64,000 bases of DNA from Antedon mediterranea (lineage: Eukaryota; Echinodermata; Crinoidea; Comatulida; Antedonidae): the NCBI RefSeq assembly GCF_964355755.1, contig NC_092670.1, forward strand, positions 37,249,795-37,313,794, written 5' to 3'. Under the pieces are notes generated by a model. The model saw only the letters and a list, made by a program, of their open reading frames with translations, had not been told where the DNA came from and made no database searches. Of the stretch, positions 1 to 64,000 are shown piece by piece. Each line of letters opens with the position of its first letter. Position 1 is the first letter of the stretch. Both the position numbers and the translations under genes were made by a program.

Positions 1-1127
1 GGAGCATTGAAGACTAGTTCTGCATATTTAATGACTTCAAGGCCAGGCTTAAGGAACTCATTATGATTGGATAGAAATTTCTGTTGAAGCACAGTGTCAA
101 AGGTCATTTGAGAGGATTACATGATCACATAATTGACCCCCAAGATTCATCGCCATAGTTATTACGGGCTAATATTATGGAAAAGTCTTTAGCGTTGCAA
201 GCATTTACGGAAATGACTTTGAATGATAAAAAGCGTGATTTCTAGCTGCAGTAAACATTGTGCGTGTAACATTGTATCCTAAAGCTTAGCAAAGATTTTA
301 ATTTGGCAGCTTGCCAACATTCAAATTTAATACTTTATAATTCATTGATGTGATATAAGAGTCGAAACTGAGATTCTCTGATTTTCCAAAGTGCTTTTGA
401 ATATTTCCCTCTCGATTTTGTTTTATTTGACTTTATAATTTTTAGTATAAATCATAATCCACCAGAATACATGAATGCCACATGTTTATCAGATTGTCTT
501 GCAATTTAATGGTCAAAATGAATGATAAACTACAATCATTAAATCTGTAGCAATACTATTTTTAAAAAATGAGTTACCTCTTTTTTTTTTTATATATCTT
601 GTCGAAAAAATTAAAATATTCCAAATAAAATAATGAATGTATTTCATTAATAGATTTCCTTAATGTTTTCTTGTTAAGTAATGATATGCTGTAACACAAG
701 TTAAAATATTCTTAATAAAATAACGACAATATTTCATTAATAGATTTCCTTTAATAATGTTTTGTTTTTAAGTAACTTCAGTTAAGATATTTTTTATTTC
801 AATCATATTTGTACTAATATTTTAATATGCAGTTGCACAAGTTAAAAAGTAACTAGGAAATCTATAAAATATGAACGGACTTATTTGTTCTTAGGTCTAG
901 CACAGGTCATGAATAGAATTTCTGCTTTTATACAGAGACACAATGCCTGAGCAGTGTTCTGTTCTGAGCCTAGTGATAGAAAAGGATTCTTCATAATAAT
1001 GATAATAATAACAAGTTTGATTGATATTTGTGCAGTTTTATATTTTGTGTATGTTGGATTTGGAGTTACAGATATTTGGTTATTTGGCTTCCCATAGTTA
1101 TATTTAATGCTTTGTTTGGTCCTTATG

Positions 1128-1372
1128 ACTTCCCATATTTATGTGTGTGATATATTTTGGCTCTAATGACTTCCCATATTTATGACTGATATATTTTGGC
1201 TCTAATGACTCCCCATATTTATGTGTGTGATATTTTGGCTCTAATGACTCCCCATATTTATGTGTGTGATATATTTTGGCTCTAGTGACTTCCCATATTT
1301 ATGAGTGTGAATGTGATATATTGGGTTCGATATATTTTGGCTCTAATGACTCCCCATATTTATGTGTGTGAA
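1128..1372. repeat. About 40-bp tandem repeat
   Basis: GGCTCTAATGACTTCCCATA+TTTATGTGTGTGATATATTTT repeated about six times with small indels. Confidence 0.8.
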
Positions 1373-1455
1373 TGTGATACTTTTGTTTTTATTTATTTAT
1401 TTATTTATTTTGCCCTAATTACTGCAGTAATGCCCATTTTTATATTGGTGTGTGA

Positions 1456-1632
1456 TATTTTAAAAGTGAGGCTATCTATTGCCAACAAAGTCGTAACGCA
1501 GAGCCAAATTGGCAAGTTCAACATCCTGGACGTAGGAAGGTTCTCGCTCCTGTCAGCAACTCTTTCATTTTGAAATGGATATCGCAGTTTGTGAAACTGA
1601 TAGCTTGTAATAGTGCTAATCTACGAATCATT
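1456..1632 (+). other. Coding-like island, possible terminal exon of an unknown gene
   Basis: An open frame without ATG, bounded by TGA upstream and TAA at 1630, reads CQQSRNAEPNWQVQHPGRRK then VLAPVSNSFILKW. It is GC-richer than its surroundings. I do not recognise it. Another frame in the same stretch is also open, and no convincing acceptor was found, so it may be a repeat relic. Confidence 0.2.
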
Positions 1633-3124
1633 TAACATTTTCACAATTATACAGTAGAAATGGAAAAAAAATTACTGTAAATGAACCTTTCATATATAAG
1701 TTTCTGTTGTAAGAGTAAATCGTGTATCTTCATTCTAAAGTTGTAAGAGTCTTTCACCAGTTCTGCCAAATCAAATCAAACGTCAATAATGTTTCATTTT
1801 CACAACGCTCCACGCCAATCGATATGCGCGTAGCTGTGTAAAACCTAAACATTGACGTTCAATTTGATTTTTCGGCGCCGGAACCGTGCTGAAAGGTCAT
1901 CTAGAACACACTAATTACATGGTAAAAAGAATAGTTTCCCAGTAAAAATAATATATTCATGTAAAGGCCAGGTGCGAGCAAAAAATTTCTATTGATCATA
2001 CATTCCAATAATTATCGATCTATAGTTTCCCCTATGTTTCATAATTTTTGGGATTTTATTTGTGTTACACGAGTTTGTTGAAAATAAGCACTTTCTTATC
2101 AGTGGGGGGATAGTTCAAATTACACAGTAAAATCTCTATTCGTTTGTACACACATTTTGTAAATAGAGAGGCATTTTAAAAAGCTATGAAAAATAAACGG
2201 TGTGGTAAAAAATGTTATCAGATGACTAAATATAGGTAATATAACTTGAATATTACATTTCTGATATTTTTATTCAACTTCAGATTTTTATTTTCATGCT
2301 ATAGCAAAAATTATCCACCGCATATCCACCATCTTTTTTCACCGTCTAGGGAGTCACCAGATATGTTATTACATTAGGTTAACTACCTAACTACTGAAAA
2401 AAAGTCTCCCTGGTTTTTATGGAAGAATTTTGCCAAATTTTGTATTTGACCATATTAAGTGAAATTCATGTTTTTTCGTCTCGATTTCTGTTACAAATAT
2501 TTGATTTATGTACAATTAACCAAATATTAAATTTAAAATTCATGCCTGTACCTGAGCTTTAAGGTACATTTGTGTCATTGTGCATCAGCCCAAACATGAC
2601 ACAATTACGTCTTCAAGTTGGTATGATTTATACCTATGTCAGTTACTATGATACTTATTTTCATCATTCTTTACAATCACTTCTTGAGAACCTATGACAA
2701 TAGTTCAAAAGCTAAGAACCTACAGTGAATACAAAATAAACATAAATAGATCTACGCTGATTGAAAACCTGTGCCTATACTCCCAACAGACTCCACACAA
2801 TTAAGTGTATCCTTTTATAGTTTTGCCTACTTTGTAACATATGTCCATTCAGTTCATAGCCTGTAGCGTTAAAAATTCCAATTATTATCATTATTATGCT
2901 TATTATTAACAATTGCAAACAAAAGCCTTTGTATATTGTATTGTTTGCAGGCAGGTTTGTCCTCTAACGTGATGTAATATATTTATATAATAGTACAAAG
3001 AAAAAGAAAAAGTTTGATTTCAGAATGCTATTGGAGTCTATATTAGCGATCACCCAGTTAGATAAATGTGTGCTGTATGTAATTCAAACGTATTTAATAA
3101 ATTTATTGGTTTTTTTTTTCTTTA

Positions 3125-3360
3125 TTTATAAATCCAAAGGCAAATTACTGAAAACATGACAATGGTGTGGGTATCAGTGGCTGGATCTCAATGGAGATAC
3201 AAAAAAAAAAGCGAAAAGCTAAATCAAAACGATAAGTAAAACAGCCAGAAAAGTTAGCAGAGCTTTCAGTCAACACTAGCCCTTCATATATATATATATA
3301 TATATATTTTTTTTTTTTATATATTTGGTTTTCAAAGGACTATTGTCTATCATCAGTTAC
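3125..3360. repeat. Dispersed repeat, also at 24118-24236
   Basis: CAAATTACTGAAAA ... GGATCTCAATGGAGATA ... AAACAGCCAGAAAAGTT is shared with a coactivator intron. The copy here continues through (TA)n to GGACTATTGTCTATCATCAG. It may be the end of a retroelement (Penelope-like or LINE); class unproven. Confidence 0.5.
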
Positions 3361-4797
3361 ATTACTCATTTCTTTTGTAACATTTGTGGAAACATATACA
3401 GTACAAAAAATTCATAAAAATGTTAAAAAAATATTAAGTACTGTATATAAATAAATTGTAAAAAAATTTGAATGAAAATAATAATCGTTCAATATTCTTA
3501 GTTGTAATATTTTTTTCTGATAAACAGAATTACTTTTATTATTATTTATATCATACTGTATATATATTTAGCAAATAAAATGTTATACACTGACCAAACA
3601 TCTTTGGCCGATTCATATTAAATTATGTTGATTCTACACACGTATACAGTATATGTACACGTGATGCGTGCTTCTGAGACATAATTATGTGCAAGTTAAT
3701 ACACATCAAGTTTGCGTGTTTCTAGCAACACATTAAAAATATTTAGAAACCTCATTATGATTAGCTTGATAAATAAATATTAATTTTAATTATATTTTTT
3801 GTAATTAATTAATAATAAACATAGAAATGTTAATAAAACATATAATGTTTATATAATTCTTTAAATCACAGGATTACAATTGATTCAAATTAGGTGGATT
3901 ATAACCAAGAGCGATACTATAATATTCAGTTTTTGTTTTTAATAGATTTAAAATTAGTAAATTTTCATCAAAATATACTAAACCCCAAGGTTAGAATTAT
4001 CATGACATTTAAACCTTTAAAACAACATACAAAATCCAAATGTCAGACTGCGTTTTTTTTTCTATTTTCAAAGCCATGATATTAAAACTAGTTGATCTCT
4101 TTATTCCACACTGCGAATATTAACTGCCTTGAAAAATAAATTGCCCCAGACATTTATCAGTTAATGTGTGTGATATAGCTTGTTTTGCATGTTTTGTGGT
4201 TGATGCTGCTGCCTACTACAATGAATAAAATGAGTCAATTCCTTGCTTTGTGTTGTTGTAGTAGTCGTCGTCGTTAGTTAAACCTACTGTACAAGGATAG
4301 TCTATTGAGCAGCTAGCAACACACTCACTGCATCATTGCATTATGAACAATAAACAGTTATTGTTCTCCTATAGCATTATGGTGTCAATAAACCTATAGG
4401 TTTTTATACATTGTTGGATTTATAATTGTTGTACAAGGATCTAAATGTTGGATTATTACCTCTTGAGTAAGTGGCTATGTATTATTTTCCATTTTGTACT
4501 GTACATGTTTATATATTGTTTTAATATTGTGATTAAATATGTGCCGCCAGCAGTGTAGAGGATGTAATAATACTATTTCTTGTGACATAATTACATTATA
4601 TACTATGGTATAGGTAGAGCAATGTGTATATTTTATTGCATATTATTATATAAATATTCAAGCATTTTATTTTCAAAATAGAACATTTTTATTTAAGAAA
4701 ATGTCCTACAAATTTTGAAAATTTCAGAGCTGATTTCATTTGTAAATGATTGTTTTTAATTTGAAAGTTTAAGCACATTAGTTCGGTTTCAGTACCA

Positions 4798-4945
4798 TAA
4801 AGCTAGTTTGACAAAAAAAACGTGTGATGTGCCCAAATATGATAGTGATATACCCAAATATGGTAGTGATATACCCAAATATGGTAGTGATATACCCCAA
4901 TATGGTAGTGATACAACATCATCATGTCCATATATGGGCACAACA
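4798..4945. mobile_element. Family-1 MITE, ends lost, internal 24-bp unit amplified
   Basis: It has CTAGTTTGACAAAA and GTGTGATGTGCCC at the left and ATCATCATGTCCATATATGG at the right. Between them AAATATGGTAGTGATATACCC is repeated about four times. The AGCTCTGTCTACACTATCAA ends are missing. Confidence 0.8.
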
Positions 4946-5083
4946 CCAGTGCAATGGCAAGTCTTCAATGTGTATAGGCACACAATCACCAGTAGTACAA
5001 TGGCCCTTGTTATTAATATATAGGACTCTAGGGATTGTGTCTTTAACTTAGTGTGAGCATAGGACAATGCCCCAACCTCTAGG

Positions 5084-5303
5084 AACTATTTAACTTACAA
5101 CTCCACCCTCTGCCAACTGTAGAAGTTATAGTTCAAACCTCCACCATTACCTGTACATACTATTTGTTATTACTCCACCCTCTGCCAACTATTTAACTTA
5201 CAACTCCACCCTCTGCCAACTGTAGAAGTTATAGTTCAAACCTCCACCATTACCTGTACATACTATTTGTTATTACTCCACCCTCTGCCAACTATTTAAC
5301 TTA
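5084..5303. repeat. 103-bp tandem duplication
   Basis: AACTATTTAACTTACAACTC through ACTCCACCCTCTGCC occurs twice without visible change, then a partial third copy begins at 5290. Confidence 0.85.
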
Positions 5304-5924
5304 CAACTTCAACCTTTAGATACTATTTAACTTATATTCTTAACTGTACACAAAGTACATCATTGTTTATAGAATATGTGAGTTATGTCTTGTACTTTTG
5401 TAGTACACTATGAAGTGAGTTAAATTACTGAACCACAAATACCAGTTAATTAATCTCAATAAATTCAAAACTATTATTTTTGGAAGGGTTATTTGACATG
5501 GTTAGTTTTTGCTGCTGAATAGCCATACATACATGATTTAAATGCCGATATTCAACTTGAGTTTTTTTGTGTTTTTTTTTTTTTTCATCACAGAAGACCC
5601 ATCTATTGACACAATCCATTCTGTAATACCCAAGTATATGTGCTAGTGAAAGTGTTGTTGTGGTTTGGCATTGAAGCATAGTTCTTAGTACAGCAGGTGG
5701 GGGGAAATATGATAGGATAGTCAACTTGCTAAAATTAGTTTCTCTGCAGTTTTCTAGTTTCAGAGTACATTTTTTCAACCTATCTATGGGAATTATGATG
5801 TTATCTATCAGAATTTTGTCAGTGGTTGTCTCATTTTTTCCAATCTAACTAATTTTAATTTTAACCTCTACAGTAATTATCCGTTCCTTAGTGAATTTCC
5901 TTTGAATTCTTTTATCCTCTTTTC

Positions 5925-6265
5925 TTCTCATTTTCCTTTTTATTTTTTTACATTTTCCCCTTTTCCTTAGCTAATTTTTTCTTCTTTCCTTTCATTTTTT
6001 CTTCTTTCCTTTCATTTTTTCTTCTTTCCTTTCATTTTCTCTTCTTTTCTTCTCATTTTTTCTTCTTTTCTTTTCATTTTTTCTTCTTTTCTTTTCATTT
6101 TTTCTTCTTTCCTTCTCATTTTTTCTTCTTTCCTTCTCATTTTTTCTTCTTTTCTTTTCATTTTTTCTTCTTTTCTTTTCATTTTTTCTTCTTTTCTTTT
6201 CATTTTTTCTTCTTTCCTTCTCATTTTCTCGTTCCTTCTCATTTTCTTTTTTTTTCTTCTTTTCT
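5925..6265. repeat. Polypyrimidine minisatellite
   Basis: About 15 units of CATTTTTTCTTCTTTTCTTT on the plus strand, nearly free of purines for 300 bp. The open frame on the minus strand (Lys/Glu/Met-rich) is a product of the repeat. Confidence 0.85.
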
Positions 6266-6862
6266 TTCTTTTTCTTTGTTTTTCTTCATGACTCTTTCAT
6301 CTCAAGTTTTTCTATTTTCTTTTTCTTCATTTTCAATTTGCTTCTTCTTCCCATAATCTTAAACTTTCTACCTACCTTCCTAAGATGTTGTTATTTTACA
6401 GTTTTAAATGTCAACATGTCTTACCATAATGCATTATTAATGGCATATCCAGTCATTAGTTATCACCTTGTTCATCACTGCTACTACTGTACGCTATATC
6501 TTTATTTTATTCACTCAGTTCCTATCCTATTTTAAGCATACCGTAGGAATCTTTGCGGTGTCTGGTCTGTGCATAAGCACACATACAGTATGTGTCATAA
6601 TTTAGAAAATAAAGCATATTTGTTGTTAACACTGCAATGAGAATTAAAGCAGTCGGCCTAGCCTTTTTATTTTTACGAAGATATTCACTTCAAAATGGTA
6701 AATATAACAATGTGTACAAAAGGAATATAAAAAGGTAGCAATATTAAAAGGACTAGAACATTTAACTGACAAGTATGACGTTACATAACATTACCTCAGA
6801 AACAATTGTATATTAATTATCTTTATTTCCTTTTTGGAAACACATTGGTGTACCACAAACCT

Positions 6863-6953
6863 AAAGCTCTGTCTACACTATCAAACAAGTGTGATGTGCC
6901 AAAATATGGTAGTGATATTTTTCCAACTAGTTTGATAGTGTAGACAGAGCTTT
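6863..6953. mobile_element. Family-1 MITE, short copy
   Basis: Inverted ends AAAGCTCTGTCTACACTATC / GATAGTGTAGACAGAGCTTT enclose only about 50 bp, so the middle is deleted. Confidence 0.9.
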
Positions 6954-7305
6954 GCTCACCTAGAGTAGTAGGTACCATTTTAATGGTTACATTGTAACTG
7001 TTTGCCCTGATTCAATTTGGGAGGGTCAAGAGGATTAATGTATCAAAAATGAAAGTTACTTTGAAGGGTGGGTTGTTGTCACACTAACCTAATTACTGCG
7101 TTTCTTATTAGAACGTACAGGTTTTTAACCTCCTGTTCCTTCCTGTGTTATTCTCAATGAAGTTTAGAATTTGTTGCATCGTTTATTTGTAAATTAAAAA
7201 ATGCATCACAAGACAATATATATGTATTTTGTCTCTCCCCTAGTCCTATTAGTTGACAGTCTTCCACCTACCTGTATAGTTTGACAGTCTTCAATCCACC
7301 AAGCC

Positions 7306-8383
7306 GGGTGTCACGAAAGCTCAGACCACGAAAGCTCAGACCCCCTAAGACCTAAGATCACGAAAGCTAAGACCCAACACCTAAGATTACAAATACTAAG
7401 ATATACTACAGATTAAAAACAATACTTGTTAATCCATACATAATTTTAAACACAGTAGGTTTCATTTATTACCATAAATATAATTTAATACTACCGCAAA
7501 ACATAGATAAACTCACATTATTTTCGCCCGTTGAGTAAATGTATATTTTTTCTTTACAACAAACAAACTTGACGGGTTGTTTGTTGCTATATATTTACTC
7601 CATTGTGTTGGTTCAGAGGATGTTTTTCTTACGCACCTGCCTTTCTTGTATTTTGACTCCAAATTTGTTGACTAACTTTATCCTGAACACCACACTTTAA
7701 AATTAGGACTTATAAGTACTTTCAGAAGGAGAAACACATAATAACAAATAAATAAATCCTTTAAATTGATGATTTTACATATGTGTTTCTTTGTATACTG
7801 TAATGTAACTCCTCGAGCTCCCACCATGCTCAATGTTTTTGTTTCCATGGAGCGCCAAAAGAGCAACAATAATAGTACAAGCATAAAAACAGAAAGAAAA
7901 CGAAACAAAAAAACTTATCATGATTTTTAAATTAAAATTTATTTGCCAGTATTTATTTCTTCGTACTTGCATGATTATACTATTATCATTACAATTTTAA
8001 TTTTACATTGTTCCATCCACACTGTAGATGGACTCCACAGAGTTTTCAGCCCTCTATATAATTTTTGCTCTTTTGACGTTCCATAGAAACAAAAACATTG
8101 AACATGGGGTAGGCCTACTGTAGTACTGTAGGCTAATCATTTTGTGTGCGAGAAAAACGTCTGTAAAATCATCAATTTAAAAATGTATTTGTTAATTTTT
8201 ATGTGATTCTTTTTCATGAAAGTGCCAATTCTAAGGTGTGGTATTCAGAATAAATGTTGGGAGTTAAAATACAAGGCAGGTGCGAAAGATAAATATTTGT
8301 AATCTTAGGTGTTGGGTCTTAGCTTTCGTGATCTTAGGTCTTAGGGGGTCTGAGCTTTCGTGGTCTGAGCTTTCGTGACACCC
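7306..8383. mobile_element. Long-TIR transposable element (1078 bp) in a minisatellite, 10-bp target duplication
   Basis: The ends are inverted repeats of about 95 bp, starting GGGTGTCACGAAAGCTCAGA and ending with its complement. An inner pair, CATGCTCAATGTTTTTGTTT / AAACAAAAACATTGAACATG, extends the symmetry. The direct repeat CCACCAAGCC lies exactly outside both ends (7296-7305 and 8384-8393), fitting a Mutator-like 9-10 bp duplication. No transposase is visible, so it is non-autonomous. Confidence 0.8.
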
Positions 8384-8940
8384 CCACCAAGCCCTATAGT
8401 TTGACAGTCTTCCACTCACCAAGCCCTATAGTTCGACAGTCTTCAATCCACCAAGCCCTATAGTTTGACAGTCTTCAATCCATCAAGCCCTATAGTTCAA
8501 CAGTCTTCAATCCACCAAGCCCTATAGTTTGACAGTCTTCCACTCACCAAGCCCTATAGTTTGACAGTCTTCAATCCACCAAGCCCTATAGTTCGACAGT
8601 CTTCCACTCACCAAGCCCTATAGTTCGACAGTCTTCAATCCACCAAGCCCTATAGTTTGACAGTCTTCAATCCACCAAGCCCTATAGTTCGACAGTCTTC
8701 CACTCACCAAGCCCTATAGTTCGACAGTCTTCAATCCACCAAGCCCTATAGTTTGACAGTCTTCAATCCACCAAGCCCTATAGTTTGACAGTTTTCAATC
8801 CACCAAGCCCTATAGTTCGACAGTCTTCCACTCACCAAGCCCTATAGTTCGACAGTCTTCAATCCACCAAGCCCTATAGTTCGACAGTCTTCAATCCACC
8901 AAGCCCTATAGTTTGACAGTCTTCCACCTAGCTGTATAGT
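8384..8940. repeat. 32-bp minisatellite, about 17 units
   Basis: The unit is GCCCTATAGTTTGACAGTCT plus TCAATCCACCAA. Variants alternate TTTGACAG / TTCGACAG and CAATCCACC / CCACTCACC. Degenerate units at 7240-7305 show that the array continued before the 1.08-kb element inserted. No spacers of unique sequence, so it is not a CRISPR. Confidence 0.9.
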
Positions 8941-11750
8941 TCGACAGCCTTTTTGACAGTTTTCCACCTAGCCCATATAATAGTTTGGCAGTCTTTATAT
9001 TTAAATTAAATGTTTTTTGCTAAAGCTCAGGGAATAATTTCGCCAGTGTAGCATAGCAAAAAGCTATACAAAACAACCTTTTTGCTACACATTTCTACAA
9101 TTGTGTAGCAAAAAATACAATACAAAACTATGTTTCTTTACCAAAAAATCAGTTTGATTGCTAAACAAAATTTCCAAATGAAATTTTTCCCTGAAGCTAT
9201 TATGATATATAGAATTTTCCAACTAAATGTATTATTGGTATTACTATTTTAGCATAGTAAAACCCTTTTTATATATGGAAAGATCTATTGAATACTTTTG
9301 TTTTAACTTTCGAACGACTTTTGTTATTTAACCCATTTCTTGAAATGCGAAATTATATTTTAAAAGTTCAACTGCAGTTTAAAAGTCTGGTGAAATACTA
9401 TTAACTAATCATTACTGCTAAAGATTTCAAATGTATCATCCATCTTTCCTGCATATCCTTACATTTTATGCCAGTTTTCAAGCTGGTAATTTATGAGAAC
9501 TTGGATGTTGCCTCCTGAGATTTTCAAGGTAACCAATCATAGGAGTTTGCAGTACATTCCAAAAGCCTGCTTGGTAGGCTCCCTGGGGAGGCTGTGAAAT
9601 ACTGGTTTATTGGTGCTCTACCAAAAATACACAGCTGTAATAGGTGTGTGCCATACAGTACAATGACAGACCTTTTTATTTACCAGTTTTCAATGTTCAA
9701 AATCTTTTTATTAAAAAGAAAAGTAATGTATTTTCTTTAAAAAATTTTTAAAGTATGTCTCACTAAGTCTACATAAGTAGAAGTATTCATCAGTTGTTTG
9801 GTGCATAACTAAATACCATAAAGCAGTTTACCATTTTCACATTATTATATATTTTAAAAGCCTTTTAATTTATTGGACAGAATTACAGTGTAGTTGATTT
9901 AATATGGCGGCTGAAAAAATGCTAAATGGTAGTACTGTATTAAAGCACCATTACTTTATTGTCACCCTAGCCTGTAGCCAGGAAAGCTTCAAGGGTGGAA
10001 TGAAGCCCCTTTTTGCTGTCCCCTTTCAAAATAGAGATCAGAAGATAGTCACTAGGCTAGCTCATGATAATGAAGCTACAGTAGTACGATTAGAGAAAAC
10101 CCTGGAAGTAGGACTTTTTGTAGTGTGACTGTGGGTTGATAATTTTTCCATAATTATTGTGTTTTCTGGGAATTTTCCATAATTTTAGACAAAATTGTAA
10201 TTTTCCGTAGTTGTGTTTATCGTAGTTTTATCTCCATTTTCGTAATCCGTATTCCGCTGAATTTCTGTAGTAAATTTGACGTGTTCCATAGGTTACTGAT
10301 TTTTTTTTTCTTTAAAGAACCTTCATATTTAAAAATTCTGACTTGTCACCGCTGCCCTACTACTAGCAATGTTTGAATTATTAAAATCAAAGAAATGACT
10401 TGTCATTCACTCAATGATGTTGTGTTCATAGTACATTATTTCTAATCTACTTTGTCATCTTATTATCGCTCAATAAAACTACATTTATAAAATAATTATT
10501 TGCATCTTCAATGACTCTCCATGTCTTTTTTTTTCAATATTGTGTTACTCTTCTGGTCACTTCACTAACATCACATGATGTACTGTACATATTCTAGTTA
10601 TAGGAATTTACTACTCTGCTTGTATGTGATACTGTAATATTGATACAAATATGTAAATAGTAGCACAGATGGTAGTGTTGGATGCGTGAATGACAGACAC
10701 ATGCAGAGACAAACATCTTAAAATGATCAATGATTATGCTTATTATCCAAAAGCATCAACAAAGGATAATAAAATATTAAATATGATTAAATATGTTTTA
10801 ATTAATTTTAAATTTAAAATGTATTTTTATTTGATATTTATTACTAATTAGGTTATAATTAATAATAATTTAAAGATGTATTGTTCCCAAACGTAAAAAA
10901 ATTAAGATAAAAATAAAACAAACAATTTTGTAGTTTTGTAATTCATTTCAATATTAAAAAAAAAATAAAAAAACATGGTTTAACTTAATAAAAATATAAA
11001 ATAAACAGTTAAATTTAACTAAAAACCAGTTCTCTGACAAGCAATTAATTAATGTTTTAGGTAAATAAATATCAAATTACGAAACAAATAATGTTAACTA
11101 TTTAGATGTGGTACTATTATTATTTTACATTTTTGTTTTGTTTAAGAATATTCAATTACTGTAGGTAGGTTTTAGTACCACGAAAGATTTAATGTGTACA
11201 AAGTTCTTGAAATTGTCTTTTTATTACCATTCTAAGAAAAGAATAACTCATCATACTTATCCGTGTTGAAATTATTCATGGAAATAACATTGCTATGTTT
11301 ACTAGTCTGTGCAAGAAAAGACATTAAAATATTATTATAAAGAGACAAATCTATTCAGAAAATATTACAATTTAATCTATTTTTTTAAACATTAAAAATA
11401 TAGTTTATACAGCTATTTAAAGAAGAAATAATATAGTTTTATTACATTTTATAGAATAGAAGATTATATTTCAGATCAGATACGATAGTAGCATCAACAA
11501 TTGGTAATCATGCATTGATGCACTACTTGACAAAAATACTGATACACATAGCCAGGTATAAAACCTCAGATAAACCTGCATGATAACACATCTATCCCCC
11601 AAGGAATGTCATGTTGGCACAAGTATTGAGTACATAACCATGAATGGACGTTTGTAATAGACAAAAATCATCATAATTTATTAACATTAAACCTATTGAT
11701 TGGAGATACAGATCACGAATGTGATAGAATTAAAATTATTATTTGACAAC

Positions 11751-11894
11751 TAAACTCTCTCTACACTACACAAAAAATGTGATGTGCTCATGGTCACTAT
11801 GATGTCATATCACTGCCATATTTGGGTATATCACTACCATATTTGGGCACATCACACTTTTTTTGTCAAACTAGTTTGAGTGTAGACAGATCTT
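11751..11894. mobile_element. Family-1 MITE
   Basis: Diverged left end TAAACTCTCTCTACAC, middle ATATCACTACCATATTTGGG, right end CTAGTTTGAGTGTAGACAGA. Same family as 6863-6953. Confidence 0.8.
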
Positions 11895-12623
11895 AACAGA
11901 AATTACTAACAGAAACTAATGTTAAGGAACCAACCTTTTAGAAATAGAAATGTAATATTCTATTATGATACAAAATAGTCAGAAAAAAAATGTTACTTTT
12001 TAGGGTTCAGATTTTAACTTTGTTTGAAGTTTTTGGCTAAAATTAAGTTTTGCAAAATAATCAATAGAATATAAATAAAATTAAATCTTCGATGACAAAG
12101 TTCATTCCGTATGTTTTGATAGATAAAGCCTCAAGTTTTTTTACTTAAGCACTTATTAACTATCTAGACTTAAGCACAAAGCTAGTTAAATGCCAACCCT
12201 GGTTCTTAAAAATCTCTAAAATCCTTTAGGCCTATTTTTATTCCTATTCTTTCATTAACTCAAGCTTAATTATATTGGAGCCTATTTTTTGATTTGCCAC
12301 GACAATTATGTGGCAACAAATCTTGTTGCAGTTTACATGCATAATTTCCGTATATCTACTTTGTATAGTTTAATGCGTTTAAGGGAACTAATCAGATGAT
12401 ATGTTTTATTGGAGTTGACGACTAACCATTTCTATTTAAATTCTCTGCGGCTTTACACTTTTACAGACTTGAAAATAACATAATCTTTATTTTATTTATT
12501 TTATTTATTTATTTTATGTCTTTAGGCAATGCGTACATTTATTGCCTGCTTTGAAAGCAATGGTCATAGGTTGAATTATATTTGCTTTGTTATCCTTTCT
12601 TTTATTAAACACAATAATTTATT

Positions 12624-12895
12624 TATAGATATATTGTCCATGAACATTAAAGATTAATAAAATAAGACTTTTGATTCGGCCCTTTTTCAGTTTTAATAAA
12701 GTAATTTACTTCAATAGAAAACAAACAAACAACAACAACAACAATAATGCCACTTATTAAAAGGCAAAATAAATGGTTATATTTAACCAATCCGACTGAA
12801 ACAATTTGTCTACTTCTTGCCTTAAAAATAATTATGTGACATTAAAATGACATATTAAAAAAAAGTTTGTTTTTTTTTTCATGGGGACTATTATG
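12624..12895. mobile_element. Family-2 MITE copy, right end decayed
   Basis: TATAGATATATTGTCCATGA, ATTAAAGATTAATAAAATAA, ACATTAAAATGACATATTAA, TCATGGGGACTATTATG. Confidence 0.55.
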
Positions 12896-14413
12896 AAAAT
12901 AACAGGCAAATACCTAAAAACTAATGACTGTGTTTACAAAAATGTTTTAATGCGGAATATACCAGAGAACCATAACTTCTTCAAACCGAAGTCTGCAATT
13001 TACAAAAAGCAAACGTCACACAGATAACAGTAAATTTGTTGACTTGTGTATACTCTGCAAATTAAAGACATGTTAAGGGAGCTTGAAATGTTGTAAATTC
13101 AACCAGTATTTGAAGACTGTTTAAAATAAGTAAGGGTAGTGTTTCTAATGCATAAAGACCAAAGTCATCAATCATCTTTTACCACCAAAGGTTAAATAAA
13201 GAACTATTATTTTCTATTGCCTCTAAAAATTGCTGGACACAAATGATTTGGTATGCAATATTATACAAATGTTTAAAAAGTTCTATTAAACAATCATTTA
13301 ATAGTGAGTACTATTGCACGCCATGTGACCCACAATCGTCCAATCAAATGATAGGAATTTATTTAGATTTTATATAAAACCATTGAATTACTGTAGGTCC
13401 CTACTACTAATCAGGAAGATGTAAAACAATGATTATTTTACAACATCTCTAAACTAAATGTACAATAGGATGGTGTATATTAATCCTGCCCTTAAGTGTG
13501 TCAATGTGAATTAATCCTTGTTTACTATAGTCTGCTGATAAAGTACTGAGTACTTTGAAGTGGTGTGGTGATATAATCCTTAAGTGTTGACAGACATCTA
13601 CATGTAAACTATGACATTATATTTCATACTACAACATTCCTAAGAACCACATTGCTTTTCCCAGACTAATGGCAATATATCCCCTTTAACACCTAACTTA
13701 AGTCACCCTTGGCTGCAACCTGTCAAATGACAACTCAGCAATTGACCGCCATCTTTAGTGCCCTAGATTTGTACATTTTCAAGTAATGTGAGCTCCACAA
13801 CTACAGTTTCATGTTTGCACCCACCTCTACAAGATTGAGAATGCACAGATTTCTAGTAAAATAAAGTTACTCGACGGTAACATCAGACTTTAGGTAAATT
13901 ATTCTATGCTAAATCTGAGTGGAATTTGACTTAAGCTTAAATTAAATAATGTACAAACCTATTTTTCAGTCAATTCCACTAGGGCTGATTTGATTGTATG
14001 TGAGGTGCAAGTTTGTAGGAGTTTTTTTTTTTTATTCTTCAGGGGAAAACAGAATGGTTTAGTAACATATCGATTGATCAGTTTTTTACCAGATCAAAAA
14101 TTATATAATAAACATAAGAATATTTTTAAAATAAAATAAGTAAGTTGAAAATTGAACAATTCAATCGTACTATTCGATCTTAATCAAGTTTTATTAACCA
14201 TTGTTGTATAACAATAAAAGGTTATTATGAAAAGAAAACAGCGGTTATAAAAAGTTATGTATGGTGTAGATAGAAGTCAACCTTATTGATAAATTGGATG
14301 AATTCGACAAATATGTATTGAAATTCTTTATGAATTTTTACTGTAGTAAAATTAAAATTATTAAAATCAAATATTTATAATATATTGTTATGTTTTATCT
14401 ATTGATACTAACT

Positions 14414-14731
14414 TATAGATGTATTGTTCCAAAAAAATCATGAAAATGAAGAATAATATTAGTCTTTAAAAAGGCCATTTTGCAGTGTTAATAAAGTTAT
14501 TATCTTCTGTTTAAAAAAAAACCCCCAAAAATAATTATTTCACTTATAAAAAAAAGAAAAAAAATGTTTAATTTTAACCCAAAACCATTGTCTAATAGAC
14601 AAAGTACTTTTTGTTGTAAATAAAAAAAATTTTCGGGGAAGTATTTCATCAAATTATTGTGACATTATTAAAATGGCATATTAAAAACAAATTTGAAAAA
14701 AAAAAATGTTCTTGAACAATATATCTTTAAT
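14414..14731. mobile_element. Family-2 MITE copy
   Basis: ATAGATGTATTGTTCC ... TGACATTATTAAAATGGCAT ... GAACAATATATCTTTAA; same end motif and inner blocks as 43838-44219. Confidence 0.65.
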
Positions 14732-15315
14732 TAATGATGGTAAATCAAAATATTTAAATTGCAATCACAATGTCAAGAAGTATTAAAATACAGTACAAAT
14801 TGTATCAAAATGCTTTGTAATTTAAGAGATCATCATTAGTAGATCATATACTGTAATAGTCATACAATTCTACTGCAAACCTAACTCTGTAGTGTATATA
14901 AATGTCAGGCAGGGTTTTTATTTCTATATATTTATCAGATGGTAAATTTGTAATTTCCATTTTTAACATGGCTTTGGTAACCTAGTTACTTTTTGTACTA
15001 TAGTATAAATAGTAGAAGAATACTCATTATGGCTACCAAGCATACTAATTTGATATAAGACAAAATAGTGGTACCAGTTAAAGAAAATGATAAATATAAA
15101 TTTCTCAAGCCAGAAAGATAAAGTTTAAGCACTTACACAATATAACTTGTTAATAGATTAAACTGTGGTGTAGATCTGTGTAGTCTAACATAAAAACTTA
15201 AATGATTTCATATTTCTTCAGGTAATTAACAAACTAGACTTGCCAATTGTTCGGCTTAACCAAGTGTGTATGCTATTTCAAAAACTAAAACAATGACAAT
15301 CATAAATGCTTTGAT

Positions 15316-15541
15316 ATTAAAGATACATTGGCCCACTGAAAAAAATAATTCTTAAAAAATTGTTGAATAAGCCATTTTTTAATTGACTTTCAAACTTTTG
15401 GTTAAAATTAACGGTTTCTTTTGTCTTTTTTAAGTAAAATAATTTTTTTTTAATAACTTTAATAAAACAGCAAAATGACTTATTTTAAAGTTTAATTTTA
15501 TTAATCTTCATTTTTCATGTTTTTGACAATAAATCTTTAAA
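15316..15541. mobile_element. Family-2 MITE copy
   Basis: TTAAAGATACATTGGCCCAC ... TTAATCTTCATTTTTCATGT, TTTTGACAATAAATCTTTAA. Interior TTTAATAAAACAGCAAAATG is in the opposite orientation to 43838-44219. Confidence 0.6.
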
Positions 15542-15869
15542 GATATGATGTCCCCCAGATTAAATAAAACAAATCTACCTGATAAAACCATAATTTAAAC
15601 GTAAACATTCTCTTTAATTTTCTATACTGATTTTTAGGCGACCATTTTATTATTGGACGTAATTGCTAATCGTTTGATTTGACCATCTTCTGAATATCGT
15701 CCATTTGTCTCAATAAAGATAATATTACCTTACTCTCCCATTAATTCTGTAACTATGGTTGCCCATGAGATGATGAGCAGATTCAACTGTAAATGGCTTT
15801 TGCGGTACATTTATGTCATATATGGTACTACATATTTTTTAGCGAAAAGAGATTTGAATGTGGCATCAT

Positions 15870-16002
15870 AGAGTGTGAAAAAAAAAGTGATGTGCCCATA
15901 TATGGACATGATGATGTCATATCACTACCAATAATGGGCACTACCGTATTTTGGGCACATCACACTTTTTGTCAAAATAGTTTAAATGTGTGGACAGAGC
16001 AT
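15870..16002. mobile_element. Family-1 MITE, diverged
   Basis: Contains GTGATGTGCCCATATATGGA, GATGATGTCATATCACTACC and GGGCACATCACACTTTTTGT, then a decayed right end GTGTGGACAGAGCATAA. Confidence 0.8.
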
Positions 16003-16732
16003 AAGACTATTTATTTTATTAGGCTTAGGAATTGTCTGGTAACATTATTTATGTGATACTGTATACTATAGGCTTAATTTAAATTTTAATCATTTTTGTT
16101 TGCTATAGAAACATAAATTTGTTTCGCTGTTGGCTACTTGCTGCAGTACGTGCCATTAATAAGATAAATGTCTACCTGCCGTAGATATTCAGTTGAGAAA
16201 TATTAGTCAGTGTCATCTATTCCTTAACAGTTATCACATGATCCATATTCATTACTACATACATGGGTACAATAGAACTCAAAAGAGAATATGTTTACAC
16301 GTTGTTTACTGGTCAAGGATTTGTACAGCAGTTTTTCTCTTGTTTTTTTTCCAGTTTCCGATAATTGACTATTATAAAAATTTGACCAAATGATTTAATT
16401 GATATTAATTAAGATAACTTAATTGTTGTTCTACTGTATGTAGTAGATAAGAACAGTGAGATGTGATTACGAATATAGTCTGCCATTCTAATACAACAAA
16501 ACAATTTAGGCTTGCAAGTGTGCGATAGTTGACTGCACATTGTTAGATACATTTCAATGAAAATGGTTTAATAACAAGTACATGTCGTACACTAATGCAC
16601 TGTTGTCAAACCTGTTGACCAAACGCTATTATTTTTCTAATTAAAAGATCATGTGATAGATGAATGGTAAGCAGGTGAATCTTTAGCCCTGAGTCTTAAT
16701 CCAATAATGATTTTTTCTTTTTTTTTCTTCAG

Positions 16733-19700
16733 AACATGGGAATGTCGCAGAATAACTCTGGTAGTAGTAACACATTGCCGGATGATGATGTCTTTATGCA
16801 ACAGCTTGAGAGGATAATGGGTTCCGACATGCCATTCAACGAAGAGATGTCTCCTGCCCTACGTCTAGATAACATAGTCAACTCGCAACCAAATGAGGGT
16901 GACTTGCTTAGCTCAATCTTCAATCCTGCCGATCAAACGGGACCACAGGTGACGCAGACACCGAACAATGGCGTGCACAGCAATAATATGGGTTACGGCG
17001 GTGTGCAGCAATCGCAGCAAGGTCATCAGCAGGGTCAACAGCAAATGGGGAGTATGTTGTCTCCGCAAACTAATGTTCACATGATGCAATCAAGATTTCC
17101 AACTTCTCAACCATCACAAGTATGTTACTTTACTTTTAAGCTCTGTCCACACTATCAAACTTTATGTGACAAACAAATGTGATGTGGTCACTACCATATT
17201 TTGGAATATTACTACCATATTTGGACACATCACACTTTTTTGTCGCACTAGTTTGATAGTGTAGACAGAGCTTTACACTTTCAAATAAGGGCCTGTTTCT
17301 ACTGTATGCAAATAACTAGTTAATATTTAATTACCACAATTTACACCTTAAAAATAATAGATGCAATCAACTCCCCCAAATACCAGACTCTGTAAACCAC
17401 AAACTCTTCCTAAACCAGACTTTCTTTAGGTCCAAAAGGTCCAAAATTCTTTTTTACCATTAAAAACACATTCTGAATTTACCAGACTTTCCAGAAAACC
17501 AGACAAATTTGTCCAGCCCAAGGGTGTCCGGTATTGGGAGAGTTGACTCACAGTATAATAATAGTCGATATATTTACAGTTAGAGAACTGTTTGTTCTTC
17601 AATTGTTGCAATCTCATTATTTAAATTAATTTAGATCATGCCCTGTTTATTTGAATGTTCAAATTTCAAAAAAGATAATAATCCACCTGCTGTTTGAAGA
17701 CTTCAAAAGAATCTTCTTTTCTACAAATTGTAAATTTCATAAAAACCACAAAGACAGTCGTGTATCTATAATAGAACAATAAGACTGAGAAGCAAGGAAA
17801 TTACTTAAATCCTTTTTCTCGAATGAAGCACCTGACATGCTGATACTGTTGTGTCACATGTTCTTACTTAGCATACATCGTACATTTTTGCTTACAAAAC
17901 CAGCGTAATGGACAATCAATAGATTGTGTCAGATAAGCCGTTCTTTGCTTGTTACGTTATCTGTCGATATTGAATCTGATTGTTTTGTTCAATCATAATT
18001 GAGTTAGTAGAACTAAAATACACGCAAACTCTTACCAATTTCCAAAGTTTACATTATAAGATTAACAATAAAGAAATAAATTTAATAAATAATAATAATA
18101 CTTGCTTCATTTCCCACATTTTAAAATTTGGCAAAAAAAGATTTATGCAATGTTTTTTTTTAAAAATCAACTGCATGGTACTGGTAGCGCTTAACTACAG
18201 CAAATATGAACTGCCGAAATGTCTTGTTATTGTATCATTACTGTACTTTTGGATAAGTACAATTTTAATGCCCTATATATTTTAAAGTGCTGAGTTCATA
18301 TTGGAACATATCCTGGATTGTCACTTGCCGCTCAATGACCATGTCAGATAACGCGTTAATCAGTTGCCCCGGCTTACGTTACATTCTGAAGCCTACAGTA
18401 GTCGAATCTTGATGAAATTAGCTCTTCGTTCACAAACGATTACCTATGAGTCGGCTTTCTAATTGGCGTGCGCAAACCGAGTCGTGTAGTAATGCCGTGT
18501 TGGCTTGTTAATGGTGGTAATATCAAAAACAAGATCTTAGGAAATCATTAAGAAGTTGTAGATGTGTCACGCATCCTGTTTGTGAAGGACTGGGCTAATT
18601 GCTTTTCAGCCTTGACACTGCCTCCATTTTCCCATCTCATTCCCATCCAACATACAATACTTCCTGCCCTCATCGCTGACACAATACTTTAATACTTTTT
18701 CGGTAATCTTGAGCTGTTTACCACTCTCGTTATATCTGTACTAAATTTGTTTTCTTATTAAAACATTGCTTATTTTATTCACAATTACATTTACAATATT
18801 CATTAGTAGCATATCAAAAGAAGCGGGTGCTTGTCAGTTTAGTAACCATTTATAAACAAAAAAAAACAATTATATCATCAGTTGACTTTGTATGGTGTAT
18901 ACAAACAATTCACACTATCATAAATTTGTACAGTAAAATAATTTAATAGTCATTTTCCTCTGCATTCTGTTTTTTAAACCGCTATGTTGAACCAAACTAA
19001 AATCAAACGTTATTGCACTGGTATCTGCAGTAGCATGTATAGTCATAATCTCAGAGGGATGTTGTAATTTTGTAATTAGCCTACACAGTTACAATTAAAT
19101 CCAGAGGTCCTGGTTTTTAGTTTTTTTTAGTTTTTATTACCTGTTACTACTAATATTATAAGAGTTCTTAAATATTATAATTATATCAAATTATATTCAA
19201 AAGAACTTCTCTATATTTACAGTTTGTTAAAATTAAGACAGTGGAACCGTAATCACGTAGCCATAACATCGGCAGGGGTTCGAGGCTCACTCACTCCATG
19301 GTTCTGGTGGTAGAACGAGTCTTCTCGGATAAGGACTATAAACCGTAGGTCCAGTGTACACAACTTGCTCGTGTGCACTTTAAAGAACCTAGTACATCTT
19401 TCGAGATGAGTAGGGGGTTACCCCGGTGTATTAGTACATCACAGCCACTGATCACCAACTGGGCCCTCTGGGAGATCAGTCTTTGACTGAAGAGGTTACC
19501 CAGTATAAAGATAAAACAAACAAACAAACAAACAATACTAATGTATTATTATTTGTAACAATTTTTTTTCTTCAAAAGATGATGAATATGAATGTAATGC
19601 AACAAAGACCAACCTTGCAAAAACAAATGTCATTACCGGCCACCGGCAACGGAATGCGCGCTGCTGCGGGCGACATGTATAACAGTAAACCGCAAATACG

Positions 19701-22700
19701 ACAAAATCTTCTACGCAAAAAGACCCAACAGCAGCAACAACAACAGCAGCAGCAGCAGCAGCAGCATCAACAACAGCAGCAACAGCAGCAACAACGGGAT
19801 TGGGTGCGGCAGCAGCAACTGATGAGGCAGCAGCAGCAGATGCAAGGAATGACACCGCACCAGCAGCGTCTTGCACAACAACAGAAGTTACAGATGTTGC
19901 ACCACCAACAATCTTATCAGAGGTTTACAGTTCCTCAGGTATAAACACAACCATAAATAGATGATTTTCGATTGGCCTGAGGTTTACTAAATATAAAAAT
20001 AAGTTGATATATTTGTACGGGCATCTATATTCGAGAGGAACATTCGGGATTTAGGAGATACCCTTATTGCACTTTGATGGGTTCCAATGGTGTGTCCCCT
20101 TAATAGAGCTTCCATATTAAATATTTCAACATAAAATAAAGATATAAAACGTAGACTGCATATATCCATACATGTGCAAACTTGTATTATTTTAATTCTA
20201 TTTAAGTGCATGTTAACATGCCTGGTAAGCATGTTTACAATTTTAAACATCTTTAGAATGTGGTGTAGTATAGTTTTTGTTAAGGCACTTATGTCTATTT
20301 TATCTGCTGGTATACACCATCAAATATAAAGCTTTCTTTTACTTTATTATTGACTACTATCTGTAGTTCAGTTGTATTGTAATCTGTTTAGTGACTTGTA
20401 CTGTAGCAAGTGAAACCCTGTTGTGTAGACGTCTTAAGAATAGCTTTGTTTCCCTGTGGCAAAACACTGTTTGTGTACTGAGTAACAATGACCTCAAAGG
20501 TCAACGTACGCCTAGTTGTTTACTATCATGAGTTCAGTGCTTTGCACACCTTTGCAAGTAAATGTGAAACCAGTGCCTTTAACAATTTACGTATTGTAGT
20601 GATTTTATAGTTTGTGATTCCTTTTATTGAATGCTATTTCTCCGTCCCTGTTCCTAATCCATGTTTATTGGTGCCAAGCTCTATATATTATCAGAATCAA
20701 TCCCATAATTTAAATTGTTTATATAAATAATAAACACTTATTGTCCTATGTGTATATAAGTCAAGTATGTATAGAGTCAACTCTGCCAATACCGGACACC
20801 CCATGGGTTGGCCTACAGGAGTAGTCTGGTTTTCTGGAAATTGGGAGAGCTTTTCCAGTTTTCCAAGTCCGGTATTGAGAGAGTTAACCATACTACAGTG
20901 TAGCCAACAACAAATGTTCATTATACTACATTACTAATACAGTAATATTTTAATACACATCTTGGATCTTAATTATAAAACTACCTACAGTTTTCCTTTT
21001 AACATTCAAAATATGTAGTGTGATTTAGTTGGCAGTTTAATTGTGGTCGAGTACCCAAGTTGACATGCCTACATCCATTAATTCTTCTTTTTTTGTTTCA
21101 TTTATTCACTGAAAGTGGTTTAAAAAATTTCTTTTACAAAATCTGACTTGCAAATGTTATTAATGGTGAACATAATAGTTAACATATGAACTTTAATTGA
21201 CTTCAAATTTACTCCATTTTGACAAATTTGACTTCCAAATGTCACAATTATTATATCTTGACTGTCGTTAGTAAACATTTATATTGATATGAAGTTTGTA
21301 GTACTCCACGTATATATGTTCTTAAACGAACTGTTGAGTTTCTTGACATTTCAATCAATATGCTTTGAGTGAGAATGCAGAAAGTCCATGGAAACTGGGA
21401 ATATGAGCGGAATAGTGTGAAATGGGACTGGTGTGAAAGTTAAAAACCATAGCAAGATCACAGCGGGAGGGATTCATAGAAATGTTTAGAAACTCAAAAT
21501 TTCTTTTCAGAATTAATATACGTAGTGTATCGCAAATTTTATATCAACATTTTATTTCGTCATGAAAACCTTCAAACTAAACATTTATGCGTATTTTGTT
21601 TTCGTAGACGGATGGAATGTTTCAAGGAATGGACACTCACAACTTCCCGGAAAAACTCGGAGACATGCTCAGTCCTTCGGCAAGTGCTCCTAATGTTAGC
21701 ATTCAGGTATATCCACATGTTTAGTAGGGGCAATCACTAACCAGAAACTAACCGTCGATGGAGTCGTAAGATGTCTTATAACCATACTAACAAAACTGAC
21801 CATAAACAATCGTGATCCGTTCCAATAAAGTTTATCACAAATAGCTTGATTTCACAAGGAACATCATTGCACAATGCATGATGGGAAGGGTTTGGGAGCA
21901 AACGTCACAACGTGTATGTACAAATAACAAATCACGTACGTACGTGTCGTGACGTTTCCTCACAAACTCTTCCCATCATTCATCGCGCACAATATTTGCG
22001 ATAAACCTTATGAATGGATCACATCTAAAATAAATGCCCTGAGAAGCATGTACACATTACATGTATACACATCTTCACATTATACATCTGCATACATAAA
22101 CATACTGTACTGTTCGTCCGCATAAACAATCTCTCACTATCACGTGTCATAAGGTTTATTTATAATTTAGTAATAAATTAAAACATAAAAGAATTTCACA
22201 AACAAAACACAAATTTTTCTACAATTTTGAATAAGTACCAGATCAACTTGATTTTAACCCGACCAAGTGACCTTTTGAAAAAGTTCTATCTACACTATCA
22301 AACTAGTGTGACGAAAAGTGTGATGAGCCCATGGTAGTGATATGCCCAAATATGGTAGTGATATGACATCATCATGTCCATATATGGGCACATCACATTT
22401 TTGTCACAATTTGATAGTGTAGACAGAGCTTTACACAAACATGTCAAACATTTTTAAGCATTGTTGAGGAGCTATATTGGCAATTTGGTTGACGGGCACA
22501 ATTAAGTTGATCTGGGAACCTATGGACAAAAAGAATGTTATTTGTAACAAGTGAGTTTATTGTGTTACAGAAATCTGGATTTGGTAGTCCAGCAATGCCA
22601 GGAAGACCAATGTCCGGAGCCAATCAAATGAATCAAATGATTCCAGGTGGACAGATGGGTGGACAGATGGGTGTTAGAGGTCAAGCAGGCATGACCAATC

Positions 22701-24891
22701 AAATGTTTGCGCAAAATAACCGAACGGGAGAATATGGATTACCGCCATTTAACCAGATGATGAATTCAAACCAATATGGAGGCAATATGGGACCTAATCC
22801 AAATTCATTCCCGTTCCAGGATCCAATGCAAGTCAATATGCCTTACGGAAATTCTATGAACAATCGCATGCAAGGAAACCCTAATATGATGGGTGGCATG
22901 CAGAATCCACAACATGCTGGGATGCAAAATCCAGCTGGAATGCAGAATCCTGCAGGAATGCCTAATGCTGGCAGTATGCCAAACTCTAATATGCAAACTC
23001 CAGGTGGAATGCCTAATTCAGGAGGAATGACTCCAGGTGGGATGCAGACTCCAGGTGGAATACAAACGCCTGGTGGTATGGCTACACCAGGAGGTATCCA
23101 AACACAAGGTGGAATGCAACAGCCGGGTGGAAGCATGCAATCCGGGGTGCCCATGGCCCCGACGTCGGGTTTGAACCATAACATTCCACCTTCTACTATG
23201 GGACAAAATCCAGGTGTGAATCCTGGAATATCAGGAATGGCAAATGCCAGTATGGCATCAAATCAATACATGAACACAAACTCGAACTTTTCTAACTTCC
23301 GCGGAAACCCGAACTCAATGGTCCCACAAAATCAAAATGCTATGCGTGTACAAAGTCAGATGGGTGGTGCTGGAGGTATGGGTGGTGCCGCTAGTATGGG
23401 CGGTGCCGCTGGTATGGGCGGTGCCGCTGGTATGGGTGGTGCAATGAATCAAATGCGTTGGAATCAGCAGGCAGGAGGTCAAATTCAGGCAAACATGTTC
23501 TCTGGTCCAATGTCTTCACAGCAGCCATCGTCTGCAGATATGTATGGTGGCATGAATGCAGGAGTTATGAATAGAATGCACCCTCGAAGGAACAGTACCG
23601 ACTCTCTAAACCCTCAGGTACATTTTACATTTAAACTAGTCTCTTTTAGTGCCATTTGTCTTCTACTAAAGTGTTACAATTTTACAGTTAAGTAGCCATG
23701 ACATTACTACTGATACTGGTTCAGCTAACTTTCTACATACATCGGGTATCCATTGACATAAAATTGGCATTTAGATTAATTTACATTGCTTGACTCTAAA
23801 TCAAGTGTTTAACTTTATATTGTACATCAAACTAACTTGTTGCATTTAAAACGCAATTAATATCGCAAGCCCTAGAAAATAATCAATTGCTTTATTTTTA
23901 CAGATGACGCAAGTAGGGGGTGCCCTTATGAATTCTATGAATCAGAATAAGAATCCAAATGCGTCAAACTTTAATATGGGAGGTACACCGTCAACACCGA
24001 TGGATGATGATTTAAATATGACTATCAACTTTCTACAGCAAGGTATGTTTAATTAGCATAAATAAAATACATACATTTTCTTGATTTACCTTAATAGAAA
24101 TAAAGCAGTTTACACTATAATTTATATACAAGACAAATTACTGAAAAAATCAGTGGATGGATCTCAATAGAGGTATAAAATAATATAAGCAAACAGCTTA
24201 ATCAAAACAATATAGTAAAACAGCCAGAAAATTTGCACTATAATTTATATACAAATATTTTTGTCACAGAAATTCAACAGACTGGAAATGTAAAACAGGG
24301 CAGTACAGCTGCTGCCGCCCCTCCTGGTAATGAGCCGGTAGCGGTCGCTCTTGAAAGTCAGTGCCGCGAGGAAGCAAAACAACGATATTACAATTTTTAT
24401 AATATGGCAGATGCAGGGCAGGCACCGGATGCAAAAACGAGAGTTACAAATTTATTTAAAAATCAATTACAGGGAATACGACCTGAGAGTCAATTGCAAA
24501 GCCTTCAGAGTTCTCATCAGTCTTCTATTGAAAGACAGGTAAGGTAGATTTGGGCACATCACACTTTTTTTTTCAAACTATTTTGATAGTGTAGACAGAC
24601 CTTAAAGATATATTGTCCCTTACAATTTTTTTTTTTTTTTTTCAAACTTTGTTTTGGATATGCCATTTTAATGTCACATGATTTGACCAAAAAGTGGATC
24701 AACATTTTTTATCTTCATTTTTCATGTTTTTGGGGGACAAATACATCTTTCTAAGCAACTATTGTATCCATATTTTTGTCTAATTAATATATTTTATTTT
24801 TCTTTTATTTTTTTAGCAATCACAAAATGATTCACATGAATCCACAGGGAATAACAGTTTACTACAGAAATTATTACAAGAAACAGGCTAA
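16733..24891 (+). CDS. Probable p160/SRC nuclear receptor coactivator (NCOA-like), C-terminal seven exons
   Basis: Exons 16733-17119, 19579-19938, 21608-21706, 22571-23617, 23904-24042, 24270-24538, 24817-24891; all have AG/GT borders and phases join into 791 codons ending TAA. The first exon has a strong pyrimidine tract and AG, so it is internal and the bHLH-PAS and receptor-box exons should lie upstream; I did not find them. Residues about 17-55 (VFMQQLERIMGSD ... RLDNIVNSQ) align by eye with the AD1/CBP-binding helices of p160 proteins (LLDQL ... ALGIPELVNQ). Next come a poly-Gln block, long Met/Gly/Asn/Gln-rich repeats (TPGGMQTPGG; MGGAAGMGGA), and a final SLLQKLLQETG, an LXXLL motif like the one ending SRC-1a. 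p160 proteins bridge ligand-bound nuclear receptors to CBP/p300 in the nucleus. Mastermind-like protein is the main alternative, because both are Gln/Met-rich, but the CID-like helices and terminal LXXLL favour p160. Confidence 0.65.
17137..17275. mobile_element. Family-1 MITE 17 bp past a splice donor
   Basis: Intact ends TAAGCTCTGTCCACACTATC / GATAGTGTAGACAGAGCTTTA. It begins 17 bp after the donor of coactivator exon 16733-17119. Confidence 0.9.
17366..17549. mobile_element. MITE with TIR like GTCAACTCTCCCAATACCGG, copy A
   Basis: The right end GTGTCCGGTATTGGGAGAGT+TGACT pairs with the left ATCAACTCCCCCAAATACCAGA. It shares ends and ACCAGAC-rich interior with the copy at 20774-20888. Confidence 0.6.
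19233..19534 (+). mobile_element. tRNA-derived SINE, 5' truncated, ends 44 bp before an exon
   Basis: It is about 95% alike by eye to the copy at 38468-38790, but starts at TTAAGACAGTGG, so it lacks most of the A box. The B box GGGTTCGAGGC is kept. The tail is (AAAC)n, ending at 19534, directly in front of the acceptor at 19577-19578 of the coactivator gene. Confidence 0.85.
20774..20888. mobile_element. MITE with TIR like GTCAACTCTCCCAATACCGG, copy B
   Basis: Ends are GAGTCAACTCTGCCAATACC and GTCCGGTATTGAGAGAGTTA, inverted copies. 115 bp, in an intron of the coactivator. Confidence 0.6.
21812..22022. mobile_element. 211-bp palindromic MITE in a coactivator intron
   Basis: The left arm GTGATCCGTTCCAATAAAGT...GATGGGAAGGGTTTG...AAACGTCAC is mirrored by GTGACGTTTCCTCACAAACT...GGATCAC. 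ATC sits directly outside each end and may be the target duplication. Confidence 0.7.
22281..22432. mobile_element. Family-1 MITE in a coactivator intron
   Basis: Ends AAGTTCTATCTACACTATCA / TTGATAGTGTAGACAGAGCTT, with two internal GGTAGTGATATG units. Confidence 0.9.
24118..24236. repeat. Dispersed repeat, second copy
   Basis: GACAAATTACTGAAAAAATC, GATGGATCTCAATAGAGGTA and AAAACAGCCAGAAAATTTGC match 3125-3260. It fills most of the intron between exons 23904-24042 and 24270-24538. Confidence 0.55.
24548..24604. mobile_element. Family-1 MITE, right half only, 9 bp past a splice donor
   Basis: TTTGGGCACATCACACTTTT ... TTTTGATAGTGTAGACAGAC. It starts 9 bp after the donor of exon 24270-24538. 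Confidence 0.8.
24602..24751. mobile_element. Family-2 MITE, internally deleted, in last coactivator intron
   Basis: TTAAAGATATATTGTCCC ... GCCATTTTAATGTCACATGA ... GGGGGACAAATACATCTTT. It abuts the family-1 half copy at 24548-24604. Confidence 0.65.
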
Positions 24892-24996
24892 CCCTTACTG
24901 AAATGCCATGTCCTGCCTAAATACTCAACAAGTAGTAAAGGATTGTAGCATGGCAGTTGCACTGGAAAAGACATCTGAAACAGAGCAGTGGAATCG

Positions 24997-25235
24997 TATG
25001 CTGCCCTCAGTGGTGACATCATAGATGTCGATGCTGCCCTCAGAGGTGGCAGATGTTGATGCTGCCCTCAGTAGTGACATAGATGTTGATGCTACCCTCA
25101 GTGGTGACATAGATGTCGATGTTGCACTCAGTGGTGACATCATAGATGTCGATGCTGCCCTCAGTGGTGACATCATAGATGTCGATGCTGCCCTCAGAGG
25201 TGACATAGATGTCGATGCTGCCCTCAGTGCGAGAT
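24997..25235. repeat. 30-33-bp tandem repeat in the coactivator 3' region
   Basis: GATGCTGCCCTCAGTGGTGA+CATAGATGTC repeated about eight times, starting 105 bp after the stop codon. Unit lengths are mostly multiples of 3, which keeps frames open, but there is no sign it is translated. Confidence 0.85.
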
Positions 25236-26807
25236 TCTATGAAGTTTATGTGTCTTAGGAAAGGAAAGTTTTTGGCAAACCAAGATTTTGCAGATTTTAT
25301 TTAAAAAGGAGTATTTAAGATATATGAGATACAGGCTGCTGTAAATATATTATTATTTTAATTCATTGTTTATTTCATACAACCATAAACGTATCGTCAA
25401 ACTATCATTGTATTATTTTAAAACGTTTATTATTTTTTTGTATTTGAAGAGAAATAGAAACTACAGTATAGACAAATTCCTAATAAGGAAATGATGAAAA
25501 ATATCAAATCAGAAATCACACTGAAATTGACAAGTGACTTTTTATGTTATCACAGTTACGTTTTTAATTGTTCGGTTTTTAATGGTTTTATTTTTTCTTT
25601 AACTATCTTTACAATGTATTTCTTAGATTATACTACTACCACGACAAACAACAAGGCATATCAAATCAGCTTGTAGAATCTCGTGGTGTGTACAAACTAC
25701 AATTATTTCCAAATTTGGTATATTCTTATGGAAGCTCACTTCTGATTGGTTATGTTGTTTCTTAGTTTTCATGCTGTGGGATCATTGCTAATGACCTCAC
25801 AGTGGATTCGAATGGCACGTTAATAAAATACGGTTTTGTTTCCAAAGATTATCTAAAATGAATCGAACAAGTTTGCATGCTCAGTCATAAACGTTTTTCT
25901 TTGAATACTTAATATTTTGGTTGTGTTTAAGTCGCTACAGTTTGGCACTCCATAAATAGATTTACATCCAAATGGTATTAAAAATGATGGTATTAAAAAT
26001 TTAATTTTGACACGGCATACTGTAACAAACCTACCTACCTCAGAGAAGGGATGATAGAGTCATCGTTGTAGCTTGGCATAGGCTAGGCTAGGCTTGGCAT
26101 GTACAGTTACAGGCATCTTGTACATGGTACTGTGGTTGTAGGAAGGAAGGGGCATTTTATTCCTCAGCATACATTTTACAAAACCATGGTATTTAAGTAT
26201 ACTGTATTATTTAGAATTCTTCATGAGGATAATATGTGAATAAGTTGAATTCAAAGGAAAATAAATTCCTAGTGAAGAAAAAGTATAAACCATTTTATTA
26301 CTTAGATTTAAATGTCAACTATTGTCAGTAGTTATGACCTTTGACATCTTCACGTTGTTTCTGACGCAATGTCATTGACATCCGAAGAAGTTTACTAATA
26401 ATTTTAATTTTGTTGAATGTTAGATGATATGTAGAATTTACCAAGCAGGGTACTGTATTCAGTTTGGGGAAATTACAAACTAGAGAATGCTGTTTGTATT
26501 GTGCCAACGTTTGTTTGTAACAAAAAGATTGTATAATTCTGAAAATTGTGATTTATGATGGTGTGGATATGGCAGATGTGTGATGCGTGAAGGTGTGTGT
26601 AGATAATGTGAATATTATGAAGAGTGTAGAATAGTAGAATTAATTCAATGGGCAGTTTTAATATTGATAAATTATTGGATGATCAATGATACTAGTTATA
26701 TTATTTTAATCATATATGCAAACAGGCCAGTTGAAATACGAAATGTATGTAACGCATACATAAATAGAATTTGGAGTAAGTGTCGTGCAGACTGATCTAT
26801 GTTGGTC

Positions 26808-26878
26808 AGTCCTCTGGTGGTGTAAGCCCAGCCCCCGGGTGTTACGTTCAACTGGGCTAAGCTTTCACCAGAGTATTG
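26808..26878. repeat. Hairpin in the coactivator-EFHC1 spacer
   Basis: CCTCTGGTGGTGTAAGCCCAG is imperfectly mirrored by CTGGGCTAAGCTTTCACCAGAG with a GC-rich loop. Confidence 0.6.
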
Positions 26879-27589
26879 GAATTAGTAATTTTCTCTCACT
26901 TAACCAGACTCTCATATTAGTAGTGCAACAACTACTAAATTATGAGTATTGTGGTTATTCTTATTCAATTTTCTGCCGTTATAACTTAATAATCTTTACT
27001 ATTGTTGCCATTTTTAGCTGCGTGTTGGGTTCTGTTTATCATTTTGGTTTTAGGGGGTAAGTGAGTAGGGTTAAGTTGGGAAGAGGGTGGGCAAGTTGTG
27101 TATAATCTGTTCCTTGTACATCTGAGACCAAGCAACTGTAAATAATTGTATTGAGAACTCCTTTTGTTTATGTTTGTATAGTCAAACTATTGTAAAAATT
27201 TGAAGAGCTCGCAACCGGCAGAACTACAGTGCGTTGTGAAATGTATTGTGGGAAGGTCGCAAATGTGAGCAGAAATCAGTACCTGTCGACACATACTACT
27301 GAAAAAATATATATATTTTTGGAAAATAGGAATTATATTTTGGATGAAGTTATCTTAATTCTTAATAACTAATGTTTACAGCAAAATTAATTCATGCTTG
27401 ATAAATATATATCCCCAATAAATTTGTGATTATACTTTATTACATTGTTGACAAAATCTGAATTAGCTAATAATATTGATAAAATTTAACTTTTCATTCA
27501 TTTTTTAATTGTAGGTATTGTTAATAAGGGTTTAACTTGTATTCAACAATAATCCATTTGTATAACTTGCGTTCTCATGGAAGATTTTA

Positions 27590-27850
27590 GTATTGTGTGT
27601 TCACATGACCAATTTAATATTGTGTGTTCACATGACCAAGGTTATATTGCGTGTTCACATGTTACAGTTATGTTGTGTGTTCACATGAACAAGTTAATAT
27701 TGTGTGTTCACATGAACCAGTTATGTTGTGTGTCTTGAAAACAGCAGAGTTCAAGTTGTGTGTAGTGTGTGTTCACAAAGTAGACTTTATATGGTACGTG
27801 TTTACATGCCAGAGTTTATAATATGGTGTGTTTTCACATGGCAAAGGTTA
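27590..27850. repeat. 27-29-bp degenerate tandem repeat
   Basis: AATATTGTGTGTTCACATGA+CCAAGTT recurs about six times with substitutions and small indels. Confidence 0.75.
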
Positions 27851-27927
27851 TTAGTGTTTTTTGATAAACAGAAAATGCCATACAAAATGAAATTCTTTAT
27901 CAAATGTGAGACCAATTGTCATGATGT

Positions 27928-28056
27928 AAAGCTCTGTCTACACTATCAAACTTTATGTAACAACAAAATGTGATCATGCCCATATATGATAATGTCGTAT
28001 CACTACCATATTTGGGCACATCACACTTTTTTGTCAAATTAGTATAGACAGAGCTT
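27928..28056. mobile_element. Family-1 MITE
   Basis: Left end AAAGCTCTGTCTACACTATC intact. Right end TTGTCAAATTAG-TATAGACAGAGCTTA is partly deleted. Confidence 0.85.
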
Positions 28057-29624
28057 AGCTTTGATTTTACCACTGTGAAATTTCTAAGCAAATACATATA
28101 TATATATATATATATACAGTATATTAACACTACAGCCAACCCCTATTCAGGTAACGCCACTTTTAAGATACCCTTTGTTGGGTCCTGAAGCGTTCCCCTT
28201 AAAAGGTGTGATATGTGAAACTTTTTACTTTAAAGATAATTTGATAAATCAAAATATATTATATACTTAATATAAACTCACCGCCAGTAAGTCAATAATT
28301 CTTTTGATAATTAATGTACAGGAGAAGTACAGTAGCAATTACTTAAAATGCATACATTTTAATAGTGAAAGAGGTTTACACATTTTTATAAATGGCCACA
28401 CAACTGGATGCTTATCTCAAAATACTGCTGCAAGATATTATACAGGCAGAAATAGCCACCAGCGATTATGTTAAATGTGTGTGAAAATGGAGTCTATTAT
28501 CAGTTTACTTTTGAGTTTGAAAATGTGGTTAATATTTCAAGTAGTAGAAGAAAGACAAACATTACATAATTAAATGATAGAAATAAAGTGTCTTGATTTC
28601 ATAGCTACTTGGAGTATCAATTATAGTTTTTACACAATCATAAAAAAAAAAACAATTTTATAATTTAATTAATACAGAATAATGTTTCTAGGGTGTAACA
28701 AAATTTTTTTTAAATTAATATAAATGTGTGATTTACTCTTACCAAACACTGGTATTTTTATTTTCTAGGAATTTAATCGTTTTAAACTAAATTTTAAAAA
28801 GCTAATGTTTCATTATGGGAAAGCTTTCTGTTTAAAAAAAATGTAGAAGTGTACAGAGCTTTGTTAATTAAGCCTATTGGTTTGGTTCGTCAAAATGTTA
28901 TTGGTTGAGGCTGAAACGAGAGAATTTGCAATACTAGAATTAGTATTCATATTGAATAATCCAATCAGATTGTAAAAATGGAGGATTCATTTAAATATAC
29001 AGGGTGTCAAAGGTCGAGGCTTTTGATTCAGTGTAGCCTTTGTTTTGGTGTGGAATGTGCCAATTTTGAAGATGAATTTTAAATGTTTGTTTATTCAAAT
29101 CTGACTAGCGTAGGACCCTTCTGTATATTTTGTATCTAAAGATTGTTTTTATATAGAATCGATAAAACAATAGGAAAATTGAATTTAATTATGAATTAAT
29201 TAGGTGATAAAAATCCCAGCAAACTGTTGACCAATGTTTGGAGTACCATGTCGGTAGTCTTCCTACGTAATGTGTTGTTGTAAAGAAAACAAAAACATAA
29301 AAAAATGCTTGCTATATTATTTACATGTGCGTCATGGTAATTAAAAGTATTATTTTATTATTATTTGACCTTTGACCTCTAATGGTTGGGTTGGAAGTGT
29401 GATGGGATATTATATATAGTAGTCAATATTGTGTATAACTTTATTGTTTTTGCCTATCATCTTCTGTATTATTATCGAATAACTAAAGTTATTGTTAATA
29501 AAATTGAATTGTCAATGTACACGATTGTTTGTTTTTATTGTCGGTTGGGCTGTAAAAAGGTTTTAGTGTAATGGCGAAAATTGATATAACAGTACTGTAT
29601 TACATTTGTGTGTTTTGTGTTGGA

Positions 29625-29830
29625 CGTTGGATTACTGATTGTGGTTCGAATCCAACTCTCGCCGCCGCATTGCTTGTATCCTTAGGCAAGACACTTTACT
29701 TACATTTGCCTCTCTCCACCCAGGTGTATAAATGGGAACCCGGTTAGATCAAGACACAACTTTGCGCTGATTACTAGCTGCACTATTATGTATGATCCAA
29801 AAAATGACAAGTAATAATGTGCAAGAGAAT
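29625..29830 (+). mobile_element. SINE fragment with tRNA-like B box
   Basis: GTGGTTCGAATCC (B box) is followed by CCTTAGGCAAGACACTTTAC, then CCTCTCTCCACCCAGGTGTA and TAAATGGGAACC. This central region recurs in SINEs of fishes and marine invertebrates. The 5' head is incomplete and the boundaries are approximate. Confidence 0.65.
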
Positions 29831-30289
29831 GAATTAATACTATTTTGGTAAATAGTGAAGAATGCTGTTTACAATTTGCTTTTTAAAGCAATTTGCAAAC
29901 ATACAAATATCAGTTTAATAATCGTCGATCTACATCGCAAGTAGAAGTGAATTTGTTATTTACAGGTGCACCCTCATCCAGACCTAGAATGACATTATAA
30001 AAAACAAATTTAAAAAATTAAATAAAAAAAATGTATACACAGTTTTTATTACATTTTGAACGATCGGTTTTTATTTACGTTTGAAGTACAGTGCTTAAAT
30101 ATACACTAGATACAGAGTGACTATGACACGCAAATTACAATTACAATTACGAAGACCTGTTTCTATATTATGTCTTTACAGTGTAGTACAGTAGTTTGGT
30201 ATTCTATTAATAAATCAATTCTTCATATGCAGATTCAGGTATGTATATTTACACAAAAATTGTTGAATTATTTTACCTAACTATAGCAA

Positions 30290-30512
30290 GGGTGGTGAGG
30301 TGGTTTCCCGAATAAATGTAAAATTAAAAACGGTACTGGGTATGACCAACTAGCGATATTGTCACCAACTAGCCGTCCATTCATAGAAGTATGATTCATT
30401 CTTTAGTTGCTATACACATTTAGGCTGCAACATGGATGGCTAGTTGGTGACAATAACGCTAGTTGGTCATACCCAGTACCGTTTTGATTTTACGATCTTT
30501 CGGGAAACCACA
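30290..30512. mobile_element. Palindromic MITE-like element flanked by 24-bp direct repeats
   Basis: Arms TGGTTTCCCGAA ... GTACTGGGTATGACCAACTA ... TTGTCACCAACTAGCC are mirrored at 30430-30510. Outside are AATTATTTTACCTAACTATA+GCAA at 30266-30289 and AATTATTATACCTAACTATA+GCAA at 30513-30536, a 24-bp direct repeat with one mismatch. Lies just downstream of EFHC1. Confidence 0.75.
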
Positions 30513-30670
30513 AATTATTATACCTAACTATAGCAACAAAATACACTAAATATATTTTTAGAAATTCCTTATCACTTGTTGTTCTTTTAATGCACAATAG
30601 TAATGTTCATATTTACAATGTTTCTTTACAATATTTGTTTTGTATTAAATATAAATTGAATCGTTTGAAA

Positions 30671-33600
30671 TCAGTCGCAGGTTATAAACTTCATGAATTC
30701 AGCATGATCAATCAATCCATCTTTGTTGATATCCAGTTCGGAAACAAGCTGGAAAAAAATGGTTAAAAATTGTTAAAATCGGATTTATTTACTTAAAAAG
30801 CTAAATGAATACAGTATGAAAAACTAATGTTGCAGATATTTTGGTAATAATTAGTATTATTTATTAGTAATAATAAAATGTCTCCTGCCAACTTGCAGGG
30901 GTCATATTCATTTACCGTTAAATGTGGTATTCATTTAGATAAGTCTTTACTTAGCCTAAAGGCCAATTTACACAGACGAGCGGTAACAGTAACCTGAAAA
31001 CCGCATAGCTTGTCCCATGTAGAATCTGTATCTATCCTCAGCGGAAATCACTCGTCCACTCCACGTTTTGTGTAAATAACATAGATTTTATATTTTTATT
31101 ACTGTTACCACTCATCTGTGTATATTCAAATTGTTTCTAAAATTAGTATAAACTTACAGCATTCATAAGGTCATCGTCAATTGGTAGATTTTGTCGATGG
31201 CATATCCTCTTGACCTCGTTGATGTCAATCTTGCCAGACCGATCTCTGTCGTACTGCAGGAACGCATGCGTCAACGAGTTGAAGTTTGTATAATTGTGTT
31301 TCTTTAGCTGTGATTTAACTTCTCCTAACAAATATGCCACATCACCAGGACTATAGAGAAACAACAATATAACATAATTTAATATAATATACAAATATTG
31401 CCTGCGTAGACAAATATGAATACCTTTACCTTTATCAGTGCAATTTAATATAATATACTTTTTTAGTAGACAGTATATGGACGAGTTATATACTGTATTT
31501 ATGTCTTGATATTGAATAAGTAAAGTGAATCTTCTCACCTTCTTTTAACTTTCATAGGGGCAGCCTTCATTGACTTTGGTGCTTGCTTATTGTCACGTTT
31601 CGTAGCAAGGGAATGAATAGTTTTTTGAACACCCGGAAAGTCCTCCTGGTGCGATTCTAAATACGAACGTACGTAATCGTCGGCATCCGTAATGATGAAC
31701 CTATGGTTAAAGACCTGAACGGTTGCTCCGATATACAGATCTTGAGGTTCGTAAAATTCTGGTCTGTCTGGCTGAGAACCTGGTTTAGTTACTCGCGTTC
31801 TTTCAAGGAATTTGCCGCTTATGATGCCGGAGTTGCGAACTGGAGGTTCAAAGATGGTCATCATGTCATCGGCTAGACGGTAGCTGATTATGAAGCGCCG
31901 TCCTTTGTCTTCTGGTTTGACGGAATCCTGTAAATAAAAAACAAATAGATTTCATTAAATAAGTCAATGAGAGATCTCAGTGGTACAAGTTCACTACAGT
32001 TAACTGTAGCTTTTCAAACCTATTAGTGCGCATTACCAAATTCTATCACCGCAAACTTATCTATAATAAACATGTTAACCAAATTCATTTTTGCGAATTT
32101 CCTAATAATGTGTTTTCTTTTGGATACATTAGATGTAAAAGATGGTACTGACAATAAAAACAACTCACCATTACAGCTTCAAACCTAAGCACTTTGTGGT
32201 CGTTTTCCAGCATCTTGATGAAATCCTTTTTCGGAGGTTGAGGTACCAGTGACAGACATGACCGCAAGGAATCCTCCAAAGATCCAAAGCCATTGTAAGG
32301 TGGTAAGTCCTACAATAAAATATGAGTTAACATTTTTACCTCTCCGGGCTACAGTTCTCAAAAATATTTTTATACAGAGTATTATTATTTTAGGACATCA
32401 CCTCATAATAAATGTTTTATTATGGTGAATGAATAAACTTTTAATTTTGTTTTTTTTTATAATAACTTTTCAGATTATTAATATCAGTTTTTTTCAATTT
32501 CTGGGTACTCACCAGATATGGTAACATCATCAGCTTTAACTACCTATCGTATGTTTTTTAAGTTACTGTCAATTTAAATTTATAAAAAAATATTATTTAC
32601 CATCTGCGGTACATCACGAGCACGCCCTTTGACCTCGACTGGTGTGAAATCCCTGACACCATACTTCTTGAACAAGTAGTCTTTAGTGAACTCATCACAG
32701 TCATAGATGAGGAAGGGACGGTTGAATACGTAGATAGTTTGGCCGATTTTAAAGTCACTCGGTTTGTACCATTCTTTGATTTCATGCTCTGAGAATTCCA
32801 TGACAACAGATGGAAAAGATGCTGGAGAGAAATGACAGATCTATATGATAATCATGTAAAAATAATTTTTTATGGTAGAAATAGTATAATTAGATTTAGG
32901 AACAGTCTTTAAAGCTTCAGAAAGGGTGTATCTACCTTCAATATTGTCTCTATCCTTTGGCAACTTTTGTCTGGAGAGTAAGACAGGAAATGGATCACGA
33001 CCATCGTTAGGTTCATGGACCTCGCGTACCTCTACTGTGTCATCAACTAAGTAATAATGAATGATGTTTGGTCGCATTTCACCAAACATACTCCCTCTGT
33101 CGTCCCAAACACAGTAGAAACGTAATACCTTTAATGACAACAATGGAAAAAATTGTGATTATAACCAGGAAAATGACAGCAGTAATAATTTGATTCTTCT
33201 AAACACGATTCTTTCGCACTACTTTGTTAATTTTTGGCTTTGTTTGTTACATACCTTCCTGTCAAGTTCAATAAACTGTCGAAGTTTGTCAAAGTTTGAA
33301 GGTGTTTTGAATGTTCTGAGGGCAGCAGACTCTTTTCTTGATTCATTGTAGGGATCACTTGGCACAGGAGTAGGAGGGTTTAACTCAATACCTTCGCTTG
33401 CCATAAATTCCTGTAAGAAAATGTATTTTATAATGACTACCTTCTGAATTTCTTTTGAAAATTAGCATAGAAAAGATCAGACATGGCACTTCTATTCTTA
33501 TGTCCATACTTTTGTATTATGGCTTAATATAGCTTACAGCTCTGTCTACACTATCAAACTAGTTGTAAAAAAAAAGTATGATGTACCCAAATATGGTAGT

Positions 33601-35028
33601 GATATGACATCATCACATTTTTTGTCACATAAAGTTTGATAGTGGAACCTTATATCCCAGCGTGGGTTTATACATAATTCCTCGTGGGCTTACTCTAGGG
33701 TAGGTTTAACATACCGAGGTCCATTTGTCACAATTGGTGATATGAAAAGCTTTTCCATAGAAGTTCACATTCATGTCTATGTTAAGGTCCTTCCAGTGCC
33801 AAAAATCTCCTTGATCGTTCTTTGGTAAACGCATACGCTTGATAAGTTTTCCCTGTGGCATCCCGCTGTTCTCAACGTGAGGCTCGATCACGGAAATACT
33901 GTCATCCTCTAAATAGTAAAAGATACAAACTGGTCGCACACGGTAATACTCGTTAGGAGACTCGTGAACTGTTTGGCGAAAAAAGGCATCAAATTTCAAG
34001 ACCTGTGAGAAAATTTAACAAATCAACAATAAATTGTCATGCATGAATGGATTTGAACTATTTTGAATTTTTAACTAAGTTAAGAATATTGTTTAATAAT
34101 AAATATGGCTTTAATATTTCTATACACACTTAACATTTAAGGACAACTTTGCCAAGAACCATATGATTTCAGAACAATTACGACATCGCTGCTAGCGCTC
34201 AGCACTCGGCTGGTGTCATAAATTACTGTGATGTCTCAAGTGTGCTTACCAAATCTATCACATGAGATATATCACTGTTTCAATGTTTGTTACATACATA
34301 AGATAAGGTTTTCCAGTCTAATATTTTGTTTGTAAAGACTTGTCTCATGTCTGTCAAATGTTTTTTTTTTTCTAGTGAGGCGCTTACTTCGAACAATTCA
34401 AAATTTACCTTTTTGTCAAATGCAACATGAGCAGGGACAAAGTCTTCTGGTGGTGGTTGTTTGGCTTGTCCGTACGTTAACGTTGGTCTCTTGTTGTTTA
34501 GTTCATCTAATTCTGCAAGACTGAGTTGGTTCACCTCAAGTGGTTCACCTCCAATACCAACCTGTGGTCTGGCTGGTACAGCATACCCATTCTTGTATCC
34601 TAAACTTTGTGAAAGGTGATATTTTCTTTTCTAAAAGAAAAAAAAATGTCATTTATTTAAAATAAAGTTACTGTATTATTCAGTTTATTATATTATAAAT
34701 GTATTGATTGTTCAATGTTAAATGTTACGGTCTTTAATTTTATAATCTTATTATGCAGTAACCAAGCCATCCTACGTCCTTTACCTAGCCTAGGCCTACT
34801 AGCCTAGACCAATCTTTGCCTAGAGGCCTATATAGCCTATATATAGCCAGGCCCTCCTTCTTAGTTGTCCTTTTATGTGCTCTCTACCAGAAGAAGACAC
34901 ACGTACAGACAGGGAGAGAAAATAAAATCTGCGGTTAGAGGCTAGCTAGAATAGGCAAACAAACATCTAAAATTGGTACTTACTGTTGGGTCATTAAAAG
35001 TGTTTCCAGGAAGAAATGGCAGCGCCAT
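30671..35028 (-). CDS. EFHC1: EFHC1-like ciliary protein with three DM10 domains and two EF-hands, complete
   Basis: Exons in transcript order: 34984-35028, 34409-34630, 33715-34002, 33255-33410, 32936-33128, 32601-32821, 32169-32309, 31539-31927, 31158-31350, 30671-30748. All have GT/AG borders and compatible phases, giving 641 aa (human EFHC1 is 640). The start MALPFLPGN follows an upstream non-coding stretch and resembles the EFHC family N-terminus. DM10 domains lie at about residues 89-195, 236-355 and 408-525, with repeated signatures [29 protein letters not shown] and [17 protein letters not shown]-hand loops are at about 586-597 ([12 protein letters not shown]) and 622-633 ([12 protein letters not shown]); both have acidic residues at positions 1, 3 and 12. 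EFHC proteins are microtubule inner proteins of ciliary doublets, so an axonemal role is expected. The 3' end converges on the coactivator gene. Very sure of the family; EFHC1 is favoured over EFHC2 by overall sequence, although the first residues look EFHC2-like. Confidence 0.95.
33537..33645. mobile_element. Family-1 MITE in an EFHC1 intron
   Basis: Left AGCTCTGTCTACACTATCAA, right CATAAAGTTTGATAGTGG. It ends about 70 bp from the EFHC1 exon-3 donor. Confidence 0.85.
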
Positions 35029-36095
35029 TTTATTATTATTTATATTGCCTAATAGTAATATTTAAGAAGAATATGAAGACGACTTGATCAACACTCTTCT
35101 ACTATATGTACGTGTACGGCCTCAAAATAAACACAACATTGATTATTGTTACCAAGGAGACCACGCAAAGCAATAATTTGTTGACAAAATAGTTTAGCGC
35201 CCTCTATAGATGGCGGCAGACAGATATTCTTTGGGTGCTTCATATACTGTTTATTTCAGATTTTCACAATATCTTGTATTCAAATCAAAACCTCTCTACA
35301 TTTATTCGTAAAATACTTCACGAATACAAAGCAATATGTACATTTATTTAGTGTTTACAGCAATTAATCTCACCCATACTACAGCCTATATACCTATTAT
35401 GTATTCATTCATCTTTTATTTCAGGAAAAAAAAATGTTTCTCCATATACATGGTTTTACAACAATAGCTTCATCCATTTACCATGTAGATTGGATGAAGG
35501 AAGAGTTAATTCATGAATACATTTTGTGACAATATTGTCTGACCATGGAGTAAAGAATTCTACATGGTCTGACCTCCCCAACCTGCACAACATGCCATAT
35601 ACCACCTTATTTAATCATTTATAAAGAACCATCATTCCATAAAGAAATTACTGTAGTATTAATTAATACAGCTGAGGTGGTTCAATCAAAGTAATTACTC
35701 TATCTTGATCTTTAACTCACAACAAAATCAAACACGTCACAACAAACTCACAGTTTATTATCTGTACTGTATTCCATATTTATTTCTTTTTACAAATTAC
35801 ATTTATAAATGCATGTTTAATATTTGACTTCAGTTGATATGATAAATTTTTTCTATTTCAATCAATTTCTCTATCACGATGATCTTTTTTGACTTTTTTT
35901 AATCTTTTCAGGAAATTACACCACCAGGTTTTTATCATTCTCTTCTCATTCACTGGTCATTTAAAGTGACTTTAAAGTGAAGCTGTTGTGTCTATAAACA
36001 CTTCATTTTGCTTGTATTTTAGTGTAAAACAGTGTCCCTGAGTAACTCTTTATCCGAAAGAATACTGATCTCTATATCTATAGAAATAACTGGTA
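35029..36095. other. EFHC1 upstream region and MRPL53 3' region
   Basis: No further exon seen. 35029-35230 would contain the EFHC1 5' leader and promoter. The rest is AT-rich and likely includes the MRPL53 3' UTR. Confidence 0.5.
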
Positions 36096-36761
36096 TCAGG
36101 AGGCCTCTTCGGTGCTTTTCGTTCTTTTATCTGTCCAGGAAACAAACTTCTGTAACATCTCATGTAAAGTTAAATTGGAACTTTTGAACAATAATTGCTT
36201 GCCATCCTCTGCAAATATATATTAAAAAAATTAATAATTGAGAAATTATAGCAATGTATACTACATTTCAATGAGTTATTCACTTTTTACCTACCAAATC
36301 CAATATGTACAATCGGTGCGGATGTGTTGTGCTTAACAACCCCACTAACTAAGCAATTTGGATTTGACTCGGCCATCGACTTGGAAGATACGTACATCAA
36401 AAATAACCTGTAAAAAAGAAAAGAAGTGTATTATTTTGTTAGCTTCACCTATATGCATGCTCAACGTTTATTAGATTAATATCTAGGACATTCGGAGTTT
36501 GTTTATGCTCATCCCCTGTACATTGTAGCTGTCGGGGCGAAACGACTAATTCATCAGCCAGTATAGTCTCAGACAATGGCTGATAGGCACTCTAGCAATG
36601 CCTAGGCCTAGGCCTAGTTTGTGCTGAGGTAATGAAAAAAGATAGACAGCATGTTTCACCTACCTAGCTGAATGCACATTATTCTGCCATGGAGAAAAAT
36701 GTACACGGATTGATTTTACATACTTAAGAGTGGCCCCTTTTACTATTATAGAACGCACCAT
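36096..36761 (-). CDS. MRPL53: Mitochondrial ribosomal protein mL53 (MRPL53), complete
   Basis: Three short exons, 36664-36761, 36295-36407 and 36096-36208, with GT/AG borders and phases 2 and 1, encode 107 aa (human 112). The exons are short, so I assembled them from the sequence by splice phase. The protein reads MVRSIIVKGATLKYVKSIRV at the start, then LFLMYVSSKSMAESNPNCLV, and ends in LHEMLQKFVSWTDKRTKS. These match the mL53 pattern: basic VKQVRVQFCPFEKNV start, FLQTVSSEKVRSTNLNCSV, LTALEMLTAF. mL53 is a thioredoxin-fold-like component of the large mitochondrial ribosomal subunit. The basic N-terminus lacks an obvious cleavable presequence. It lies about 1 kb upstream of and divergent from CLK, and head-to-tail with EFHC1. 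Confidence 0.9.
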
Positions 36762-37680
36762 TATCAAAATATAATATTTTAATTTATTTTAATTGTATTT
36801 AAATTGCACTCATTTCTATTTCTAAAAAAGTCGATCGTCGCGTCGATCATCTCGTCATTATCGCGATCGGTCTTGTGTTATGGTACGGAAAATGAGCATA
36901 AAATGAATATACTTAATAAAAATACAATCTTAACAAGAAATATTTCTTACAGAAAACGCCACTCGCTTGTTGACGTATCAGACGTAACAGTTTTAAAGAT
37001 ATATTGTCCCCCTGAAAAATATTTTTTATTTCAAACTTGTTTTTGAATAACTCTATGCATGGTGACACATCTCTCACTCAGCAACGATGCATATAATTCA
37101 ATTAAGAGGAGAAAATGCTCTACAGTAAAAGACATTTAATAGTTTAACAATTACTTTCAAATAATTATACAAAAAAGGTAATTAATGGTAATATTATTAA
37201 TTGATATTTTTAATGGTATACTTAAACTGAGACAAACGATTTTATGTATTGTGGTCTCAGACTAAAATTAGTTTACATAATACTGTACATCAATTTTGCG
37301 CCCTATGCCTTCCATATTAGAATTGCATTCCATTGATTGCTATTCCATTTAGTTAACTAACTCCCTTTATATTGAGAAATTTTTTGTTTCTTAAGTCAGA
37401 ATATAAAAGCCTGTTCTTCTATATTTTATCATATACTATTAATAATTGTAATATTAAATTTGAATAGTGCACTTCATGATTATAGCATTATTTACTAAAA
37501 AAGAAATAATGAAAACATTAATTGATTTACTGGGGAAGATGACCACTTATGTTGAAATAAACGACCATTTCTATTTGTTCTTAATCAAGTGACTGCCTCA
37601 AAATTTCATTTTTGTCCAATCAAATACTCGCTATGCAAAACTACTTGGGCTGATGAAAATATCACGCTTTTGTCGTTTGA
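36762..37680. other. Divergent intergenic region, MRPL53 / CLK
   Basis: About 0.9 kb. GATCG-rich patch at 36828-36870 (GTCGATCGTCGCGTCGATCA) just upstream of MRPL53 may be its promoter; then a family-2 MITE fragment. No TATA box was assigned. Confidence 0.35.
36990..37075. mobile_element. Family-2 MITE, left-end fragment
   Basis: TTTTAAAGATATATTGTCCC ... TTTTTGAATAACTCTATGCA. It lies between the divergent MRPL53 and CLK genes. The right end was not identified. Confidence 0.5.
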
Positions 37681-37789
37681 GCAGCGTTGATTTTACGGTG
37701 GCGGTGTTTTTACTGAAGAACAACTCCTAACAAGATTTAATAAAACAAATTTGTTGCTGTCCATTATTTGTAATACAATTGATAGAACG
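37680..37789 (+). other. CLK: Possible untranslated first exon of CLK
   Basis: The CLK ATG at 40940 follows directly after a splice acceptor (TTGTTTACAG), so an upstream non-coding exon is required. A good donor, AACG|GTGAGTTT, occurs at 37790 in a relatively GC-richer patch between the divergent MRPL53 and CLK genes. The 5' boundary is a guess. No other donor was scored. Confidence 0.3.
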
Positions 37790-38467
37790 GTGAGTTTAGG
37801 TATTATATGTAGTATCGAGCTAGTTTCTGACAGAGCAAGTGGGTTTTAGAAGACGTAAAATTGTGATTTGCTAAGGTACATCATTTAGCGGATTGTGGTA
37901 TTTCGATACCATATCGGGCTTAGCCATCGACCAACTACTACTACCTACAGTTAAAAAAGGGTGCGCCATCATGCATTGTGTCGGGCTCATCGGAACAGTG
38001 GATCTAGCCTACAATAAAACATATAGGCCTAGTACTATCTATAGATTGCAATGGGACTAGGCTCTAGGCCTTGCTAGGCTATTTTATATAAATTTAGTCA
38101 CTGTTATTCTATGATTAGAGTAGCCTTTATGGATATCCGCCTTTATTGTTTATTATTTTATATATAGCCTAACTAGCCTAGGGCTAGGCCTAGTAGGCTA
38201 GGCTAGGCCTACCAACTGAATTGTGTTAAGTTACTGTTATGTTATGTTTTTTAGGATAATTTATTGAGAGGGCTTTTAGTACTCCCTGCTTGATTTATTT
38301 AATCATTAAGCGGAGTATGGTCGAAGCGGCCGCCAGTTTAATATCGTCATTTGTATGGAACGCCATGTGCGCTTTAATATTTTATTGTCGTTGTCAACGC
38401 CATGGCCTATGGCGAGTTGAGTTACAGCTGTATGTATGATCAAACCAATAAATATAAGCCAAATCAT

Positions 38468-38790
38468 GATTGATTGATTGAAATATATATATTTATACTG
38501 GGTAACCTCTTCAGTCAAAGACTGGTCTCCCAGAGGGCCCAGTTGGTGATCAGTGGCTATGATGTACTAATACACCGGGGTAACCCCCTACTCGTCTCGA
38601 AAGATGTACTAGGTTCTTTAAAGTGCACACGAGCTAGATGTGTACACTGGACCTACGGTTTATAGTCCTTATCCGAGAAGACTCGTTCTACCACCAGAAT
38701 CATGGAGTGAGTGAGCCTCGAACCCCTGCCGATGTTATGGCTACGTAATTACGGTTCCACTGTCTTAACCGCTCGGCCACTCACTCACTC
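38468..38790 (-). mobile_element. tRNA-derived SINE, near full length
   Basis: On the minus strand it begins with GTGGCCGAGCGGTTAAGACA (a class II tRNA-like A box), followed by GGGTTCGAGGC (B box), a body of about 200 bp and a tail ending in TCAATCAATCAATC. A second copy lies at 19233-19534 on the plus strand. The tRNA-like head and two dispersed copies make it a SINE, not a tRNA gene. Confidence 0.85.
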
Positions 38791-40045
38791 ATGTACTATC
38801 GAATCTTTATATTTCTATAATAATTAATTTTGCCTGCCGATAAATCAATGTATATTTTATTTGTATTTTAATATTAACTAACTAAATATATTTACATATA
38901 CTATCGAATCATTAATAATTTACGTTTGCATCATAATCTACATACTATTGAACCTTTATGTCTCATTTATGTACTATTTATTTGTTTATTTATATCTTCT
39001 TTTTTTTTAAATACATTGGCAGTGAAGGGAAAAAATAACGTTGAACTGACCCGACGTTTCTTGAGCACTCTCCTATCGAACCTTTATACAGTATTATTGC
39101 ATTAATAATTTACGTACGGTATTGCCGAATATTTATATCTCATTTACATACTATCGAATATTCATACAGTATTGCATTAATTTAATTTACGTACGGTATT
39201 GTCGAATTTTTATATCTCATTTTTTTTTTTATTTATTCTGGTTTATTAAAAACTAAGACATGGCAGTACAAAACTGAATTGCGTCCAGTAACATAAACAT
39301 AAAAAATATATCAAAAACGAGCAAGATTTACACAAACATCCAATATAAAAATATATAAATTATAATTTATATACAAAATGCTTTAAAAAAAAAATAAAGA
39401 ATATACAATTACAAATTTACAAAGATATATATCAAAAACGAGCAAAATTACACAACCATCTAATATAAAAATATATATAAATATATTCATTTACATACTA
39501 TCGAATTTTCATACAGTATTGCATCAAAAAATGTACGTACGGTATTGCCGAATCTTTATATCTCATTTACATACAGTTACTATCGAATCTTCATACAGTA
39601 TTGCATTAATAATTTACGTACTGTATTGCCGAATCTTTATCTCTCGTTTACATACTATCGAATCTTCATACAGTATTGCATTAATAATTTACGTACGGTA
39701 TTGTCAAATTTTTATATCTCATTTACATACTATCGAATCTTCATACAGTATTGCATTAATAATTTACGTATGGTATTGCCGAATGTTTATATCCCATTTA
39801 CATACTATCGAATCTTTTTACAGTATTGCATTAATAATTTACGTACGGTATTGCCGAATATTTATATCTCATTTACATACTATCGAATCTTTATACAGTA
39901 TTGCATTAATAATTTACAGTACGTACGGTATTGCCGAATCTTTATATCTCATTTACATTGAATCTTTATACAGTATTGCAATAATAATTTACGTACGGTA
40001 TTGCTGAATTTTTATATCTCGTTTACACTGTAATATCGAATCTTG
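38790..40045. repeat. 75-bp tandem repeat array, interrupted
   Basis: The unit is TTACGTACGGTATTGCCGAA, then TCTTTATATCTCATTTACAT, ACTATCGAATCTTCATACAG and TATTGCATTAATAAT. It is regular from 39500 to 40035 and degenerate from 38790 to 39215. Positions 39216-39490 are an AT-rich insertion that starts with a T-run and carries its own two-copy repeat (ATATCAAAAACGAGCAA). Confidence 0.85.
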
Positions 40046-40939
40046 TTTTTATTGATTAGTAATAGGGTGTGTTAACTGTTATATATTTAACTGTTATCCC
40101 ATTGTAATACATTGTTTGTGTTTTCAATAAAGCAACGTAAAGACGAAAACGCGACCTTCTACAGCACTATTCCTGGCCGGCCGCCAGTCGAGTTATTAGC
40201 AGAAATTTGTGTAATTAATTACCGTACCGTACAGACACTTGCAATATACAGTACAATAACAAATATATATATTTTGATATACTTTATTGAAAAAATATAT
40301 TCTTAATAATTGGCTTATTATATATTATACAATACAAACACCACAATGTATTTTATTGACTTTATTATTTAACAGTTAAAGTAAGTAATCATCGATTCGC
40401 CATTTCGTTTAAAAGAACGTATGACATTCAATCTGTAAAAAAAGAGAATAAATTACATAATATATTAATAATGTAGGTTGTTATTTACGTCCGAGGAAAA
40501 GAAAACCTGTCGATCGAAACAATGACAATCAAAAATTACAAAACAACGACAATCAAAGCGCACACGGCTTTCCATACAAATTACCGTTATTGAACTAGCG
40601 GCCGCTTTGGTTGGCGGCCGCTTCGACCGTAATCCATTCATAATAGAGGTAGGAAATCGGAAATATTACTAGTACGTGTAGGCCTACAGTACCTCCACTT
40701 CCATCATCAGAAATATTACTAGTTAGTGTGTAGGCCTGCCCCTCCACTTCCATTATTATGATTGAATCTAATACTAATAGTAGTGTACTGTCTTCATTAT
40801 ATTATTAATTACTTGATTTAATGATTGATTTATTTATCTATTTTCAATGCTGACATTTTAAAGGCAAGTGGCAAATGGTGATATTTCATTACAGCAGTAA
40901 CCACCACAATTTTGTAATATATTTTTATATTGTTTACAG

Positions 40940-43189
40940 ATGCCACGATCACATCATAGATGCGATAGACGCCATTCGCCCAGTAGACACTCTAGTCATC
41001 ATCGGTATAAAAAACGCAAAAGGTCTTCGAGTAGAGATCATGGTTATGATGATTTTTCCGGCTACCGTTACAGATCTAGAAGGTATTATTTCTTGGATCA
41101 TTCATTGACCAATCAAAAAAATATACTAACAAATACTAATATGCCCATATATAGAAGTAATATGCCCAAATATAGAAGTTATGACATCATGTCCATATAT
41201 GGGCATATCACCTTTTTTGTCGCATAAAGTTTGATAGTGTACTAGACAGAGCTTTAGTACAATGAGCTCCCAACAGCTCATTCCCTTATATTAAGAATGA
41301 ATACCCTTACCTTTACAGTACCTTAAACTACTTTTTATTTAAAATTTCAGTCAAGATTATCGACGAGAGCATACATATTCCTCAGAACGTGTCGACAAGT
41401 ACCATTGCAGAGGTGCAATGAGGTTTGATTCACCGGTTCACAAAGATCACTATTACCCCCAACACATGCGTGAAGACAGCCGGCGGCATCACAAAAAACG
41501 TACTGCCCATCGTTACGCTGATCGGCGTAGTAGGACATCATCGGTGAGTATTTCTAAAGCATTTTTGTCACTTTACTTCATTTAGAACACCATGATGTAA
41601 ATTTTAGCTATTCATTTTGATTTTAAATTGCAGAACAAAATTTGGCAAGTTAAAATGACAAACCTAATAAAATAACTTTTTGTTTTGTGGTATTTACGTT
41701 TTAAAAACAAATTATACAGAGTGTACTGACTATAGATTCATACATGATCAAATGGCCTTTTTATTTTTTACCCAAGAATGAGAAATCCTTATTAAACAAA
41801 TACTTCATCATAAACCTTACTTGCCAAATCAATAAATTAGTTGACTGCTATTTGAAATCAAAGAATCTCATTAGAAGAGCCAGGTTTAAACTTAAAAAGC
41901 CACGCTTAGTTCCTTTGTGATGCTCTGGCATTGTGCATTTTTCACATAGTTTATCCTTTTTACATAGATTTACCAAGTAAAACGTAATATTTTTTGTGAA
42001 AATTAAATGTTATTTTTAAGTTGTTTATTTTTGTTGCGAGTTGTGATGTAGAATATTTGTGTGTTTGCACAGGATTTAAAAATTCTCATAAAAATTATTT
42101 ACTTAAAATCTGGAGAGAAAAAAACCCATTTAAAATCATTATTGGAGATTATTATTAAAAATACATAATTTAATGCACTAATAGTTGTTCTATACTAATA
42201 ACATTGCAATATTTTTAATGTAAATAATTGCATAAATTTAAATTGTTGATAAAACTTTGTTTGTGAACATTTTCCAAACAAATTTTGAGGTAAGTAGTGG
42301 GGAGTTGTTGATCCAATAAGGGTAACAATCTTTCGTAACATGCATGAAAATTTGTACCATAGTTTTTGAGTGTGAGATTGTTGTTGAGAAGTAGAATGGT
42401 TTTCCCTTGTAAATTACCATGTATTTTGTAAGGAAGTGTTTGTCAATGATATTTCATTGCCGTTTGATCCTTCTGCTATTATGTGGGATTCCGTGTCTTG
42501 GCTTGATATCCGTACCTCGTCATCCGCTGTGTGAAAACTACTGATACCAAATGTACCGCAACACCGCAACGTCATCCTTATCATCGCTGATCATCGTGCT
42601 GTTACCAAACCAACCTGACTGTCGATGCGAATCCTGTTGTGCTGCTCGCAACGAATTGAACAATCGTAGAGGAGTTGTAAAGACGAAAAACGCAGTACTG
42701 TCGTGCTCGACGATGAAGACGGGCACCTGATCTACAGACCGGGAGACTGGTTACAAGCAAGATGTACATACAAATATTCCGTAACGTTTTACCATTTAGG
42801 AATGTCGACTATTGCCCACATATTTTCAAACACAAACCAAAAAAATCATAAATACAGCCTTCTGTTTCAATTAAAGTAGTTACAGATATTGTTTATATTC
42901 TTTGCAATGTTTCCTAGTACATACAGTTATACTATATAGTATACTTCATATAGTACTTAAACAATTCCATATGTCCCCGTCTGATTTCTCAGATATATTT
43001 AACAAATTATACAATAGTAAGATTCCACCCTGCCTAGAATTAGTCGGCAGTTAATCCTTTGTAGATTTTTATTGTTTTGATATTTTATTTATATTTTTTA
43101 ACCACGCTTTGCGCTTAATAGAAATTGAGTGTTATGAGAATTTTCCCGATTATCTTTCAATGCGGGAGTACAGTATGCTGAGTTTGCAT

Positions 43190-43223
<34 letters not shown>

Positions 43224-46200
43224 AAGTGCCACATCCCATTCCTCTCCCCTAACAACCCGGTACTTTGCGGCAGATCCTGTAGTCAGTCTCCCCTTGTTTT
43301 CAATAATGATTACAAAGGGTGCTCACGCTCGTATGTATAATTTGTTTGCAGATGAAGTAAAAAGTACTTTAGGTGAAGGAACGTTTGGGAAAGTTGTAGA
43401 ATGCAAAGACACTCAAAGGTACGATAATGAGTCTTAACTTAAGCTCTGTCTACACTATCAAACAAAGCGTGATGTGCCCAAATATGGTGGTAGTGATATG
43501 ACATCATGTCCATATGTGCACATCACATTTTTTGTCACATAAAGTTTGATAGTGTAGACAGAGCTTTATATGAATATACACTTACTTTTACATGTAAAAT
43601 TTCACTACCCTACATATGCCCAAAGCTAACCAGATAACAGTCAAGTATTCCTTGATTTAAATATATTGAATTACTGATTAGATCAAACTTAAATTGACAT
43701 TAGATACTTATATTATCAGTTAAAAATTTAAATGATGCCAAAATCCTATACTACTGTAGTCATATTACTAGTTTCAGTAACTGAAAATTGTACAGTATGT
43801 CTTTCTCTATCTAGCATCAATTATGATAGCAGGCACTTTAAGATGTACAGTATTGTCTCCCACATGCATGAAAAATAAAGATTAATAAAATCAGACTTTG
43901 AATAGATTATTTTGTAGCTTTAATAAAATTAATTATTTCTGTAGAAAAGAAAACTGGAAAAAATTATTGTTTTTACTTATAAAATTACAAAATAAATGGT
44001 TAAATTCAACCAAAAACTCATTGGCTGGCAGCCAATTTGACTATTTTTTGCTTTAAATTACATTTTTTTAGGTAAATACTTTTTTTTTTCGATGCAATTT
44101 TTGGTCAAAGTGGATAACTATTTGGTGACATTAAAATGATAGCAATGCCATTTTAATGGCCGCATATTTAACAATAAATGTTATAAGAATTAATTTTTCA
44201 GGGGACAATACATCTTTAATTCAGAAAGTCAATTCTCATTAAAAAAATTATCTGATTGTGTTTAGAGGGGAGAGAATAGCTTTGAAGATAATTAAGAACA
44301 TTGACAAATACAGAGAAGCAGCCAAGTTGGAGATCAATGTACTAGAAAAATTAAATGAAAGAGATCCAGCTGGCAAACAGTAAGTCACTTATTTTATGAA
44401 GATAATATTCCACTCTAAATTATTTTTAATATTGTATGATTATATACAGTAATGTGCAGTACTAGTTATGGCCAGATTGCATGTTATGTTTTAATACAGA
44501 CTCGTAAACATATTAAAAAAACACCAATATATAAAATACATAAAAAGATGAAGAAAAAAAATGTTTTGGCATTTTTATTTAGTAGCTATTGAAAAACAAC
44601 AGTTTTTTTTATTGGTACATTAATTTAAATTAACAATCTACTTTAATACAACTTGTATATATATCTATACAAATAAAGGATGTTCCAAAAGTATAGGTTA
44701 TTATTTCGTCAATTTATACTACAGTATAGTGATTCTTCCAGTTGCTTCCATACTGTTTAAAGTAGTACACACATTTTAATATTAATACTGGTAATAATGG
44801 TATCTCTTACAACAGCATATGGTAAAATAATTTGATACTAACACTGCAATTTATCTTGTTTGTTGTATTACTACAAGATCGTGAGAGCAAGTTGATTTTT
44901 AATGTAATTCTCATTTGAAATCATATGACTTCTACTTGACCACAGCTGTTTTTTATTAACTTACTGTTATTGTTACTATTGTATAATTGATATTATTGCC
45001 ATCAATGTTCAGAAATTTCAATTTAATATTGGTACAAAAATAACAAAACTCATCACCACTACCCTATATGTATTCATTTATTACTACAGTGAGTACATAT
45101 CATTTACAGTAGGCTGCGTCTGTCATTAGCATGTATGGAAAGAATAAATCTTTTAATAGTGTTTAAAGGCAAGCTTTCATTAGACTAATAAAGTTCCATT
45201 TTGCCTGCATTTCCAATTCGTATGCAGTTGGCATTTACTGTACATTGAATAAATTCAGAATTAATGCTACAGGTACTAAAAGTAAATGACGCCTAGATAG
45301 CTAATCATTCATTTCTAAGGATTTGTATGTTTATTCCCAATGTTTTAAAAAATGAAGTAAGAACACCACAATAACCAGAGTTGTTTTTGCAAAAGAAAAA
45401 AAAATCACACACATTGAAATATAATTTTAAGTTTATTTTGTTGCGTCCCAAGTAAAATGGGCTTCATAGTAATTAATGAAAACATTTCTTCTGGTTTCGA
45501 TTCGTATAATAATATAAGTAGTTCTTTGATAGTAAACCAAAAAACATTGGTTCATAGTAATTATTGTTAATCTACTATTAAACAATTGTCTTGATTTAAT
45601 TAGTTTACTCAGCTGCTTACTCCAACGGATATGACTTGCACATACACATCCAAAGCTCTGTCTACATTATCAAACTTGTTTGACAAAAAAAGTGTGATGT
45701 ACCAAACTATGGTAGTGATATGCTTAAATATGGTAGTGATATGCCCAAATATAGTAGTGATATGCCCAAATATAGTAGTGATATGCCCAAATATAGTAGT
45801 GCTATGACATCATCATGTCCATATATGGGCACATCATATTTTAAAGTTTGATAGTGTAGACATTTTTTCATTAGTCTTAAGCAGAATGTACTATTAATTC
45901 TATGTAATCCTGAATTGCCTTTTCTGTACCCTCATTAATTATGAATCACTGACTGTGGTATGCAATCGAGTCACTTGAGTGTAAGCAATGACCTGCTTCA
46001 TTATGGATGCTAACAAGTGCTAACCTGACAGTTTGTGTTCTCTTCTTCTAGCCTATGTGTGAAGATGATTGATTGGTTTGACTATCATGGCCATATGTGC
46101 CTTGCATTTGAAATGCTTGGAAAAAGTATATTTGATTTTCTGGTAAGTCATACATTGTATAATCAATTCATTTTGTTTTCATTCTGTGAAATAGACTCTC

Positions 46201-49200
46201 CTAATACCAGAATAGTTACTGTATATGACAGCATGGGCCAGTCCATGTGTTTCTTGTGCCTGAATATGACAGGGGTGGGCCAGTCCATGTGTTTCTTGTG
46301 CCTGCATATGACAGGGGTGGGCCAGTCCATGGGTTTCTTGTGCCTGTATATGACAGGGGTGGGCCAGTCCATGTGTTTCTTGTGCCTGAATATGACAGGG
46401 GTGGACCAGTCCATGTTGTTCTTGTGCCTGCATATGACAGGGGTGGGCCAGTCCATGTGTTTCTTGTGCCTGCATATAACGGCGTGGGCCAGTTCATGTG
46501 TTTCTTGTGCCTGCATATTACAGGGGTGGGCCAGTCCATGGGTTTCTTGTGCCTGCATATAACGGCGTGGGCCAGTCCATGGGTTTCTTGTGCCTGCATA
46601 TGACAGGGGTGGGTCAGTCCATGGGTTTCTTGTGCCTGCATATAACGGCGTAGGCCAGTCCTTGGTTTTCTTCTGCCTGCATATGACTGTGTGGCGCCGT
46701 AGCTTCTTATGTGACTGTATACAAAAATAGCTTTTATATTTGCACCTTAATAAAAAGTAATACACTATAGTACAATCATTTTGGCTTTTGTCTCTTGTGT
46801 GTTATGTTTATATCTTTGATATACATACTACTTATGTATCTTCATATATTATTCAAAAGGTTGAAATTTAATGTTTTTTAATTGACTTCACAGAAAGATA
46901 ATAATTATTCGCCTTATCCAATGGACCAAATATGCCATATATCCTATCAACTATCCTATGCAGTGAAATGTAAGTTGTTTTTTTTTTGTTTTTTAAATTA
47001 CAGTATCTTAGCATTCCCTCAGGGAATTGAAAAAAGCAACATATACAGTAGAGCCATTAAAGAGAGAGACATTAGGCTGATGAATACGTTTGCTTAATTA
47101 AACATCGTACAAATAAGTTGCTTATGGCGTGAATTTGTCTTATAAAGTTGTCTTTCGATAACTTAGGTGTATTTTACATTTTTATATCTGTTTGTGTCTA
47201 TTTACCTACCTGTTAAGACATGTCTACAATCCAATTAAATTCACAATATGGACACACCTCAAAATGGTACATATACAAATCTCCCAGGCATGACATCGTC
47301 CTCATACATTTTAATATCTGTTCGGTTTCAGTGAATTATAGATCAGAATATTTATTTTTATTGCTCTATATTTTCACAGTACAGTTGGCCAACAAAATTT
47401 AATGATGCATGAATATATCTTGAAACAGTTACTTCCTGTTTCCGTGTTTATTAGCTAACCAATAAGTGACTTTTTTAAAAGTGATGATTTGTATTTGTAG
47501 ATACAGTAGAACATTGGGACTTCCCTACTAAGTGTAAAACTAAAGCTGTAGATTCATTTTAGCAGTAAATCGCAAATAACAGGCTAGATATCAAATGCCA
47601 TTTTGGAGATAAATGAAGAAGAAGCATTAAAGCAAATATAACAATTAACATAGACTAGTTAAGTTTCTTATCAAAAGACAGCAATGAATCTTAAGCTCTG
47701 TCTACACTCCCAAACTAGTTTGACAAAAAAGTGTGATGTGCCCAAATATGGTAGTGATATGCTTAAATATGGTAGGGTATGACATTATCATGTCCATATA
47801 TGTGCAATCACATTATTTTGTCACATAAAGTTTGATAGTGTTAGTTAAAGCATCTCATAGCCTATTTCACCCACTGCTGTGTGAAGGCCTCCTCCAGTTC
47901 TGTTTCTTGCCAATCTTTCCCAAGTTGCCATTCCCATGTACGTTGTTATGTCGTCACGCCATCTTTTTTTTTTGCCGTCCTCTTCTTCTTCTCCCTGTCC
48001 TCGGCTACCATTCATTCAATCTCTTCGTCCATCTGTTGTCTCTTCTGGCTATGTGTCCTGCCCATGTCCATTTCAATTCTTTGATCTTTACCATGATGTC
48101 TTTGACTTTTGTTCTTTTCCGTATCTCACTATGCTTTACTCTGTCTCGTATTGATAGATTTACCATTTTTCTTTCCATCTCTTTCGTTGTTGCCCATGTC
48201 ATCATGATCATTTAATGCTCCCCGTCTTCCATAGCAAATTGGTATCTGTTTTCATGTTGGTTAGCTCTGACGTCAAACTCATCTGGTATAATTTCTTATT
48301 TTATTTTTTCAGTTATGCATGATATGAAATTAACTCATACTGACTTGAAGCCTGAAAATGTTTTATTTGTGAATTCGGATTACAGGATGAACAGACTAAA
48401 GGTAAGAATTTGTCCTTCTTTGCGTGTCATATAATGTATATTTCTTGGTATTGTTTATTTCAGTTAAGCTCTGTCTACACTATCAAACTTTATGTGACAA
48501 AAAAATGTCATGTGCCCATACATGAACATGATGACCTATTTGGGCCTAGGTAATGCTAGCATATTTGGGCACATCACATTTTGTTTGGCAAACTAGTTTG
48601 ATAGTGAAGACAGAGCTTTTGTTATTTTTTCAACATTTGTTTTTTCAATTGAACAGTATTCAGAGGACAAGGTGGTAAAGATGGCAGATATTAAGCTAAT
48701 TGATTTTGGTTCAGCGACCTTTGACCATGAACATCACAGTAGCATTGTATCAACCAGACATTACAGGGCATTGGAAGTTATACTTGGTAAGCCTTTTTTT
48801 TTTAATTATCAAACAAACCCAAGCAAAGTAACATCATTGGTCAATGTTATTTGATACCTTGTTAATTTGATTAATATAATCTTTTTTGATCAGTATATCA
48901 TGGACTCTTCTAATTAGCAAATTCAAAGTGTCCCAAATCCCAAATTACATGTAAAATGCATTCTGGAAGACCTAACTGGAAACATTTTAGATCTACTCTA
49001 TGGTGCTTTGTTTTTAGTTGTTGGACGCTATAGTGAATAGATAGACAGGCCACCTAAACAATGTCTTCCACCAACAAATGCACGCCCAATGGACACCCAT
49101 CCTCCATTGTGTGCATTTTGTCCTTTAAATTAAATTAATATATTTTTTTACTTTTCAGAGCTTGGTTGGGCGCAGCCATGTGATGTATGGAGTATCGGCT

Positions 49201-49819
49201 GTATCATGTTTGAGCTGTATACAGGTTTTACTCTCTTCCAGGTATTTAAAAAATTCCTATTTCCAGTGTCCAGTGTTGAAGTGCTTATAAAAACGTTTTA
49301 ATTATGCCATTTTTCTAAAAAAAAATTTCAGACGCACGATAATAGGGAACATCTATCTATGATGGAAGTGATTCTTGGGCCAATGCCTGCATGGATGATA
49401 AAGAAAACAAGGTAAAAATAACTTAAATGTATGCTAAGCATCACAGAATAGAGCTTGCTTCTCGCGCTATAATTGGTGATTAAATTAAGCATAAATTAGG
49501 AAGAAGCCAATCTGGAATAACTAATATTTTTCTTGTTTTTAGAAAAACTAAGTATTTCTACCATGGAAGAGTGGACTGGGATGAGAATAGTTCTTCAGGA
49601 CGTTACGTAAAGGACAACTGTAAACCGCTGAACCGTTACAGAACACAAGATGACGTCGACCACATCAACTTCTTTGACCTGCTGGAAAAAATGTTAACGT
49701 ACGACCCCGAGAAAAGAATCACTCTGGATGAGGCGATCCGACATCCTTACTTTGAGGCTTTACCCCCATGTCAGCGTCTACACTCCAACAACCGAGACAC
49801 ACATAGCTTGAGTAGGTGA
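40940..49819 (+). CDS. CLK: CLK family dual-specificity (LAMMER) kinase, complete coding region
   Basis: Twelve coding exons: 40940-41082, 41351-41543, 42670-42763, 43352-43418, 44266-44379, 46052-46142, 46894-46969, 48313-48401, 48657-48786, 49159-49241, 49332-49411, 49543-49819. Phases join into 478 aa (human CLK1/2 484-499). Residues 1-130 form an Arg/Ser/His-rich domain like the RS domain that targets CLKs to nuclear speckles. Kinase landmarks: LGEGTFGKV 150-158, ATP lysine in IALKIIK (K173), HTDLKPEN (catalytic D270), [13 protein letters not shown] (D305) and LAMMER-type [12 protein letters not shown] at 366-377. CLKs phosphorylate SR proteins and regulate alternative splicing. Oddities: the APE motif reads ALE (L328), and the LAMMER signature is LSMMEV. 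Exon 42670-42763 has weak splice sites; its start is the only AG in phase with the previous exon. Introns hold several MITEs, a 42-bp minisatellite and a LINE scrap. Confidence 0.95.
41140..41255. mobile_element. CLK: Family-1 MITE in the first coding intron of CLK
   Basis: ATGCCCATATATAGAAGTAA ... ATGTCCATATATGGGCATAT, right end GTTTGATAGTGT-ACTAGACAGAGCTTTA. The left end is eroded. It begins about 57 bp after the donor. Confidence 0.8.
42670..42763 (+). other. CLK: CLK exon with weak splice sites, likely regulated cassette exon
   Basis: This 94-nt exon encodes the conserved linker [19 protein letters not shown] just before the kinase domain. The acceptor (ATCGTAG) lacks a good pyrimidine tract and the donor is GTACAT, both weak. 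In-frame stops occur just upstream at 42616 and 42667, fixing the 5' limit. Skipping would join a phase-0 exon to ATGAAGTAA, an immediate stop, leaving the RS domain only. Vertebrate CLK genes regulate themselves by skipping the equivalent exon 4; that parallel is inference. Confidence 0.6.
43189..43222. repeat. (GT)n microsatellite
   Basis: About 16 GT repeats in a CLK intron, 130 bp before exon 43352. Confidence 0.95.
43440..43568. mobile_element. Family-1 MITE 21 bp past a CLK splice donor
   Basis: Both ends intact (TAAGCTCTGTCTACACTATC / GATAGTGTAGACAGAGCTTTA). It follows the exon with the glycine-rich loop, 43352-43418. Confidence 0.9.
43838..44219. mobile_element. Family-2 MITE, full copy (about 380 bp), in CLK intron
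   Basis: Ends TTTAAGATGTACAGTATTGTCTC / GGGGACAATACATCTTTAA. The interior has AATAAAGATTAATAAAATCA, TTAAATTCAACCAAAAACTC and GCCATTTTAATGGC. The right end lies 46 bp before exon 44266. Confidence 0.75.
45652..45863. mobile_element. Family-1 MITE, expanded internal repeat
   Basis: Between the ends a 24-bp unit, TAGTGATATGCCCAAATA plus TAG, is repeated about five times, making this copy the longest. The right end stops at GTGTAGACA. Confidence 0.9.
46230..46692. repeat. 41/42-bp minisatellite in a CLK intron
   Basis: About 11 units of GGGCCAGTCCATGTGTTTCT+TGTGCCTGCATATGACAGGGGT. A shorter variant ends ATAACGGCGT. Starts 88 bp after the exon 46052-46142 donor. All long ORFs here come from the 42-bp period. 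Confidence 0.9.
47691..47843. mobile_element. Family-1 MITE in a CLK intron
   Basis: TTAAGCTCTGTCTACACTCC ... AAAGTTTGATAGTGTTAG; right end truncated beside the LINE fragment. Confidence 0.85.
47862..48215 (-). mobile_element. Degenerate RTE-type LINE reverse transcriptase C-terminus
   Basis: Read on the minus strand this gives [20 protein letters not shown], then [20 protein letters not shown], a stop in frame, [19 protein letters not shown], and after a frameshift [11 protein letters not shown] with a stop. This is the typical C-terminal end of endonuclease/reverse-transcriptase LINE ORFs (RTE-like). The internal stop and shift mean it is dead. It lies in a CLK intron, next to a MITE. Confidence 0.75.
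48464..48619. mobile_element. Family-1 MITE in a 255-bp CLK intron
   Basis: Intact ends. It fills most of the intron between exons 48313-48401 and 48657-48786, leaving 62 bp after the donor and 37 bp before the acceptor. Confidence 0.9.
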
Positions 49820-52276
49820 CTAGAGGAGAACCATTCGGAGAACATACCCGGATGGAATACGCAAGCGGCTAGGTGACAACTACAGAATGCTTACAAACAG
49901 CTTGTGAAAGCGGCAGACACGACGCCAGATATTGACGACACTATGCATTGTTTATTAGCTTTAGCTATTGCCAAAGTAACAAATAAAACATAGGTTTCCA
50001 TTTGTCATGTCGGCCATTTTTGTGAGATTTTAAAGTACTTTTGCAGTTATCTTCCGAATAATTAATTATTATCTTACCAGCAAAATTATTTATAAATGAA
50101 GAAAAAATTAATAAAATATAGACGTTTTAACAAACATCTGGTAAAATTGTATTTATTTTGCATTGCATGTACTATACAGTACAACAAGCAATGAAATAAA
50201 AATGGTACTTATTCTAAAATTATAAATTAAATAGTTCACAACAATCGTCGTTATCTAGTGTATTGTGCTTTAAATTGAATGCGTCGAACCACATTCTCAT
50301 TTATAGTAAAATAACAACAGTGTTTTACTACTAAATGTCGGGTTTATATTACCTTCGCCGTTAGCGTATTCTGTTTTCTCAACGCGAAAATTAAAAGCGT
50401 AAAAACATGTTAAATATGTAATTTTTGTAGAAAAGATTTTAACTAATTTTGTCTAACTAACACGGATTCTTACTCATGGTACAGTGGTATAAGATTTCAG
50501 GTACAAACCGGTGCAATGTTATAAATAATTTGCACAAATATTAATTGGTGCCCCACCTCCTCCTTCTCGTATTGATCGAAATGTTTTTTTAATAACACCA
50601 CTGTATTAATAAAAGGAATGTTTCTTTTTTGAACACAATAAATTAATTCCATTCACTGGAATTCAAATAAGAATTTTTTTCTTTCTTTGTGTTGTGTAAC
50701 TAGTTTTTCAGTTCACTTTTTTCATGTTTGTTTGTATCGTCCTAATTTTTTTACCATGAAAACATTTTTGTCTAAAGCGAAGAAAAAAGAAATTTAAGTT
50801 AATTGTTTAAGAAAAAAATTCTAGTAAAATGAGAGATTCTTTTTCAGGAAAGTGGTCTAGAAAGGTAAAGTAAATGCCTAAAAACCGCTACAAAACTTTA
50901 TATGCTTTATCTTTCTTTTTTATAAAAAAATACAAGCTCAAGTAGTATACATATGAAACGCCATATGTGCCACAATATTTATCTTTTTACTGATATCAAA
51001 ACTCAGTCTGGATCCCAGTCTAGCATGGCTTACACTGCTCTGTAATAGCTCGTAAGAATAAAATGTGATCATCATGATTAAAACATTTTCTGGAAGCTAT
51101 TGGATTGTAGATACAAATTCATGTGAACATATTGCCAATCGGATGATGTGACGTCATATGGCCACTTGACTTTAAAAAGTCGTATTTTTATCTTTTGCGT
51201 CATAGTTCATTTACATTTAAAAGATCGTGCATTGATATTTCACGTATTCAAATTTCTTCTACACGTTAATGTTTTTTTGCTGAGATAATTTCCTTCCGAA
51301 ATTGCTACCTTTGCTTTTCATTTTGAAACAGTTGACGTGTTAAAAATTGGAATAAATAGCGAGTCCCATAATTTCACCTATTCTATACTGTATGTGATAT
51401 GTATACAGATTATTCTATTTCACCTACCCTTGAACATTAAACACACATCATTATTGAGTCACTTTAAGTCACTACTCAAAACTCGCCTTTTCTGATTTTG
51501 TCTACAGCGCCATGAGCAATGAATGTTGGAATGGCGCTATATAAATCGAACGATTGATTGTGTATACAGTACTATATGACGCATTAAAACATATCATATT
51601 CTTCAGTTCAGGTCATAATGCCATAATCTTTTTCTGTGTGCAATATTCCAACGTATGACGTGCACGTGGCGTTTGTCGTGCGGATAACTAACTCGTCTAA
51701 GTGACGAGTTTCATGTCTAGTTATATGCTGTGTTTGTATTTCATTATTGAAAAGTACAAGTTGATAATGAAGGCACTCATAACCATGTTTATAGCCAAAG
51801 AATTTTATTACAGTATATAAATATTTTTTTGTAAAAAGGTGTCAACAATTGAGCACACATAACTTGTTTTAAGTAAACTATTGCACAATTTCAATTTGTT
51901 TTCAATTTGAAACTGTCTTATTGGTAGTTTGTTTCTAATGACTAATACTCATATATATATATTGTACTGTATGTACTTCTAATGACACTTGTACCCTTTT
52001 CACACTGCATAAATTGTAACATATTTTGATGTCTTCAATTAAATTTTCATACATGCAAAATTTAATTCTTATTTGCATAATGTACAATGTTTTTCTTTGA
52101 ATTCTCTGGAGATTTCCACAAAATTTCCATCACACTGCGCAACTTTGATAACTTGTTGCAGATGTAAAAAGGGTATTGGATTTAACAGACATTCTCCCTA
52201 TGCTCAGCAGCTACACCACCTGTACCAGCCACCTGGTTTTTACACCTCATAATTGTTCACTACATTTCAAATGTCA
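49820..52276. other. Convergent spacer between CLK and archease 3' ends
   Basis: Only a LINE 3' end (51430-51560) is recognised. An AATAAA at about 49981 is a candidate CLK polyadenylation signal, with others further on. Confidence 0.5.
51430..51560 (+). mobile_element. 3' end of a non-LTR retrotransposon (LINE or LINE-tailed SINE)
   Basis: One frame reads SHFKSLLKTRLF followed by a stop, the usual C-terminal signature of L2/CR1-like ORF2 proteins. It is followed by GCGCCATGAGCA and ATGGCGCTATATAAATC, the recurring 3' tail of such elements, then an ATTGATTG end. Too short to classify further. Confidence 0.55.
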
Positions 52277-55200
52277 TTAAATATCAATGATGACATGTAT
52301 ATCATTGGTCGTTCGATCAGTATGAATTTGCATATTCGAATAAGTTATTGCCTTCACTTCTGTTCCCTGAAAGAATTGTAAAAGAGTTTGTGACAGAGCT
52401 GCAGGCAGAAACTATGGAAAAACCTAGTTGTAAAAGTTTAGGTCTCCGACTAAAATAATAATAAGTAGTACAGTATCATTGTATAGTGACGATTTCAGTA
52501 CATTCTAAGGGCTGCCATTGTTGCATATTATACTAGCCAACTTAATGGATTGGCTAGTAAAATAATGGTGGACACCATAACAACGATAAAGTATTATAGT
52601 GAAGTCTCCCATTGTTTTCTTGACCTTAATATGACCTTATCGCTTAGTCCATTATATTTAGAGGGTTTTTAAATACCTACCTGAGGGTGTTTGCTAAGGT
52701 CAAAGGTTTCACCAAACCTGAAAAGATAAAAATATCAAATGCTGTAATCAAATCCGTCCTTGCTCAGCAGGTTTTCCATTCTTATCAATGAAAGTGATAT
52801 ATCTAACAATAACTGGTTCAAATAAACTGGTATTGTTTTGTGGCTATTTGAAACATTTAAGTCATAATTATACCCTATTGCTTGTATCTTGAAATTTGTC
52901 TTGTCAAACTCCACTATTTGTACTTTCTGCAAAAACAAAATGTAAATAAAACGATTTAAGTATGTATATTCTCAGAATTTTCCCTGTTTATACAGTACAG
53001 TACTTGATTACAGCGCTTAAAGACCCCTTCCCTGCAATTTTGGACGTTTTTTGGAAAATAATACATATATATCACTTTAAAAACATTAAACCATGTCATT
53101 CCTTGTCTTAAATGTACGTTTTATGGTAAATTATGATAAAAAGTGAGAAACAATGCACTACCTAAGTAGCTCGCGGCGATCGACCTCTCGTGGACGGTCT
53201 CAGGCCTAGCCTAGCTAGGCTTAGTTTTGTAGGCCTAGCTGGTAAACATCGGTAACGTACGAACATCGTACGCTAGCTATATACCTAGCCTGCTAGCCTG
53301 ACGTTGTATAGTTGCTGCATTAATTGTCTTTCTATTTTTGCCAGACTCCGTTGATACAAATTGGGGAAAACCCGGTATTTTCGCTGAAAAGTTAGGAGTC
53401 TTCCATTTGTTTTGGCTTCACGATCGATCGAAAAGTGGGCGAATTACAGGTGAAAAACAACAATATCAATCCGCGCGCAATGCATTTTGGGATTTATAGC
53501 GGGCCGCTATAATTATTAAAATCGATTTATTTTTCACATTTTTAACCGTTTAAAGACGAAAAAAGTTATCGCAATAGGACCATATAGTATTATTTTTACA
53601 TTAAATATAGTTTGTGATCTTAAATTAGATCTAAAAAACGTAGGGAATGGGGCTTTAAGTTTCTCTGTTTGCCAATGTATATATTCACTCCATCCATGAG
53701 ATGTGTTGTATTATATATCCCTTAAATTATTTTAATTGAAATGGATTACTTACCCTTGGTATAAAAAAAGGATCGGCGGAGAATAAGAACAAAAACTCAT
53801 CCAGAAAATGGAAAAGCAAAGATAACAAATCATACCCTGTAAAAGAATTCAATTATTAATAAAGCTCTGTCTACACTATCAAATGTATATACTGATATAA
53901 TGTATTGACACTACCATATATGGACATGATGATGTCATATCACTACCATATTTTGGCATGTCACAACCGTATTTGGGCACATCACACTTTTTTTTGTCAA
54001 ACTAGTTTGATAGTGTAGACTTAAGAAACAATTTCTATTTTTATAAATAATTAAAATATAAATATACAGTGTAATGTCCAATTATCCATTACTGTTTTCA
54101 TCTTATTAGATCTCGTCAGTGCAGCTACAGTTTAAAAATATTAAATGCAATATATATTATACAATTGTATTTATAATGTTTAGGTTTAACAAGACTTAAA
54201 GATCTACTTATTTGGCTGTGTCTTTGATGCATCATGTCTGTCAATAATTTGAGAGAATTGTACCTTCTGCCTCAATGGACTTGCTCTGCTTAACCTCTAC
54301 TGTATCAATCTCCGTCATGTATCCGAACATTGCCATTGCAACCTAAAACAAATCTTAACATTTGTTACAATGAACTGTGATTATATTTGTATAGGACATT
54401 ATACCAAAGTATTAGTTTCCAGGAATGTTTTCCGCTTGTCTGTAACTGTGTGCTTTCCATAGTTAGGGGTCTGGTCTACCATAAGTGTAAATTGCATGTA
54501 GATGTACAGTATTGGGTTCGAATCCCATGAGTCACTTCTTTTTACTTTATAGTGAGAGAGATTATTTAGAGGGTTAGGTTAAGTTATATTTAGGAAGCAG
54601 TTCGATATTTCTAATAAAATGTTCATTATACCAATGTGAAAAGATTTACCTGTTCAAAGGATTCTTCAAGTGAATCTCCCCCTATATGTTATGGGTTAAG
54701 TTTATAACTTTACATACTTTTTCATTATCTAATTTTTGCTCAGCAATTTTCAGGCATTTAGTATTTTATTTTTAAATTTTATATCGCACATTTATCAGAT
54801 GAAAGAGAGCTTTCCATTTGCGATGACCTAGGAATATAGTTCAGTACATTGCATACATATAGATTCATTGACTACTAGGTCTAAGCAACGACCAGGTCAT
54901 CGCAAATCGATAGCCCCCTCTATTGATTTTCTCAAATATAGAACACTGTTAAACCATGGAGGTATTATTTTATACCTCCATGGTTAAACCCTGTTTCCAT
55001 AGCTGTAATCCAATGAAGTGTCTGCTTTAAAAAGGATACACGAGTGTAGTCTGTAAGAAAATTAAAATTAGGTTGATCAAAAACAATAAAATACTAGGCG
55101 GCATAACTAGGCCTGTTTTTATTTATTAATCTAGGCCTAATGGCGCTAGTTAGTAGTACTGTAGTGTCGGTAGGCTATTTGTTCTGCTGTGGGCAGCCAT

Positions 55201-55859
55201 GACAAAATGAGTTTTTTTGTTTACTTACTGGACATCTGCTGTGTGATCTAAATCTATAAACAAAAAATGTTAAAAGTGTTAATTTTGTATGATTCTGTAA
55301 CTTAATTAATTTAAATAATGAATGATTCCGATTCAGTAATCTTCAGCTGCGGCTGGTTTGTTTCGCTACATTGTCTGAAACAGCCTATCTATGACCTAGG
55401 CTACCCCATTTATATTTTATCGGCTTTGATTTTTATAAGCAGACTTTTTTTCCCAAACCTTGTCTTCAGAGAGACTATGAGTTTTATGACTCTATGAATA
55501 TGATAAATCGGTTATGCAATAAAATATTTGTAAACAATCAAATCTGTTGGCCGTTTGGAGAATTCACGAAAAAACTAAGTTTTCAAAAAATAATTGCATA
55601 TAAAATTACATTTTTTGTAATTTATTTTATATATTATATCAACATTGGCAATATCGATACAATTATGTTTATTTGGGCCGAATCGTCTCACCTGCCCGAA
55701 TCGTCCCGGCTCGGGCGGCGCGCGGCCTAGTAAAGAGAACACAAAAGGGAGGGCTAGGCCTAGGCTAACATACTCACATTCATATTTGCGTTTTGGATAT
55801 TGTTCCGATTTTTCTAGTTTATTCACATTTGAACCCAGTGGTTCTGCAACGCCTGCCAT
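52277..55859 (-). CDS. ZBTB8OS: Archease (tRNA ligase activator), complete, nine exons with an 11-nt microexon
   Basis: Exons in transcript order: 55778-55859, 55229-55253, 55040-55050, 54650-54681, 54264-54342, 53754-53836, 52874-52926, 52681-52717, 52277-52366. GT/AG borders and phases give 163 aa (human 167). Diagnostic segments: YEYLDHTADVQLHSWGDSLE (residues 26-45), MAMFGYMTEIDTVEV, LLFHFLDEFLFLFSADPFFI, GFGETFDLSKHPQGTEVKAI and the C-terminal VIIDI. Archease promotes guanylylation and turnover of the RtcB/HSPC117 RNA ligase with DDX1, in tRNA splicing and XBP1 mRNA joining. The DHTAD aspartates (D30, D34) and terminal IDI belong to its conserved metal-site region. The start at 55859 gives a compact N-terminus; an in-frame ATG 13 codons upstream (55898) is an alternative. 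The gene converges on CLK and diverges from the SLC16-like gene. Confidence 0.95.
53016..53660. mobile_element. 645-bp element with short inverted ends in an archease intron
   Basis: The left end CTTAAAGACCCCTTCCCTGC and right end GTAGGGAATGGGGCTTTAAG are inverted repeats with a few mismatches. The interior is more GC-rich (CTCGCGGCGATCGACCTCTC and several TAGGCCTA-like motifs) than flanking DNA. No ORF. It looks like a non-autonomous DNA transposon. Confidence 0.6.
53859..54024. mobile_element. Family-1 MITE near an archease acceptor
   Basis: TAAAGCTCTGTCTACACTAT ... CTAGTTTGATAGTGTAGACTTA. It lies about 20 bp upstream (transcript sense) of the acceptor of exon 53754-53836. Confidence 0.9.
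54450..54540 (+). repeat. tRNA-like sequence, possible SINE head or tRNA pseudogene
   Basis: ATTGGGTTCGAATCCCAT forms a good T-arm, with an A-box-like AGTTAGGGGTCTGGTCTA about 55 bp upstream. The anticodon arm and acceptor stem do not fold convincingly. Lies in an archease intron. Confidence 0.3.
54795..54925. repeat. Short foldback repeat in an archease intron
   Basis: CTTTCCATTTGCGATGACCT and CAGGTCATCGCAAATCGATAG are inverted around about 60 bp. Confidence 0.55.
54948..54991. repeat. Hairpin AACCATGGAGGTAT
   Basis: GTTAAACCATGGAGGTATTA / TATACCTCCATGGTTAAAC form an almost perfect 18-bp stem. A related hairpin is at 57381-57420. Confidence 0.8.
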
Positions 55860-57065
55860 ACTTATCTGCCCTCCTTCAAGTAAATAAATACATGTCAAGA
55901 AACAAAAGTTATTTAATTATTTCTGTCGCGCACGCTGTTTCACAACATTTTGCAATGTATGAATAGTTTTACAACTATGGGACGACAGAGGTGCCATTTG
56001 AAATTTGTGTAGCCTAACTTTTCGTGTGAAGCAGATGTTCCAATAGTTGTAACTGCAAATGCTACCGGCAAATTACACAGTTGCAGTACAGTATATTTAT
56101 TGTATATAGACAAGACAACAAAGTAACATTTCCGTTCTTATTTTACATAAAATAAAGAGTAAACAGGTAATATAAAATTGATCTTAATTTCATTTTAATT
56201 TGGATCTTTAAAGAATTAAAAAGGCATGATAAAAACGTCATTTCAAGATAAATTAACCGAACTACTAAAAGCGGTCATTTTTACCACGTCTACTGCCAGG
56301 AGACCTGGGATTGTGATTTATAAATCTAGATATTATTTATTTTTTTATCCCTTGCGTTGCATCTCAATGAAGCCTGAAACCACGCCTATTGGCGTTAAAA
56401 ACATTCCTGAACAATCCTGTTGGCGCCTCAATTTAATTTCACAGCGCTAAGACAAAGGAAAATCCCGTCAAACACCTGATTTCTGCTTCACTGAAATTTT
56501 TGTTATGAACAAGTAGGCCTAACTGGACCGCCCCTGAGAGAAGCTTGCTTATGTGTTCACCCCATGTGCACCTTATATAGGCCTACCCAGCGGCCTCCCT
56601 TGCTCACATATTGGGTGAGATATATGTCAAGGTCATAGATTATCTAGTCATGTTTTTTATCCGGGTGAGCGACAGGACAACAATCTTCACAATTTACGTT
56701 GAAAAACAACGATATGTTGTCGCCTTGAAAATTATATTTTTTTCTACATTTTTTGTGAGGCAATATGTTCCATTTTAATGTCACATAATTGGAATGTATT
56801 TATCTAAACTGTAATTTAAAACAATAAATATCCGTTAGCAATTCTTAATCAGATGTTTATTTGTAATCTACATACTATAACCATTTATATTGAATAAACA
56901 GGCTATTTTAAAGCCAAATTGCGTTGGAATTAATATTGTTATGAATTATGAATTATTTATAATTTAATTATAACATATCGAATACAAATCATTTAGGAAA
57001 CGAAGGTATCTTTATAAATCGTATGATCTGTACTAACATTGGATCACCACCAGGATGTGTTTAAC

Positions 57066-57084
57066 ACCCCCCCCCCCCCCCCCC
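57066..57084. repeat. Poly-C tract
   Basis: A run of about 20 C between the archease and SLC16-like genes; a likely sequencing length ambiguity. Confidence 0.9.
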
Positions 57085-57380
57085 TTATTTATACTCTCCA
57101 CCAATCACTGTAAGTCGATAATTAATAACATATTAACACTTAACACTTAAAATAATATGCCGATGACACCGCCATGAGTTGGCCTATTAAAGAGTAGAGT
57201 GTGAAACAGAATATCATTATGAGATTAATGCAATTGGTGTAGGTCTAAGGTAAATTACCTCTGCTAAATGAAAAGAAAAGCAAAGAAATAATTGATTTTC
57301 GAAAGAACTTCACTTCACTGGCGAAATGAGCGAAAACCAGATTACAAATGTATATACTATAGCGGGCCGGATCACTTATT

Positions 57381-57420
57381 TAGTTAACCCATGGAGCTAT
57401 TTAATAGCTCCATGGTTAAC
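57381..57420. repeat. Hairpin AACCCATGGAGCTAT
   Basis: GTTAACCCATGGAGCTATT / AATAGCTCCATGGTTAAC; same core and layout as 54948-54991, suggesting a small repeat family. Confidence 0.8.
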
Positions 57421-58189
57421 CTATGTAACAAACTTATAGTTACCGTACTAAGGCCACGAAAATATGTGAAGATTTAAATGATCCTTTATATTATATGGGG
57501 CCTATACTATATAAAATGAGATCAAAAAATGACTTAACTTGCTGAGACCATGCAATAGTCTGACAAAGAGATATTTGTATTCATTTGTACCGTCGTATTC
57601 CATCAGATTTGGACGTATAATGTTGTCTGTATATACCATTTTGATGTTTTATATTTTAGTAAAATGTGTTTTAACCTAATGTTTTATATATTTTTATATT
57701 CTATGAAATTACACTTGAATAATATTCAAGTGTAAAATATATTATATTTTCCTTTTTACTGAGGATGAAATAAAATAAATTGAGACTGATTTAAGCAAGA
57801 TATATGGACGAACAAAAAAAAACAGCAAAAGATAATGATTACAAGAAATTAATGGAAATTTTAATTTAAGAAAGAAACTTAATAATAATAGCACAATACT
57901 GTATTATTATCGTTCTACATAGGCATACAGAGAGGAGACAGTTTGTCTCTGCTTAAATATGATAGTATATTAATAGTATCCTGTAGAGTTCAAATTGGAA
58001 ATGTAAACAATTTCAGACATGAACTAATTAATAAATTAATCTGTTAATATCTAAAAAAGATCATACTCAATTTACCAAAAAATGTCAGATTTTTTAAATA
58101 AACAGCTCCCTCAATGTATTAAATAATCAGTGACGCTATCTCTTCACCACCGCCTATTGCTAAAATGATAAATCAAGAGAGCAGACAAT

Positions 58190-58211
58190 TGACAGACAGA
58201 CAGACAGACAG
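58190..58211. repeat. (CAGA)n microsatellite in the transporter 5' region
   Basis: GACAGACAGACAGACAGACAG lies about 28 bp upstream of the SLC16-like start codon and would be in its 5' leader. Confidence 0.9.
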
Positions 58212-58238
58212 TAAAGTGGTGGATCTTGTTGAATTATA

Positions 58239-61200
58239 ATGTATACAAATTCACATCGAGGTTTAGCTTTGGTTGTAGCCGGTTTCTTTCTAAATTTGTG
58301 TGCGCTAGGAATCGCATTAAATTACAACATTCTTCATCTGAGGCTGCAAGAACAATTTAATGCAACGGCTAGTGAGATTGGTACTGTATTATTTTATTCA
58401 TTGTTATTTTTAGCCTTCATGATTTTTTCTTCATTCAAAAGAACTTTATCAACTTTGCTGCTCCTCGGTTTATTGATTTTATGCTTTGTCGATCTTTTGA
58501 GGAAAGAAAAAATGGAAAGAAGTAATATATTTGTTTAGTGACGCATATAAACCAGGGCTCTTCTCCATTTAAAATCCGAAAAAAATGTGAATAATATTTT
58601 TCTGGTTGTTGATTCTCGAAACCTAAAAAATTCTCAGAAGCAATTACTGAAACGAAGAATTGTTGTTCCACTCTGGAATATTAATAAATAATAACTAACT
58701 GATAATTTACCATTATCATAACAAACTAGTTAGGCATACTTAAAGTGTGGGGGACTGCAGTAGAGGCATAGATTGGAATGGTGTATTATAACTGATTTAT
58801 TGCCAACAAACAACATAAACATATCATTGACAAAAGGTGATAAAATATAGCTAAAGGAAACTACTCAAAGCTTAACACCAACTTGCATAAGAAATAATAT
58901 AATAATATTATTATTGCACAAACTACCAATCAACATCAGACAAACTCTCGGCTAGAATGTAGGAACCAAATCAATCGTGCAACAGAGAGGGGAAGATTTA
59001 TAATCACCACCGTTAATCAAATTATTAAATATCAAATTAAATCAAATAGAATATTAATTTGATATTTAATAATTTGATTATTTGTCACTTCTTAATTTTA
59101 AATTGGTTCCCACCTAAATCAAACTCTTTAAAACATATAAATACGAAACTTATATTGCAGGTACTGCTGGTGGAGTTGCTGTTGGTCTTTTCAATATTGC
59201 CTCCCCACTCACAACGTTTCTCTGTCAAGTGTGTAGCCCTCGGCATGTCGTAATCGTCGGAGTCGTCATGTGCGGATCAAGTCTCATCGTGTCTACCTTT
59301 TTGTCGCAGGCCAAAATTTTGATTTTCTCCTACGGAGTATTGTTTGGTTTAGGATCAAGTTTTGTACACATTCCTCCACTCTATCTACTGGTCTTCTACT
59401 TCTCTGGAAAGCGTTACAACCGAGCATGCGTTGCTGTTGTCACAGGAATAGGAGCAGGTAACTACATCCGGACATTATTCTGAAATATTTGAAATTTGTT
59501 TATTTAAATAGAAATCTTTTCATTTTATTCATTTATCAGGTGTTGCTATAACTTCGCCTTTACTGGAAAAATGCTTTTCGATTTATGGAATGTTCAACAC
59601 TTTACGAGTGTACGGTGCATGCACAATATTCATCGGATTGGCGGCGTCATTAGCAATGGCAAAACCAACATTGACACAATATACAAAGGTGCAATCAAAC
59701 ACTAAAGATGATCAGGTTAGGCCAGCTATATCTAACGAAATAAACTGCTCAGTGTCAACAGAGTTGAAGTCGAAACAAGATCAGAAAACAGAAACATGTA
59801 AATATAAAGAATTAACATTCTGCGAGGAGAAAACTTGCAAACTAATCTTGTTAGAGACGGGAAAGCCATCATTGAAACAAAATTGCAACGTTTCAATCTC
59901 AAACACCAACGACGACCAGGTTAGAAATAACGAAATTAACCATCCAGTGTCAACAGAGTTGCTGGAAGCAATACAAGCAAATAATGATGCTGAAATTAAT
60001 AAAGATGACGAATTGAATTTCAGCATAGAGAAAACTAGCAAAATAATCTTGTTAAAGACAATGTTAAGGAGTTCTAATTTTTGGATATGTCAGCCGATGT
60101 TTCTTCTTTATTCAATTGGAATCACATTCAGTTTTGTGGGTGCGGTAAGTATTGTCACTGCTATTACCGGTACGTAAGTAAATTAAACATACATAGGTCC
60201 TAGCGCCCTATATGTTTTTTTTTTGTTCTTACAGGCGAACTTTATGGATGAGAAAGGTATATCTTCAGAAGAAATTGCGCGCACATTGAGTTTCATGGGA
60301 TTTGGGAGTCTGATTACGCGCGTAGTTTTCGTGGTCATCGCAAGTTGTCTGCCAGTTTCGATCACATTCATTATTTCGATTTCGAATCTTCTTCTCTGTG
60401 TTCTTTCAATTTTTCTGACCCTTGACATTTCGAACACGTGTGTGACTGTGTTATTTATAGGTAAATTTATATAGGTTACATGACATGACATGACATGAAA
60501 CGAACAGAAGATGAACGTGATGTCGACGAAAAATGACTATTTTATGGCAATAATTAAGTTGACGACGACTAGTGGTGGTAATGACATGTATAGGCCTATA
60601 TATTCACTCTATTATAATATAATAATCCATATAAAATGATTAACATATCGTGGCCAGAGGCCAAATTGTAAGTAATTCTACAAATATACACAAAATCTCA
60701 CTAAAACACAGTCATAATCTCTAAAATTTAATATTGCGAAAAAAAAAACAAAAGAATCGCTGACACGAAGATAAGCCGGGAGCTTTTCTAAATCTAAGAA
60801 AGGGAGCTGACAGTTAATGGTGGAGAATTTATGATTTATATAAAATTGGCAATACCGATAGTTTGAAAAAGGTCTTAAATATATGAACATTACATTGATT
60901 TATTATTAACAGAATTAGCAATTGACTTATAATCTGCGAATGCCCACACTCGTGGCTGTGAATACCGTTGAATTTTTTAACACGATTACTGTACTAAAAT
61001 AAAATAATAGATTTATGCTTAACTACTGTATTTCCCTCTTAATCGCATTTCTAACTAAGCCTCTTCCATTCAACTTTATTGAAGGTAACTTGTCTCTTGT
61101 CAATGAGATCTCTCGATCGCATCAAGGCGTGGGTAACCCAGGGCTTATCAGAATTACGTATTTTAACAGTTTTAATATAGAAAACAATTTATCAACAGCA

Positions 61201-62334
61201 AATTAAAGTAGTTCATACAACTTGCCCATTTTAGATTGGGTGGTTAGACCCGGTGGTATTGGAACAGTCTCATATTAGAAATCTATCAGCCAAAGTTAAA
61301 TATTCTAGTGACAGATTATAATGACAATAACCAAAGTGTGACATAAACATTTTAAAGATAATAATAATAATAACTTTATTTGGATTGACGCTTTTGCAAT
61401 AGCGGCACAAACCAATCGGTAGTGCATCCTAACAGTAATTATAAAAACATCAAAATCAATATCAAAAGTATAGAATTTAACAAAATACAATCAAAATGCA
61501 TGAACAAGAAAAAAGAATTACAAAATTACAGTAATTACGTTTTGTTACTGGTAGAGCGAAAACTATGAATCTCATTTGATGCCCGTGTTGTCAATTCTGT
61601 CTGCAGGTCTCAGTGTACCGAGGGATCTCTGCTTGGTACTTGTACTGCCCATCTGCGTCGAATTGTTTGGGAAAAATATATCGATGGAGGCTTATTCGGT
61701 GGCTTACTGTTTCTTTGGTGTAGGGGCATTTGTGAGCCAAGGTCTAACAGGTAAATAAATTTACAGTATGCCCTACTCCTTATTTATTATTATGTATACA
61801 TATCATGTTATAACATTTATTATATATACTTTTTGAATTATTTTTTTCTGATGGAACTAGCATTAAAGCCCTATGGGCTTATTTAAGTTTCTCCAGCATA
61901 AGTCCATTCTTTTTTAAACAAAAATCTCATGTTATTACACAATGATGCATCTTATGAAAATAAAATTGAATATTACAAAAACTGATATACCTTATTAGGC
62001 ATTTGGGGGTTTTTAAAAATATTCTTCGAAAATAACTGCTGAACCTCCTAAGGACGATCATAGCATACTGATCAAAAAGTTTAAAAACTCAACAGTCCAG
62101 AGACCTATTACGTGGTTGTACTTTGAACTTGATACCATTAATTATATTGATTTGTGCAGCAAACCAAAATTAATTATATTTACCTTTCATCTTCTCTTTT
62201 TAGATGCCTTGTACAATCTAACTGGGTCGTACGATACGGCCCTATATGCATATGGTGTACTCTACTTTGTATGTGGACTTTCGTTTGGTGTTACTGTTTT
62301 GAAGTTGAGGAAAATGAAGCAAAGACAGAAATAA
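58239..62334 (+). CDS. SLC16 (monocarboxylate transporter)-like MFS transporter, complete
   Basis: Exons 58239-58380, 59161-59457, 59540-60144, 60235-60460, 61607-61750, 62204-62334; GT/AG with consistent phases; 514 aa. The protein has two sets of hydrophobic helices split by a long hydrophilic loop (about residues 188-325), the 6+6 MFS layout of SLC16. The segment LVFYFSGKRYNRACVAVVTG (about 122-141) matches the SLC16 TM5 signature, and the last exon DALYNLTGSYDTALYAYGV matches the family's end (LYDLTGSY). The usual TM1 motif (D/E)G(G/S)WGW is replaced by SHRGLALVVAGF, so substrate and coupling may differ from classical lactate carriers. The central loop contains two related copies of a roughly 55-60-residue unit. 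The exon 1 donor GTACTG is weak. Plasma-membrane location is expected; the substrate is unknown. A paralogue starts 0.9 kb downstream. Confidence 0.85.
59015..59079. repeat. 25-bp perfect inverted repeat in transporter intron 1
   Basis: AATCAAATTATTAAATATCA+AATTA is mirrored at 59054-59079 with a loop of about 15 bp. AT-only stem. Confidence 0.8.
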
Positions 62335-63266
62335 CGATTTTATATATTTTTAAAACTGAAAAGTTCTTTATTCTTTAAAAAAACAAGCACGAATGTGCGA
62401 TACTCGGCGTACAGCAATAGAAGCTGTAATGACGCCATAAGACCGGATGTAACGTCACATACACATAAATAACCTCACTACCAAATACGGCTATATGGTA
62501 CCAGCTTCGAGACGTCATATGGCTGCATCCGGTTTGAAATTAAAAAATCCGGCTCTATAGCTTTGAGGACGTCCCTGTAGTATATTCATGCCAAATCCCA
62601 GCTCAATACTACAACGAATAAGGGAGGAGTAGTACTTTATAAATCGCACTTTTTACTCAATAGTGTCCAGATGGAGGAGGAGAAAAAGAGTCCTAGACTC
62701 GGGTACCCCGAGTAAAAAAATGTATACTCAATAAAATACCAGAAATAGAAAGGTATGGAAAAATTACATACAAAGATTTGTTTTTGTGAAGAAATTGAAA
62801 TTGTTAGTTTAGGATTAGGCCTATTCAAATTTACCCCTTCTTTTGCATGTAAAAGAATAGGAAATTACAAGTCGCGAAAAGGCTAGAAAATCGTACATAT
62901 TGAAAACAAATATAAACAAATATGAGGTATGAGGGATGATTGAAATGTATGAAAAAGAGACATTTTCTGGATGGAGCACCACTTTAACCTATCCTAGAAA
63001 ATTCAATACTGTTGCTTTCAGATTTTTAAACAGCTCCCTCATGCGATGTATACAATCAGTGGCGCGTATCTACTTTCGACCACTGTTGTTGTGGGATGAT
63101 GAAAAAAACAGATAGTTACTGGTTGAACAAAATTCATTATGATGACGTAGTATGTATTTAGGCATGCGTAGAAGAAGTCCTGGGTTGGAGGTATACCACC
63201 TTGAACAATAGACAAAGCGACAATGTAAATTATGTAATACTGAAGCACGAATGATTCATGAACACG
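62335..63266. other. Spacer between tandem SLC16-like genes
   Basis: No ORF of note. About 63018-63080 resembles the upstream flank of the first gene (58085-58150), so it probably carries the duplicated promoter or leader. Confidence 0.5.
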
Positions 63267-63408
63267 ATGTTTACAAATTCACATAGAGGTTTAGCTTTGG
63301 TTGTTGCTGGTTTCTCTCTAAATTTGTCAGTGCTAGGAATCACATTAAATTACAACATTCTCCATCTGAAGCTGCAGGAACAATTTAATGCAACGGCCAG
63401 TGAGACCG
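63267..63408 (+). CDS. First exon of a tandem SLC16-like paralogue, gene continues past the window
   Basis: The exon is exactly as long as exon 1 of the upstream transporter (142 nt, phase 1) and nearly identical in protein: MFTNSHRGLALVVAGFSLNL, then NYNILHLKLQEQFNATASE. The donor here is consensus (ACCG|GTAAGT). The 5' flank is also related: an AGATTTTTAAA...CAGCTCCCTCA block about 240 bp upstream matches one about 150 bp upstream of the first gene, so the duplication included upstream sequence. The start is chosen by alignment with the first copy; ATG at 63258 is in frame. Remaining exons are beyond 64000. Confidence 0.85.
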
Positions 63409-64000
63409 GTAAGTATGGTATGTTGTCTTGTCCAGGGAGGTAAAAATACATCCCTGATTGTCACATGTATGGCACGCCAGGACGGACATAAAAACTATGT
63501 CAAGTTGACCTCGCACTTGTTATGTTGATGCATACTGACAACCTGACCTGAACATTTGCTATGTTATGTTAAATATATTTGTTTCAAAAAAATAGTCGAA
63601 GTAGTAGGGATCCCCTGCCATGTGGTTGACATTACATGGTAAAACATGATCGCCTCGCTTGTTTGAGGGTTGATTGTGTCGGTATAATTAAGTCCTTTTA
63701 AAAGGGTGTCTCGAGGGAGGGTTCTATTCTATTGTATACAATGGCATCATGAAGTGAATGATGAAAGGTTATATTGCAACGAGGAATTTATTTAGGTGTT
63801 TTATATTATATTAATAATACTTTTTACAGGCTTAAATTACATTTGTACCAATAAATCAAGCAGTTTAATTTGAAAATTCTTTTCGGAAAAGCTGGCTAAT
63901 ATATCGTCACTTCCCCTACGGGGCGCCGTCCGACACACAAACCTATTCTGTCTTACAAAAACCAACATTAATTTTATCTTTTACAAACCATGGGTTTTGA
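63409..64000 (+). other. First intron of the second SLC16-like gene, to window end
   Basis: Nothing recognised. The second exon, expected by analogy about 0.8 kb after the donor, would be beyond the window. Confidence 0.5.

Follow-up and report, generated by a model that had tools for sequence, protein, structure and literature searches.

An 11-nt microexon predicted between a U2-type and a probable U12-type intron in the archease gene of the crinoid Antedon mediterranea

Two small exons of the archease gene of Antedon mediterranea are separated by a gap of 547 nt, and the reading frame is not kept when they are directly joined. The question raised by this locus is whether a coding piece of only 11 nt, found within the gap, is a genuine exon, and how such an exon could be spliced. 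The locus is part of a stretch of 64,000 nt, hereafter the window (G+C 33%), from an assembly of 354 Mb in 18 contigs. Exon assembly from the window sequence identifies a complete archease gene on the minus strand, at 55859-52277. The gene has nine coding exons, measuring in order 82, 25, 11, 32, 79, 83, 53, 37 and 90 nt, which once joined give a 492-nt coding sequence for 163 amino acids without internal stops. All introns start with GT and end with AG. Exons and relevant splice signals are the following.

55778-55859, minus strand: coding exon 1, 82 nt, phase 1 at its end; from ATG to GAAT/GTGAGT
55229-55253, minus strand: exon 2, 25 nt; codes for YLDHTADVQ
55051-55228, minus strand: U2-type intron 5' of the microexon, 178 nt; CCA/GTAAGT ... 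TTTTCTTACAG
55040-55050, minus strand: microexon, 11 nt, ACTACACTCGT; rest of Q36, L37, H38, S39 and first base of W40
54682-55039, minus strand: probable U12-type GT-AG intron, 358 nt, phase 1; donor 9/9, branch-like ACTTAACC, no polypyrimidine tract
55029-55039, minus strand: probable U12-type 5' splice site GTATCCTTTTT, pairing with the 5' end of U11
54693-54702, minus strand: candidate U12-type branch site AAACTTAACC, 7/10 to TTCCTTRACY; ends approximate by a few bases on either side
54650-54681, minus strand: exon 4, 32 nt; starts with the GG of W40
54264-54342, minus strand: exon 5, 79 nt
53754-53836, minus strand: exon 6, 83 nt
52874-52926, minus strand: exon 7, 53 nt
52681-52717, minus strand: exon 8, 37 nt
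52277-52366, minus strand: exon 9, 90 nt including the stop codon

The translated gene matches the Pfam Archease profile (PF01951) over the whole domain (1-136 of 136, E 2.3e-43), and human archease in PDB with an E of 3e-60, 95 of the 143 aligned residues (66%) being identical. Residue D34, within HTADVQL, is aligned to human D51, a metal-binding aspartate. According to mutagenesis primers human D51 sits in HTADVQL, and RTCB guanylylation is lost when it is replaced by alanine (PMC10944509). When the genome was searched with the spliced coding sequence as DNA query, seven of the nine exons were found, all hits falling within this locus, and archease is a single copy gene. The same search detected no processed archease copy, a natural stand-in for a cDNA. 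A Pfam search for archease over the genome gave no match, as expected because the exons are so small. No relatives were found among viral contigs in a scan, and no COX1 gene was detected in the assembly.

Other coding stretches are found in the window. A C-terminal protein kinase exon (49484-49819, plus strand; Pfam Pkinase E 1e-4), CLK-like by eye, adjoins archease on the opposite strand. Kinases of the CLK family phosphorylate SR splicing factors. Exons encoding a DM10 domain and an EF-hand (31143-31951, minus strand) point to an EFHC-like ciliary protein. Long Gln/Met/Gly-rich coding stretches at 16700-24547 (plus strand) resemble by eye a p160 nuclear receptor coactivator, and no Pfam match was obtained with the pieces tested. 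A long tandem repeat at 46160-46800 is open in several frames on both strands, and is not likely to be coding.

An earlier note, made from the sequence alone, had placed an 11-nt archease exon at 55040-55050, and its coordinates, strand, sequence and flanks are correct. On the minus strand 55050-55040 reads A CTA CAC TCG T, with TTACAG before it and GTATCC after it. The piece is internal, has an acceptor and a donor at its borders, and falls in the size range of microexons (up to 30 nt). Junctions 55229/55050 and 55040/54681, which give the predicted join GATGTCCA-ACTACACTCGT-GGGGAGATT, put archease back in frame, as the note had anticipated, and leave the nine-exon coding sequence open. The claim that the piece supplies L-H-S and part of W, in agreement with the family, is also borne out, as QLHSW is found where human archease has QLHAW, with no gap around the microexon. 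The note maintained in addition that no other piece would fit. All AG...GT, AG...GC and AG...AT pieces in the gap that measure 1-120 nt, restore the frame and are free of stops have been enumerated; 16 have a GT donor, and QLHSW is obtained from 55050-55040 only. When the gap was shuffled preserving dinucleotides, an 11-nt piece scoring equally well against QLHAW was found once in 20,000 shuffles, and when all frame-restoring lengths up to 62 nt were admitted, none of 3,000 shuffles had an equal-scoring piece. Other microexon donors, such as CTC/GTGTAT (which gives 9 nt), were discarded by inspection of the sequence, as the frame with exon 4 is lost. Frame, homology, splice signals and chance controls all speak for the predicted microexon.

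Direct joining of exon 2 to exon 4 results in a frameshift, with a stop four codons on. Retention of the upstream intron ends translation directly after Q36; with the downstream intron retained, 18 further residues follow S39 and then a stop. In all these instances the frame ends within about 20 codons from Q36. Since skipping of the microexon and retention of its neighbouring introns all lead to stops, the microexon is most likely constitutive. It is presumably used in vivo.

The donor of the microexon, CGT/GTATCC, fits the U2 consensus at four of nine positions only. In contrast, the first nine bases of the downstream intron, GTATCCTTT, match the U12-type consensus RTATCCTTT at all nine, versus 3-6 of nine for the seven other archease donors. 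GTATCC plausibly looks odd because it is the start of a U12-type 5' splice site. The intron ends with AAACTTAACCCATAACATATAG; AACCCATAACATATAG precedes exon 4, and there is no polypyrimidine tract. The branch-like ACTTAACC is located 13-14 nt before the AG. The candidate branch site fits TTCCTTRACY at seven of ten positions, the match being at CTTAACC, with AAA replacing TTC at the first three. A score of 7/10 is equalled at one other archease acceptor, but the CTTAAC core is found at U12 spacing only here. In the window GTATCCTTT occurs at two of 7260 GT positions, the other being at 2807 on the plus strand and assigned to no gene, and CTTAAC is found 8-20 nt before AG at 20 of 6388 AGs. If the two signals are independent, their chance co-occurrence is about 1e-6 per intron. 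The intron is in phase 1, which fits the order reported for minor introns, 1 > 2 > 0 (PMC10639083).

Components of the minor spliceosome are encoded in the genome. Genes for U12 (125.7 bits), U11 (two genes, 88.6 and 82.9 bits), U4atac (97.6 bits) and U6atac (136.6 bits) snRNAs all score above the Rfam thresholds. There are also matches to PDCD7 (U11-59K) and to zinc fingers of the U11-48K type; the latter domain occurs in other proteins too. Both U11 genes start with AAAAAGGG, and eight continuous pairs can be formed with the donor UCCUUUUU. The donor pairs at -6.7 kcal/mol with the 5' end of U11, versus -2.1 kcal/mol with the 5'-end sequence of U1, the latter taken from general knowledge and not from this genome. 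The AAAGGAGAG segment of U6atac is intact and pairs with the donor as well, and U12 retains GAGTAAGGAAAAT for pairing with the branch site. The two U11 genes (G000:C8:13519935 and C5:11057853) are distinct: their 5' ends and 3' halves are conserved, but stem regions have diverged. A second U6atac match (G000:C7:8523554-8523655) is weak (33.7 bits) and shortened, and is probably a pseudogene. The U12 donor, the branch-like site, the lack of a polypyrimidine tract and the minor-spliceosome genes together make it most likely that the microexon sits between a U2-type and a U12-type intron.

The downstream intron hosts two repeated structures. A palindromic element, TTAACCATGGAG.TAT...AT..CTCCATGGTTAA, is found on the minus strand within the intron (54942-54995) and upstream of the gene (57383-57420). 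Near-matches in the window number four, versus 0.13 expected, and the sequence has the look of a small mobile element or hairpin. A second inverted repeat (54804-54919) has 26-nt arms, 85% complementary and 64 nt apart. A DNA search of the genome found this repeat nowhere else, and insertion may thus have enlarged the intron.

A microexon spliced at both sides by the major spliceosome, with GTATCC as a weak U2-type donor, is one alternative to consider. GT-AG ends are in keeping with it, and the same gene has another poor U2-type donor, AGG/GTATAA (4/9). We nonetheless regard it as unlikely, given the perfect U12 donor, CTTAAC at U12 distance, the missing polypyrimidine tract and the joint chance of about 1e-6. 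Exons 2 and 4 might otherwise be joined through a different small exon, or an unannotated one, in the gap, where 15 more frame-restoring, stop-free AG...GT pieces are available. None of these provides the conserved LH[AS]W, and all would disturb the best conserved part of the protein by residue changes, insertions or deletions, which makes this solution highly improbable.

Hardly more credible is the hypothesis that the microexon is a relic within a gene copy that has decayed or is not expressed, as archease is single copy in the genome, its nine exons are open, splice sites are intact, and identity to the human protein is 66%. Finally, the microexon could belong to a cassette under regulation. 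Together with exon 2 it makes 36 nt, and the two can be skipped jointly in frame, to yield a 151-aa protein lacking YLDHTADVQLHS with the metal ligand D34, plausibly an inactive isoform. The splice sites of exon 2 are however of the strong U2 type, and the 30 nt before the microexon lack the TGC motif; regulation of this sort appears quite unlikely. The reading favoured with high confidence is that archease has a real, constitutively required microexon with a U2-type acceptor and a U12-type donor, the flanking introns being probably removed in sequence. Exon, frame, splice signals, snRNA complementarity and minor-spliceosome genes are the observations on which it is based.

The remark in the earlier note that exons this short are hard for the spliceosome is incomplete, as two spliceosomes appear to be involved, a U12-type donor and a U12-like branch site being found downstream. 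At small exons splicing complexes cannot occupy both borders together, and the flanking introns are thought to compete (PMC8831610). Because 11 nt are too short for two spliceosomes at once, we infer that the two introns are most likely removed one after the other. For the 178-nt U2 intron, which is short and has a GTAAGT donor and a T-rich acceptor, intron definition would apply, and the major spliceosome would excise it first, fusing the microexon with exon 2 into a 36-nt exon. The U11/U12 di-snRNP would then span the 358-nt intron from its U12 donor to the CTTAAC branch site, and this intron would be removed second. Alternatively, U11 snRNP at the U12 donor might assist U2AF at the acceptor 11 nt upstream. 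Contacts between U11-59K (PDCD7) and U2AF, which have been reported across the exon between major and minor spliceosomes (PMC8034651), may help to fix this acceptor. U2-type acceptors in SNRNP48 and RNPC3 are described as activated by U11 bound downstream (PMC8329584). As at the USSE, U11 sitting on a U12-type donor just 3' of a U2-type acceptor could promote use of the latter. USSE is, in contrast, a tandem U12 donor, itself unspliced, whereas archease has a single donor and the intron must be eliminated.

The downstream intron resembles known U12-type GT-AG introns for the RTATCCTTT donor, the CTTAAC core 13-14 nt from the AG, the lack of a polypyrimidine tract, the phase 1, and for being the lone minor intron among the major introns of its gene. 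Minor introns are found between major introns in hundreds of genes. The archease intron differs in that the upstream exon measures just 11 nt, an extreme case for bridging from one spliceosome to the other. SRRM4-dependent neural microexons are also very short, carry a TGC motif just upstream, and have a frame-preserving length. The 11 nt of archease are in contrast not a multiple of three, skipping destroys the frame, and no TGC motif of the SRRM4 type is found in the 30 nt that lead up to the acceptor. The SRRM4 neural programme is ruled out by length, missing motif and frame loss.

Microexons of up to 15 nt, in frame or not, have been documented; those of plants, coding and constitutive, range from 1 to 15 nt, and include a 1-nt exon in APC11 (PMC8831610). 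Plant microexons are, as the one of archease, internal, up to 15 nt long, not multiples of three, located in conserved parts of proteins, and prone to be missed in annotation (PMC8831610). The difference is that one of the introns flanking the archease microexon is of the probable U12 type; the term 'U12' was not found by text search in the plant study (PMC8831610). Among the papers searched, none associated archease or its human gene ZBTB8OS with minor introns, U12 or microexons. Targeted searches in the main text of a few papers on minor introns and microexons, all outside subscription journals, detected no microexon bordered by a U12 intron, which is a weak negative. Archease thus combines features of known kinds, a microexon and a minor intron, in an unusual way.

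The prediction of the earlier note that annotation pipelines would probably miss the exon agrees with the published experience in plants (PMC8831610). It is doubly apt, because a published microexon finder filters candidates of at least 3 nt by a U2-type splice-site matrix (PMC7821500). For the same reason microexons bordered by U12 introns are likely under-reported. Finders scoring donors in this manner have a blind spot, and would probably drop the archease microexon.

We advance as a tentative idea, doubtful at present, that an exon of 11 nt with a U2 acceptor on one side and a U12 donor on the other is old and conserved in animal archease genes, so that the RTCB cofactor needs both spliceosomes, and minor-spliceosome activity sets the capacity of tRNA and XBP1 splicing. 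Were this arrangement conserved, the tRNA ligase RTCB would have a cofactor whose expression depends on the minor spliceosome. An exon of 11 nt leaves almost no space for contacts between spliceosomes across it. The archease gene would therefore test, in a compact natural setting, whether such contacts persist at minimal distance, or splicing proceeds stepwise.
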